64,000 nucleotides of DNA from NCBI GenBank assembly GCA_910589415.1, contig OU342630.1:26073867-26137866 (forward strand). Reading direction: 5' to 3'. The notes under the pieces are model-generated. The model did no database searches. It saw only the letters and a program-made list of their open reading frames with translations, and was not told the DNA's origin. Shown one piece after another: positions 1-64,000 of the stretch (positions within the stretch are counted from its first letter, which is position 1; every line of letters starts with the position of its first letter). Source of the DNA: Malachius bipustulatus. Its lineage: Eukaryota > Arthropoda > Insecta > Coleoptera > Melyridae. A program made the position numbers and the translations under genes.

Positions 1-1388
1 TGCATTTTTTTCAAAATATTTTTTTTTGCATGAAAGGAAAGGGTGGGGGAAACAAGTTTTATTTGAAAAGATGCCCCTATCATTCAGCTTTAATTTTCGC
101 TTTGGAAATTTTCGCCGCAATAATTTTCAAGGAAGATATGTGTGTTATAACTTATGACTCTGTAGCGGAGAAACGTAAAGGAGTAGGGGATTCTTGAGGG
201 GCTAAAAATGGAGCTGCAACATCAGGCTATTTATAAAAAATAAATATATTCCATTCGGTCCATATTACGCCCGTAGCGCGAGTTAAACGCATAAAAACGT
301 TCCTGGGCGGACGCGTGAGTCAGCCGACGCGGCAGTGAGCCGGAAGGGGGAAAAATTTTTGAATGCTCGCTTCCTCGTATCTCGATCAATTTTCAACTGA
401 TTTGGAAAATTCTTTCTTCCTGTTAACCGCTGAACTTCGAGGAAGGAGGAAAAAGACAAGATGCTTCCCCCCACCTCTTCCAATCATGCCAAAAAATATT
501 TTGAAAAAAACGCAGATTTTTGTTTCGCGTGCCATCGGTGGATTTTTCGCTATTGTTATTTTGGAAAGGATTAATTGTGTTCCGGGCAAGAAAACGAACA
601 AAAACGCCGTTTGACATTTTGCGCTACGCCTCTTCGAAGTCGAGTTATTGGGACTTTAAGAAATTTTGAGCTCTCGCTCTCACCCCTCCAAATTGCACCA
701 CCACCCCTTCCCAACGCACCCTTAAAAACATCAAAGTGCTCTTTTAAAAAACATTAGCTGAACCCCCTACATGCACTACCGGCCAAGAACAAACCATTTG
801 AAATTTTTTTTTCACACCAAAAAATCGCTTTATTTCGCTTGGAATAAACTTCCGCTTGGAACGAGCTTACGTGTTCTGCCAAGCTGTTTATTTTTGGGTA
901 GAACGATTTTTTCGGTAGGAACAAAACAGACGCAATCCACGAAAAAACCAATATCCCGTACTTTACAATGGTCTCTCCCCCCTCCCGCCCCTCGGATCGG
1001 TGGAACGTGAGTAGGTAAATTGAGCTCAGACCTCACTTAGTCGATCGGTAAAAAAAATTGATATAGGGGGTCTGCACTTCGAAATACCTTACTGCATAAT
1101 ACCTTACTACCTATGATCATTATTCAACGATTTCCTATGTATTAATAAATTTGCGTTCCAAGATGGGTAAGTGGAGTTTTTTATCTGAGGTGGTCGTTTG
1201 AGGACCGAAGCGGAGCGTGCTAAGTCTGCCTCCAGTTTGATAATTTTGATTGTTAAGGACGAACATTCCCATTGTGGCTACTCCCTGCGAAAAGTGACCT
1301 TTTGCAATAAATCGTTTTTTCTTTATTTAGTTACTTATTTAGTCTTTAAGTGAGAAAACATAGTTGTAAACAAACGGTCGACGAAAAA
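1..1388. other. Unassigned intergenic or intronic sequence
   Basis: I see no exon, RNA gene or transposon protein here. Base composition is uneven, with a GC-richer patch at about 270-480 and long A/T runs elsewhere. The small open frames look like chance frames. It probably belongs to an upstream intron of the adenylyl cyclase gene, because the cyclase exon at 4001 begins in mid-domain. Confidence 0.4.
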
Positions 1389-1389
1389 T

Positions 1390-1780
1390 TACTATAGTAC
1401 GATTAAGTATAAAAAGTCATATGTATCGATTAAGAATACTCAACCTTCTGATAGTTCGATTTATTTTGTTTCATTTACGTGGTTCTCATAGAAACCGTCA
1501 AGTTTGTCTAAACACTCCATCCCGCATAAATAAATATACGTCAACATTGGTTTTGAATGATAATTAAATGCACAACACAGAGGATAGAATGTCATTACGT
1601 GAATAAATTTTATGTAGTTGTCAGTGGCTGTCAAACTGACTTAAACCGTTCAATTCATTGTTTGAATGATTCCTTTAATAATTTACGCTCGTTCACACCT
1701 TGAAATTCAACTGTTTGACATTTTCGGACGGTTAGTATGACGTCACATATGACTTTTTAAACTTAATCGTACCATATTAA
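1390..1780. repeat. Short inverted-repeat element (MITE-like)
   Basis: The stretch at 1390-1424 returns inverted at 1744-1783, with the shared core TACGATTAAG on one side and CTTAATCGTA on the other. The roughly 320 bases between have no coding potential. This is the layout of a short non-autonomous DNA transposon. The exact ends are uncertain. Confidence 0.5.
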
Positions 1781-1806
1781 TAGTTGATTCAAAACATAAT
1801 AAAATA

Positions 1807-3136
1807 CACCGTGTTTTAAATTAAGTCGGCACTCTAACTTCGTTATTATTTGAGCTAGAAAGTCGGTTAAATTAGCTAACCAGTAGTATTTTTTCTCCTG
1901 AATAAAATGGCGAAAACAGAAAAACAATTGAACATCACGTCTTTGAGATATTTAAAAAAATGGATATTTAAAAAAATATTATTTCAAGGAACGTATACAG
2001 AGTGATCCCGAAATAGCGGACACGGACAGCACCACAGCATCTATTGTGGATTAAAGATTCTAAGTTTTATTTACTGTTTTCTCCAGTATGGCTCCCTTAA
2101 GAAGATATGACCACTTTTGTAGAAAATAAAGTCACAACACTGCACTGGATACCATTCTTCAGGCAGAAAAACAATGAGTAGGTCTACAATACCCAGATAG
2201 ATGTTACCATGGAAACATATGAAATGGAAACACAACAAAGCTTAAAAAAATATTCGTAGCGCGGATACATATTCGATAATATTATCCAAAATCTCGAATT
2301 CGAACAACGATGCCACATTGAAAAATTTTTTCGAACACAGGGAATAGGTTAAAAAAATAATAATAATAATAAAAAGCAAACACTATCGCTATAGTTTTGT
2401 GAAATCATGTGTTTTGCCAGTGGAGGTTGTTTAAATTTGACCGCCATTTCGATTTAAAGTTCAGAAAAAGGACACCCTATATCTCGGTAACGAAGCCGAG
2501 GAACACATTTTTGTTTTAAATTTACAGTCTTTCTGAACATCCTCTACAACACCCTGTATTCCGTGTCCGCCATTTCGGGATCACCCTGTATTTTTATATG
2601 GATCGGTTGCAAATTTTTTTTAAAGGAAAAAGTCTCTATGCACTATGATCCTAAAATTATAAATTCATTAATTATTCATCATTTTATTACTCCCAAAGTA
2701 GGCTGCGACAATTACTGTAATTTAGTGTACTTACGTAATGTAACGTAGAAAAATTATTTCGTCCTCCATAGTGTATTTTTTGATTAAAAAATACACTAAA
2801 AATAAGAGTTGTTATCTTGAAAATGATTTAATTTTAAATAAACAAATAACAGAACTTGTTTGTGTTGTAAAATTTTGTTATTTTAGGGTCATAGTGCATA
2901 GAGACTTTTCCTTTAAAAAAAATTTGCAACCGATCCATCTAAAAATATACAGGTTGTTCCATTAAAAAATATCATTTTTTTTTAAATATCTCGAAAACGC
3001 GATGTTCGATTGTTTTTCTGTTTTCGCCATTTTATCCAGAAGAAAAAATACTACTAGTTTGCTAATTTAACCGACTTTCTAGCTCAAATAATAACGAAGT
3101 TAGCAATAGTGCCGACTTAATTTAAAAAACACGGTG
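1807..3136. mobile_element. Palindromic TA-flanked DNA element, interrupted
   Basis: The left end at 1807 (CACCGTGTTTTAAA) returns inverted at 3136, and TA lies on both sides (1805-1806, 3137-3138). The arms stay inverted over more than 150 bases, sharing blocks such as AAAGTCGGTTAAATTAGC and its complement near 3070. No transposase is encoded. The left arm is interrupted by a second element at 1998-2588. Confidence 0.65.
1998..2588. mobile_element. MITE family A, copy 1, nested
   Basis: A TA-flanked element of 591 bp with terminal inverted repeats (CAGAGTGATCCCGAAATAGC on the left, complement of CAGGGTGATCCCGAAATGGC on the right). It is inserted in the left arm of the 1807-3136 element and has no coding frame. 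An inverted copy lies at 10461-11050 and pieces of a third at 47602-47720 and 51590-51665. This is the structure of a Tc1/mariner-type MITE mobilised in trans. Confidence 0.7.
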
Positions 3137-3138
3137 TA

Positions 3139-4000
3139 TAAATACACAAAGTGATTGAAGTTTAACAAAATAAATACATGGTTAAAATATCACAACGCAT
3201 GAAGTATTTTACAACGCATTAATATCACAACGCATTTTACTCGTATTAGTATGTGCTTGTCAGGAATGCTGCAATCTAAATTTTTATAATTTTATTTTGT
3301 TTAATCACAAATTTTATAATAAAACAACACATTGAAAAGTAATCGCAGTAAACTGTAGTAAAGTAATGATGAGTTTCTAATGATGAGTCATTTGTCCCAG
3401 TTTTCATTAAATATCTTTTTTTTTAGAAAATTGTATATTTTGAACCAATTGCCGTAGATGACGAAGTATATTATTAATTTGGTAATTGGGCTTTAGGTTC
3501 TGGAAACGTTAAACTTTCGATTAATAACTTCAATAATAGTAAGTCGGAACCCAAAACCTAATTATTAAATTAATAATATACTGTATTTTTTTTGGCTTTC
3601 AGAAGTAAAGTGGTGAATGAGGTAGGCTTATTTCTACGTCAAAAATGGCCACCTTACTATTATTTTTAATCTATCTTGTTGGCAATTTTCGCAAACATGT
3701 TTGACTGGCAAATAAATAGGAGTGGTAACTTTTCAAATTAACACACTGTGTAAAACAAACATGGAATATCTCCGATATATTCTCATTGTTGTTTTGAATC
3801 AGAAGTTTGAAACTCCTGATTGAAGGATTAAACTCAACTTTCAATTATAGCGTATTGATTATCGAACTCTCCAATAATTACAAATATCAACCCTCTGTCA
3901 TTCACAGGAAACGGAAACCAAACTATCTTCTATAGAGAACCAATTCTCCTGCTTCTTCGTTATTGTTCACACAACAAAAATAATTTCTGTTTCCTTGTAG
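3139..4000. other. Unassigned intron with one perfect-arm palindrome
   Basis: This is intronic sequence before the first recognised cyclase exon. Its only clear structure is the palindromic element at 3465-3582. The last bases form a polypyrimidine-AG acceptor ending at 4000. Confidence 0.5.
3465..3582. repeat. 118-bp palindromic element
   Basis: Two arms of about 40 bases are inverted copies: AGTATATTATTAATTT at 3465 and its complement ending at 3582. The spacer between them is short. This is a MITE-like hairpin with no coding content. Confidence 0.55.
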
Positions 4001-4128
4001 GACAATCAGTGCATGAGAATAAAGATCCTGGGAGATTGCTATTACTGCGTCTCTGGACTACCAGTATCTAGACCTAATCATGCCTACAACTGTGTTAATA
4101 TGGGATTACAAATGATAGAGGCAATCAG
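4001..4128 (+). CDS. Ac76E: Adenylyl cyclase (Ac76E/ADCY2-like), C1a exon with KILGDCYYC
   Basis: An internal exon of a 12-transmembrane class III adenylyl cyclase, which makes cAMP from ATP at the plasma membrane under G-protein control. It reads 42 codons plus two bases, beginning [20 protein letters not shown] and ending in QMIEAIR. The acceptor AG is at 3999-4000 and the donor GTAAG starts at 4129. GDCYYC is the diagnostic C1a strand; its Asp corresponds to the second metal-binding aspartate of the family. The exon joins in phase to 11254 across a 7.1-kb intron full of palindromic elements. Preceding exons (membrane cassette 1 and the first metal-binding Asp) are not in the window. The subtype comes from remembered similarity to Drosophila Ac76E, strongest in the two following exons. 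Confidence 0.92.
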
Positions 4129-4250
4129 GTAAGGAGCTAAACAATGATAAATTCATTACTAAATAAATTTTATTCACAAATGCTTGTAAAGGATTTGAAA
4201 TACGAGTACATACAATGTGAAAATGCACGCAAGATTCCGTATAAAAATTT

Positions 4251-4423
4251 CTATACATCGGTACGGAAATTGTGTACAGTAACTGACATTTCCAAAAAGG
4301 TAATTGCAGAGAAGTGGCAAGCAGAAACTTTCGTTGAGAGAAAAATTTTCCGCTTGCCGCTTCTCCGAAATTGCTTTTTTGACACTGTCAGTTACTGTCC
4401 ACAATTTCCATACCAATGTATAG
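4251..4423. repeat. MITE with near-perfect palindrome (family B, copy 1)
   Basis: The sequence from CTATACATCGG at 4251 returns inverted up to 4423, folding into a hairpin of about 170 bp. Its inner stretches (ACAGTAACTGACATTTCC, GAAGTGGCAAGC) resemble the element at 12843-13059, so the two appear to be diverged members of one MITE family. It lies in the first cyclase intron. Confidence 0.6.
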
Positions 4424-4860
4424 CTAAGTTAATTGATACTCAATTAAGTAATCTCACACATTTTGTAAAATCAATATTATCCTGTTTTATCAACGAAATG
4501 TCATAAAAATAATTATTTTCTACCGTTTTTGAATAATATTCCAATTATTAGAGCTTTATGGATGAATTATGAATGTTATTATTCGTAGATATTGAATTAT
4601 AGTTCATAATACCCGGCTCTTGTCCAATCACAGCTACTAGTAATTCATAATATCCGTTCGCGTGGACCAACCAAAAGCTCTAAATTTGATAAGCAGAACA
4701 AAGCTGTGAATAGGAACGATAACTGGCATTTCTCAAAGTCCACGCAGTCGTCACTCGGTACCTGTAGTTGTTCCAAGCAGTAAAATGATAAAAAAATATT
4801 TTGATTAAAATTTGTTTTATTATATGTATAAAAGAGTAGAAAAAGTATAGAATTACATTC

Positions 4861-4954
4861 GCGATTATGGCCATCATTCACTTGATGATAACAATGCCAC
4901 TTGCTAAAGCTCGTGGCATTATCATCATCTCGTGAATAATGACTTCATAATCGC
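4861..4954. repeat. Imperfect palindrome with 12-bp loop
   Basis: Arms 4861-4900 and 4912-4954 are inverted copies with the shared core ATGCCAC/GTGGCAT. It lies just before the left end of the 4962-6084 element. It could be a separate small hairpin MITE. Confidence 0.5.
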
Positions 4955-4961
4955 TCATAAA

Positions 4962-6084
4962 GGGTGTTTCAATAAGGGCGCAAGATTTGAATTGCGCGCC
5001 ATGTTTGACAGCCATAATGTCACATGGTTATGACGTGACAGATCGAAAGTTGACAGATGGGAGTTAGTAAACATGGAGCATTTAGCATTTAGTCAAAAAT
5101 TATTATCAAAATGGTGAAAGTTTATTTTTCCGCAAGCGTTCTAAAATGCGGCAATTATCATACTGTACACACCTTGTAGAACGATCTCATTATGTTACTA
5201 GTAACAATATTTTCATTATTGTCCTAGCATAATAATAATTAACGTATGACATCGTCAAAATACATTGAATTCGGACAACTGGAAGTACCCGCGGATTATC
5301 TAGCTACTATTGCTACGCTACGACTATACGCTTTCTAATCATGGCGAGTGCTGTCAATCTAGCATAGGGTTAGAGTTCAATGTTCAATGACAAAATGTGT
5401 TATTGACATTGACGTAATAAACGTCAACTTATTCTGAGTGACACTATTAAATTAAAAAGTACATTATAAAATCTACGGTGCATTATAGTTTGTGTTGCAG
5501 TCCTTTATAAAATATAAATAAATAAATTCAGAAAATTTTATGTTTCAATACTACGCTTGCGGAAAAAATCGTATATGTCACTTGGAGTAGAATGCTCATT
5601 TTGTGTTTCGCTCAATTATTGCACTGCCTCGGCTTCGCCTCGGCTGCAATAATTGCGCTCAACACAAAATGATCGCCTTCTACTCCTAGTAACATAATAT
5701 ACTATTGCTACTCGGAATTTAACAATATATTAGTCTCGTAGCAAAGAGCTTTCCTTCTTCTGTCGATTTCAACTTTACGATTTTTTTAAGTTAGTACCAC
5801 CGCAACCTCTAAAGGGCGTTAGCTGACATATTAGATAATATCGGGATTTTTATCGGCAAAATATCGGCAAAAAAAACTTAAAAAAAAACTTTAAAAGCCA
5901 CTACTCGTAGTGGCAACTAAACTTTCACCATTTTGATAATAATTTTTGACAATCAAGACGCATTGTTCTACCGTGTAATGCTCCATGACTAACTCCTATC
6001 TGTCAACTTTCGATCTGTCACGTCATAATTATGACTGGCAAACATGCCACGCAAGTCAAATCTTGCGCTTTTATTGAAACACCC
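4962..6084. mobile_element. 1.1-kb inverted-repeat DNA element
   Basis: The left end (GGGTGTTTCAATAAGGGCGC) recurs inverted at the right end (6084). Further matching blocks run inward for about 160 bases, including AAAATTATTATCAAAATGG near 5100 and its complement near 5930. The interior has no transposase and contains another palindrome at 5577-5692. Confidence 0.65.
5577..5692. repeat. Palindrome with GC-rich CTCGGCTTCGCCTCGG core
   Basis: Arms 5577-5622 and 5645-5692 are inverted copies around a GC-rich core that itself reads CCTCGGCTTCGCCTCGGC. A similar design occurs at 35534-35645. It is nested inside the 4962-6084 element, probably as a later hairpin insertion. Confidence 0.5.
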
Positions 6085-7126
6085 TATATAATAATATACC
6101 ACAATCTATCGACCAAACAATAATGTAATTTTGCCAATTTCATTAATAAAAATTTATCATTTTGAGATTACACAATGAATGAAAATAACAAAAATTGATC
6201 ATATTATTATATTAGGTTTTTGCTTAAAACATATTTTGAGTTACAAATGGTAACATCATTACCTCTATCGAACCCTGTATTTCACTAGTGTAAAGCACCA
6301 AATTTTGGACACAGGTATCTTGATCTTGTAATAAAATAATATCTGACGGAAAAACGAAATAGACAAAAAAATGTATACAAACTTTTCAACAAAATAAACT
6401 TTACACGACCTTTACCATAACTTTGGCGCTGATAAAATTTGAATTGCTTCGATTAAATCCTTTGTTTACCAGTCTATAACATTCTATTCCACCCCGGAGT
6501 AATATTCAGGGGAGATAAAGTATTTAGCAGACTGGTAGCTCACAAAGAATTTTTGATTATTTTGGCAGTGCATACATATGAACAACATTAACACACATAC
6601 AACATACAACATACATATTAACAGATTAAAGAAAATTCACTGGTCAATTTAACAGTTTTTATCAATAAATAGAATCAATAATTTTAAATATAATAAATAT
6701 CAAATTGCAATAAATATACAATAAATATAATACAGGGTCTCTAAGCTCATTCGAGTCGGTCTCTGATGTGGGCCAAAAGATGGATTTTTATTTATTTTTT
6801 TTAACAAATTCAAATACACGGTCACAATACCCATAATTTAAAACTATTATTTTCAACTATACAGAGTGTCTCATATGAGTGTGACATATCAAAATTATGT
6901 TCTTTTAAATTAAATCGAATGCTGTTATGTATTATCATACATTTTTAGAATGAGAAGAAAAATAAGTAGGAAAATTAGTCTGGTTTTTACAGTTGGAATT
7001 TAAATTGAGTAGTTCAGGAATTATTATAAAGAAGTGAAAATCGCAATTTTGAAAGTTTTAGCTCACAAGGAAAACCGCTCCAGATAGAGGAAAACGGCTC
7101 ACATGTTCCTATTTTAACTTTATACA
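6085..7126. other. Intronic sequence with degenerate repeat pieces
   Basis: No exon is seen. The stretch from 6864 (ACAGAGTGTCTCATATG) to about 7120 resembles 18725-18950, sharing GATAGAGGAAAACGGCT at 7085 and 18913, so it is a relic of the same inverted-repeat family. A single CAGGGTCTCTAAG end lies at 6734. Confidence 0.4.
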
Positions 7127-7128
7127 TA

Positions 7129-7882
7129 CAGTGCGCGAGAAAAGTAAGGAATAAATTCGATAAAACGGAAAGCGCTGATTTTTTGAATTAATAAAAAAAC
7201 AGGTCGATTTTGTTTTTGAGTTCTTGAACTTTTGACATAATATTGGGGTATACAGGGTGATGCGCGAAAAAGTGGTGACGTCATCGGTATTTTTTTTAAA
7301 TGACAATCCTTATTTTTTATTCCATTTTTTGATACTTCATTAAATTGCCAATACTTTAATGTAATCATTTTGTAACCTTAAACGACGAAATTTCTGTGAA
7401 AATAACTTAATTTGGAGAGATTCAATTTAATAGACAGATTTAATAGATTTAATTTAACAGATTTAATTTAATAATAGACTTAATTTAATAGACAGATTTT
7501 ATAAAATTATCATGGAAATAGTCATTTTTATTTGATTTTTTAAAATTTTTATTGTTAATGTTCCGCTTTTGACATCAGTAAAAAGTGCACAATTTCGACT
7601 CACAAGCTGTTTTCTCAGAAATTTCCTTATTTAAGATTACAAATTGATTCCATAACCATACTGGCAATTAAATCGAGTATAAAAAATGGAATAAAAAATA
7701 AGGGTTGTCATTTTAAAAAAATACCGATGACGTCACCACTTTTTCGCGCATCACCCTGTATACCCCAATATTATGTCAAAAGTTGAACAACTCAAAAACA
7801 AAATCGACCTGTTTTTTTATTTATTCAAAAAAACCATGCTTTCCGTTTTATCGAATTTATTCCTTACTTTTCTCGCGCACTG
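7129..7882. mobile_element. Outer palindromic TA-flanked MITE
   Basis: Left end CAGTGCGCGAGAAAAGTAAG at 7129 and its complement at 7882, with TA on each side. The two arms (7129-7250 and 7761-7882) are nearly perfect inverted copies. Without the 7253-7758 insertion the element would be an almost loopless hairpin whose centre is the TA used by that insertion. Confidence 0.7.
7253..7758. mobile_element. Inner MITE inserted at the dyad of the outer hairpin
   Basis: A TA-flanked 506-bp element with inverted ends CAGGGTGATGCGCGAAAAAG and complement, and arms of over 80 bases. There is no coding capacity. Both junctions fall at the symmetry centre of the outer element (GGGGTA-TA on the left, TA-TACCCC on the right). 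Confidence 0.7.
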
Positions 7883-8173
7883 TATTATGCTGTCCTATGG
7901 TAGGTATTGAAACATTTGACTATTTTTTTTTTGTTATTATTTAGCGACTCGTTGAGAAAACTTTTTTTTTTTTCAGATTATCTATCACTCTGCATAACCA
8001 TTTCATCTACTGGATGTCCTAAAACCGAAGGTCAAATTTCAGTTAGATATCGTAAAAATGTGGCATCAGTCTGTATGGCTTATGGCATGGCTGTACAAAA
8101 TTTAGAACCGCGACTGCTTCAAATTTCGAAAATACAGGGGCGTATTCAACTTCAATGCGTCACACTGTACATA

Positions 8174-9007
8174 CATAGGTGGTCAGTTTATCTGGAGACA
8201 TTCAAATATATCTAAAACTACGCATCAGATTGAAAAAAGTGGAAAATGAAAGTTGTTTATCTGGAAGGGAAACATCCAATGATAGCAAACTCGACCAACC
8301 TACCCCCACTCCTTAGGGTTGAGGGCAGCAGCTTGCTTTGTAATCTTAAATGACACCCATATTTTTTATTGCTATTGCAGATTCGGATTTTACAGATGAA
8401 ACCACGTAGGAAATGATTGGCCCCTTCCCCCTCCATGCAGATGGGGCTGGGGTAAATGTGAAATTTTGGTTAGATACCCTTATTTTTTTATTTCAGATTC
8501 GGTTTTTACGTCCAAAAATACGAAGGATTTGTCTGCAATATTTTTTTCGATTAATGAAAATAGATGGGGCTGTAATCGACGAAATTACCAATTTTTTTTC
8601 GATTTTTGTCTTAAGATTGATATTGGATTGAACGAAAAAAAATCCACGCATCGAGAAACAATTTTAAGATAGATTCTGCGCATTTTTAACCATTAAATCA
8701 GAATCTGTAATAAAAATAAGGGTACTTGCCCAAAATTTAAAATTTACCTCCCGCCCCACATGCATGGTGGGGGGAGGGGACGAAAATTTCCTACGTATTT
8801 TTACCCCTAAAATCCTAATCTGTCATAAAAGAGTAGGTTCTCATTTAAGATTTCAAAGTTGCTGCCCCCACCCCCTCTAGGGGAGTTTGGTATCCTTGGA
8901 TGTCACCTTTCTAGGCGAACAAATTTCATTAGCCAACTTTTTGATCTGATGCGTATAGTGGTAGTTTTGGATATATTTCCATGTTTTCAGCTAAGCTGAG
9001 TATCCTG
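8174..9007. mobile_element. 834-bp inverted-repeat element
   Basis: The left end (TA then CATAGGTGGTCAG, with AAATATATCTAAAACTAC near 8204) is an imperfect inverted copy of the right end (GTAGTTTTGGATATATTTCC near 8962, ending CAGGATAC on the - strand). The arms continue inward for about 300 bases and include a C-rich/G-rich pair near 8430 and 8760. No transposase frame exists. Confidence 0.6.
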
Positions 9008-9455
9008 TATATTGAGTTGACAGCTATAGTTCATTAGCCGAGCGATTTTTAATTACTGATGTGGAAAAAGTTCAACAATTCACTGATTACAAGTTATACA
9101 CTGATCCTATATTTTTTTATTCTTCATAATCAATATTCGTTCTCTTGTTTGCAAAAAAGTCCACGTTTCCTAGCTTGATTGATATTGAAATTTAATTAGA
9201 ATTCATCGATTCTGCTTTTATGTACGTTTATTCACTTTGAACGAATACATATTAGTCTACTGGAATAATACTGGCACATCTACATAGGTACCTATCTCTG
9301 ATAAAATTACCTCATATTACCTACTCGGGTTTATATTTCATGAGCATTGAAATTGCACTGCAAAAAATGTTAACAGTAACTTACTTTTGAATCAAAAACG
9401 TTTTAGTTTCTCTTGTGATGCGCCTTTGTTTTGTATATGAGGAAATATATATATA
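9008..9455. other. Unassigned AT-rich intron
   Basis: I see no coding sequence, palindrome or recognisable repeat in this stretch, apart from a short AT run just before the next element. Confidence 0.4.
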
Positions 9456-11120
9456 CAGGGTGCTAAAAAATAAGTGCGACAAACTTTAGGGGATGATTCT
9501 ACATGAAAAAATAATGACAGTTTGCTATATAAACGTATGTATTGTGCGCAAATGCTTCGTTTTCCAGATATAGGGTTGTTATAGGTTTACTTAGAAACTT
9601 ACGATTTATTTATTTGCTCTGAAACCGGTGGAGATATACAAATGAAATTTGGCGGTTTTAAGAGAAAGTGATTGCGCATTTTTTGACATGCAATTAAGAA
9701 GTTTATGTTCATCAGTGTAAGGGTAATGATCTCAATTTTTTAAAGAAAAAAAATGGTACCCCACTGAGATTTTTTAAATTAAAAATCATTTTTTAATTTC
9801 TCGTTCAATTTGTGATAAAAATATCTCGTGTCTTCTTTCGTATGGGGCGCCATTTCTATGCAAACAATAAAACATAAAAATAAAAATAAAACGTCTGAAG
9901 GAGGCCATTTTCAACATTTGTTGTAGTTTCGCGACTATTTAAATTTTTATTAGTGTTATTTTCTGTTATTGTTGTGGTTTAATGTTATTGTGTTATATTA
10001 TTAGCAATAAATAGGTCGTCATTTCTTAATAAAACCTTTAACACCTCGTATGTATCAAAATGAATCATTTGCGCACATACGTTTACATAGCAAACTGTTA
10101 TTATTTTTTTTTACTTTTTACTAACACCCTGTATATAAAGGGTGTTAGTAAATAAGTGCGACAAACTTCAGGGGGTGATTCTGCATGAAAAATAATGACA
10201 GTTTGCCATAAAAATCTCAGTGGCGTACCTTTTTTTTCTTGAAAAAAAATTGAGATTATTACCCGTATACTGTTGAACTGTTGAACATAAAATTCTTAAT
10301 TTCATGTCAAAAAATGCGCGATCGCTTCCTTTTAAAACCCATCAATTTTCAGTTGCATATCCCGACCGGTTTCAGAGCAAATAAATAAATCGTGAGTTTT
10401 TAAGTAAACTTCTAACACCCTGTATCTGGAAACCGAAGCATTTGCGCACATACGTTTATAGTGGATGACCCTTAAATGGCTGACACGGTTTATAGGGTGT
10501 TGTAGAAGATGTTCCAGAAAGACTGTAAATTTAAAACAAAAATGGTTTCCTCGGCTTGGTTACCAAGATATAGCGTGTCCTTTTTATAAAATTTAAATCA
10601 AAATGGCAATCAAATTTAGACAATCTCCACTGGTAAAGCACATGATTTTACATTACTATTAAGATAGTGTTTCAGTGTTTGGTCAAAGTATACCTGTTCC
10701 CTGAGTTCAACAAAATTTTTCAATGTGGCATCGTTATTCGAATTCGAGATTTTGAATAATATTATTGATTATGTATCCGCGCAACGGTTATTGTTTTAAG
10801 CTTTGTTGGACTTGCCATTTCATATGTTTCCATGGTAATATCTATCTGGGTATTGTAGACCTACACATTATTTTTCTGCCTGACGACGGGTATCCAGTGC
10901 AGTGTTGTGATGTGACTTTATTTTCCACAATAGTGGTCATATCTTCTTAAGTGAGTCATACTGGAGAAAAAAATTAAATGAACTTAGAATCGTTAATCCA
11001 CAATGGATGCTGTGGTGCTATCCGTGTTCACCATTTCGGCATCACCCCTGTATAGCAAACTGTCATTATTTTTTCATGCAGAATCACCCCCTGAAGAATG
11101 TCGCACTTATTTACTAACAC
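9456..11120. mobile_element. Two abutting or rearranged copies of a CAGGGTG-end element
   Basis: A TA-flanked end CAGGGTGCTAAAAAATAAG at 9456 is matched by inverted ends near 10131 and again near 11120. The left interior (for example CTGAAACCGGTGGAGATAT at 9620) returns inverted at about 10370. The block therefore looks like two copies of one palindromic element joined head to head around 10131-10140. The second copy is further interrupted by MITE family A at 10461-11050. Just past 11120 the first bases of another end make a perfect 26-bp palindrome (11108-11133). No protein is encoded. Confidence 0.6.
10461..11050. mobile_element. MITE family A, copy 2 (inverted relative to copy 1)
   Basis: About 590 bp matching 1998-2588 in reverse orientation: it begins with a degraded CAGGGTGATCCC-type end and GTTGTAGAAGATGTTCCAG and ends ...GGCATCACCCCTG before TA. 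Removing it restores a TTTATAGCAAACTG sequence seen intact near 10085. This confirms a secondary insertion inside the 9456-11120 block. Confidence 0.65.
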
Positions 11121-11253
11121 GTGTTAGTAAATAAGCATTACGCTTATTCAGTTGTACAAGCATAATATGAAGACACAAGTTAAAAAATTTTTTTCCAGAC
11201 AACTTCCAGATTTATTTTGTATAGATTATACCATTCTATGTAAACTTTTTCAG

Positions 11254-11412
11254 ATTCGTAAGAGAGGCGACTGGATTTAATGTTGATATGAGAATAGGCA
11301 TTCACACCGGGAACGTCCTTTGCGGAGTTTTGGGACTTAGAAAGTGGCAGTTCGATGTTTGGAGCGATGATGTTACCCTCGCAAATTATATGGAGTCCGG
11401 AGGAATTGCTGG
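11254..11412 (+). CDS. Ac76E: Adenylyl cyclase (Ac76E-like), C1a exon with [11 protein letters not shown]
   Basis: A 159-bp internal exon completing most of the C1a fold: [20 protein letters not shown], then [20 protein letters not shown], then [13 protein letters not shown]. The acceptor CAG is at 11251-11253 and the donor GTCAGT starts at 11413. The first base completes the Arg codon begun at 4127, and the last two bases begin a Gly codon finished at 35298. The Arg in GLRKW corresponds to the phosphate-contacting residue conserved in C1 domains. The reading frame is clean, with no stops or indels, as expected for a functional gene. The following intron is 23.9 kb and packed with transposons. 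Confidence 0.94.
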
Positions 11413-12842
11413 GTCAGTATATCAATGTTATATGAATTCATTATCTCGCATTTTACTCGTAATTCAAAGTCACTAGTTCAGGATGTTGCAAAACACATCT
11501 GAATAGATCATTCGATCGATTATACAGATGCAACATAAGCTGACTCTAATTTTAAGAAGTAATTCTTTATAATTTTTTAAGGAAAATGTTTATATAAACA
11601 TTTTTAATAAACATCAAGTGGTCATCACTTGAAAAGTTTTACTTATTTGATCATTTTTTATTAATTAGTCAAAAATCAAAAGCAGCATTATCTTAGGCAT
11701 TAATGCTTACGAACATGCCAGATTATCTAAAAATCAACGGAAATATTTTTGAATATTGCATAAAGCATAGCGGATGGCATAATGCATTTGTCTTGCAAGT
11801 CACTAGGTTTCCGACAAATCCATCTCGAGGCAGTAGTTTTGATTTGGTTTTTTAATTGGGAAAATAAATTCACCGCTGAACTCTTATTAGGTATATGCTT
11901 ATTTCGAATACAGTAAGTTTTCTCCTTCCCCGCCCCCATTTTAGGGCCTCCGGAACAGCCACCATTTTAAAAAAATTGTCACAAAAATTGTTAATTGACT
12001 AATATCTATGTTCTGATTGGTTTTACCGCAAAAAAGGCTCACATCAAAATTGAAGATAATACAATTTCCTGTTGAAAGGATTGTGTACTTTAATAAGTAC
12101 ACAAACAAAAAATAAGAAAAATCACGTATATTGTCAAATTCACGCAACTTACAGATGCTATCCTGCATTATTGTGTGCCTTGCTTACCACAATGCTTGAT
12201 TTTCTCATTTGGATTTTTATAAATGGACAATGGCTTACTTTACTGTTACCGTTGACCACTTTATATAGATTTTTCTTCGATATCGGGGACTCAAAACTGT
12301 CTCTTATTTCTGAACCGAAATCATCTAGGTCGCTATCTTTGTCGTATTCGGTATTGCAGCGTTGTTTTTGATAAGTCATCTACGAAGATGACAACGTCCG
12401 CACAACGTCCTTGGCACTCGTAACAAATCATGGAACATCGTAATCCCACTTTTCTACACCCACTGGCCCTCTTGCAGCCTTTCGTACATTTATTTACAGC
12501 TTATTTCTTTTAGAAATTCTTGTGGAGCAGGTTCTTTTTTGGTGAGTATTGGAAGTAAACCCAGTTTTGTTTTTGTCCAACCCCAATCTTGAGGACACTT
12601 GATATTGCCATACCATTATTGAATTTGATGGTACGTTCTAAAGGTATGCTGACGGACAGCAGACTCCTCGGCAAACTCTATTGGAGGCAATAACGTGAGA
12701 ATAACTCACTTATACCTAGTAGGAGAACAAATGAACTTGTAAAAAAAGACTTTTGTAAAAAAAAGTAGGAGAATAAATTCGTTTGTCTTTTTTCCCTTTG
12801 CTTGGTTTCATGAAGTAGAATTTCTTTCCAGTTATAACGTAC
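11413..12842. other. Unassigned start of the 23.9-kb cyclase intron
   Basis: AT-rich sequence without recognised exons or repeats, apart from small hairpins near 11585. The open frames on both strands near 12070-12380 overlap each other and match no family I recognise. Confidence 0.4.
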
Positions 12843-13059
12843 ACCTCACGGCCGAAATAACGTACAGTGACTGAAATTTCTAAAAAAAGGGATTCGGAGA
12901 AAAGACAAGCAGAACTTACGTTTGGAGAAACAATTCTCTTTGCCGCTTCTCAGTCAGTAAAAATGTTCCTCGAAACGTAAATATCTGCTTGCCGTTTCTC
13001 AGAAATCGCTTTTTTAGTAATGTCAGTTAGATACTGCACGTTATTTCGGCCGTAAGGTA
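12843..13059. repeat. MITE family B, copy 2
   Basis: Begins ACCTCACGGCCGAAATAACG and ends with its near-complement at 13059. The interior (TGACTGAAATTTC, GCTTGCCGTTTCTC) resembles the 4251-4423 hairpin. It is about 217 bp with no coding content. Confidence 0.6.
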
Positions 13060-13069
13060 TAGGTGCAGA

Positions 13070-13258
13070 TTACCCTGTCATTAGGATTAAAAGATCAACG
13101 GCTGTTATTACGGAATCGCGATCAGCCAAAAGATCTATCGCTGATCTGATGATCAGAGCGTCAGCATCTTCAACAGTCTGTTTCACAACGAAGCCTGCAG
13201 TATTCATCAAGTAGCGCGTAGTGAGTGAGTAGGCGGCTTTAGGGGTATTCGCCAGCAA
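13070..13258 (-). pseudogene. Fragment of a transposon-associated protein (ADADxLI...DxDLLVLL type)
   Basis: The - strand reads TAGFVVKQTVEDADALIIRS followed by AIDLLADRDSVITAVDLLIL. This resembles a module common in arthropod proteins of mobile origin, usually of the form DADxLIVxTA...VVVVGxDxDLLVLL. The acidic residues expected before DLL are partly replaced (ITAVDLL). There is no start, no upstream continuation and a stop soon after, so I read it as a degraded fragment. The family assignment is from memory of the pattern only. Confidence 0.35.
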
Positions 13259-13691
13259 CGACGTACTCGAATAGTTCTATAAATCATAAATTCGTAGAGT
13301 AGAATTATTATTGTGCAACAGGTTTCTTAGGCCAATAAGAATTATTATTGAAATTTGTGTATAAACGAACTGTCTCGATTTTGTAGAGCTGTATTCTGCG
13401 TGTCTCTTGAATTCCCTGTTCGTTAACTCATTTGCGAACTTGAAAATGTCCGCATGTAATCGGAACAGACTGCATCGGCCCTAATTGGTAGTAATTAATG
13501 AAGTTATCTGTCGGTTAGATTCGCTCTGTGTTAGCAATAACGAAATTTCAGCTTCCCGTATGTTGGCTATTATCTTCTGTCCATGTCAAAGTGCATAAGC
13601 CATAGTATAGCCATATTTTTTCACAGTAGGTATTGCAATCGAAATTGGTACATACGAGTATATCTATCCTAACTAGTTATCTGATATTGAT
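13259..13691. other. Unassigned intron
   Basis: About 430 bases with no repeat, exon or RNA structure that I can recognise. Confidence 0.4.
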
Positions 13692-14478
13692 TTAACCTTC
13701 CTAATACCAGGTGAAATTTAAAACATCAAGTACCAGGTGGAGTCCAAATGGACCCCAAGATATATTTTTTTTCTGTCACTGCACACTCATAGTATTATAC
13801 CGGGTGCAGAAAGTCTGGCAACGGTTCAATATATCTTTCAGTTTTGAGTAAAAAAAAGGTCAAATTTGTAATTTAATTTACTTTCTATTTGATATAAAAA
13901 AATTATATAGGATGTTCCTTGACTCAGTAATGCCTTTTTTTTTTAAAGGACACCCTGTATACGTTTGTATTTTCCTATTTCCTGAGAAAATCCAATAATA
14001 ATGGTTTTAATAGTTGCGATTTAAACTAATTTGTTTTTGAGTTATAAACAAAAAATGAAAATCGCAAGTTTTCATTTTGAAAGCAGTGTACATCGGAAAT
14101 GGTTCAACATATCATAAAACGGGTTACATGTCCCTATTGTAACGATTTTTACTTAATTGTTCTTCGGGTTCGTTTATCGATTGGTAAAACTCAGATCTTA
14201 TTTTTAACCAATTTAATAACACTTGACTATTTATTTTTATACCACCAATAAGTACCTACTACTTATCTATTTTCATTTATATTAGACCACTAAGTAATTA
14301 CGGCTTATTTATTATTATCTGTCATTTTTCGGAGAGACGCCATTCCGACGGTTACTCTGAAAACCTACGTCAGGGTCGCACCAGTAGGCTGCCGGCGCCT
14401 CTAATTGACCGCGGGCAATTGAGAGCGGAATCTCGTTACACTATTTTAATTTTTTATGTACTATCCTATGATGAAGAT

Positions 14479-14539
14479 GAAATTTTTATACAGGGTGATA
14501 AAAACTCTTATGATTTTTATCACCCTGTATAAAAATTTC
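14479..14539. repeat. 37-bp TIR-only element at the dyad of a perfect palindrome
   Basis: Bases 14491-14527 begin CAGGGTGATAAAAA and end TTTTTATCACCCTG, with TA on each side. The flanks GAAATTTTTA and TAAAAATTTC are mirror complements, so the whole 61 bases form 26-bp arms around a 9-bp loop. The LINE tail starts immediately to the right. Confidence 0.65.
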
Positions 14540-16125
14540 AATTACAATTACAATTACAATTACAAATTTCTTTATTGTACTTGAATTACAACAGTCATTG
14601 CTCAGTACAACAGCGTCATTACAGAAATAATAAAAACAAACATAAAGACAAACAGTAAAAATTTAAAATACACAGCATGCCAACATAACACCGGGAACAG
14701 TGAGGGTCGAGACGCGCAGAAACACCAAAGCAATCAGTTCTCGATCGAGGCATAGTTCCATCTCTATGATAAGGATGGATCAAGGCTTTGAGTTTTAGGT
14801 GTTTTAATATCAGACTGCAGGTAGGGATGGGGGGTGGAAGGACAGTATATCAGAGGCAGTGTAGGGTTCCAACTCTGTGGATGTTTCCGGAGATACGTAC
14901 TGTACGCTGAGAACCCAACAGTTGCAGGATCTATTTTGAAGTGGTTCAGGTATTTGATTGATGCGTACGTGAATGCCCTTTCTGAAGACGACAGATGGTG
15001 TGTAGGAGGGTTGAACAAATTGAACCTGGTACTGTAGTGATGGGTGAATCGGTAAGGTAAAAGTCTATCCTGATTTTTGTGGATCAGTTTGAGCAGAGAG
15101 AAGACATACAAAGCAGGCACGGTAAGAAGTCCAAGCCACCTGAAATGGCCTCTACATGACTGCTGCATTGACAAGCCTGCCAGGACCCTAATCGCTCTCT
15201 TTTGAAGAAGAAAAACCCTTCGCAGAGATCTCTCAGACCCACCCCAGACGGCCAGCCCATAGTTCACGTGGCTGATGAAATGCCCATAATAAGCAAAGAG
15301 AAGAACCTCAGAGGACAACGTGTGCTGAAGGCGTCTAAGAAGGAAGCAGACACTAGCAAGACGACGGCACAAATGATCTGCGTGAGCCGACCAGTTTAGG
15401 TTCTGGTCGATGTGGAAGCCCAAAAACTTCACCACGCCCTTCGGCTCGATCAAGGCACCATCGGTGGGTATGGAGGGTAAAGGGGAAGACGTGATCGGCT
15501 AGAGTGAAAATCAATCAACTCAGTTTTGCCTAAGTTGAGTTTTAGTTCATTGGCCCTGAGCCATAAACTTGCTCTTTTCAACGGAAGTTGAACGGTATCT
15601 ATCAGACTAGGAAGGTCGTCTGGTTTTATCCTAATAAGAATTGTTGTATCATCAGCATAGTTAACACAGAGTGAATTTGGGGAGGTAATTTTGGGGACCA
15701 GATCGTTAATGAAGATAAGAAAAAGAAGTGGACCGAGAACACTACCCTGTGGCACCCCAGAGGAGATTGGAGCAAAAGGTGATCGCACAGGTCGGCCATC
15801 AGACCCAGTAATCTGAACCGCCTGTTTTCTTTCCTGTAGGTAGCTGGTAAACCAAGAAAGGAGCAATCCACGAACTCTGACATTCTCCAGTTTCCGAAGG
15901 AGGCACTCGTGGCAAACACTGTCGAAGGCCTTGGAGAGATCCAAAAGCCAGCCCACAGTGCGCATCCCCTCCTCCAAACCCTGAGATATGAAGTATGTAA
16001 GCTCCACAAGAGCCGTCTGGGTAGATCTGTTTTTAAGAAAACCATGCTGGGAGCGGGAAAGGATCTTTGTTTCGTCTAGAAAGTCAATAAGACGAGATGA
16101 GAATTTTCTGCGGAAATATGAAAAT
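14536..16125 (-). pseudogene. 5'-truncated non-LTR retrotransposon (CR1/Jockey-like RT)
   Basis: The - strand encodes a reverse transcriptase in two frames. One block (about 16110-15450) has LLDLSKAFDSV (motif A), SSGVPQGSVLGPLLFLIFIN (motif B) and NYADDT (catalytic motif C). The second block (15453-14764) has VVKFLGFHID and the typical C-terminal thumb region, stopping at 14764. A frameshift near 15450 separates them. A 220-bp 3'UTR follows, then a (TTGTAA)n tail at about 14565-14536, the usual simple-repeat end of such elements. The endonuclease and first ORF are missing, as expected from truncated reverse transcription. The clade call is uncertain; the RT identity is firm. Confidence 0.88.
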
Positions 16126-16299
16126 ACAAAAATATACAGGGTATCCTATTTAATAAAATAAGCAAACTTGTCATTACTGAGTCAAGGAACACCACGCATT
16201 TTTTTTACATCAAATAAAAGTAAATTAAATTATAAAATTGACCTGTTTTCGCATTTTTTTAAAACTCAAAACTTTTTTTATTTTGCAACATGTACTTAA

Positions 16300-16580
16300 T
16301 CGTACACTCGGACTGGACGGAAATCGTCACAGTATTACGAACGACCACTACTCGTTTGAAATACCGGATATTGATTTTTGTTTGTTCGTCTAACTCATCG
16401 AGTCGATACCTACAGTGGGTTAGACGGCGGGATGCGGATAGTGTGAATGGGCTGGATGGGAATCGTCTCCGTATTATGAGCGATCAATTCTCGTTCGAAA
16501 TATCGCATGCCGACGTTTGTTTGCGATCTAATCTACGCGGAGTCAATACCTCTATTGTATTGCCTCGATCGTTGCCAGAC
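16300..16580. repeat. Diverged tandem duplication of about 145 bp
   Basis: Two neighbouring stretches share order and wording: CGGACTGGACGGAAATCGTC near 16308 and GGGCTGGATGGGAATCGTC near 16449, then TTTGTTTG, TCTAA and AGTC.ATACCT in both. It lies in the right arm of the 13800-16595 element and has no left-arm counterpart that I can see. Confidence 0.5.
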
Positions 16581-17017
16581 TTTCTGCTCACCCGGTATAT
16601 TTTTCAGTTTAGAATTGTATATTTTTCAGTCTAATATTGTTACAAGGCAACAAATAATATACTGAAAATACGTCGAATTTATTGCAAAAATTGAGTTTAT
16701 TACAAAAAAATTAAAATAATGATACCCTTCATACCAATTACTCGCATTTTTTGCACAATAGTTTTTTTGAGCCATGATCTATTTTAGAGTCTTTCTTTCT
16801 GGGACAACATAATATGTTGTCAATAATTTTTATAAAAATTACGCAAACTTAATTCTTTTTATATTTTTATAATTTTTATAATTATTTGTTTCTAGTGATC
16901 GACAAGTAAAATTCCAAGGATAAAAGTCAATTTTTTTTAGGTTTTCATAATTTTTTTTCGAATAAATCTACTCGTGGGGTCCAAAAGAACCCCACTCGGT
17001 ATTAGGAAGGTTAAAAA

Positions 17018-17060
17018 ACTTATTATAATAATAATAAAAATAGTAATAATAGTAATAATA
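17018..17060. repeat. Degenerate (AAT)n microsatellite
   Basis: Imperfect AATAAT/AGTAAT repeats directly after the right TTAA of the piggyBac-like element. Confidence 0.6.
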
Positions 17061-17111
17061 ACATTTATTCAATCATAGATGTACATACAGGTCGCATACA
17101 TATTGGTTTAA

Positions 17112-18336
17112 AGGTGCGTGCTCATCTGAGCACGAACGGTAACGAGGCAAGAAAAGGCCGAACGAGCATATATGCTCTGTCCACTGAGTGTTGTCCGTTA
17201 TCATGCCACACTGATTCAGTCTAAATAATTTCATTTAATTCGATTTGATTCATACACTTATTTCTAAGTCGAATCAGATGTGGTATTGCAGTTCGTGTCA
17301 GTGGCGTGTGAATTGTTATAAATGATTAGAAATAGCATGTCACCTACCTGCTGGTTGGCGTTTAAAAGAAAGCATATACGACCTCCGTTTTATTTTTCTG
17401 CTGCTGCTGTAAAATATTCTAGCAATTTAACAACACAAGACCACGTCCTAGGGAGTTCAATCGTTTCCCAGGCATTTTGTGTAATTTTTTGTAGTTCGTT
17501 GCGAGAATATACCCGTTTTTTTTAAACGTTAGAAAAACAAGGCAATAGATTTTTACGCATTCACGCAATTAATAAGTTACTCCTAGTTTATCACATCGTA
17601 CAATATCACAGGTAATTCTGCTAATTTCGTATTAAAAACGTTTCAGATAACAACCTCATTAGTATATTTAGCGCTGCCACTGTCAACTGACAGTAGCCGA
17701 TCAGCTGGACGACAATCTTATCGTATCAATCTAAGCGTATCAAGACGTGAGTCGTACTTCCGTCTCACTCTCGCTCATCTTTTTAGAATTGCTGACGATT
17801 CAAACGTATTTCTGACAATACGTCTCAATCTAATTCGATTGACTATGCAAAGCAATAGAAGGAGTAAGAAACATAACGAGATGATTGTATCCTTAGTTAT
17901 CACAACAGACAACACTCAGTGTACAGACTATATGTATGTAGACGTGTTACCGAGGCGCGGCAAACTGCATGTGGTTGAGCGACACACGAGCCGAGGCAGT
18001 TCGAATGTCATTCTATGGAATTGGGTACTTCACAGAAAAATTTGAATATATGTGGACGGCATATCTTTCATGTTTGCCTCGCCTCGCCTCTTCTGTCGCC
18101 ATCTAAAACTACGTACTAAAACTACTTACTACTGTATCGATGTTCCATCTTGACAGATCATTGACATTGCTCTGACACTGACATGCTACTATTATCATTA
18201 TTATTATCTACGCAGATGGATGGGTGCTCTGTTCGTTGCCTCGGGACACGTCGTTGCAATAAAAAAACATACAAACGAGGCATTCGTTCCGCCTCATCTT
18301 GCCTCGTTCCCGTTCTTGATCAGATGAATACGGGCC
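17112..18336. mobile_element. Second TTAA-flanked inverted-repeat element
   Basis: Flanked by TTAA (17108-17111, 18337-18340). The left end AGGTGCGTGCTCATCTGAGC and the complement of the right end (GGCCCGTATTCATCTGATCA) are related, and both continue into a GAACGG.AACGAGGCAAGA block, so the inverted repeats are about 50-60 bp. The 1.2-kb interior has no transposase frame. A TTAA-specific (piggyBac-type) or unrelated MITE origin is possible; the TTAA match could also be chance. Confidence 0.5.
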
Positions 18337-18364
18337 TTAAGTCAATGAAAAAATAATAATTATA

Positions 18365-18690
18365 CAGGGTCGGACATCGTATATGAAACGGTTCTATATC
18401 GCACCTCCCTTTGAAAACCGTCGTAACTTAAAATCCGGTAATTCGACAGGGAAAGCAAATAAAGTTTTGAGTTAATACACTTAGTATAAACTATGTATTA
18501 AAAGGGTTCAAAGTATTTGTGTTCAAAGGTTCAAAGCAGTATAATACTGTCTTTTCAGACAAAACTTAGTTCTTTTGGAACCCTATTTTTGCTGAAAACC
18601 GTATAATTGATATGTTTTGATTTACGACGGTTTTCAAAGGGAGGTGCGATATAGGAAAATGGTTGGATACTTTTTCGAAATTTTTTACGA
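18365..18690. repeat. Inverted-repeat element, right end decayed
   Basis: CAGGGTCGGACATCG after TA at 18363. The block TATCGCACCTCCCTTTGAAA near 18400 returns inverted as TTTCAAAGGGAGGTGCGATA near 18633. The expected right CAGGGT end is not recognisable. Confidence 0.5.
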
Positions 18691-18724
18691 TCAAAAGAAA
18701 AATTTTAAAATATTTTACATTATA

Positions 18725-19628
18725 CAGGGTATCACAACAAGATTCATATCAAACTTATGTTTTTCAAATAGAATTCTCTTATGTTATTGCATTTTTAGAT
18801 TGTCTAAGAAAAAACGATTGATTTTTACAGTTAAGGTTTAAATTCAGAAGTTTGTGAGTTATAAACAAGTCAAAATCGCAATTTTTCAAGTACAACTAAA
18901 ACGGCTCAAGATAGAGGAAAACGGCTTACATGTCCCTATTTCAACTTTTTATGTACTATCCTATGGTACAGAAAAGTTTGTACTATCTTTGTTTTTTTTT
19001 ATTTAGTGAGGCGTTGAGAAATCTCAGCTTTTACCAGATTTTTTATCACGCTATGTAAACATTTCATTTACATCATATTATAAGTACATGAAAAGATAAA
19101 ATGAGAACTTGTAAGCTAATATTCTCTGTCTTTAGCCGTTTTTGTTGTACAGATTTTCACTTGTTTTTGTTTATAACTCACAAACTTCTCAATTTAAACA
19201 CCACCTGCGTATTGATTGATGATTAATATTGATAGTGAGGGTGTCAGATGCGCTGCGACCTATTAAAAATCCATTGTGCTCCCTCTACTATATGCTTCTC
19301 TGGTGTATATTCTCTTCATTGCAGAAGCCTCTCCAATTTCGTTTCCCTTAGGAATTTTAGGATTTTAAGGGGATCGAGGCTGGGTAAAGTCCCTCGGTTG
19401 AGCTGGTGTTAATTTCTTATCTCGCGTTCTAGTGCTTCGCAGTTCAATAGATGGCGAGGCTTCTCGTTTTCTTCCCTACAATCTATCTTGAGGCGTTTTC
19501 GTTGTACAGGATCTTGAACTTCGAAAATTGCGATTTTCACTTATTTATAACTCACAAACTTCTCAGTTTAAACACCGACTGTAAGAAACAATCCTTTTTT
19601 TTTCTCAGACAATCTAAAAATGCAATAA
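18725..19628. mobile_element. Inverted-repeat element interrupted by two retro-insertions
   Basis: The left end CAGGGTATCACAACAAG at 18725 follows TA. The block from about 18760 to 18900 (TGCATTTTTAGATTGTC, AACTTCTG/AATTTAAAC partners) returns inverted at 19535-19628. In the middle lies a LINE 3' fragment (19205-19508), and the right arm breaks off at 19628 next to a GC-rich insertion. A diverged relative covers 6864-7120 and 7900-7990. Confidence 0.5.
19205..19508 (-). pseudogene. 3'-end fragment of a non-LTR retrotransposon (same family as 51719-52940)
   Basis: Wording matches the 3' end of the element at 51719-52940 base for base over many blocks (CTGCGACCTA, CCCTCTACT, TTTAGGATTTTAAGGGGATC beside TTCAGGATTTTGAGAGGATC). 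On the - strand this is the C-terminal tail plus 3'UTR of a LINE whose 5' part is gone. No open frame survives. Confidence 0.6.
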
Positions 19629-19631
19629 CTC

Positions 19632-19975
19632 AATAATGCACCTCTCCCCGTTTCAGCCATTCGCGATGGCTTTCTCCGTCGAGGCAGGGTTAAGCATTCT
19701 TCCTACGGGTTCATCGCACCCGACAGGAGGTAGGGCTGGTGCAGCGATTCAACACATCCTCCTAGGCGAGGAGACGGAACAGGGGCTCCAATAAGCACTT
19801 GGGAGGAGAGATTGAGTCGTTCCCCTCTCAACGTCCGAGGCCCGACTATCAGCACGGATTAGCAGCTGGTCCTTTATAGTGTGTTCGTTGTTGATTCATC
19901 GACATCGCAATAAAAACTACTACTATCAGCTTCTGAAGAACTCTGTGCGTTCTTTCTCTTTACTCTCCACTTGTT
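19632..19975. mobile_element. Unclassified GC-richer insertion with possible 5-bp duplication
   Basis: A 340-bp stretch markedly richer in G+C than its surroundings, bordered by ATAAC on the left (19626-19630) and ATAAC on the right (about 19978-19982). It contains an AATAAAA signal near 19910 followed by TTCTGAAGAACTCTGTGCG, which is suggestive of an R-U5-like segment. I could not find TG...CA termini, so a solo LTR is only one possibility. Confidence 0.3.
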
Positions 19976-20203
19976 TTTATAACGAGATCCTCAGATTTAT
20001 TTAAGAGGTCTAGATCATATCAGCACAGTTTTTTCTTTCAAACCATCGCTACGGTGAACCTATAAGCACCAACTGTATACAAGGTTACAGGTAACCGATG
20101 GAAACATTCCTATGGTAATATGGGTCCGGTTCCATAAATGTGTAAGTTAACAAATTACAAGTTGACCAGTTACAAGCAGGGTTGGAAAATTGCATGTAAT
20201 ATA

Positions 20204-22735
20204 CCATGTGTCCCCGGATAGGTGAAACGACTCTTATAAAAGACAAAAAATTTTTGATTTTAATTTTCATTTTTTTGGGTTCAGCTCTGCTTGGTTAAAC
20301 AGTAATTTCCAACAAAATTTTAGTTTTGAAAAATCAAGCATGCCTTGGAAATTAAAAAAAAAACATTTTTTCTGAGGAGTAAAGTGCTTTTTATGTGGCA
20401 AATACGGAAAAATGTTATTTAAAAAAGTTGTTAAGAATCAACATTTAGGTCCGCATACCAAAAATCAAAATCATAGGCCAACTTTGATCTTTTACGTTTA
20501 CTTTTATGTTTATTTCACAAGTCAAAGAATTTCATTTGTAACAAAGACTGATATTGACAGATTGCTATTCTGCCGTGTTAACCGTAAACGCCGTAAGTGA
20601 CAATTTTCTCATTTTCGGCTTATTGGATGTTCTGATGGGACTTTATATTCTCTATCTATTACCATAAGCGAAAACGCCGTATCTCCATCCTAACAGCTAT
20701 AAATCGCTAATTTAGTTCGCCGTATTTGCAGGTTTCATCAGTTCTTTAGAGCATTTTACCGTATGTTCATTTTATTAGGGAAGTTTGCCGTATCTGTAAG
20801 CATAATATGCAGATACGGCATAAATGTTAAATAAATTTAATACGTATATGAGTAATCCTGATCGAAAATGCCGTATCTAGAAAATAACCAAGTAAGATAC
20901 GTAGTTTGTTTTATTTATTTCAAAGAATAATAATAAAAGTAATAATAATACAATAATAATTGTTTTACCGAAAGTACTTTAATGACGTTAAAAAAAATAC
21001 ATAATAATAAAATTGTGTGTGAATTTAGCATAAGTGCTCGGAAACGGTAAAAGATACAGGGTGGGTTAAATTAGAGAAAAGTTGCACAATTTTATGCTTA
21101 TTAAGAATCTGAAAGAAAATTTATGGATACTTCTCAGGCGTTGCTGAAATATCCTGAAAAAATGAAAATGAAGATTTCTTATTTCAATCATATCTTTTTT
21201 ATTATTGAAAATAAATTGAAATATTTTTGTAGGTTTACATAAGACATCAAAAGGCTATTCTGTCATTTCCAAAACTTTCAAGGACTACTAGATCCCAGAA
21301 TTTTCATTGTCAACTTTTGTTTTTCTTATGGCCGCCATATTGTTATTTCGTGTCATTCGCTATTAAAAAAATCTAAGAAACAAAATAAATAATCTCTCAC
21401 ATTCAAAAAAAAAATTTCTTCCAAATTTTTGTTCTTCTTTTGTCCGAAAAATAACCTTTGTTTAACCTAATGGTTTAACCGAAACCTAAAAAAACCCATA
21501 AGGTAAGCAATGTCAAGTCGCGACGTCATATTGACGTTATTCGGTGAAATGATTTTCTTTTTTTTTTCGAATAAAGAATAAAATTTTTAAGAATTTTTTT
21601 TAATTTGATAGATTGTTTCAATATATAGAATATATATTGAATTGAATATATAGAATTGTTTCAATAGATTTTTTTAATAGCGAATAACACGAAAAAACAA
21701 TATGGCGGCCATTAAGAAAAACAAAAGTTGACTATGAAAACTCTGCGATCTAGCAGTCCTTGAAAATTTGAAAATTTTCAAAATGACAGATGATAGCTTT
21801 TGATGACTTATGTGAACCTACAAAAATATTTTAATTCCTTTTCGATAATAAAAAAGATATGATTGAAATAATAAATCCCCATTTTTAAGTTTTTGCAGGA
21901 TATTTCAGCAACGCCTGAAGTTCCCATACATTTTCTTTCAGATTCTTAGTACCTAAGCATAAAATTGTGCAACTTTTTTCTAATTTAACCCACCCTGTAT
22001 CTTTTACCGTTTCCTAGATCCCAATGGTGAGCATCGAATTGTTAACCATCCTGTATACGGCAAAAGCTCCTAGTATGTATAAGATATTTTTAACTGAAAA
22101 AAACCGTAAGTTCATTTACGGCTAATCCTTCTATTTTTCCTTTGAATATATTGCCGTAAGTGATTTTTTGAAAAAAACTGCAGTTTTTTAGAAAAAAGAA
22201 TACGACTAAATAAAATTAGGCATGTAAATAATAACTTATGGAAAATCAGGATTCTCAAAGATAACAATTTGTGAACGGCAGATGGCAAAAGACAAAAACG
22301 TAAATATCTCAAAACTACTAAAATGTAGATACGGCGTTTAGGGTTAACACGGCAGTATTGCTATGGATACAATTTGGTTTTTCCATGGCAGTCTTTGTTT
22401 CAAAATGAAATTCTTTGATTTATGAAATAAAACATAAAAATAAATGAAAAAAATAAAAGTTGACCTATGATTTTGAAATTTGGTATAGGGACCTGAATGT
22501 TGATTCTGAACAACTTTTTCAAATAATATTTTGTCGTATTTGCCACATAAAAGGCACTTTACTCAACAGAAAAACCGGTTTCTTGGAAATTTCCAAGGCA
22601 TGCTTGATTTATCAAAACTAATATTTTCTTAGAAATTACTCTTTAGACAAGCAGGGCTGAACCCCAAAAAAATAAAATTAAAATCAAAAAATTTTTGTCT
22701 TATAAGAGTCGTTTCACCTATCCGGGGACACACGG
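20204..22735. mobile_element. 2.5-kb TA-flanked palindromic element
   Basis: The left end CCATGTGTCCCCGGATAGGTG after TA and its inverted partner ending at 22735 before TA are near-perfect. The arms continue for over 300 bases (GCATGCCTTGGAAATT and complement; AAGTTGACCTATGATTTT and complement). The interior is rich in GCCGTA words and holds a second element at 21057-21998. I see no transposase. Confidence 0.7.
21057..21998. mobile_element. Inner MITE at the dyad of the 20204-22735 element
   Basis: A TA-flanked 942-bp element; ends CAGGGTGGGTTAAATTAGA and complement, arms of over 150 bases (AAAGTTGCACAATTTTATGC and complement). The flanks GGAAACGGTAAAAGA and TCTTTTACCGTTTCC are exact mirror complements. 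The interior includes the (TTATTTC)-type words and AATATGGCGGCC in both arms. Confidence 0.7.
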
Positions 22736-23059
22736 TATTTTTTTGTAGTATTACATGTAATATTACAAAAATGTGAAACATTGACTTTCAAGGTCATGTG
22801 CCATTTGTCATTCGTCAGGAAGGAAACTGACAATTTGACATGTTCGAGAGACAAAGAAAAGAGAAGTTGTCTTCCCGTCTTCCGTCTTCTTTCATAAGTT
22901 CATATTTACAATAACTCTGTACTTAACTGCTGAACATTTAAAAAGGGAAATAAAAGTAAACAATAAATGGAATGTAGTGAGTTTACGATTGAAATTTGTA
23001 GTTTCATTAATAAAACTTACAAAATGAGAGACGTTGATTAATCGGTTAATCACTGTCTT
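22736..23059. other. Unassigned spacer with small palindrome
   Basis: Contains TATTACATGTAATA (a perfect 14-bp palindrome) near 22750 and no coding sequence. The LINE that follows probably begins near 23060, but I could not find its target-site duplication. Confidence 0.35.
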
Positions 23060-23348
23060 GATCGACACAATGTCTTGATCCCGTGTCGGGGTTGCTGGTC
23101 CCCCATCGGGAGCCTCCCCGGGTGGCGGATAGGGGAATGTCGTCCATATAGATGACACCGGGGAAATTAAATACCCCGGGGCTGACCAAAACTAGCAAAC
23201 CAGATGGTAGAGGACATAGAACCCACACAGACTCGCCCGATGCGATACCATCTTTCTGGCTTAGGCGGCGTGAAGTTGCTTTAAAGAGCTGACGTTTCGT
23301 TGCTGTGCCAGAGATTCCGGTCCTTGGGGTAAGAAACAATTAATATGC
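23060..23348 (+). mobile_element. 5' leader of a non-LTR retrotransposon
   Basis: GC-rich leader with CCTCCCCGGGTGGCGGATAG. The same kind of motif opens the deleted LINE at 52940-52900 (- strand, CCAGGTGGCAGATAGGGGG). It lies directly upstream of the endonuclease frame, so I take it as the 5'UTR; the start is approximate. Confidence 0.5.
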
Positions 23349-25592
23349 ATGGATGGCGTTCCCAGGGTTAAAACGACCCCCCATTCGGATCTCCGGGCGG
23401 GGGCTAATCCAGGGGCACATTCATGCAAGAGAAAGAATAATATCACCACCAGAATGGAAAAATTTATTGTCGACTTTTGTAATATTAGAGGTTTAAACAC
23501 GAATATCAATTCAGTACATCAACATCTTCAGACAAATAAACCTCACATTCTAGCACTGTGCGAAACAAAAGTCCAAGCGTCATCAAGCACAGTTAATTAT
23601 CTCTATCCAGGATATGACTTTCATTCCCGATTTAGACGTAACTTCGGAATTGGCATTTTTATCAGAAGTGACCTCTCCTGCCAACGTGAGGAAGACTTTG
23701 AGCCCAATGACTTTGACGTCATGTGGCTTAGGATAACAGACCGACAAACGACGAGATTTATCTGTTGTTTATACCGACCACCCAGCGATACACAGTATAG
23801 GACACTTTTTTTGTCCCTCACAAAAACTGTTGAATTCATACAGATAAACTACCCCAAAGCTGAGCCATCCATCTTGGGTGATTCTAATGTAGGTACATAA
23901 CATCAACTGGCTTAAATACTCAAACTTCACTGATGAAGAAGGCCGTGAAGCGGAATCGTTTGCGATCAGCTGTGGTTTTACCCAGCTCGTTGATGAACCA
24001 ACACGCATTCCCGATCGCGAGGGAGAATTCGCTAGCCTGTTGGATCTGTTGTTGACCACGAACCCTCAAATGTATACTATCACGGTGAAAGCCCCACTAG
24101 GTTCCTCAGATCATAAACTCGTCTCAACATCTTGTGTCCTACCAATTACTAGTGTTAAAGAAGCAAGTAAACCTCGTGTAGTCTGGCACTACAGATCTGC
24201 TAAATGGGAAGAACTCAGGGAATATTATCGAGATTTTCCATGGAGGAGTGTTTGTTTCGGCTCTAATGATCCATCTGTTTGTGCTAGGGAAGTTGCTCAA
24301 GTCATCCTAACAGGCATGGAAGCCTACATTCCCTTTTCAAAAAAACAGCCCTCAAACAGCAAACCTTGGTTCAACAAAAGATGCAAGGAAGCTGTCGCCT
24401 CCAAACAACTGGCTTTTCGCCAATGGCGAGAGAGCCCCAACGGCATAAACCAGCACAATTTCATCCTTGCTCGAAACAGATGCAAAGAAATAATAGATCA
24501 AACCAAGGAAACTCACAACCAAAGAATTAGGAACAAACTTCTCTCCTGCCCTAACGGTTCGAAATCTTTTTGGTCTGTAACTAAGGCAGTCAGCCAGTAC
24601 TTCACCAGATCAACGATTCCACCACTTACACGGACAGATGGGACTATCGCATCCACGGCTACTGAGAAGGCGAACTTGTTGGCGGGAGTGTTTTCTTCAT
24701 ACTCTTCCGTCGACTTTCATGGAAGAACTCCGCCAATGATCCCTTCCGTGAAGACCAAAATGTCAGACATTGTTTTCCGACAGCGGGTCATAAAGAGCAT
24801 TATGTTAACCTTAGATCCAAACAAAGCTTCTGGGTCCGATGACGTACCTGTTATCGTACTAAAAAAATGCGCCACTGAGCTGTCATCTGTTTTCTGCCGA
24901 CTTTTCAACTTGTCGTATAAAAAGGGAATATTTCCTTCTTGCTGGAAATGTGCACGGATCCAACCTATTCCCAAGAAAGGCAAAAAGACTATACCAAGTA
25001 ACTATCGACCAGTGGCACTGCTTTCAGTAATATCCAAGATTATGGAGAAAGCTATTAACCAACATCTTTTAAAATACTTGGAAGGAGCTAATATAATCAG
25101 CGACCGCCAATACGGATTCCGCAAACAGAGGTCAACTGGTGACCTCCTCACTTACATCACCGAGCTGTGGAATAGCGCAATCGAGCACCATGGGGAGTCT
25201 CGAGGGGTTGCGCTTGATATTTCTAGAGCTTTCGACCGTGTTTGGCATGATGGACTGTTGGCAAAACTGCAGGCCTATGGCATGCCCGAGAAATTCTGCT
25301 TGTGGCTTGGGAGTTATCTCGGAGATCGTTCATTGCAGGTAGCAGTCGATGGAGTTCTTTCTGAGACCTTTTCCATCAATGCCGGTGTGCCTCAGGGATC
25401 CATTTTATCTCCGACTCTCTTTCTAATATTTATAAACGACTTGCTTGAAACAACAAAAAATCCAATATACAGTTTTGCCGACGACAGTACCCTCATATCT
25501 TCTTATACGTTAGATGCGCGAACATCTGCCATCGACGCACAGACTCGCAGGGAGCAAGAAGTTGCCATCCTTAACAATGACTTGCAAGACAT
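23349..25592 (+). pseudogene. Non-LTR retrotransposon: APE endonuclease and reverse transcriptase, split by an LTR element
   Basis: The first frame (23349-23900) is an APE-like endonuclease: DFCNIRGLNTN near the start, a CETKV motif, and GDSNV before the break. A 4-base insertion at about 23896 shifts the frame. The second frame (from about 23900, open 24040-25592) continues with the end of the endonuclease (SSDHKLV), then the RT fingers and palm: SNYRPVALLSVISKIMEK, DISRAFDRVWHDGLL (motif A), NAGVPQGSILSPTLFLIFIN (motif B), YSFADDST (motif C). Codon use and lack of other stops suggest a young copy. Coding stops at 25592 where the LTR retrotransposon enters; the remainder resumes at 33210. 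Confidence 0.9.
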
Positions 25593-26023
25593 TGTAATGA
25601 AGTCGTGTTACCCCGACTCCATCTATTTTATTTTATTGCTATTTTTCCATTATTTTTAATAAATAAAGATTATTCCGACGGCGTAGGTAGGTAGGTAGGA
25701 CCACCCCGTTTAGGTTTTTATTAATCCAGTTAAGTTTTTGCGAATAGTACAGAAATAGGGTTTGGTAGGTAGGTACCTTGAATCAGCAAAGTACTAATAA
25801 TTTTCATGATTTCATTTAATTTCATTAATTTTTTATGCACAGGCTGATTTTTAAAGTAACTGAATCGAGGCAGTTGGCTTCAAATTCAAGCAAGTTATCG
25901 ACCACTATCGCATTATAAAAACGCCGAAATGCACCGGGCCGCAGATAGCAGTTTAAATTAACCTTTTTTACGGAGAAAATGTTCTCGAAAATTTCTATCT
26001 CACCAGGAACCGATAGTGGTCGC

Positions 26024-26031
26024 TATATAAA
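26024..26031 (+). promoter_or_regulatory. TATA box of the 5' LTR
   Basis: TATATAAA in a GC-flanked setting (GGTCGCTATATAAACCGGGG), about 430 bp into the LTR and duplicated at 31773-31780 in the 3' LTR. Position and context suit the U3 promoter. The transcription start is not determined. Confidence 0.6.
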
Positions 26032-26388
26032 CCGGGGCCGTGATTTGAAAAATTAATTCCGAATTCTGATCGCCGGTCGTGAAGACGTATTGTTGAGTTA
26101 ACCGCATCCGATTCGCATCATTGTAAAATACCTACCGGGAAGTCCGAGTGTCTAGTTTAGTTCCTTTTTATTTGATTTGTATTTTACCGGGAAGTACCTA
26201 CGAGCCGCAATTAGGGGTCACTTGTTAGTCCGGGAGTAGTGTAGACGAGTACCTAGTGTGGAGCCTAGACCTGTTGCTGCATAACCAAAGGTAGGTGCTG
26301 TTGCAATTACCATATTACCGCTGCGGTCGATATTTTTCTCCTCTCACTCCTATCGCTCCAGTCCTCATCAGAACCGTCTCCTCCTTCC

Positions 26389-26784
26389 GTTGTTGGTAAC
26401 AAAGGCTTCGCTCCTAGTTCACGGTCCATCGCCTGGCTTAGCAAGGGTGGATCAGTGCGCCGGGAGTGGTGTCTGGTACCAGCGGAACAACGGGTTCCTC
26501 TGATAACCCCTACCATCTCCGTTGTGGGTAACAAAGGCCTCGCTCTTAGTTCACGGTCCATCGCCTGGCATAGCAAGGGTGGATCAGTGCGCCGGGAGTG
26601 GTGTCTGGTACCCGCGGAACAACGGGCTCCTTCAATACCCCTTCATTTCCACGTTGTGAGCAACAAGGATTTCGCTCCTGGTCCACGGTCCATCGCCTGG
26701 CATAGCAAGGGTGGATCAGTGTGCTGGGGGTGGCGTCTGGTGCTCGCGGAGCAGCGTCCCGCCAAAATCGTGCCGATTCCCCTC
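26389..26784 (+). repeat. Three 132-bp tandem repeats inside the 5' LTR
   Basis: Units start at 26389, 26521 and 26653, each beginning GTTGT.GGTAACAAAGG-like and carrying the block CACGGTCCATCGCCTGGC. The period is 44 codons, so open frames on both strands run across units. The same array sits at 32138-32533 in the 3' LTR. It lies downstream of the TATA box, so it would be in the transcript leader. Confidence 0.8.
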
Positions 26785-27356
26785 CGAATGCGTAGTTGAG
26801 ATCACCGTGGCCGCACTACTCACATAACCGCCGAGAACAGCCCGCCTAGTTATTCTTTTTTTGTCTAAACCGATCCAGGCCGTTTTTAACCGCCCGTTCG
26901 TCATTCCGACGTGTGTACCTACCTACTTATTAGTCGCAACCACCCCTCACGTACCGCTGTGCCCCGTGACCGATTTGTTGTTATTTATTTATTCAAACCG
27001 ATTCATTATTATTGCTCATTGTGTACCTACTCCGATAAATTAATAATAAAAATTGTTAAGTTGAATTCTGTGGTGTTAATGTTCATCCGTTCTGCATTAA
27101 TTAATTAAGTATTAATTAAGTAACCGACCCCTGGCACTTTCCGTTTCTCCACAGAGCTACCCCTGGGACAAGGGTACTATAGCAGTACCATTGTAATTAC
27201 GACTCAGGTGAGTGGGAAGATTTGGCGAGAACATCTTCCCGAGGGAGTAAACCCTCTGTAAAAATCTGGCGCCCGAGGAATCCGTCCGATCTCCAGGCGA
27301 TTCCGGACCAGCGAAACGCCACGGACGACTCTCAGGCGGAGTCGTAGTTACAACAG

Positions 27357-27374
27357 TGGCGCCCGAGCAGGGAC
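27357..27374 (+). promoter_or_regulatory. Primer-binding site (tRNA-Lys type)
   Basis: TGGCGCCCGAGCAGGGAC begins four bases after the 5' LTR. It is one base away from the classic lysine-tRNA-type retroviral primer site as I remember it. This marks the start of minus-strand synthesis and confirms the LTR boundary. Confidence 0.8.
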
Positions 27375-27640
27375 CCTATTGAAGTTCCATTCTTCCCGCT
27401 GTAGATAGAAAATAATAGACATTCCCGAACAAAGCACTCACGACCACCGTAATACCCCGCAGCGTTGCCAAGTGTCGACAAAAATCCGTACCAGGACCGA
27501 AATCCGAAACCAACCCGACCGTAACCTAAAAGTGCGATTTTGAGGCACTTCCCGGCGTCTGACGTCAAAAAGGACGAAATTTTTAAAAAGGCCGAAACCG
27601 AAGGGAAAGCATATCTAAGGAACTCGAACCATCGAAAATT

Positions 27641-29323
27641 TTGGGCGGTCATTTGGAGTTTTTGGCCTTGGGTTTGCTAGGTCAGATTTTCTTTCGCTAT
27701 TGCATCCAGAGGGACCCAGCCGACCGTTTGAATCCCGCAGAACTTCCAAGACTCCATTGCAAGAGTCCCAAAATCGGCCAAAACCCCGCAGAAGTCGAAC
27801 CGTTGGTCCGATCCGACTGGAATTTTTTGCTCTCCCCTGGGGACCTCACCACCGACCTTTTCAGTGCCGTCAGTAACCTCCCATCCCCCCGACCGCCGCG
27901 CATGCTCGGTGCTGACTGGTTCAGAATGGGCGCTGACGATCTCGAGCAGGGAGCAGCGGCGTCCGGGTCTACAGGACCGTCCACGGACCACTCCGCCGCC
28001 CCCTTTGGCGGCCTACCTCTGCAAGATGAACCCCGCACGTCCTGGATCTACAAATTAAAGAAGGACGAGTTGGACGCCGAACTGGCCAGACTAGGACTGT
28101 CATGCCCATCAACAGTGGAGGAGAAGCGAAGAATATTGTCGGCCAGGATCAAGTCCCTCCCTGGGTTGACGCTCGACAACAAGACGATGAGCACCACCGT
28201 CACGACGCTCGCCGCGTCGACCGACACGACGCTCGCCGCATCGACCGTTACGACGACAACAGTTGTGCCTTCCGCACCACCCGCATGCACCACTGCGACT
28301 ACATGGACGTCTTGCCCCCCGACCGCTACAACCGTCCAGACACCGACGCCTCCGACCGCACCGCCACCATGGCATCTACCAACGCCAATGGCCCCGAGTT
28401 ATATACCGTACGTCTTTTCCCCCCTCGTCCCGTCTAGACCGACCGAACCGATGGGACCGCCCAATGTATCCGCTTGGAATTTGCGGTACGACGGGCGAAC
28501 CGGTGCAGTCGATTTCCTGGAGCGTCTGGAGGAGCTCCGGGAGATATACGGAGTGAGCCAGGACAGGATGCTCCGCGCCATGCCACTCCTACTGGAAGGA
28601 GAGTGCCTAGCATGGTACCGCAATAATTCTGCCTACATGACGACGTGGCCCGACTTCCAGACGGCGTTCCGAAAATACTTCCTCCACGCTGATTATTTTT
28701 TCGACTTGGAGGCAGAGATCAGCCGGCGAGTGCAGGCGCCAGGCGAGGACGTGCTCCGGTATATCACCGCGATGCAGACGCTGTTCAGGCGTCACGGCGC
28801 GATACCGCCGCACCGACAGTTGGACTGGATGCAGAGAAACCTTCGACCCGAAATGAAGCAAATGTTCTGGAGCCGCAGCTACGATGACGTAAACTCGTTG
28901 ATGGCAGACGCCAAGGCAGCCCAGGATGTGCTGGCCGAACTCCGAACCGTCCGAAGATTTCCGGGACCCGAAGCAAGACCGCTCCGTCCGTCCACCATGC
29001 CTTCCGCACCCCCCAGTCCACTGCCACCGAGAAGAACAGAATGGCAGTCACATCAACAACCAAGCCGAAGTGCGTCGCCACCCCGGAGGGCGATCGAGGC
29101 TGGCGATACCATGACCGAACAGGCGGTGCCAAAAACTGTCAGGTTCTCTCCACCTGCACGAGACAACGCCCGAGCCGTCTGTTGGCGTTGTGGGGAGACG
29201 GGACACCTCCGCAGCCAGTGTTCCGGGCAGCCGAAACTCTTTTGCTCGCGTTGCGAGCGTCCGGGAGTAATGTCGCGAGACTGCGACTGTCAGTGTCCGG
29301 GAAACGAGACGCGGGGCGGGTAA
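27641..29323 (+). CDS. gag: Gag polyprotein of the LTR retrotransposon
   Basis: An open frame of 560 codons from the ATG at 27641; later ATGs (for example 27901) could be the true start. Residues about 130-185 are charged and probably helical. A Pro/Thr-rich linker follows (190-265), then a Ty3/Gypsy-type capsid domain at about 275-440 (WNLRYDG, FLERLEELREIYG, LEGECLAWYRN, W.DF...F.KYF, PGEDVLRYI). A Pro/Ser-rich linker and two nucleocapsid knuckles end the protein (29180-29291): CWRCGETGHLRSQC is a full CX2CX4HX4C, while CSRCERPGVMSRDC has Val in place of His. The frame ends TAA at 29321, just after a -1 slippery site. Capsid domains of this kind form virus-like particles in related elements. 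Confidence 0.9.
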   Translation: MGGHLEFLALGLLGQIFFRYCIQRDPADRLNPAELPRLHCKSPKIGQNPAEVEPLVRSDWNFLLSPGDLTTDLFSAVSNLPSPRPPRMLGADWFRMGADDLEQGAAASGSTGPSTDHSAAPFGGLPLQDEPRTSWIYKLKKDELDAELARLGLSCPSTVEEKRRILSARIKSLPGLTLDNKTMSTTVTTLAASTDTTLAASTVTTTTVVPSAPPACTTATTWTSCPPTATTVQTPTPPTAPPPWHLPTPMAPSYIPYVFSPLVPSRPTEPMGPPNVSAWNLRYDGRTGAVDFLERLEELREIYGVSQDRMLRAMPLLLEGECLAWYRNNSAYMTTWPDFQTAFRKYFLHADYFFDLEAEISRRVQAPGEDVLRYITAMQTLFRRHGAIPPHRQLDWMQRNLRPEMKQMFWSRSYDDVNSLMADAKAAQDVLAELRTVRRFPGPEARPLRPSTMPSAPPSPLPPRRTEWQSHQQPSRSASPPRRAIEAGDTMTEQAVPKTVRFSPPARDNARAVCWRCGETGHLRSQCSGQPKLFCSRCERPGVMSRDCDCQCPGNETRGG

Positions 29324-29347
29324 AGACGCCGGAAAACCGGATACCCG
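29299..29347 (+). promoter_or_regulatory. -1 ribosomal frameshift signal: GGGAAAC plus stem-loop
   Basis: GGGAAAC at 29299-29305 lies exactly in the gag frame as G GGA AAC (X XXY YYZ). Six bases downstream, CGGGGCGGGTA (29312-29322) pairs perfectly with TACCCGCCCCG, an 11-bp stem. The loop of about 22 bases holds an inner CCGG-AAAA-CCGG hairpin. The gag stop codon lies inside the structure. A -1 slip leads straight into the protease frame. Confidence 0.85.
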
Positions 29348-30858
29348 CCCCGAGCAACCGTAACCACCGCCTAGCCGACTTGGACCCGGACACACGACCG
29401 TTCCTCACCGTCACTATCGAGGGGAGGACGTTCGAGGCCCTCGTAGTCACGGGGGCAACCCGTTCGTTTGTGGGCGCCGAAGTGGCCAGCCATTGCGAAA
29501 GCCAGGGCGTCCGGATTCGACGATATAAGGGGACGTCAGCACGGATCGCCGACGGCACGACCGTACCGATCCGGACCACCTTCCTGCTCGACGTTTGCCT
29601 TGGACCCGACAAATTGAAGGCGGCCTGCCTGTCCTTGCCGAATTTACCCGTCGATCTGGTGCTGGGAATGGATTTCCTTGGGGACGGCCGTTTCTCATTA
29701 GACATGCACAGGCGGGAGGTGTGCATCAAGGGCCGAAGGTACCCTCTCCGGGCCCCGGTGGCGGAAACGAGACACACCGACGACCGAAGCGGTCAGTCTC
29801 GCGCCCAGCGGCTGGAGAGCGACAGCGAGCGACCACGCCAGGCCGAAACCGGTTTGGTGGAAGCGCCTGGCGCCATGGAGCCCCCTCGTCAGCGCCGCCG
29901 ACGCCCCAGGAATCGACGAACGCGCCCGGAACGGCGCCAGAGCTACCGCTTAGTGACATGCGAGGCCCCGACAGCCCCGCCGCCCGCAGAAGGCGAAGTT
30001 TGCGCGACCGAAACCGCGGATCGCGAGAAACTTGACGCCTGGTACCGAGAGAAATGTGACACCGTCGAGAAGAACCCGGCCGCATGCCCCGATGTCCGTA
30101 TCCGTGACGACCGCCCGCAGCGGCGGGTCCCGGATAGTAACCGTCCGTTCGAAAAGGGAACCGAAGAGCGGTGTAAGCTGTGCACTCCGGCAAGTCTGCG
30201 TCACCGTGTTCTAGAGGGGAACGACGACGCAACTACCGCAACCCGTAGCCCCAAAGTGATGTCCAAAGCTGAGTCTGACTGCGGGGTTAGTTCTCCACCG
30301 TCAATAATTTACACTTTCACGGATACACAGTCACCGGAACCCGAGCCGCCGATACGCCACGCGACACCGGCGGAGACGCCCGCCGCAGAGGCGTCGGCCG
30401 CAGAGGTACAACGAAGACCGCTGTCACCGAAGAGACCGATCTTCCGTCGGTTGGGACACCGCCCCACCACTCCCGGGCCTGCCAGCAGTCCCGTTTTGTG
30501 CTGGCGGTGTGGCGCGACCGGCCATTACCGGAGCCAGTGCAGGGAGGCACCGCGGCTGTTCTGTTCACGCTGCAACCGGCCGGAGATTTTGTCCCGGGAC
30601 TGCCCATGCCGGGGCGGACCCCCGGGACCCAAGCGCCGGCGTCCTCGAGAAGTGGACCGGCGCGAGGAGCCGCCGCGTCGAGAAGGTCTCGCCACCCAGC
30701 CAAGGACGACGGCAGAGAAGGCCATCCAGTGCGAGCTGCTGGTTGCGCCACTCGCACCCACCCGCTCGCCGGACGCCCAGGCCCGCAGGGGAGAACTGCG
30801 CCGCCGCCGGTTCTACATCCGGCAGCCTCGGCGAACGTCCAGGTCACGGAGGGAGTGA
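29305..30858 (+). CDS. Frameshift ORF: retropepsin-like domain (catalytic Asp replaced) plus second zinc-knuckle module
   Basis: The frame (open from 29041, used from about 29305 after a -1 shift) encodes a retroviral-type aspartic protease: RPFLTVTIEGRTFEALV, then VTGATRSFV where DTGAT is expected, then LVLGMDFL near 29655. The Val codon GTC at 29446-29448 stands at the catalytic Asp position, so cleavage activity is probably lost. After a long Arg/Pro-rich stretch (29800-30480) comes CWRCGATGHYRSQC (30499-30540) and CSRCNRPEILSRDC (30562-30603), a diverged copy of the Gag nucleocapsid pair. A basic tail ends at TGA 30856. No RT, RNase H or integrase motif occurs in any frame before the polypurine tract. 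Confidence 0.82.
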   Translation, partial: RDAGRVKTPENRIPAPSNRNHRLADLDPDTRPFLTVTIEGRTFEALVVTGATRSFVGAEVASHCESQGVRIRRYKGTSARIADGTTVPIRTTFLLDVCLGPDKLKAACLSLPNLPVDLVLGMDFLGDGRFSLDMHRREVCIKGRRYPLRAPVAETRHTDDRSGQSRAQRLESDSERPRQAETGLVEAPGAMEPPRQRRRRPRNRRTRPERRQSYRLVTCEAPTAPPPAEGEVCATETADREKLDAWYREKCDTVEKNPAACPDVRIRDDRPQRRVPDSNRPFEKGTEERCKLCTPASLRHRVLEGNDDATTATRSPKVMSKAESDCGVSSPPSIIYTFTDTQSPEPEPPIRHATPAETPAAEASAAEVQRRPLSPKRPIFRRLGHRPTTPGPASSPVLCWRCGATGHYRSQCREAPRLFCSRCNRPEILSRDCPCRGGPPGPKRRRPREVDRREEPPRREGLATQPRTTAEKAIQCELLVAPLAPTRSPDAQARRGELRRRRFYIRQPRRTSRSRRE

Positions 30859-31330
30859 CCGGGCGGAGGGGCGACGGTGGACCATGACGCTCGATCAGGA
30901 TGGGTGAGTTTATTGTGCCGCGGTCAGTGAATTCTCCCGTTAGGACCATACTAGAGAGTGTTGCATAAAGTGTTGGTTTCATTTTTTGGGATTTGTTATT
31001 TTGGGGATGGACTTGTAAATAGATGGGGATTGACTTGTATGATTTTTATTTAGGGAGTTAATTTAGGGGTTGTAAATATAATGTAAATAGATAGGGAATT
31101 ATTTTTGTATGTAAATAGATAGGGAATTATTTGTGTATATATAGATAGGGAAATTAATTTTTGTTTGTATACCAGGAATTTTTGATACCGGGAGTTTGTT
31201 TATTTCTTTTGTAAGCGAGGCACAGCGTACACGCGTTTCCATTTTATTGTTTGTTGCGAAGGAGTGGCGAACGAGGGCGTTCTTTTTCTGGGAGCCAGGG
31301 AGGACAAAAGCCGGGGCTTTTGTCTACCGA
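30859..31330 (+). other. 3' untranslated internal region of the LTR element
   Basis: No open frame of note. It contains three tandem copies of a GTAAATAGATAGGGAATTA-type unit (31081-31160) and a short AAAAGCC/GGCTTTT hairpin near 31308. This is where the rest of pol would be expected in a complete element. Confidence 0.6.
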
Positions 31331-31341
31331 AGTAGGGGGGG
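31331..31341 (+). promoter_or_regulatory. Polypurine tract
   Basis: AGTAGGGGGGG directly abuts the TG of the 3' LTR. It serves as the plus-strand primer in LTR elements. Confidence 0.8.
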
Positions 31342-33205
31342 TGTAATGAAGTCGTGTTACCCCGACTCCATCTATTTTATTTTATTGCTATTTTTCCATT
31401 ATTTTTAATAAATAAAGATTATTCCGACGGTGTAGGTAGGTAGGTAGGACCACCCCGTTTAGGTTTTTATTAATCCAGTTAAGTTTTTGCGAATAGTACA
31501 GAAATAGGGTTTGGTAGGTAGGTACCTTGAATCAGCAAAGTACTAATAATTTTCATGATTTCATTTAATTTCATTAATTTTTTATGCACAGGCTGATTTT
31601 TAAAGTAACTGAATCGAGGCAGTTGGCTTCAAATTCAAGCAAGTTATCGACCACTATCGCATTATAAAAACGCCGAAATGCACCGGGCCGCAGATAGCAG
31701 TTTAAATTAACCTTTTTTACGGAGAAAATGTTCTCGAAAATTTCTATCTCACCAGGAACCGATAGTGGTCGCTATATAAACCGGGGCCGTGATTTGAAAA
31801 ATTAATTCCGAATTCTGATCGCCGGTCGTGAAGACGTATTGTTGAGTTAACCGCATCCGATTCGCATCATTGTAAAATACCTACCGGGAAGTCCGAGTGT
31901 CTAGTTTAGTTCCTTTTTATTTGATTTGTATTTTACCGGGAAGTACCTACGAGCCGCAATTAGGGGTCACTTGTTAGTCCGGGAGTAGTGTAGACGAGTA
32001 CCTAGTGTGGAGCCTAGACCTGTTGCTGCATAACCAAAGGTAGGTGCTGTTGCAATTACCATATTACCGCTGCGGTCGATATTTTTCTCCTCTCACTCCT
32101 ATCGCTCCAGTCCTCATCAGAACCGTCTCCTCCTTCCGTTGTTGGTAACAAAGGCTTCGCTCCTAGTTCACGGTCCATCGCCTGGCATAGCAAGGGTGGA
32201 TCAGTGCGCCGGGAGTGATGTCTGGTACCAGCGGAACAACGGGTTCCTCTGATAACCCCTACCATCTCCGTTGTGGGTAACAAAGGCCTCGCTCTTAGTT
32301 CACGGTCCATCGCCTGGCATAGCAAGGGTGGATCAGTGCGCCGGGAGTGGTGTCTGGTACCCGCGGAACAACGGGCTCCTTCAATACCCCTTCATTTCCA
32401 CGTTGTGAGCAACAAAGATTTCGCTCCTGGTCCACGGTCCATCGCCTGGCATAGCAAGGGTGGATCAGTGTGCTGGGGGTGGCGTCTGGTGCTCGCGGAG
32501 CAGCGTCCCGCCAAAATCGTGCCGATTCCCCTCCGAATGCGTAGTTGAGATCATCGTGGCCGCACTACTCACATAACCGCCGAGAACAGCCCCGCCTAGT
32601 TATTCTTTTTTTGTCTAAACCGATCCAGGCCGTTTTTAACCGCCCGTTCGTCATTCCGACGTGTGTACCTACCTACTTATTAGTCGCAACCACCCCTCAC
32701 GTACCGCTGTGCCCCGTGACCGATTTGTTGTTATTTATTTATTCAAACCGATTCATTATTATTGCTCATTGTGTACCTACTCCGATAAATTAATAATAAA
32801 AATTGTTAAGTTGAATTCTGTGGTGTTAATGTTCATCCGTTCTGCATTAATTAATTAAGTATCCTTTAAACTGACAATCACTCGCTACAGCTTGGCTCCT
32901 CGGAGGTGCCAATGCTTTCGGAAAGCGATTAAAGCCCGCTTTGCCGAACACATTTCTTTTAGGGTGGTAACCTCAACCGACCCCTGGCACTTTCCGTTTC
33001 TCCACAGAGCTACCCCTGGGACAAGGGTACTATAGCAGTACCATTGTAATTACGACTCAGGTGAGTGGGAAGATTTGGCGAGAACATCTTCCCGAGGGAG
33101 TAAACCCTCTGTAAAAATCTGGCGCCCGAGGAATCCGTCCGATCTCCAGGCGATTCCGGACCAGCGAAACGCCACGGACGACTCTCAGGCGGAGTCGTAG
33201 TTACA
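31342..33205 (+). repeat. 3' LTR (1864 bp)
   Basis: Same start and end as the 5' LTR, with TATA at 31773-31780 and the 132-bp units at 32138, 32270 and 32402. It alone carries 113 bp at 32863-32975 (starting CCTTTAAACTGACAATCACT), which include a CTCCTCGGAGG palindrome. The ACAT duplication follows at 33206-33209. Confidence 0.92.
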
Positions 33206-34003
33206 ACATTCTAACTTGGGGCGATAGAAACCAAGTCCAATTTAATGCAGGAAAAACCCAAGCGGCCATCTTCTCCAAAAAGACCAACGTTTTGGGGCCA
33301 GATATGATGATGGCGGGACACTCTCTTACCCCAGCGTCATCTCTTCGTTTACTTGGAGTGAGCCTTGGAGCGAACATGTCTTGGCATGATCATGTTGCAG
33401 GTCTGGCGAAGAGTGCTTCTCAAAAACTTGGAACACTCTTCCGCACGAAGAAATTTTATACACCACAACAGCTTCTCCTCTTATACAAGGCTCAAATCCG
33501 ACCATCCTTGGAGTACTGCTCACATATTTGGAGCTCAGCTCCTAAACATACGCTGAGACTACTCGACTCTATTCAGAAAAGAGCCATCCGTTTGATTGGG
33601 GACCCAGATTTGACAAAAAATTTAGACACTCTCGAACATCGAAGAAGAGTAGCTGACCGCTGAGTCTGTTTTACAGATATTTTAATGGAAGGTGTTCAAA
33701 AGACGTGGCCCGCTTGATCCCACCAAGAACAAGACCGGGCAGAAATACACGCCGAGCCGCAGACGCTCATCCGTATCAGGTTCAGTTCGTTACACCTCGT
33801 ACCACCCTATTTCAGACTTCTTTTATGTATAGAACCGCATCACTTTGGAATAGTATTCCAAAGGGCGTGTTTCCCGAAGTATACAACCTACAGAGATTCA
33901 AGGCCAACGTGAATCGATATCTCCGCTCATGCACCGCTCCTAGAGCGTCATAGGGATTTCCCTGCAGTGCATGTGCATTTTCAATAAAAAAAAACAAAAA
34001 ACA
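33206..34003 (+). pseudogene. 3' part of the split non-LTR retrotransposon
   Basis: The RT/thumb frame of the LINE resumes with TWGDRNQVQFNAGKTQ, LRLLGVSLG and the conserved YKAQIRPSLEYCSHIWSSAP (33485-33545). It ends at a frameshift near 33655, which puts TGA at 33661. The remaining C-terminal part is in another frame (about 33662-33953: SLWNSIPKGVFPEVYNLQRF). A 3'UTR with AATAAA and an A-rich tail ends near 34003. With the 23896 shift this makes at least two breaks besides the LTR insertion, so the copy is dead. Confidence 0.88.
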
Positions 34004-35297
34004 AATCTGATTATTCCATCTTCCTCACAACTATCCTCTTAAAAAAAAACAAATTAAACTGTAGATATGATTTCCAAAGTACCTTGCCTCAGACTATACA
34101 GCTTGCTGTAGTTGCTATTATACTAACACTACAGGGTGATTCAATAGTGACCTTACATAGACCAATGGTGATAAGCGGACTTCAAGACGGGTCGAAAACC
34201 CCAAAAGAAAAATATTTTTGTGATTGGTTACGAAGTTGCAGGGTGTTTTATGTCTCAAGTACAAAACTTTGATAGGCGATATTTATGAAACGGTTTAAGA
34301 TTTTTTGTCGAAATTTACCAAGGATGTTGCATTCCGGAAACTTATCAAACCTCCTTCTGAGTTAATCAAAAATCCAGGACCGGACTTGAAAATTTTTGCC
34401 TCCATGGTCTTTTTGAAAAAGTTAATTTTCTGACGATGCTTCTGAAAAACTGTCATCGAATTTGAAAAGCTAAGAAAAAACTCTATTAAAATCATTCCTC
34501 AATTTGAACGGTACACCCAAACCGTATCGAAAAAAAAATGTCAAGGTAAAACTTCTCAATAGACTATCGTTTTCGAGCTGACATATTTTACTTACAGTGG
34601 GTATTATAAAGGCTCATTCAGGTAACGGGAAGATTTCTGTGCTCGTTTTTGAAGCTAGTATCGACGTCAAAAAACTGTTATCAACATTTTTGTAGTCCCT
34701 TTCATGCCAAGAATGACTAAATTGCTATTTTTTCCACCTACGGTCAATACCTTTCCTAAAAACGGCCCCAGAAATGTGCTAGTTAACTTAATGAGTCTTT
34801 ATAATACTGGCTGTTAATGTTCGTCTGAATTCCTTCAAATTAATTTTTTGACTTGTTTCTGTGGGAAAAATATTTGACAGAAGGCCAAGATTTATTACTG
34901 GGAAATCGGGTGTTGACTTTCCAGGCTTTCTGATTTTAACGAGTAGGTAAGTAAATCCTAAGTCGTGGAAATTCCTATGGGGCAATAGACAAAATTATGA
35001 GAATATTTTCATGTAGGTACATTTTATGTAAGCTAATGTACTTTTCGTATCCAATTAAAACTCCATGTATTGGGGAGGGTAAACATCTGCACATGTGATA
35101 TATTTAGCTGTGTTAAGACTTACAAAACAGATTTAGATTTTTTTATTGAGCTCTTCAGTTTTAATTTGCACAATTATTTTTACTTTGTTCTTATTTTGTT
35201 GCGTTGTTCTGCCATATTGTATGTAGGTAATTAATTTTCTCTTTTATACAAGCTATGTCATACTCCAAGTTTGATAATAGTAATAAATATTTTTCAG
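34004..35297. other. Unassigned end of the large cyclase intron
   Basis: One unpaired CAGGGTGATTCAATAGTG end lies at 34132. No inverted partner, exon or protein fragment is apparent. The last bases form the acceptor TTTTTCAG at 35297. Confidence 0.4.
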
Positions 35298-35430
35298 AAG
35301 AGTACATATCACCGCAGCAACTCTTCTTCAGTTAGGGGATAATTTTGAAGTCGAGCCGGGACTTGGAGCTACACGGGAAAGTTACTTAGCTGATCACAAA
35401 GTGGAAACTTACTTAATAGTACCGCCTAAG
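35298..35430 (+). CDS. Ac76E: Adenylyl cyclase (Ac76E-like), end of C1a
   Basis: A 133-bp exon. The first base completes the Gly codon from 11411-11412, then [20 protein letters not shown] and [20 protein letters not shown]. It closes the C1a catalytic domain: the RVHIT strand, the E.EPG loop and the ETYLIV terminal strand. [15 protein letters not shown] is the wording I associate with Ac76E-class cyclases. It ends in phase 0 before GTATGC. It lies 2.1 kb right of the retrotransposon 3' end, and the frame is untouched. Confidence 0.93.
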
Positions 35431-35533
35431 GTATGCCAGTTAATGTTTTAGTTATAACTTTTTTTATTAACCAATTATTATTTAAATGAAATAATTGGAT
35501 ACCTAATGATCAACATAGTTATTTGTATACTTA

Positions 35534-35645
35534 GGCTGCGAAATCATACTTTAACGTACCGACAGAGGAAGACTGCAGCCGAGGCCGCTTGCGGCCGAGG
35601 AAATGACAACCTCAGGACGTTAAAGAATGACGCGGCCGCAGTGTA
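35534..35645. repeat. GC-rich palindromic element in a cyclase intron
   Basis: CTGCG...CTTTAACGT near 35536 and ACGTTAAAG...CGCAG ending about 35642 are inverted partners. The core GCCGAGGCCGCTTGCGGCCGAGG, broken by a 4-base loop, forms its own hairpin. The design matches the palindrome at 5577-5692. Confidence 0.5.
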
Positions 35646-36164
35646 CACAAAATTTTTGTGCAATTGTAGAGAATCTTTAATATTAATTGTTGATAAAATA
35701 TTAATAGTTATTTGTCTGTGACGGAACAAAAGTTTTACCATTTTTCCCCTTTTGCAGGTACAAAAATGCCACTTTATATAAACTCCTTTTTACCGTGGAA
35801 AATAGTAAATTAGCAGCGATATAGACGCATAAATACAGCTACTATTATAAACGCATAAATATCATAAATTTATTTCCATACGTCGAAGTAATATTAAACT
35901 ATTCCCTGGTCTCTATTTTAACTCCTAGCGTCCTAAGCCATCGGCTGACAAATTATGTCTTAAAAGGGATTTAACTATCAACAGGTCACAGTTCTGCGTT
36001 AGTCTGTGAACACCTTTATTCGCCTGAAGATTCGGCTCATATTACGAGAACCCTTTATTGAACTGATTTTATGCCTTTCCTTTCATCAATTTAATTCTAA
36101 GCTTTTATACCAAATTATTATATCTTTTTGTGTATGAAATTGAGTGCCATATTCTATGTTACAG

Positions 36165-36383
36165 AAAGCTGAGAACGAAGTTCAAAATGATAACGTAAAA
36201 CGTGGTAGCAACGTATCATCACGAAATAACAGCATTACGGCGGAGTTATTTGCAACCCCGGGCGGCCACCCTTCTAGAACTCGACATTCCACTAAGATGA
36301 CAAAGTACGTAGAGTGTTGGGGCGCCGACAAGCCCTTCGCAAATATTGCAGACTCAACGCTGGCAAAGAACATCGAACTTACG
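36165..36383 (+). CDS. Ac76E: Adenylyl cyclase (Ac76E-like), C1b exon with MTKYVECWGADKPFANI
   Basis: A 219-bp, phase-0 exon (73 codons) between acceptor ACAG at 36164 and donor GTAAGT at 36384. The first 45 residues are polar and low-complexity, typical of the variable C1b linker. They are followed by KMTKYVECWGADKPFANI, a motif conserved in the ADCY2/4/7 and Ac76E group. C1b carries regulatory contacts in this class. It is the strongest basis for the subtype call. The linker is much shorter than I remember in Drosophila Ac76E. Confidence 0.92.
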
Positions 36384-37584
36384 GTAAGTTTCTTGTCGCT
36401 CTTAAAATGTATAAGAGAGAAAAACTTTATTGAATAAAGTCGACTGCCCATTTAACTTGGGTTGCATTAATACACAGCATATCGATCAATATATTAATGT
36501 TTGAAACGTAATTATTTATCACATATTGGTTTCGTTGTTAATTAAATTTATTGTAGCATTCCTATGAAATGATACTTCTTCAGATTAATATTCGAAATTG
36601 TGTAACAGTTCCTAATCTTCACGTAATGTTAGATAATTATCATATAGTTATGCATAAAAAAAGTTGTTAAATACAGTGTGCTAGAGGCATATATGGTATT
36701 CCCTCATTTTTCGTCTATAGGTAGGTACTTATTTAATATCTCGCATATACTAGATAAGAGGCACTTTTTGACAGATAAGTGAATTTTTTCCTACTTTCAA
36801 TTTTCCCGAAGTCACACAAACGGAAATCACACATTTGGGTACCAAATTTGAAAAAATAGCGACATGTGTAACCTTTTTTTCTTTATCTTGAGCTGTTTTG
36901 AGAAAAAAAGCTACTTTCACGGTATCTAAGTCATAAAAAAAATTGGATCGCGCTATGGTAAAGCCCAAGTGTCAAAAGTTTTCAAGTAGCTTCAAGGGCC
37001 TCTGACGTAACCTAACGACTGCTGTGAAGCATTTACATACTCCATTTTTAAGCTATATCTGTATAAATTCTTAGCCTTAGCTCTATTTTTATTGAATTTT
37101 CTGAAACAATATGCAAAAATGCAATAATATATGGTGCGGCGTCCCATATGAAAACAAAAATTAATATCACTTCCGGAAATACTGCGGAGGTATAAAAAAA
37201 TATTTTTGTAAAGTCTTAAAATATGAGCGATACCAAATTTCCAAACGATATACCCATCAAAGAAATCTAAAAAAAAAATACCTCTGTGACACACTGTCTG
37301 GTCTTATGTCATTGTATAAATAGATAACCTACATGAACAGAAACATCTTTAAATCTGAACAAAGTATTATTTAACATTTCTCTCTAAAATATATAGGAAA
37401 ACCAACAATTGCAATTTTAGAATTCCCGCATTGATATCCCTATGCTGCGTTTGCCAATGCACCAATGAACCACTCGGTATAGTACCTGCTCTAACGATGG
37501 AATTTTTTTCTTCTGAAATGAAATGCAAAATTAAAATCTTATTCTATTACATCTAATTAATATTACTATTCTGTTTTTTTACAG
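36384..37584. other. Cyclase intron, possible decayed element
   Basis: CAGTGTGCTAGAGGCATAT at 36676 and the complement of ACCTCTGTGACACACTG near 37300 may be the worn ends of a 620-bp element. Nothing else is recognisable. Confidence 0.3.
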
Positions 37585-37646
37585 AGCTTAGCGATGATAG
37601 AAACTAACCTGCTGCCAGAGAGAAATAGCTTATGGGAATGCACTAG
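37585..37646 (+). CDS. Ac76E: Adenylyl cyclase (Ac76E-like), 62-bp exon
   Basis: A small exon reading SLAMIETNLLPERNSLWECT plus two bases, between TTTTTTTACAG and GTGAGT. A SIAMIESNLLP-like motif follows the ADKPFANI motif in related cyclases. The frame continues into 42005 across a 4.4-kb intron. Confidence 0.88.
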
Positions 37647-38490
37647 GTGAGTGAAAATATTAAAATTTTTATTCTTTGATTAAATAATTACAACAAACTA
37701 ACTACCTTGCTCTGGCTAAAATCACTTTTTCGATGCCAAAATGCAGAGAAAAACTGATTTCAATAACTTTGGAGCCCTCTATTTATTTTTTTTTTGGCTC
37801 GTGACATAAATATCATTTTGAAGCTCCACGTTTTTATTCTTACACTTTTTCACTACTCTTTAATCGAGAAAAATCAATTGTTACGACGCTTTTCAAGAGT
37901 GCGATTTTCCATTGGAGGTTTTGAGAAACCAATTTGGTATGGTATTTTTTGGACTCCAGGAGGAACATATCAATAATACCTATCTTCCATGCCAATAATT
38001 CCAATCTATTTTTTTTCCGACAATTTGACTGTACTAACCAATGAGTAGACCACGGAGTTGGGTGGCTGGTTAGAAAAGTTTGAAAAGAGAAAATCAGTAG
38101 AATAAAAAAAAAAAGTTTGTTCCACCACTTGGTTCTATAAACGGTTTGCAACTGCACCTTTTTTAGTTGTAATTCGGAAGGTGCCTATGTGCAGATTAGT
38201 AAATTGTTAATCAGAAAGCGTTAAATGTAATTCAGATTAAGGGGTTGGAATTCAGAAAGTGTAATTTGTCATTCAGAAACTAAGGCAACTTTTATTCACG
38301 TTATTATTTTATGTGACAAAAAAATTTCAGAAGTTTTGAAAAAATTATTTCGAATTGTGTTTTTTACTAATTTATTGTGAAACAATTCAACAAATAAAAT
38401 TTGGGTTGCACAACACACCACACTTCACCATCTTCAGCTTTGAAGTTCTTTAACGAAATTTTCATTCATCAGAAAGCTGAATTTCAAGTC

Positions 38491-38560
38491 GGCTACTTAC
38501 TACGCGGTACTTGCCAAGTACTTGTAAATACTTGCCAAGTACCGCGTAGTAAGTACCCGG
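38491..38560. repeat. Strong hairpin with TACTTGCCAAGTAC motif
   Basis: CTACTTACTACGCGGTACTTG and its complement form an arm pair of about 23 bp around a loop that itself repeats CTTGCCAAGTA. It lies in the intron between 37646 and 42005. Confidence 0.55.
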
Positions 38561-38639
38561 CTTCATATTGTGAAATGCTCATTCAACTATAATGAGACAT
38601 TCATCGTCCGCAACTAAAGAGCACATCAAATGGCACGTA

Positions 38640-39540
38640 CAGCGTGTTCCAGATTGGTAATACAAAATATGTACCTATTGGGATCTTAGCTATACTGTAG
38701 AGGATTCAAGAACTTTTAAATAGAGAAGTTTTATAGAATTTTATAACTTACCAGAAACCGCTTGCAAAATGATCATAGTCATCTTAGATTTTCAGACATT
38801 TTGAAGAAACTGCGATGCTCCATTTTCTAAACAACCTATTTTTTGTAACTCTATTAAAAGTATTTTTAAAAGAAACAAAAACCTTTTTTAGTGAACTTTT
38901 CATGTAGAATTTGTACAATGATGGATGATGTTTTTAATTGGGCATTGAACGCTGATGTTTTAAAAAATTCTACTGTGCTGATGGATAATATAGGTTACGT
39001 TACAAAAAGTAGCGAAACACGTGTAACGTTTATATTATCTAACAGTATACAGTAGAATTTTTTAAACCATTAGTGTTTTATGAAACAAATTGAATAATAA
39101 TAAATTATTATATCAATTACAGCAATCCATTGAAACATCGATGTCTTTGTCTTCACCATACTAGAGTAAATGTGTCGTTCAGAAAGCATTATTGTTTTTC
39201 ATTAGTGTTTTATTTATCATCCATCAGTATGCAGAGATTCTACATATGAAACAAAATAAATCTTCCAAAGTAGTAAAAAACGAATACTGAAATCAAATTT
39301 TATTATGATTACGTTTAACTTAACCGTGGAAATTAAAACCAAATTAGATGAGCAGAGTCTACATGAAAAGTTACCTATTAAAGTTTTCTTTTTTTCCAAA
39401 ATAATCAGAAATAAAAAATTTATGAGGGTGTTTAGAAAATCTGTTTTACTTCAATATACGGCCAACTACGTCCAGTTTCTTCAAAATACTCGAAATCTAA
39501 GATAGCCATGACCTAAAATGATCTAAAATTACCAAAAGTG
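38640..39540. repeat. Worn inverted-repeat element with internal palindrome
   Basis: A left CAGCGTGTTCCAG-type end follows TA at 38639. Inverted partners include ACTTTTCATGTAGA near 38905 and TCTACATGAAAAGT near 39357, and an inner palindrome spans about 38960-39066. The surroundings carry several ATTCAGAAAG words. The right end is not clear. Confidence 0.4.
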
Positions 39541-40008
39541 ACCGTTTGACGAGCGGTTTCAGATAATTTATAACATTTTCTAAAACTTGCCCCCTTCAAG
39601 CATTCTCTTATCTCCTACAGCAGCCGAGATCCCAATCCAAATACATGCAATATCAATCTTTGGTATACAGTGTCATTACGGTATTTATCAGTTACTTCCT
39701 TGAATTTATTACTGCATAAAAAGAGCCACTAATTTAGTTTATGAATTGAAATTTACTAACCAGAATCAATTGAACGCTTTTTGATTTACAATTTACTAAT
39801 CTGAATTACAATAATTTATCTTTCTGAATTATAGCTGGAAAAGGTGCGTAGTAAAAACAGCCAGTCAGTGTAGTTTCACTTTTGATTTGTACTGTCATTG
39901 GATGAAAGTTCTTTGACTTGCTGTTTTTAGTGATTCTGAACCATTCAGAATCGTGTGTTGGAATAAACCCATTGTTAAGAAACAAATTGATACAAAATAA
40001 ATCATATA

Positions 40009-40770
40009 CAGGGTGATTCAAAATTCAGTGCAAATATTTTAAGGGCGTATTTACCAGCCAAAAATAAGAAAAAAATTTCATATAATCGTATGTCCTAACT
40101 TGCTTCGTTTTCTAGATATAGGGTGTAAAATTTTGAAAAAAAAATCCATTTTTTATTAATTACTCAAAAACCTTTCAGCTGATTTAAATAAAATTTGGTA
40201 GGTTTATTTGTCGTTATAAGAAACTTCCTTTGATGGGAATAACGTAAATTTATTAATTCCAGTGGCGTCTCAGGCGGCTACCTACTTGAAACTTATAGGT
40301 AAAATTATGGTACGCCACTGCTCTTTTGACAATTTATATATTTTTTAAGATTAAGCGGTCAATAAAGTAACTTTCTTGCCTCTTGAGCTTTACTCGTATC
40401 TAGCTTTGTTTCCAAGAAAAAAATCAAAATCTGTGCCAGGCCCTATTAAAACAAGTAATAAATTCACATCGATTATTGAGATTCATTCAATTTAATTCAG
40501 GTAGCCCCCTGAGACGCCACTGGAATTAATAAATTCATGTTATTCCCATCAATGGAAGGTCCTTATGACAACAAATAAGCCTATAAAATTTTATTTAAAT
40601 CGGCTGAGAGGTTTTTGAGAAATTGATAAAAATCGATTTTTTTTCAAAATTTTACCCCCTGTATCTAGAAAACAAAGCAAGTTAGGACATACGTTTATAT
40701 GAAAAAACTTCTTATTTTTGGCTGGTAAATACGCCCTTAAAATCTTTGCACTGAATTTTGAATCACCCTG
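40009..40770. mobile_element. 762-bp TA-flanked MITE
   Basis: Ends CAGGGTGATTCAAAATTCAG and complement with TA on both sides; the arms run about 260 bases (GTATGTCCTAACTTGC and complement; GAGACGCCACTGGAATTA). No coding capacity. It is a clean example of the CAGGGTG-end palindromic class in this window. Confidence 0.75.
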
Positions 40771-40799
40771 TATAAACTGTTTATATTACAGCTTCCGTG

Positions 40800-40937
40800 T
40801 ATTGAATAACAATAACGTTTTTTGAACGACACAACCAAACATTTCACTGGAATTAACCAGTGAAACATCGATGTTTCTGACTTAACCATACCTACCATTA
40901 GGGTTGTGTCGTCCAGGAAACTCATTGTTATCATTGT
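40800..40937. repeat. Small imperfect palindrome
   Basis: AATAACAATAACG...GACACAACC and GGTTGTGTCGTCC...TTGTTATCATT are inverted partners, with an inner AAACATTTCACTGG/CCAGTGAAACATCG pair. A related ATCGATGTCTTTG word occurs near 39140. Confidence 0.45.
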
Positions 40938-42004
40938 CTAGCGCTTGTTTAAAAAATTCTTATTGGCGGAGAGGAGAAGAGGGAACTAACTGAAATAATT
41001 TTCACATGGTCGGATATTTCACCGACATGTCGGACGCAGTAATTCCAAATTAATCCGAGGCAATACTACGCCAAGTTGAATTGTGAGTGAAGTTATCCAA
41101 TCCAAACACATGCTGCACAGAAATCGTATCTCTTTGGAAGGCCGATGGGAGGAATACTCCTTGACGTAGATTTGTAGATTATAGAGTTCGTGTCAATAGT
41201 TAATAATTTATTTTAAATGATGCAGATGTTTTTAAATTAGATACTTGGCAGTGATATTTTTTCTTAAAGTTGGATACCCTGATGGTCAGTCGATTAAAAC
41301 TACTTGTCCTCAAAAAAAATCAAACGATTTCCTCTTTGCTCATATGCCATTGAGATTTTTTTAGTACATAAAAGTCAAACAGACGGCTACAGAAAATGTC
41401 TCGTCATAAGATGGACAAACGAGAACAATATGAATGATAGTTGAGACTCTAATTAGGATGAAACGCATCGGTTGTCTGCGAAAATCCTGTCAAAACATTG
41501 GTTTTTCGAATTGTTAATTTGGTAAAAAATTGCAGGAACAATTTTTTAATGGTGAACAGAAAATGAAATCACCATGTTATAGGCGAGAGCGAACGAAATT
41601 AAACCTTATAAGGTTGCCTAACCCCATCTTGTCGCACACTTCGGCAGTCAGGCCTAAGGGGGTCGTTTTTCATCAGTAAAACTATATCGTCATCAGATGA
41701 ACGCATAAACGACGTGTCAAATTAAAAGTCTCGATATCCTCGAAGCATTGCGTCAAGGTTGCCAAACCTGCCGAAAAACATAGGTTGCCTGGGAAAAAGT
41801 GTCCCGGTGCGCGAGCCAGATATTCGCGGGGAGTACCAATACTACCAATTCCAAAAATTACATCAAATTTAACCGTGAGCATATCTCCACAAGGATTCTG
41901 CGGAGTCCTTTTCTACAGCCAACTCTAATTTAAAAACATCTGGAATAGAATATTATATTTGAGGTTTATAAATTAACGACCTTATCTTTGTTTTATTATC
42001 TTAG
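40938..42004. other. Unassigned cyclase intron
   Basis: About 1.07 kb with no recognised element. A GC-richer patch at 41600-41850 has no matching protein. It ends in the acceptor TTATCTTAG at 42004. Confidence 0.4.
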
Positions 42005-42172
42005 AGGCAGCTGGAACAATGAAGATCTATATCCTACAATACTTTGGTTTAAAAACAAAAAACAAGAAAACGACTATCGAACCCAACCAGATCCAGAGTT
42101 CCGTTTTTACATAGCTTTTGCCACACTCTTATTCTTATCAATATATGTGATGCAAATCTTTATCATTCCAAG
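42005..42172 (+). CDS. Ac76E: Adenylyl cyclase (Ac76E-like), start of second membrane cassette
   Basis: A 168-bp exon that completes an Arg codon, then GSWNNEDLYPTILWFKNKKQ, ENDYRTQPDPEFRFYIAF and a hydrophobic run ATLLFLSIYVMQIFIIP, the first transmembrane segment of cassette 2 (TM7). The donor GTAAGT starts at 42173. The frame is open and the exon ends mid-codon (AG). No further cyclase exon (remaining membrane segments, C2 catalytic domain) is visible up to 64000, so the next intron is longer than 21.8 kb or the gene is incomplete here. Confidence 0.88.
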
Positions 42173-42609
42173 GTAAGTATAATTTTATAATAACATAATT
42201 TTGAAAATTTTATTCAGCATGCTGTTCTTTGTTTGTTTGATTACCTACTTGAAAAATCAGAAATAAGTGATAAGAGACTCAGGAAAATAGAAAAAGAAAA
42301 CAATTCAAAAGTTTTAAAATACTTTTATTAAAAATAGAGAAATAACTAACTTAAAAACTTAATCGGAATTACGAAAGCAGAAGTCAATACTAAAGACTTG
42401 CGAGATAATTTACATTTGCCTCTCGTCTTGTTCATTCTAACCCAATAGATTGTTATTCAAAGTAACTTGATATAACTGTTTGTTTGCTGTATGGAGTTGC
42501 CAGCAAGTAGTTTCTAGAAAGATTCAAAGCTAAAGTATGATGCAATACTTCTAAGTATGAATAATATAATAATAAATGCAAGCTTGCTGAAAGTTTCCAT
42601 AAAGTACAT

Positions 42610-43145
42610 TGTTGTATCTCTTCTGGAGTCACGAACCAGATTTAGGATCGGGGTAGGCTTTTGCTGTCACCAGGGCACCTTTTTAGAGAAGGCTCCGTAA
42701 CTCTTAGGGGTTGCAGCGCGTGTGGCTGAACGGGTTGTGCTCTTCTACTTTAAGAGACAAAAACCAGTAATAATTACTAGCGGTTTATTGAATGACTACT
42801 ACACTGTCGTATTACATCTAACTGTACTTAACTGTACATACTTAGAATTGTAATAACTCAATGACTTTTGTAGTAATACATTAACTTCGGGTCCGGGTGT
42901 GCTACTTATATACCTCTCGTTTCTGAACGACGCAATATTAACAGTTTTCTGGATTTCTTCCAGAACCCCTTATGACATTGCGAATTCCTCCTTTAGGAAT
43001 TTGCGTCTTTATTAATTGGGAAACGTGACTTATTGCGGACTTTTTATAAACAATTAAAAATGCTTTTAAGAATTGCGCATTAGTAAATTAATATTCGTGA
43101 CTTATTAGAAATTAATGTAGGGGTTTGGAAACTGCGTATGCAACA
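42610..43145 (-). repeat. Solo LTR (536 bp) with ACAT duplication
   Basis: Read on the - strand it runs TGTTGCATACGCAG...GATACAACA, a TG...CA element with inverted TGTTG/CAACA tips. It is flanked by ACAT at 42606-42609 and 43146-43149. A - strand TATATAAG at 42912-42905 and AATAAA at 42789-42784 are spaced like U3 promoter and R polyadenylation signals. No internal region remains on either side, so it is the product of LTR-LTR recombination. The sequence differs from the 25593 LTR, so it is another family. Confidence 0.75.
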
Positions 43146-43149
43146 ACAT

Positions 43150-43885
43150 AATGTATTATAGTAGATATCTTCATTAAATAATAATATGTACCTACATAAC
43201 TTACTCTACATATACAAAGCTGGCGCCTTGGAATAAATCAATCCACAGTTTCAAGAATACCGAAGAGGTACCGTGAAACTTAAAGTAAAAAAAGACCCAT
43301 TGTTTATAAGGCAAAAGGTGTCAGGTGATCCCTGATTCGACACTACTGGATGCTTCGGTTATACCCAGACTTTTTACATTACCTACAGGTTATTAAATAG
43401 AAAAAATGTACACTAAAATTCGAATCATTGGCTCACTCTGTAGGAAGACATAATAAAAAAACTGTTTCCTGTTTCGTAAATTGACACTTAAACACCCTGT
43501 ATCTTTGTTTAAAAACATTATCGGAAAAAATTTATTTGAATTTTTTTAATATTTTTGACTTTTGTTGACAAGTCCTTCTATCTATGGCACTGAATTACCT
43601 TGTATATTTGGGCGATACTCAACAAAAAGAAGTTTACTGTAATTGATTGAAGTAACTTGAGGAAATTAATTAATAATAAATCGGAACTGTACTTCACTAG
43701 CTGAACTAAACTAAATTTTTACGGGACACCAATAGGTACAGGGACTGTATTGAAGACGGTATTTTCTTTCGTGGCAGCTTATCTTTCAGATTTTAATTTG
43801 CTTGATGATCTTGTTCTCCAGATATGCTTGTTAAATGTTGTTAAAAATTGCAAATAAATATTTTTAATTTTTATAAGTAGGCAGT
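43150..43885. other. Unassigned, with single CACCCTG end
   Basis: A lone CACCCTG-TA end at 43494-43500 has no partner. TGGCGCCTTGG near 43220 resembles a primer-binding site, but no LTR precedes it. Confidence 0.35.
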
Positions 43886-46800
43886 GTAACACGCCGCCCC
43901 CCTACACGTTGATTTTCTAGATCTGCTTTGGGTGTAGAACCTAACGTTGTGTTTCGTAGCTCTGAGATTCGTAATTGAGGTATGCCGGAAGCAAGGGAGG
44001 AGTTAAGGATTTTGCGTTCTGACGTTTGACTAAATTTCTTGATTCCGATTTTCGTTTTCTTTTTTACAAAATAATAAACAAATTAATTGTAGGGTGGGGG
44101 GAATTAATTTCATATTATCTTTCACACTCAGGGATTACTCCCATCATTACAATACTTTACTCATTACTTTATAAATTGTTGTTTAAGTGTTTGCTTAAAC
44201 ATTGTGTTTTGAGTCAACGATACACGAGTTCGAATATAAAGTGTCCCTTCTGGCAGCTGGGAAAACCGCTTTTACTTTCATTCTTGGAGGCAATGTGCAG
44301 CGCTGCCGCTTGTACTAAACGTTAGAATAGTCGTAGCTTACTTAGGCTCGTTTAGCGATTTTGGTTTGGCTCAAGATATGCTTCTTTTATTTGTAACTCA
44401 GGTTTGTGAGACCTGTTTACCTTAATTGTTTATTCGTAGATGTACTCTGAATTTGCATTGTTCGGGCGTAGCTTTGTTAGCAAGTAATGTTTTATTACCT
44501 CCCAGCAATATTCAGGTATGTGATAGTCCTTGGACTAGAAGTTTTGGTTTTTCGGATTTACTCTGAACTTGTATTCTCGGGCGTAGCTTGGTTAGCAAGT
44601 AATGTTTTATTACCTCCCGGCAAGATTCAGGTATGTGATAGTCCTTGGACTAGAAGTTTTGGTTTGTTAATGAAAAATTCCTTTCAATGGGATATTTTTC
44701 ATTCTGCGATACTGAACACATCTCTCGAGCGTTTTCGACATTATTATAGTGGATGGAATAGATATTTGAAGGCCCAGAGGCTATGTACCTAGCGACACAA
44801 AGAGTATTAAAGCGTAACATCGTAAAGACATTATTGCAAGCAATAATGCTATAAGACCTTTTTCTGCAGGGTAGTATTCCAACAATATTTATTTTATCTT
44901 CAGGAAAAAATGTGCTTTTCATGCATTAGTCAATTTTTATAAAATTGTCAATTAAGTACCTACATATTATTACACTGACAAGGATTTATGACGGGAAATT
45001 AATCCCCTGCTTTAAAACAAGCGCCTATTAGGTACATAAAAATGTAAATCAAGTTAAGTTGTTTCTTACAGTTTCTAAATTTTGAATTATACCTATAGAT
45101 ACGGTCCTGGTCAGACACCCGTCTCTATTTACTTTTCAATGTTGGTTGTCCCTTAATCTCTTAAGTAAACATTGCAAGAAGATTTACGAGAGTTCAAATA
45201 TCTATTCCATCCACTATAACAGAATCATGATCACCTCTGATCAAATTACAGACCCCATTCCTTTATTATTGATCAGACGCAATAATTAGAGTGTTGGAAA
45301 ATTGGGCTTACCTACTCGTATAACCAGCATATTCGGGCGTAGCTTCTGAAGCAGGTGACCAACAGCACCTCCCAGCCGTGTTATCGAGAATTACCTAACA
45401 AAAGGAATCGGGATAACCAAATCAGTTTAGTGATTACGTTTCTCGTTAATGCGTCGTTGTTTGTGATTTGCACTTTAAGAAAAGCCTGAGCGCAGCTATG
45501 ACCACTCTATCGTTTTATTTATGTTAGTTTGAGCTTTTCGCATCATACATCGTTTTTTACGCAATTTTCGTGAACTTTCCTGACTTGTGGTTTGCTTTGG
45601 AGATTTGGCAACATGGGTTCGCCGGTCTATCTTTCAGGACACTTTACTACTTTTTACTACTTCTATTATTGGCCTTTAATAGATATTGCGGACTCGAGTC
45701 TCGTCGCTTCGTCAGAATACAAAGCTCCTTTATGGTTTGTTTACACTACATAATAGTACTACTGTTTACTAAATCTCTCACCAAATCAGGCATTACTATT
45801 ACTTTTCTACTTCTACTTGATTTATTTGGCGGGGCAATAGGAAACTTCTTATTTGTGATCGATCACGTGTTTGCAAAGGTGCAGGGATTTAGATCTTTGC
45901 TTTATATTTTAACGTCGGTTTATAATTTTTCTTCATTCAGGGTGTTACACAATAGCGAAGGCATTCCTCTCACTTTCTAAAGGTCGTATAATTTAAGGGG
46001 GCAGGTTGTTTTCTAATATCCGATCGATCCTACATCTGTGCTAAATAAACTCGGACTCTTTTATAAATCGGATGATTTGTGTATTGCGTTCGTGGTTAAC
46101 TTCCTAACTTGGAGTATTTCTGATGATGGATCGTTTTATTTATTCACAGGTTATTTTATTCCTGACCTGGGTTTATTTTCCTACTTTTCCTCCTAGCTCT
46201 ATCTCGAATTCCTATACAGGGAATTTATTCCTTTACCTTATGTTTTAACGTCGGTTTATTAGTCGGGCGTTTATTTATCGGGCGTTTATTTATCGGGCGT
46301 TTATTTATCGGGGCCGTCTTTCTTATTACGGTGCCGGCGATTGAGGCCGGTGTTTTGAATCGGGGTTCTTTCTTTTGCAGGCGGACGTGGTTATTTGCTA
46401 GAGACAGAAATTGTCCTTATGAATCACGGATTTCCCCTCGATTCTTAGCGAAACTAAATTCGAATCTTATGAATGGAGTGAATTAGAAAATGGGTTTTTT
46501 AATGTGTCAGCGTTTGAATTTCTCGCTTCTTCGAATAATCCTAATATTGCTCTTTAAGAGAAAATTCTAATTTTAGCAACGTGGGCGAAAACAGGAAAGT
46601 GCCTAATCGACTTTTATTTAGCGATCAAAAGAAGGAGCGGCGCGATACTCTCTAAGTAGTTTCCACCGGCAGGATAGAGGAGGAGATGGACAGCCTAGCA
46701 GCGATTGAAGTCGAAGCAAGACTGTCTAACCCTTTTCATTCGATGCGTGCTTTTATAGCCAGATTCCGACCAGGCTCTATTGTTTCTTTGGGCGCGAACG

Positions 46801-47030
46801 GTCTGCCGGCCGCTTTCTAACACGGCCTGCCCGCGTGATTTTTAAGTAACATAATGCAGTGGGAACTTTCCGTTCGGTTGATGTTTTGGCTTGTCGTTCG
46901 TGCCGCCTGTGTTAAAGAAGGCGAGTGACCTAGATTCCTTTCCTATTATACCTACTCAGGCCGACTATCCCGTGGATCTGAATGAGAGAAGAAAAAATTT
47001 TAATTATTTTACGTACCTGGGGCTGGTTTA
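43886..47030. repeat. Anonymous repeat-rich region, possibly an LTR-type element
   Basis: Composition changes to T- and G-richer sequence with less A. It opens TGTAACACGCCGCCCCCC and holds a roughly 115-bp tandem duplication (44461 and 44577; block TTAGCAAGTAATGTTTTATT), a third GGGCGTAGCTT copy at 45333, and four TCGGGCGTTTATT repeats at 46261-46312. No transposon protein is visible. A 136-codon frame at 45570-45980 is very hydrophobic but looks like a by-product of T-richness. TG at 43887 and CA before a GCAG copy at 47033 would fit a long LTR, but such a match is likely by chance. Confidence 0.3.
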
Positions 47031-47065
47031 TCTCAGCAGTTATAATAAAAATTGTAAAGAAATAA

Positions 47066-47071
47066 TTTATT
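47066..47071 (-). terminator. Polyadenylation signal of the lipase gene
   Basis: AATAAA on the - strand, about 33 bases past the lipase stop codon. This is a plausible 3' end signal. Confidence 0.6.
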
Positions 47072-47103
47072 TTAATGTAATTTAATGGTAAGCAAATAGG
47101 TAC

Positions 47104-47253
47104 TCAATATTTTTTCATAAGTTCGAGAAGGGGACTATAAATCATTTCTAATATATCATTTGCGAACATGGGATCTATGTGATTAAATTTTCTGTAAGGA
47201 ATTTCGAAATCGTACACTAAATTCGGTAGGAGTTCGATCAATTTTTTCGCCAT
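47104..47253 (-). CDS. Acid lipase, last exon (catalytic His)
   Basis: The terminal exon (50 codons with stop) after acceptor TTTTTTCAG. It reads MAKKLIELLPNLVYDFEIPY, then RKFNHIDPMFANDILEMIYS and PLLELMKKY-stop. The (K)FNHID motif carries the catalytic His of the alpha/beta-hydrolase triad in the lysosomal acid lipase family. The exon joins in phase 0 to 53743. The 6.5-kb intron between contains a MITE, a split MITE and a deleted LINE. Confidence 0.92.
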   Translation of the reverse strand: MAKKLIELLPNLVYDFEIPYRKFNHIDPMFANDILEMIYSPLLELMKKY

Positions 47254-47601
47254 CTGAAAAAAGAAAGTTCATCAAATTAAAACTAATATTCATTACGAGT
47301 ATTATAGTTAAATTAGTTAATTATTAGTATACTTGATGTTTCAAAAGGCGACCATAATGTCCATGGTCTTTGGAAGAATTATTTGATGAAAAATATAAAA
47401 GATAATGTTAATAGTTATAATCTAACAATTTCAGGAGCTTTTTCCCTATAGAACATTTCAATACGAAAAGTCGAAAAGTTTTGATTGACATTTGAATTCT
47501 CTTCTTTATGGTAAAAATTAACAACAAATTATTATTATTATTAGGACTGTTGCTGATTATTCATTTATTATTAATTAATGTTCTCTGACTTTGTTAGTGC
47601 A

Positions 47602-47720
47602 GTATATCGAAACTGCGGACACGGTTTCGGACACGATTGTTGTAGAGGATGTTTAGAAAGACAGTAAATTTACAACAAAAATTGTTTCCTCGGCTTCGTA
47701 CCGAAATGGATCGCACCTAG
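47602..47720. repeat. MITE family A, copy 3, left fragment
   Basis: GCGGACACGG, TTGTTGTAGAGGATGTTTAG and TTTCCTCGGCTTCG match the outer part of 10461-11050. The interior continues not here but at 51590-51665 (AGTCAAATTTAAACATCTTC, CACTGGCAACACACATAATT). The copy was therefore split by about 3.9 kb of later sequence. Confidence 0.55.
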
Positions 47721-48479
47721 GTAGGCTAAAAAAGAAATTTATATTTGTTTTTATTTTGATATCCAACAAAACCGAAAAAGCAGATAGTGATAGTGGATGT
47801 GCATAATTATATAAATGTATAGATATTAAGAAAATAGAGTGCGACAACGAGCTATTGCATTGGAGAAATTATTCTCTGCCTTCGAATTGAATATTCATGA
47901 AATAAAACGCCATCACTCTGGTGTTATTCTATCATCTAAAAAAAAAGCTATTGAACGGCCAGGAGTGTATAGAAACTAGCCAGATGTGTACAGGAATGTG
48001 GGGTGTTTTGCTGAACCGGTTGAAGTATAAAAGGATGACCTCGGTGAGGGCCCGGGTGGAAAGTTACATTACAGCAAGTGAATCACAGCATAATAGAAAA
48101 TTGAGAAAACCTACGGTAGCGAAAATTAGCCAATCAGTAAAACAAATAAACAGACGTCAGCAGCCAAAATTTCGTAAAGATTCCTACACGGGAACCAGGT
48201 TACAACACGCCATGAAATTAAGCCGGGGCGTAACCGATAGGTAGGTACAAAGGAAAACACGCGAATGCGTCGGCCAATTCTATAAAATTTTTAGATAATT
48301 CAGGTTCAGGATAATTCCGAGCAGTAGCCGCGGACCCAACATGGTAAGTTCCGCGATAACAGAGATACGATTCAAATAAGCACACCAAAATCCTGGATAT
48401 CAGACCAGCGTCAGTAGAGCTCTTTTGTTAATCGGTGGTTCATCGGAAGTAGGGCACCGCGGGCCGCCGCATTTATATA
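47721..48479. other. Left part of the sequence that splits MITE copy 3
   Basis: No recognised protein. It has a GTATAAAAGGATGACC TATA-like word at 48026 and a GC-rich stretch just before the 48480 element. Together with 49674-51589 it would be a roughly 2.7-kb element of unknown type. Confidence 0.3.
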
Positions 48480-49673
48480 CAGGGTGTCCCAAAATTCCAT
48501 GGACATGGAGCAACCACAGATTACTGCGGTAAAAAAAAGTCGCTCGAACCAAACTTATCTCTATACCAAAATGCTTCGTTTGTTCGTTAGAGGGCTTCAA
48601 AGTCTTTTGAAAATTTTAGTTTTTTTGAAATAGCTCAAAGTCGGCTGATCCCAATTCGATGAAATTTGGTAGGTAAATTTCTTATTAAAAGTACTAATTT
48701 CTGATGTAAATGATAATTTGACGGAAACCCGGGAAGGGTTAAACTACCCCTACCCTCCATTAAAATCGATCGTATTTGTTGATAGGTTAGCAGGAACGCT
48801 GTTCATGTTTTTTTGTTTGAAAGATACATCGTTTTAGCCCATTTTTTGTCTCTTACAAAAATCTGTATCTTTCCGAGGTGCTATGTGATAAAATAAATTA
48901 GTCGATGGTACCTAACCAAAATTTTATTTCCTTCTTTTAATTTGAAATCAAATTTCCAATTGTCAGGTGATTATTTGATCTAATCTCATAAAAGATGTTT
49001 AGTATGGTTCAGTTTTTTTTTCAGGTGTTTGCAAACAGTTTTTTTCAAACGCAGTAAACAGTTTGCAAAACGACGAGGTTCCAAGAAAAGTTCAAATCAT
49101 GTTTTTGCGATGGATGGAACTTTCTAAGGTCCAAACCGGCGCCCACATAGAGCATCTTTCATGAGATTAGATCAATGATGATTAATCACCTGACAATTGA
49201 AAATTTGATTTCAAATTAAAAGAATGAAATAAAATTTTGGTTATCATCGTCTAATTTATTTTATCACATAGCACCTCGGAAAGATACAGATTTTTGTAAG
49301 AGACTAAAAATGGGCTAAAACGATGTATCTTTCAAACAAAAAAACATGAACAGCGTTCCTGCTACCCTATCAACAATTACGATCGATTTTAATGGAGGGT
49401 AGGGGTAGTTTAACCCCTTCCCGGGTTTCCGTCAAATTATCATTTACATCAGAAATTAGTACTTTTAATAAGAAATTTACCTACCAAATTTCATCGAATT
49501 TGAATCAGCCGACTTTGAGCTATTTCAAAAAAACTAAAATTTTCAAAAGACTTTGAAGCCCTCTAACGGACAAACGAAGCATTTTGGTATAGAGATAAGT
49601 TTGGTTCGAGCGACTTTTTTTTACCTCAGTAATCTGTGATTGCTCCATATCCATGGAATTTTGGGACACCCTG
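48480..49673. mobile_element. 1.2-kb TA-flanked palindromic element
   Basis: Ends CAGGGTGTCCCAAAATTCCA and complement. The arms of over 500 bases are almost perfect inverted copies (GGAAACCCGGGAAGGGTT and complement; TACAGATTTTTGTAAGAGAC). The spacer is about 130 bases. No transposase frame. The high arm identity implies a young insertion or strong conservation by hairpin correction. Confidence 0.75.
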
Positions 49674-51589
49674 TATAGACAAATGAGATCTGATCGGGAT
49701 CGGAGGACCGAGATCAGATCCCTGTAACCCTTGGTCGATGAACGAGATAGCTTAGGGCACATTCTAGATCTACCAATCCTTTCTTAGAACCGCGAGCACT
49801 TCCTTACATAAAAATTGCAAACGAGACACTCTACGCAGTTTTTCCTTTCTAACGGCGGAATACTTCAGCGCGTGATCAGTTAGCACAACTCTCTCTTTAA
49901 AACAAAATGAAAATAAATTTTGGTTAAACAAAGGCGCAAACCTTTTTGATTAAGTAAAATGGCAACTAAGAAACGGGTGGCATCACCCAATAATAATCCT
50001 TCATTACGTCAAGAAATGAAAAGACCGCGGAAGGAAATTGACTAGACTAAACCCATGTTTATGAGTTAATAACCTGTAAATAAGTAAAATGGCTCATTGT
50101 TAGAAATAATTCACATTTAAGTGAAGCTTTTAGAATTAATATTTTACAAAATTATTTCAATTTCTCTAAAATTTCCTGTTCCCTTAGTATAAATATAATG
50201 TAACAATGGTGTAGGAGGAGGAAACCGGTCTCTCTAAATTATACGACTTCTTGAAAGTAGAAGTGACAAGTTCCTTTCTATTGTAAAGCACTACGGCAGG
50301 AGATCGTAGTACCTACACACGGTACCGTTACACCCTCAGATATTGTATAGGACAAACCAAGGCAGGGTTGTCAGGTATAATCTCTGCTCCTTAAATACCA
50401 GGAAATTCAGTATTCGGAATAAATTTCACTGCCTTACGAGGCTAGGTAGAACAACCTACGGGCAGAATAAAAATCAGTACTGTCAAAACAGGTATAGGGT
50501 AAACTGGACCACGGTGGGGTCGATGGCTGGTATCAATGCAAATGCACTCCCGTAAACAAGCCGGATCCAGTAGGTACCACATTAAAAACTCCAACATTTC
50601 TATCAGTACTGACTACATAGGGGTAGAACTGGACCACGGTGGGGTCGACGGCTGGTCTCGTCACAATTGTACTCCTGTAAACAAGCCGGCTCCAGTAGGT
50701 ACCAAATAAAAAATTCCAGCATTTCAATTTTTAACCAGGTAGCCCACAGGGGCAAGAGGCAGTCAAAAGGTCAAAACAAACTAAACAAACAAGGTATACC
50801 AAATAACAATTAAATGAGTTATCATACAGGTCATAAGTAAAACTAAACGGAGGTGAAACAGTTCGCTCCCCCAGGTAAATCAACTGTGAAAATAATATCA
50901 TTAAATAGAAGAGAATTGGAAGAAACGATTTTATAATAGATGAAACGGAATTAATATTCATAAGAAATGACAACCCCGCCCTCGAACTAGAAACTCGACC
51001 AGCGAAACCACCTAACCCGGTCCCACGCTTCTTCAAGGCCCGAAAGGTAGACCGTGGGCCGAACTTGCCGCCGGTTCGTCTAGACGAAACATTCAATCAG
51101 AGCGCGCTATTCTGGGCGATGCCGCTAGCTGTACTGTATGTACGAGATCTACACATAAATTGTAGAAGGTAAATTTACACACGATATTTTTGTATGAGGA
51201 ATTAACTTTGTAAATCAGACAAATACTCCCGAAGTAGTCCGGGTAACTTGTTGTTAGGCAGTCTGAAAAATGAATGAAACAACCAACAAGAAATGTCAGT
51301 TATTTACTCCGCCTTTCCGTAAGAAATTCAAATCAGTCGAGACATAAGAATAATCCAGGTTACATTGAGACACAGCATGTTCTTTTCCCCTATTCATTTC
51401 AGTCATTCTAATCTTGGCATACCTCAATCAAAGATCAGGGGTGATTACGGTAAATATAGGAGAAAAACACAACGGTCGTGGGAAGGTTAGGGAAAAGACG
51501 ATCACCGTTGCTTTTCGGAAGATATCAACAGGCCTGGGTGCAAAAAGTTAAAGTACCGAGCTATAAAGTTTCGTTTTTCGAGAATTTAA
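49674..51589. other. Anonymous sequence with tandem duplication
   Basis: No recognised protein. A roughly 125-bp duplication lies at 50473-50730 (ACTGGACCACGGTGGGGTCG at 50503 and 50628; AACAAGCCGG and CCAGTAGGTACCA in both). A TATAAATATAATG word is at 50191. The - strand frame 50731-51096 has no family resemblance. Confidence 0.35.
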
Positions 51590-51718
51590 ATCAACACGGC
51601 AGTCAAATTTAAACATCTTCCACTGGCAACACACATAATTTCACATAACTATTACAATAGTGTTTTTTTTTTAAATTTATATTCGTTAATAAATATTAAT
51701 AAATTTATAATTTACATT

Positions 51719-52940
51719 GTATTGTATTTGTATTTGTATTTTTGAGGGTGATTAAGTTACTGCGACCTAAAAGATCTATTGTATCCCCTCTACTGTGCTT
51801 CGCCTGGTGTGGAATCCCTTTAGTGAAGCACCCTCTCCAAGTCCGTTTCCTTGAGAAACTTCAGGATTTTGAGAGGATCAAGGTCGGGTAAGTTCCCTGC
51901 CTCTAGCTGGTGATGGCCCAGAACATTACTTCTTTTGAGTTCTATCGCATCGCAGTTGAGCAGCAGGTGACGTGGTGTCTCGTCACCTTTCCCGCAGAAT
52001 CTGCAGACGCCATTTTCTTCTATGTCTAACTTCCTCAGGTGTTCCTTGAGCTTGCAATGTCTCGTTAGGAATCCCGTCAGTGTTCTGTTAATTCTCTCGG
52101 TTAAAATTCCCGAGAAGTTCTTTGGATTGTCTCAACCCCGAGAGGTTCCTCCAATGAGTTTCTCTCAGTTTTCTTCTTCCTTTTGGAATTCTGCTTGAAG
52201 AAAGTATCTTCGAAGCCACAGAATGGTTCTGGTCCTATGGAAGGGTGTCGATGCTCCTTTCCTTGCCAATGAGTGGGCATTCTTCTTGCGCTCGAGGTGG
52301 TCTCGAGCACAAGGATTGTTTAGATTGCCGACTGTCTTGACGGGTGACAAGCCCCGCTCGGTCAGCAGTCTGTTTTGCGGTGATGTCCCGCGATTTCTTG
52401 GTTTTTTATTTCTTACCATGGTTGATCCCACGAGTAGCTAGGGAAAGGTGTTCCACCTATGCAGAGCCCCGCATGCAAAGGTGAGGGGATTGATACAGTG
52501 GGGTGTCCCCTGGTGCCCCAAGGTTGAATCCAGTAGGGCTGGTCTTCTATCCAGTCACGGATCCCATCAGCCTGGACCCCCGCCTTAGGATTTAGGTTTT
52601 TTTAGTGAGGTTGTCTCCTCTTGGTTCCGGCGATTAAGCCGAGACCCCCGCATCTCTCTGTGCGCGGAACGTGACCACGACAACAGATGATACGGTATAT
52701 CAGATAGTCCACAGTCGGACATCTCTGGCGCCGTTTCCCCTAGTGCAGACCTTTAGTCACGACACGACAACCAGGTTAGGGGAGGTGGTCCGCGGCAGGG
52801 TTTTGAGCTACCAGTCTAGAATTTTACCTCCGACGAGCTTTATCACCACTGCTAACCTTACTCACTTACGCTCATTGTAAGGCCTTCCCCCTATCTGCCA
52901 CCTGGGGACGCGCCCGATGGGTACTCAACCGCACGGGTAC
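51719..52940 (-). mobile_element. Internally deleted non-LTR retrotransposon with intact ends
   Basis: Flanked by a perfect 10-bp duplication AATTTACATT (51709-51718, 52941-52950). On the - strand it opens with a GC-rich leader containing CCAGGTGGCAGATAGGGGG, like the LINE at 23060. It then runs into a frameshifted RNase H tail (LARKGASTPF, GPEPFCGF near 52270) and a C-terminal zinc module GVCRFCGKGDETPRHLLLNC, ending in FLKETDLERVLH-stop at about 51817. An (AAATAC)n tail closes it. Endonuclease and RT are absent, so the 5' and 3' ends are joined directly, like the short internally deleted LINEs of other insects. Confidence 0.75.
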
Positions 52941-52950
52941 AATTTACATT

Positions 52951-53742
52951 ACGAACTACTAAATTTAAACTCCAACTCAGAAACCATTCTCATTATATTT
53001 TCTCAGGCAATTTGTAAATGGAATAATATGCAGGGTGTCCTATTAAAAGAATAGACGATGCGATCATTACTGAACCAACGAACACTCCGTGTAAAAAAAT
53101 CTTACGTACGTAGATGAAACTAAATTAAAAAGCTACCTACTTTTACATTTTATTTTCACGACTAAAAAACTAAAGATTTATCGAATTTTTGTGGTCCTTT
53201 GCTTCCCCCCCCCCCTCACTATATATCTAATGATGTATAACGCGTTGGAAATCTGAAACCTCTGGAATCAAAAGTCTTGGAAAGCAAAAGGAACACAAAA
53301 CTGTAACTTACGCAATTTTTTTTAAAGATTTTTTCTTAGTGCATAGATTATTTTATATGCTTTACGTGAGAATTTTGCCGCATTTTATTAAAAAAAAAGA
53401 TTCTGAGAATCGGGGCTATGATGTATCATTTATGTAAAAAAATACATCTAAAATGTGATTTTGAAAATTAAGTACATTACATATTACGTATTTTGGTTAT
53501 CTATTTTTGATTTCACGTAACTGTACTTTTTTACATAAACGAGGCATATTTGCCTAAATTTTTTAAAATTTATTACTCATATTACTTTGTGATTTAAAAT
53601 TTTGGTTGATCAAACATTAAAGTCAGAAAATATTATTTCTGTGATTTTTATATTGATGCGTGGACCGCGCATCAATAATAAACATAATACGATGCCTGAT
53701 CATAATTTTCATAAAATAATTTGATTAATCAGAAACACTTAC
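52951..53742. other. Lipase intron with one element end
   Basis: CAGGGTGTCCTATTAAAAGA at 53032 followed by GATCATTACTGAACCAACGA resembles the arm ends of 13800-16595, but no inverted partner is seen. A C-run lies at 53206-53215. Confidence 0.45.
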
Positions 53743-53885
53743 CCTGACAGAAATGTAGATATCGTTTTTACCGTAATAAATAGCTGTTGGTACTGAAACT
53801 AGGCTTAGATTATAGATGGGGGGCGAGAGGGAGCCGTAAGTATCTAGATTTCCATTCTTTCCAAAATCATATTGGCGAAAAACTC
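53743..53885 (-). CDS. Acid lipase exon (catalytic Asp)
   Basis: A 143-bp exon between TTTTTTCAG and GTAAGT on the - strand. After completing a Gly codon it reads VFRQYDFGKNGNLDTYGSLS, then PPIYNLSLVSVPTAIYYGKN and DIYISVR. FRQYD.G...N...YGS..PP.YNLS and YYG.ND are family hallmarks, and the Asp of ND is the expected triad acid. It is in frame with the exons on both sides. Confidence 0.93.
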
Positions 53886-53943
53886 CTGAAAAAAGTACCT
53901 AATAACCAATAATTAATTATTGTATTGGCAATGCTATACAAAC

Positions 53944-54028
53944 CTGAATGGATTATTTGAGCAAAGTGGATAATTTGTCGAACAGCAACATTATTTGGAA
54001 AATTTGTTAGAATTGCAGTTAATCTTGT
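53944..54028 (-). CDS. Acid lipase exon (TRLTAILTNFP...HFAQIIHSG)
   Basis: An 85-bp exon after acceptor ATATTTCAG, ending CAG|GTTTGT. It reads TRLTAILTNFPNNVAVRQII and HFAQIIHS. It matches the usual T.LP..L...P.G.S..Q..HY.Q.I.SG segment, but the P-A-G of many lipases is PNN here. The exon is only 58 bases from the next one, so that intron is tiny. Confidence 0.9.
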
Positions 54029-55014
54029 CTGAAATATTGATTGTGCATAAATATCTTAAACCGCTACCAAAATTTGGATAATGAGAGGTGATCACGCTGT
54101 GAATGTTACGTATTGATTTTGATCGATTACAAAATATAAAGCAATGAATATTAGGTACCGTTCGATTAACGCACTATTATTGATAGTTGAAAGAAGTACC
54201 TACTGTATTAGACTGTAATAAAGCCGTTGTATTGTGTTTGTAGTTTGTAGTAAAAGTGTATATTTAATAAGAACTGTAAAAAGGTAGTATTTTACTGTTT
54301 AATGAGAACTATAGCGAGGAGGGATGGATTCTTGCGATATCCAGCTTATTGCTTTTCTGCTGAGATGTATATCACTGATATGGCTAACGTGTACTGCATC
54401 GGTAAATTTTACCTATCTGATAAATTATGTTTAACCACCTTGATCCACTTTGAGCTGGGTCGTAAGTGTTTAGATCCCATTACGTCGAAACTATAGATGA
54501 GACCGAGGATGAGACCTATGCATGATTTATTAATCTTTTCCAAAATTGAGGTAGATGGGCATTAGATTACATAATTACTTAAGACTATAACTGATGCTTG
54601 GTTGACAAGAATGCGAGTTATTCGAATAATAAAATATTGTCCGCAGCTGTCGGCCGATTCAAACCTCTCTGAAAACAATCCTTAAAACTGAAACACCTCT
54701 TATCTCAAATAATTAAATGAGAGCTCCTTGAAGTCATTGCTGCAGCTACTGAAAATAAATTATTACCTATAGGAAATTCTAACCTGTCTCATTGACTGTA
54801 ATAGTTGGTGAGTTCGGTAGTGTAGATAATTTTCTTTAATGAGGTGTGGTATGAAGGCTGAAAACTGTGAGGTCTCGAGTTACAGAAAACGAAGGTTTCC
54901 ATGTAAGATTGATTATTTGTCACGGGACACGGGAATATGATCGCGACTCCGGCTTGGATCGTCAAACTGGCTAATTGGTGTAACCTTAGAACGGCAGTTT
55001 CACTTTCATGAAAC
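54029..55014. other. Lipase intron, unassigned
   Basis: AT-rich sequence without an exon, palindrome or repeat that I recognise. Confidence 0.4.
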
Positions 55015-55151
55015 TATAACAATTAAATACGTCATCATATACACTGTGTTGCATAGGAAAGGTATAATAGGAGAAACGCTACAGAGAATGTTAACAAGGA
55101 TCCAACTCTGGTTTAAAAGTTGATAGTTTCCTAGGAAACTGGATAAGTATT
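55015..55151 (-). CDS. Probable acid lipase exon (LGNYQLL...ILCSVSP...LCNTV)
   Basis: The - strand reads YLSSFLGNYQLLNQSWILVN, then ILCSVSPIIPFLCNTVYMM. It fits the family segment G.YEFLP....L..I...C......LC.NVLF in order and spacing, including two cysteines. Start: acceptor TTTCCTAG joins the GTGA|GTAAG donor of the previous exon in phase, and the residue count then agrees with the family. End: uncertain. A phase-0 junction is needed, but only weak GTTATA or GTTTCA donors exist, and about five residues of the usual GYD..QLN stretch would be missing. Either the exon is atypical or the gene is decaying. Confidence 0.55.
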
Positions 55152-56009
55152 CTAGGAAACATGGTATTTTCCACGGGAACTGTATTTTTTGAAGGGTGTC
55201 ATTTATTTTCAAAGTATTGTTGAAATATTCTTAATACGTATAAGCCGTTCACTTTTTATTGACTAAATAGCAGGCTTTGAAATTATGTTTTAGTGTTGAC
55301 CAAAATTAAAAGTCCCTAGATATTTATCGCAATTTTCGCAAATATCAGCTGATTGAAATATTAAAGGTTTAGTAGACACTGACGTTGTAAAATTGTATGG
55401 ATATGATTCAGAGCGTTGCTGTCTAATTAAACTTTATAGTATGTAATGTAGGGATTTTTAATTACTCCGAACGATCAGTCACATCCAAGGAGTCTTAACT
55501 AAGAGAGATTATTGTACATAAATGGATAAACTGGCAACAGTACAGCGCCCACCTCCAACCTATCAGGAACTAACTACCTCTGGCATTCATGGTTACCATG
55601 GATCAATTACTCTATAAAGAACAATAATACGAAACAATAAAAAGCTAAAATCAATGGTATCTAAAGTGAAATGAAAATGTTACCTGTGAAAAACCCGAAA
55701 TTTCAATTTATTCAGATTTTTATTGAATCAAAAGTCCAGCAGAAAAAGAACTTTTGTGGAGCTGACGATGGAAGGGTGATGAATATGGAAATCCATCGTG
55801 AGAAGAGCAGGATGCAGTTCATAACATTAAGATCAGATCAATGCAGTTGAAAAGCACCTAATGGATAGGCAAAGGGATAGGCAACAGATCATCGTACACG
55901 GGTGTTTAGAACATTGTACCCTGCCCCGATATGACATGAGAAAAATACGCAGAACAGGTATAAAGGTATCGAGTGAGTCAAAAATCATTTTGAAAAAATC
56001 GTCGCAATA
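55152..56009. other. Lipase intron, unassigned
   Basis: No element or exon recognised before the MITE at 56010. The only notable feature is AT richness with scattered short direct words. Confidence 0.4.
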
Positions 56010-56761
56010 CAGGGTGTCCCAAGATTTCTTTATCAAAGGATATCCGCGTTATTTAAAAAAATAAACAAATGAAATTCGGGAAATTTCAACCATACCCCTA
56101 AGGCTTTGCAGCTGCACCCTCAATGTCGCTTTACGCCTTTCCACCCCTAAGTAATCATCCCCTACTTTTTTTTTTTTCAAATGACACCCCCATATTTTTT
56201 TTGCTCGGCAAGATTCTTGACTTCTTTCTGAATATATTGTTATACGATTTTTTCAAATCGAGACATATCTAGCACGCCGAAAACAATATAATATCATAAC
56301 AAACGAGGGTTGTCAAGGAGTTGTAATTTCTTGTTTTTTGTGTTAATGTTTCCTCCAACCACCTTAACTAGTAATACCGGTGTTACTGGTATAGGCGTTA
56401 ATAATAATAATTGCTTCTGTGGTTTTAATGTCATATTAAATGTTAATTGTTATTCCTTGACAACCCTCGTTTGTTATGATATTATATTGTTTTTAGCGTG
56501 CTAGATATGTCCCGATTTAAAAAAATCATGTGACATTGTATTCAGAAAGAAGTCAACAATCTTGTCGAGCAAAAAAAATATGGGGGTGTCATTTGAAAAA
56601 AAAAAGTAGGGGATGATTACTTAGGGGTGGAAAGGCGCAAAGGGAGATTGAGGGTGCAGCTGCAAAGCCTTAGGGGTATGGTTGAAATTTCCCGAATTTC
56701 ATTTGTTTATTTTTTGAAATAACGCGAATATCCCTTGATAAAGAAATCTTGGGACACCCTG
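56010..56761. mobile_element. 752-bp palindromic MITE, right TA lost
   Basis: Left end CAGGGTGTCCCAAGATTTCT after TA. The right end is its complement at 56761 but is followed by AAAA instead of TA. The arms continue for about 290 bases (GCAGCTGCA, TGATTACTTAGGGGTGG, ACAACCCTCGTTTGTTATGA and complements) around a 160-base centre. No coding content. Confidence 0.7.
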
Positions 56762-57189
56762 AAAACCTTTCTCGGGTAACTTCAAGACGAATATAGCTTC
56801 AGAAAAACCGTTCACAATTTTGATCTCCATGACGAGTTTAAAGAACACAATTTCAGAATAATCGTTTAGAAAAAATGTCATTAAAAAGCGTGCACACTGG
56901 TTAGCATGACTATTAGAAATTGTCATTGTGTAAAATTGACATTTTATAAGTATGTAGAAATGTGCAAAGCAAAAAATCACATGCCCATGCCTTGTTCATT
57001 TGATCATAATCTGATTTTCCTCCGAAAGAAAACAACAAAATTAGACAAATTCCCTGCAATTTTGAACCATCTTGACAAACAGTCTCAGCTTTCTTCCGTA
57101 GGACGATACCAAACCTTCCAGGTATTTCGTAAATGAGTAAAAATTTCATTATCTCCTGAAAAAGTGATAACGTTAATAATTAGGTATTA
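56762..57189. other. Lipase intron, unassigned
   Basis: No recognisable element. Small frames on both strands overlap and are not supported. Confidence 0.4.
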
Positions 57190-57720
57190 TACAGGGTGTC
57201 TCTGAAAGGTGCGGAAAAAAGCTACCACAAATTCCTGAGGCCTAAATAAGCCGATCTAACCTAACTTATCTCTGTCCAAAAGTGGATGATTTCGGAGATA
57301 CAGGGTGTCAAAAGTTCAATTTGGTTTCCGTTTTTCTTAAATAACTTTTTTAATAATTGGTATATTTTCACAATATTCGGCTGAAGGGGCTTTTGTGGGG
57401 TGAAAAATTAAAAACTGCAATCATTTTTATTCTAAAATCTAGAGAGCGCCACCTGTAGTACCTTGAACACATTCAAAACGAACTATCTTTTTTGGGCCAC
57501 TCTGTATTTAACTTTTAAATAAAAATTCTTATTCTCCAACGTCTTTTACCAAAAAAAGGCATACGTGGTAAGAGTTGATTTGAGCAGCCGTTTCTGAGAT
57601 ATCTGGATTTAAGAAAATCACTACGTGCATGGCCAGGCCTAAGTAAGTAGTTATTAATAATTGTAATAATTGAACACAATTTGAAGCGAAGGCATTGAAT
57701 TAAAATTATTTTACTTAAAG

Positions 57721-58025
57721 GCCATACCAGGTTTCAGGTGTGAGCTACCTCTCACACGAGCTCTCACATATGCCTGTGGTGCGCGTACTGTTGAAGTTCA
57801 CTCTTTTGGGGCCACCCTTTTTATCGGAAGAGTCCGAAAGGCACTATTTGAGAAGTATTACGAGGCATAGTACTATGCGCTGCTTTTCCATTGCCTTCCA
57901 CAAGGTGCATCCCGATTTTGGCTCGAGTAGCACTACAAATACTGTTCGGCTGCTGGTGAGTTTCGAACCAAGGTTTACCGGCTGGTGGACGAACGCTCTA
58001 TTCTATTCACTACACCACGGGACCC
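57721..58025 (-). mobile_element. tRNA-derived SINE nested in the transposon
   Basis: On the - strand the head reads GGGTCCCGTGGTGTAGTGAA (box A-like) and GGTTCGAAACTC (box B), the internal promoter of tRNA-derived SINEs. It is followed by a roughly 230-bp body. Flanks ACTTAAAG (57713-57720) and ACTTAACG (58026-58033) form a 7-of-8 duplication. It lies in the left part of the dead transposon, so it is younger. The A-box spacing is relaxed, so a working promoter is not assured. Box B and the following CTCACC match the SINE at 63520. Confidence 0.65.
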
Positions 58026-58120
58026 ACTTAACGAATTTACATCAACGATATCACTGTCACTATAAAGCAAGTAAGTAATTGGTGTCAAATTTAATCTAAA
58101 AAAACAAATTTACTTTAGTA

Positions 58121-59230
58121 ATGGCCGTACAGTATACTAATGAAGAAATGAACGATATGTTATTGGTTTTTGGATATTCCCAAGGAAATGGTTTAGAATC
58201 TTGCAGATTATCAGTGAACGATTTCCGAATCGTCGTTTACCAAACCATAAAACCTTTAATGAAAGACGTCTTCGTGAAACAAGGTAGGTTTACGCCTGTT
58301 TCTATTAATTAAGGTCGTGCACGTACGATAAGAACTCCAGAGGTTGAGGAAGATATTTTAAATAGGATTGAAGAAAATCCTAAACTCAGCACCAGACGAT
58401 TGCGCTTAGAGCTAGGTGTATGCAAAGATACTGTTAACAGGGTGACCAGAGAACAATTACTGCACCCATTTCATGTTGAACGGGTATAAGACCTTTTACC
58501 CCATGATTATGAACCACGTCTAGCTTTCTGCCGGTTCATTTCCAAGAAGAATCAGGATAGGAACTTTACATAAGGAATTTTATTCACAGATGAAGCCTGT
58601 TTCACGCGGAGGGGCATAACTAATTTGCACAATGTACATGTCTATGCTGGAGAAAATCCTCATGCGGTTAAAGTAAGCCATTACTTATCAAAAGTAAGCC
58701 ATTATCAGCATGAGTTGAAGATAAATGTGTGGGCAGGAATCATAGACACTTTCATAATTGGTCCTGTCATTTTACCACCTCGACTTAATGGCGAAAATTA
58801 TTTGGAACATCTGCAAAACGAATTACCACACTTGTTTGATCCCCTGCCCTTGGAACTTCAAAGATGAATGTGGTTTATGCATGACGGTGCTCCTCCACAT
58901 TTTTCGATAAATGTACGTAATTCTTTGAGCGAACAGTATCCAAATAGATGGATAGGTAGAGCCAATGATGCACCCACAAGTTGGCCAGCTCGATCGCCTG
59001 CTATGACACCGATGGATTACTTTTTATGGGGAACTTTGAAAACCCTTGTGTATTCTAGGCCATAGGAAATACAGAAGGTTAATTAAGGAGACGTATTGAA
59101 ACCGGAATGGACGTTTTGAAAAATGATCACGAAATGTTCCAAAGAGTTCAATTTAATTTTTTAAAACGTATAAGTCTTTGTATACACGAAAATGGAAGTC
59201 ATTTTGAACATTTGATAAAAGCATTTTTTT
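58121..59230 (+). pseudogene. Broken transposase (Tc1/mariner superfamily, HTH plus DDE)
   Basis: Starts MAVQYTNEEMNDMLLVFGYS, an insect transposase N-terminal helix-turn-helix. After a break it continues RTIRTPEVEEDILNRIEENP and STRRLRLELGV. The catalytic core has FTDEACFTRRG (first Asp), INVWAGI, MWFMHDGAPPHFS (second Asp) and SPAMTPMDYFLWG, where SPDL is usual (Asp to Ala) though a later Asp remains. In-frame stops occur at 58310, about 58486, 58571, 58865 and 59063, and one segment (KVSHY) is duplicated. It cannot make a full enzyme. Confidence 0.85.
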
Positions 59231-59882
59231 TAATTAAATTAAACTAAATTTTTGTTGTTGATAAATCTCTTATTGACTGTTTTAACTAAAGTACCTATAA
59301 AGTTAAATCCACATTTATGTACCTAGTCGTTTTTTGTAGCTTTCAGTGACAGTTATTTTAATTCAACGCCTTTGCTCCAAATTGTGTTCAATTAATACAA
59401 TTACTTACTTAGGCCTGGCCATGCACGTAGTGATTTTCTTAAATCCAGATATCTCAGAAACGGCTGCTCAAATCAACTCTTACCACGTATGCCTTTTTTT
59501 GGTAAAAGACGTTGGAGAATAAGAATTTTTATTTAAAAGTTAAATACAGAGTGACCCAAAAAAGATAGTTCGTTTTGAATGTGTTCAAGGTACCACAGGT
59601 GGCGCTCTCTAGATTTTACAATAAAAATGATTGCAGTTTTTAATTTTTCACCCCACAAAAGCCCCTTCAGCCGAATATTGTGAAAATATACCAATTATTA
59701 AAAAAGTTATTTAAGAATAACGGAAACCAAATTGAACTTTTGACACCCTGTATCTCCGAAATCATCCACTTTTGGACGGAGATAAATTGGGTTAGATCGG
59801 CTTATTTAGGCCTCAGGAATTTGTGGTAGCTTTTTTTCCGCACCTTTCAGAGACACCCTGTATATTCTCAGCTGATTCTTAC

Positions 59883-60130
59883 TCACTTCAATAATCTTCC
59901 ATTTCCACGTGATCAAGCGATAAATTAAAGCACACTCGTTAACGAAAACAGCAGGAGCTAGAAGAGCAGAGAAACGAATTTTTCCATTATATTCTGGTTT
60001 CATTGAAGTCATTACAAAAAAAGAAGCTGCGCCCTGAGAGTGTCCGATATAAAACAGTTTCTCTTGATTTGTTTGCGAGAGGATATAATCAATCGTGTTT
60101 GGAATATCATAAATCCCCATTTCATGCCAG
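59883..60130 (-). CDS. Acid lipase exon (GHSQG nucleophile elbow)
   Basis: A 248-bp exon on the - strand after acceptor TTACCAG. It completes a Ser codon, then WHEMGIYDIPNTIDYILSQT, NQEKLFYIGHSQGAASFFVM and TSMKPEYNGKIRFSALLAPA. GHSQG holds the catalytic Ser of acid/gastric-type lipases, and WHEMG.YD.P is the usual sequence just upstream. The donor is GTGA|GTAAG at 59882 (phase 1, fitting 55151) or four bases earlier. Exons for the N-terminal part (signal peptide, oxyanion loop) are not found up to 64000. The intron that follows begins with a transposon only about 20 bases away. Confidence 0.95.
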
Positions 60131-60215
60131 CTGGTAATAACATATTTACGTTAATGATATTTAATTAACATTTTACTCTTATATTCGAAAGTCAATGTTA
60201 ATTAAGCTCTAAGTA

Positions 60216-60640
60216 CAGTGGTGTTCAAATAAAACTGGGATAACTTTCATAATGCAACTCTCGATCCCACTTGCTCATATAAAACTGGGACAACTTATTT
60301 ATTGTGTTGTATTTGTGACTTCCAGCATGTTAGAACTGGATATTAGCATATTTCTTTAAATCCTTTGGCGATGCTTGACAAAAGGAGATCTATTAAAATT
60401 TATTGCAGTAACAAGAGGTAATTTAATTTTAATCATAAAGGATCAACTTAAAAATAAGAAATGTAATTTATATTTTTGGAATTTTTAATTTTTTGACAAA
60501 TAGACTGTCGTTGTCAACTTTGCTAAATCTTTGCTAACTGCATGGAAAACAGATGGAAACCATGGAAACATTGTTCAATTTATAAGCGAAATATACACTA
60601 TAAAATTAAAACTGCCCCAGTTTTATTTCAACAGGGCACT
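60216..60640. mobile_element. Tc1-like MITE (CAGTGGTGTTCAAATAAAACTGGG ends)
   Basis: The left end after TA and a partly degraded inverted right end (CCCCAGTTTTATTTCAACAG) enclose about 425 bp without coding potential. A second AAAACTGGGACAA word near 60285 lies inside. The ends resemble those of Tc1-type elements. Confidence 0.55.
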
Positions 60641-61790
60641 TGAGAATACTGTCCGTTCAATCTAGTAAAACTCTTTTTATCAACGCTTTCGATATATTTG
60701 CCATATTTTTATCAGTGATAAATTTATTCAGAATTTTCATTATAATAAACTTAAAACAGATAGGTTACATGGAATTTTGGTAACATCATAAAAGACATAC
60801 ATACTGGAAACTTGTAAATAGGTCATAGGGTTTTAACATGCAAATTCAGTTTTGTGCAAATAATATCTCAAGGTTTATCTTTAGCGAAAAATTTAGAGAT
60901 AATAGTTTTTGACAATACCGATTTGTATTTAACGAGTGATTCTTCAGTTGAAACATTTCACTGATAATGTTTTTGGGTCTGGAATTTTGTGAGCCTTCAT
61001 TAAAGAAGTCAAAGAAAACAACCAGCGAGTAATAAGGAACATTGGGCTAATCTCCGTTAGGGAAATCGCAAAGATGTGAAATGATGTTGTTGTTTTTCCG
61101 TTCTATGATGACATCTTAGTTCTGACATTGTTATCTATGTTACTTGGAATGATAGGGGGATGCATGAGATCTGTGGAACCTTGGAGGTGATTAATTTAGT
61201 GCCCGTAAACATGTCGGCTGCAGTGATGCTTAGATTATTCAGCACTGGGGAAAAGTCAATAGTACCAGGAAGGTTTCATGGTCTGCAGCAGCGGTGTCAG
61301 TAGGTTAATGTGTTTTAAGAACGAAGTTAGCATTGGGAGCTTTAAACTCCACCCAAAAATCACTCACAATGACTATGTGACCAATCACCAGAACTCAGAA
61401 ATGGGCTAGATGAATAAAAAAAGATGGGTAACTACCAAATCGCTTACGAGCAAATCAAATATGTAAACATACTTTAAGAACAAACTGACTAAGGTCGCCA
61501 CTACTAAGAAAGAGTAAGGTCTCTGGCGTAGAGCAACCAAGAAAAGTTACCCACAAATAATATAGGTACGAGTATAATGTATATTATAAATGAAGCGGGG
61601 ATATAAACTTAATGTTCTCAAAGAAAGGCAGGTTTTGAATAAACGAGGGAAGACAACACTGTTCCGGGAGCTATATCAAGCACGTCTCTAGAATCGCCAA
61701 ATTCAGCTCGGGGTATTATGTCAGGTTTTCGAACACTGCAATTGATCCAAACAAGGCAATGAAATAGACCACTTGAGTCTGATAAACTAA
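60641..61790. other. Unassigned; no lipase exon recognised
   Basis: I searched the - strand for the N-terminal lipase motifs and saw none. The - strand frame at 61618-61803 is open but matches no family that I know. Confidence 0.4.
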
Positions 61791-61940
61791 TGCCCGTATT
61801 CACAAACGATTATTTCCTAAATAATTACGTAATTATTTAAATGAGTGAGATGGAGATATGCAGTTTTTTTTGCAATAGAATGAGATGGTGATAATTGATT
61901 ACGAAATTATTTAGGAATTTATCGTTTGTGAATTCGGGCA
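61791..61940. repeat. 150-bp MITE with TGCCCGTATTCACAAACG ends
   Basis: TGCCCGTATTCACAAACG at the left and its near-exact complement at the right. The next bases (AAATAATT) also pair. The short ends are similar in style to the GGCCCGTATTCATCTG end at 18336. Confidence 0.65.
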
Positions 61941-62631
61941 TAAAACTGGTAAAAAAGAACGGTTTTCGATCTTTCGGAAATCAATAATATGTTATGTACT
62001 AATGTAAAAAGATTCTAACTGGCAAATAAGGATTAAGAAAATGAAAGATTGAGACTAGTGATCCTAAAAAAAAACCTAGTTGACAACAGTGTTAATTAGT
62101 CTGAAAAATGTATGAAAGCTTTGAAATACTTTTCTCCTCCTCTTATTTTTATCTTTGATAAAATCAACTACGACAAAAGAATAATATGAATACCGTTGAA
62201 TCTTTCAATGCAGTGTTTATGTTTTTTGCCTACTCCTGGCATACTTCATAAAATAACTGCGTAGGGGTTACTTTATGTAACTGCGTCACAACTTTGACGG
62301 TCCTCTGCTTTTCTAGACGATCACAGATGATTTCTCTTAGGGATCATCAGGCCTGGGGAGTTAACGGTTACAACATTGTGGATTGTTGTCTTGTTTATGA
62401 TTATGTAATAATGAGAAAGTGCTTTTAAGTCAAATTAGACAAATTTAATTGAAATTACTTTAAAGATTTTGCGTAACTACTCACTATCTATGTAAATGTA
62501 AGTACAGTTAAATAATTTTCTAAATAGCCTGGCAAGGTGATATTCGTTAATGCTACTCGTACGTCGTAGCATAGAACATTATTATGGTACTAAAAATGAC
62601 AAGTTAAATTTGAAGGTTATTAAAGAGACAA
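61941..62631. other. Unassigned
   Basis: No exon or repeat recognised on either strand in about 690 bases. Confidence 0.35.
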
Positions 62632-62873
62632 ATTCCCGTTTACACGAACGTAATTAAAAAATTGTGAGATAATTACCTATTTTAAAATGTCCTGTAAACC
62701 AAAATATTGGTCTGATATTGCTGAAAACAAACTTTACTTCTTTTTAGAAGAGTTAATTACTGATAGAAAATTAAATATCACTAACAATATTCACCATATT
62801 TCCAAAATTTGAAATTTAAAATCAGTAATTAGGTATCTGAAATATTTTTAATTACGTTCGTGCAACCGGCCTC
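62632..62873. repeat. 240-bp MITE
   Basis: CCCGTTTACACGAACGTAATTA and the complement of TAATTACGTTCGTGCAACCGG form the ends. An inner TAATTACCTATTTTAAA/TTTAAAATCAGTAATTAGGTA pair extends the arms. No coding content. Confidence 0.6.
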
Positions 62874-63507
62874 AATTGAACATTTCTGATATTAAGAGGA
62901 TTCAGAAACAATAAATTAATATTTTATATTTTATATTTAATATTTGATTACACAGCTTTGTTGTCAACTTTTTTATCCAATAAAACTGATTATTTTTCTG
63001 TTTACATCTGTCAGTTTTTAGATTTAATTTCTAATTTTATGAAATAAAATTAAAATTAACGAAAGTGATATAGAGATTATCTAGAAGAGTAAACAAAATT
63101 CCAAAGTACCTACCGAAGCAAAGAAGCCATACAGCAGATGATGATGATGGTGGCAAATTAGTTCAATATTTTGAAGATGATCGTTGTAGTCTTCTTCCCT
63201 CTGCAGTTGTAGGTTCTACATCTAATAAGATGTAGAATCTAAGATCTAAGATCATCTAAGATCTAAGGCTAAATTCTACTCAGATAACTGACAGAATCAT
63301 TGACTGAAGACTATGGAAATGTTTCACTTCCTTCGCATGTCTACTCTTTCTGAGAAGATGAATGATGAGTGGATGAACAGAATTTACCTCAACATTCTGA
63401 ACTTATACATATATCTGCAGTCTGAATTTCATCCTATTATCTAATGATGCTGGTGTATGCAGACCTATTCGAAATTTTCAAAATCTGATTTATTCGACAT
63501 TTATAAG
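62874..63507. other. Unassigned with short AGATCTAAG direct repeats
   Basis: Several ATCTAAGATC words cluster at 63225-63275. No gene is recognised. Confidence 0.4.
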
Positions 63508-63519
63508 GTATTATTTATT

Positions 63520-63793
63520 TATTTATTTTTTTTTTTTAAAGAGGGAGCATCGGTCTTAACTGTGTAGGTAAGACATAGTCGCTCCACTTTGGTAATTTGG
63601 CTTCGAGAACGAACTCATACAGCCACAGACAATCTTTATTAAATATTAGCCTTTAAAACCTTCGATCGCTTGTTTTACTTTTCACAGGCATTCGAAAGAG
63701 AATCTGAAAAGTAAAGCGGGCCGAGGTGAGTTTCGAACCCGCGATCTATGGCTTCGTGAGCCAGCGGAGAACCACTAGGCCACGCAAGTCACT
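63520..63793 (-). mobile_element. tRNA-derived SINE with 12-bp target duplication
   Basis: Flanked by perfect GTATTATTTATT copies (63508-63519 and 63794-63805). On the - strand it begins with a tRNA-like head: TGGCCTAGTGGTT (box A) and GGTTCGAAACTC (box B) with a GGCT...AGCC stem between. A roughly 180-bp unrelated body and an A-rich (AAAT)n tail follow at 63535-63520. The missing acceptor-stem pairing and CCA context argue against a functional tRNA gene. Confidence 0.8.
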
Positions 63794-63805
63794 GTATTAT
63801 TTATT

Positions 63806-64000
63806 ATTATTATCATTTAATTTACATATTCGGAATTTTAAAATAGTAGTATATCCCATTTCAGACGTTTTTGAATTCAGAGTTGGCTATGGAAAATTCG
63901 AATTATGTTGGTACCTTTCCAAAAGCTGAGTTTTGAACTACCTTTGACAAGCTAAATTTTTTAAGGTTATGGATGTTTCTAATCAAATTTGACTTTGTTT
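63806..64000. other. Unassigned window end
   Basis: AT-rich sequence with no feature that I can support. Confidence 0.4.

What the first reader, a model, noticed from the sequence alone, without database searches (positions are those of the whole stretch)
27353..31341. LTR element organised Gag - protease - second nucleocapsid, with no RT or integrase
Seen: between PBS and PPT there are only Gag, a retropepsin-like domain and, after an Arg/Pro-rich stretch, a second pair of knuckles clearly related to the Gag pair (CWRCGxTGHxRSQC then LFCSRCxRPxxxSRDC). No RT, RNase H or IN motif is present, yet both LTRs, PBS and PPT are intact and the LTRs are very similar. Inference: this is a non-autonomous lineage that kept particle-forming and RNA-binding parts and duplicated the RNA-binding module where pol should be. 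It may package itself using a partner's enzymes.
Basis: partly seen in the sequence, partly recalled or inferred. Interest (0 to 1): 0.75.

Follow-up and report, generated by a model that had tools for sequence, protein, structure and literature searches.

The report
Retrotransposon parasite with kinase-carrying partner
A stripped-down jumping element, probably in a beetle genome, keeps its shell protein, protease and two RNA-binding modules but no copying enzymes; it seems to ride on larger relatives that also carry a protein-kinase gene, an unusual thing for such elements.

Summary
The window has a complete 7.6 kb LTR element (LTRs 25593-27352 and 31342-33205, TSD ACAT, PBS, PPT) with Gag, a retropepsin domain reached through a -1 frameshift site, and a second knuckle pair in frame with it; no RT, RNase H or integrase core. 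It is no lone deletion: 18 of 22 family loci examined share both breakpoints (34 gag loci found). Five of the 34 carry RT, one only in part. In the two RT-bearing loci read to the 3' end the order is Gag - Pol - protein kinase - separate second-nucleocapsid gene, ORF4. So NC2 was not duplicated where pol should be: it is ORF4, put in frame with the protease by two internal deletions. RT-bearing and RT-less copies split beside the breakpoints but not in LTR, leader, gag or NC2, a footprint of recombination and, by inference, co-packaging. NC2 and PR look constrained, the leftover linker near neutral. The kinase-ORF4 pair is seen in 4 of 5 element families sampled here. No paper in my searches describes it. 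The window copy's protease triad is altered.

The parts
25589..25592 (.). target-site duplication, left (ACAT)
25593..27352 (+). 5' LTR (TGTA...TTACA), with 2.8 copies of a 132-bp repeat at 26386-26750
27357..27374 (+). primer-binding site TGGCGCCCGAGCAGGGAC (tRNA-Lys-type, recalled)
   Evidence: the same 18-mer in L027, L014, L009, L011
27902..29323 (+). Gag from its first ATG: SAP-like N-terminus (recalled motif, no Pfam hit), capsid, first knuckle pair
29180..29302 (+). NC1: CWRCGETGHLRSQC...FCSRC...SRDCDC
   Evidence: dN/dS 0.20
29299..29305 (+). -1 frameshift slippery heptamer G GGA AAC, in Gag codon phase
29314..29350 (+). hairpin downstream of the slippery site; stem kept in the 72% family while its loop changes (read by eye)
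   Evidence: (-23.5 kcal/mol, z -2.0)
29365..29787 (+). retropepsin-like protease; catalytic triad reads VTG in this copy
   Evidence: dN/dS 0.22
29788..29972 (+). remnant of the partner's PR-RT spacer
29973..30239 (+). remnant of the RNase H-integrase spacer and part of the integrase H2C2 domain; RT and RNase H lost at its left junction, integrase core and kinase at its right
30240..30258 (+). 19-nt filler at junction 2, source not established
30259..30858 (+). ORF4-derived part, beginning exactly at the partner's ORF4 start codon
30499..30621 (+). NC2: CWRCGATGHYRSQC...FCSRC...SRDCPC
   Evidence: dN/dS 0.14
31330..31341 (+). polypurine tract AAGTAGGGGGGG
31342..33205 (+). 3' LTR
33206..33209 (.). 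target-site duplication, right (ACAT)

Best explanation
The window element is one copy of a multi-copy, young non-autonomous Ty3/gypsy lineage. It makes Gag, and by -1 frameshifting a Gag-protease-NC2 fusion in the place where its partner makes Gag-Pol. It arose from a Gag-Pol-kinase-ORF4 element by two internal deletions that removed RT plus RNase H, and integrase core plus kinase, and fused the former ORF4 (a second nucleocapsid protein) in frame to the protease. Shown by sequence: shared breakpoints, partner with shared LTRs, frames, selection pattern, mosaics. Inferred: frameshifting itself; that its RNA is packaged with partner RNA into mixed particles and is copied and integrated by the partner's RT and integrase; that the NC2 fusion gives particles extra RNA-binding or chaperone capacity; that the partner expresses ORF4 from a spliced RNA.
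For: Copies: 34 gag loci at >=95% identity; 22 examined, 18 with both breakpoints, 3 RT-bearing, 1 truncated in PR. RT of this family adjoins 5 of the 34 gag loci, one of the five in part only; the window is not among the 40 places listed there. Partner: L027 has Pfam hits for PR, RVT_1, RT_RNaseH, Integrase_H2C2 and rve; Pkinase 1.3e-36 downstream; ORF4 with NC2 and then the same LTR follow in L029 and L030 (L030's LTR is interrupted). Deletions map to about 1.45 kb and 2.5 kb of L027/L029. Ages: LTR K2P 0.0011-0.0077 in the 12 copies measured, window included, of 15 tried; exact 4-bp TSDs by eye in the window and 10 of the other 11, L024 with one mismatch. Selection: NC2 0.14, NC1 0.20, PR 0.22, capsid 0.27, leftover linker 0.85; 0 stop-creating variants in the linker frame against 4.1 expected (P 0.016). 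Mosaic: RT-bearing and RT-less copies split with support 0.994 and 1.0 beside the breakpoints and show no such split in LTR, leader, gag, PR or NC2, where the closest pairs differ by 0.000-0.028.
Against: Recombination with the partner blurs which lineage selection acted in; on the 8 copies with the older ORF4 start, linker 0.64 (0.37-1.09) and ORF4 N-part 0.58 (0.34-1.05) do not differ, and NC1's limits reach 1.05. The 0.85 linker value has limits 0.55-1.37. The ORF4-derived part is broken in 4 of 18 RT-less copies (L007, L015, L026, L028). In PR the three RT-bearing copies are each other's nearest, so mixing there is weak, and in the ORF4 N-part they group with support 0.796. In the 72% family five copies (L009-L013) have a damaged first NC2 knuckle, out of frame with the protease in the three whose frames were listed (L009, L011, L013), so such derivatives do not generally need NC2. 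No transcript, protein or mobilisation data. The window copy has an altered protease triad and may be a dead end. Twelve of 34 gag loci were not read.
Confidence: 0.82

Rival explanations
1. A passive deletion product: the RT-less copies spread only because LTR, PBS, leader and PPT are intact; Gag, PR and NC2 frames are young leftovers, and the low dN/dS was acquired in the RT-bearing lineage and imported by recombination.
For: Strong exchange between RT-bearing and RT-less copies in gag and NC2; young LTRs; second-family derivatives with a damaged NC2; breaks in some frames, 4 of 18 in the ORF4 part.
Against: The fused linker exists only in the RT-less lineage, carries 145 variants in 17 copies plus length changes, and no stop or net frame change was seen in it; 1 and 6 stops arose in the two other frames of the same stretch. 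Linker near neutral, NC2 constrained.
Confidence: 0.3
2. The RT-less form was born by reverse transcription of a spliced ORF4 mRNA (partner splices to the CAG before the ORF4 start codon), i.e. its junctions are splice junctions.
For: Homology on the right of junction 2 starts exactly at the ORF4 start codon, which follows a pyrimidine-rich stretch and CAG in the partner (L029, L030) and in the 72% family (L031).
Against: Junction 1 lies in a CGAC microhomology with no GT...AG; junction 2 has a 19-nt filler without a donor-like source.
Confidence: 0.1
3. A single deletion or chimera peculiar to this locus.
For: None beyond the absence of pol in the window.
Against: 18 of 22 examined loci share the layout, with their own 4-bp TSDs and differing LTR ages in those measured.
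Confidence: 0.01

Closest known systems
Ty3/gypsy (Metaviridae) LTR retrotransposons of insects
   Same: LTR, PBS, Gag with knuckles, PR-RT-RNase H-integrase order in the partner, probable -1 frameshift, 4-bp TSD
   Different: the partner carries a protein-kinase gene and a separate second-nucleocapsid gene downstream of pol
TR-GAG and LARD non-autonomous LTR elements (plants; TR-GAG seen in a search listing only; LARD and the definitions recalled)
   Same: LTRs, PBS, PPT and gag kept, polymerase lost, dependent on a partner
   Different: keeps a protease frame and an in-frame second nucleocapsid from a separate accessory gene; an animal host
PbTRIM of the ant Pogonomyrmex (PMC3532108, abstract read)
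   Same: young non-autonomous insect LTR family with 4-bp TSDs
   Different: TRIMs are small; here Gag and protease are coded
MDG1-group elements with accessory sORF1/sORF2 (PMC11952523, abstract and sections 7 and 10 read)
   Same: insect gypsy-type elements with conserved accessory ORFs
   Different: those are about 110 and 70 aa, a helix-turn-helix-like and a fusogen-like protein, upstream of gag in Drosophila; here a kinase and a knuckle protein downstream of pol
Bdelloid rotifer ORF3 elements (PMC5408684, passages read)
   Same: enzyme ORF (ORF3) added to LTR retrotransposons
   Different: DEDDy exonuclease and GDSL esterase; the term kinase does not occur in that text
Retroviruses with captured host genes: Src in RSV, KIT-ligand in a crocodilian ERV (PMC4299795, passages read)
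   Same: LTR retroelement carrying a cell-signalling gene without loss of a viral gene
   Different: here the kinase is shared by several diverged element families and has no close cellular relative found

Membership tests
Ty3/gypsy LTR retrotransposon (lineage of the window element, through its partner) | Pol domain order protease-RT-RNase H-integrase | tested here: met
   L027 and L014; the window element itself lacks RT, RNase H and integrase core
Ty3/gypsy LTR retrotransposon (lineage of the window element, through its partner) | LTRs, PBS, PPT and a short target-site duplication | tested here: met
Ty3/gypsy LTR retrotransposon (lineage of the window element, through its partner) | RT phylogeny inside Ty3/gypsy | not tested
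   no RT tree with named clades was built
Non-autonomous LTR lineage with a partner | several copies with the same internal deletion, own TSDs and different ages | tested here: met
   18 of 22 loci for the deletions; 12 loci for ages and TSDs
Non-autonomous LTR lineage with a partner | RT-bearing relative with shared LTRs in the same genome | tested here: met
Non-autonomous LTR lineage with a partner | mobilised in trans by the partner | not testable with these tools
   only indirect: recombination mosaic
TR-GAG | gag as the only coding domain (definition recalled) | tested here: not met
   a protease domain and NC2 are present
Protein kinase (partner ORF3) | Pkinase domain and fold | tested here: met
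   PF00069 1.3e-36 (L027) and 1e-24 (L014); L031 model core pLDDT about 90, best PDB matches CaMKII
Protein kinase (partner ORF3) | catalytic HRD and DFG motifs | tested here: inconclusive
   window's own family HRN/DFG in both copies read (L029, L030); 72% family HRD/DFG (L031); L037 HRD/DFE and L039 HRD/DGF, both in frameshifted copies

The most novel reading that the evidence does not exclude
A clade of insect Ty3/gypsy elements has stably carried a CaMK-like kinase and a second nucleocapsid protein (ORF4) as an ancient accessory pair. The kinase phosphorylates the conserved Ser/Thr-Pro-rich start of ORF4 (MS..E.EL.Y.FSTPPSVSYTFTDTPSPEPGPP) to switch the element's RNA between export, translation and packaging. 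RT-less parasites such as the window element dispense with the kinase by welding NC2 to Gag-protease, so that it enters particles by frameshifting and competes with Gag-Pol.
Probability: 0.15. Interest if true: 0.87.

Novelty: new variant of a known kind. Interest (0 to 1): 0.72.

Why it matters
Non-autonomous LTR elements are usually described by what they lack. Here partner and passenger sit in one genome with visible recombination between them, which lets co-packaging be inferred from sequence. The larger surprise is the partner: a protein kinase and a second nucleocapsid gene kept by several element families, with dN/dS about 0.37 for the kinase between two families at near-saturated synonymous divergence. 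Captured kinases are known from retroviruses such as RSV; a long-kept one in a retrotransposon clade would ask what a mobile element phosphorylates.

Tried and rejected
Single deletion or chimera: rejected by the copies. Recent DNA duplication of NC1 into NC2: rejected (pS 0.89). Splicing origin of junction 1: no GT...AG. Source of the 19-nt filler: not found; a short match in the PR-RT spacer is inconclusive. Relatives of ORF4 elsewhere: none at E<=1e-3 among 1044 candidates. Close relative of the kinase: none; best 33% identity over 51%, only 7993 word-sharing candidates scored, so the donor gene is unknown. Rfam and tRNA scans of the window: nothing. Whole-genome counts for the kinase and for ORF4 could not be had: the tool stayed busy. 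Literature: seven search listings (titles and starts of abstracts of those listed) showed no LTR retrotransposon with a kinase ORF. 'Kinase' does not occur in PMC5408684, PMC6338049, PMC7264820 or PMC12992720. Three listed papers that hold the word were opened at those passages: PMC3852528 and PMC4007544 speak of plant gene families, PMC11963269 of a web address. The other listed papers were not opened for this, apart from those named in Closest known systems. That is absence in searches of an open-access library, not proof.
Full report
What is in the window. The LTRs run 25593-27352 and 31342-33205. The insertion is bounded by the 4-bp repeat ACAT, and when the two flanks are read together they give one uninterrupted stretch of what reads, by eye, as a LINE reverse transcriptase, so this is a clean retrotransposition event into a LINE. 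PBS and PPT are present. In a MAFFT alignment that overran the LTR end by three bases the LTRs differ at 10 of 1763 sites, plus a length difference of about 104 bp.

Coding anatomy. The first frame is Gag with a capsid domain and a CCHC/CCCC knuckle pair; the second frame, shifted by -1, holds a retropepsin domain and, near its end, a second knuckle pair. The heptamer G GGA AAC sits in Gag phase at 29299-29305, followed by a hairpin (29314-29350; -23.5 kcal/mol, z -2.0). The heptamer is present in 28 of 28 gag-bearing loci (L001-L028; L001 is the window's own place), including the six of the 72% family, where the stem is kept and the loop differs. In this copy the protease triad is VTG; in the 21 other loci read of its family and the 6 of the 72% family it is DTG.

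Copies. A search with 901 nt of gag gave 34 loci at 95-100% and 6 at 71-72% (only the best 40 of 146 candidates are scored, so these are lower bounds). I examined 22 of the 34 (window, L002-L008, L015-L028). Eighteen have the same two deletion breakpoints, with a few substitutions around them (window plus 17); three carry pol (L008, L017, L027) and one (L006) breaks off in the protease. A search with 1.3 kb of the partner's RT region hit places beside 5 of the 34 gag loci at 98-100%, one of them over 683 of 1301 nt only (40 of 182 candidates scored; the window is not among them). L002/L003 and L021/L022 are close neighbours on their contigs and nearly alike, so they are not independent.

The partner. 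L027 has PR, RT, RNase H, integrase H2C2 and integrase core in one frame (Pfam). After pol comes a frame for a protein kinase (PF00069, 1.3e-36), and after that a separate small frame, ORF4, that holds the second knuckle pair, then the 3' untranslated part and the same LTR (L027/L029 and L017/L030). ORF4 is open in L030 and shifted in L029; the pol frame is shifted in L017. The 72% family has the same four genes in L014/L031, whose two LTRs show no mismatch over 2552 bp. So the linker of the window element is made of a PR-RT spacer remnant, an RNase H-integrase spacer with part of H2C2, a 19-nt filler, and ORF4 from its start codon on. What is missing is about 1.45 kb (RT, RNase H) and 2.5 kb (integrase core, kinase).

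Origin of the junctions. Junction 1 lies in a shared CGAC with no GT...AG, as expected from template switching. Junction 2 begins on its right exactly at the ORF4 start codon, which in the partner follows a pyrimidine-rich stretch and CAG in both families. I take the CAG as a probable splice acceptor for ORF4 in the partner, an inference; the filler has no clear source.

Selection. With 17 RT-less copies (window plus 16; L022 left out as a near-duplicate; 16 in all for the Gag N-part), Nei-Gojobori dN/dS is 0.38 (Gag N-part), 0.27 (capsid), 0.20 (NC1), 0.22 (PR), 0.85 (leftover linker), 0.33 (ORF4 N-part), 0.14 (NC2) and 0.56 (C-terminal basic part). Bootstrap limits are 0.05-0.63 for NC1, 0.03-0.42 for NC2 and 0.55-1.37 for the linker. 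The linker has 145 variants in 17 copies, none of them a stop in the coding frame (4.1 expected, P 0.016), while 1 and 6 arose in the two other frames. The same count gave 0 stops in gag, NC1, PR and the two ORF4 flanks and 1 in NC2. Four of 18 RT-less copies have a break in the ORF4 part (L007, L015, L026, L028). The test is weakened by recombination: on the 8 copies with the older ORF4 start the linker is 0.64, the ORF4 N-part 0.58 and NC2 0.12, with limits up to 1.09, 1.05 and 0.45.

Recombination. Beside the breakpoints, RT-bearing and RT-less copies form separate groups (support 0.994 for the PR-RT spacer with three RT-bearing copies, 1.0 for the integrase spacer with two; for the latter the mean distance is 0.145 between against 0.055 within). 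In LTR end, leader, gag, protease, NC2 and LTR start no such split is found, and the closest RT-bearing/RT-less pairs differ by 0.000 to 0.028. The protease is the weakest case: there the RT-bearing copies are each other's nearest. The ORF4 N-part is intermediate: the two RT-bearing copies group with support 0.796, close to RT-less copies of the same haplotype. Repeated template switching between co-packaged RNAs explains this; gene conversion between genomic copies would too, and I cannot separate the two.

The second family. Of six loci at 71-72%, L014 is complete; L013 has RT but lacks integrase core and kinase; L009-L012 lack RT as well, with breakpoints that differ from the window's family. 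The loss has thus happened independently and apparently stepwise. Against a general role for NC2, its first knuckle is damaged in five of five such copies, and it is out of frame with the protease in the three whose frames were listed (L009, L011, L013).

How old is the accessory pair. The kinase of L030 and that of L031 share 149 of 362 aligned residues, dN/dS about 0.37 at near-saturated synonymous sites; ORF4 shares 85 of 176. Short stretches downstream of RT, one copy each, in three further families found show kinase plus ORF4 in two (L037, L039; the kinase frames are shifted) and neither in the third (L038) in the 2.4 kb looked at. The kinase of L031 has a CaMKII-like fold, but the HRD aspartate is asparagine in the window's own family (both copies read), and the DFG motif is changed in L037 and L039. 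Whether it is active is open. No close relative was found in a database of 5.8 billion proteins (word-limited), and none for ORF4.

Other species. Of 13 proteins found with the window's second frame, the seven with organism names are from beetles (Coccinella, Exocentrus, Gonioctena, Zophobas; that these are beetles is recalled). By eye two of the 13, P0003 (Exocentrus) and P0004 (Gonioctena), have a second knuckle pair after the protease; these are gene models and could be spliced artificially. The host of the window is therefore probably a beetle, an inference.

Verdict. The kinase-carrying partner is the more surprising part.

Noticed in passing
L029:47-1354 (+), L030 (reverse strand), L031:455-1648 (+), L037, L039: Protein-kinase ORF between pol and ORF4 in four families of Ty3/gypsy-type elements of this genome, with a shared C-terminal motif read by eye (SRSLE..W...PR...RLRP.G.R.D...R.E(T/S)GR..RI..PA).
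   Followed up: partly
window 23274-25588 and 33210-33663: The element sits inside what reads by eye as a LINE (endonuclease-RT) whose reverse-transcriptase frame continues on the other side; another LINE-like RT piece lies at 14764-16145 on the minus strand.
   Followed up: partly
window 27267-27279: A PBS-like piece (TGGCGCCCGAGGA) lies inside the LTR about 75 bp before its end, as if the LTR once grew over an older PBS.
   Followed up: no
L021, L022: A 4-nt insertion near the end of Gag goes with one open frame of 1051 codons over Gag, protease and NC2 in two neighbouring copies, without frameshifting.
   Followed up: no
L030, reverse-strand 355-1950: The tail of the kinase ORF holds tandem copies of a Pro/Glu-rich unit that vary in number between L029 and L030.
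   Followed up: no
L031:5759-6859 (+): A 367-codon frame beyond the element looks like a transposase (read by eye).
   Followed up: no
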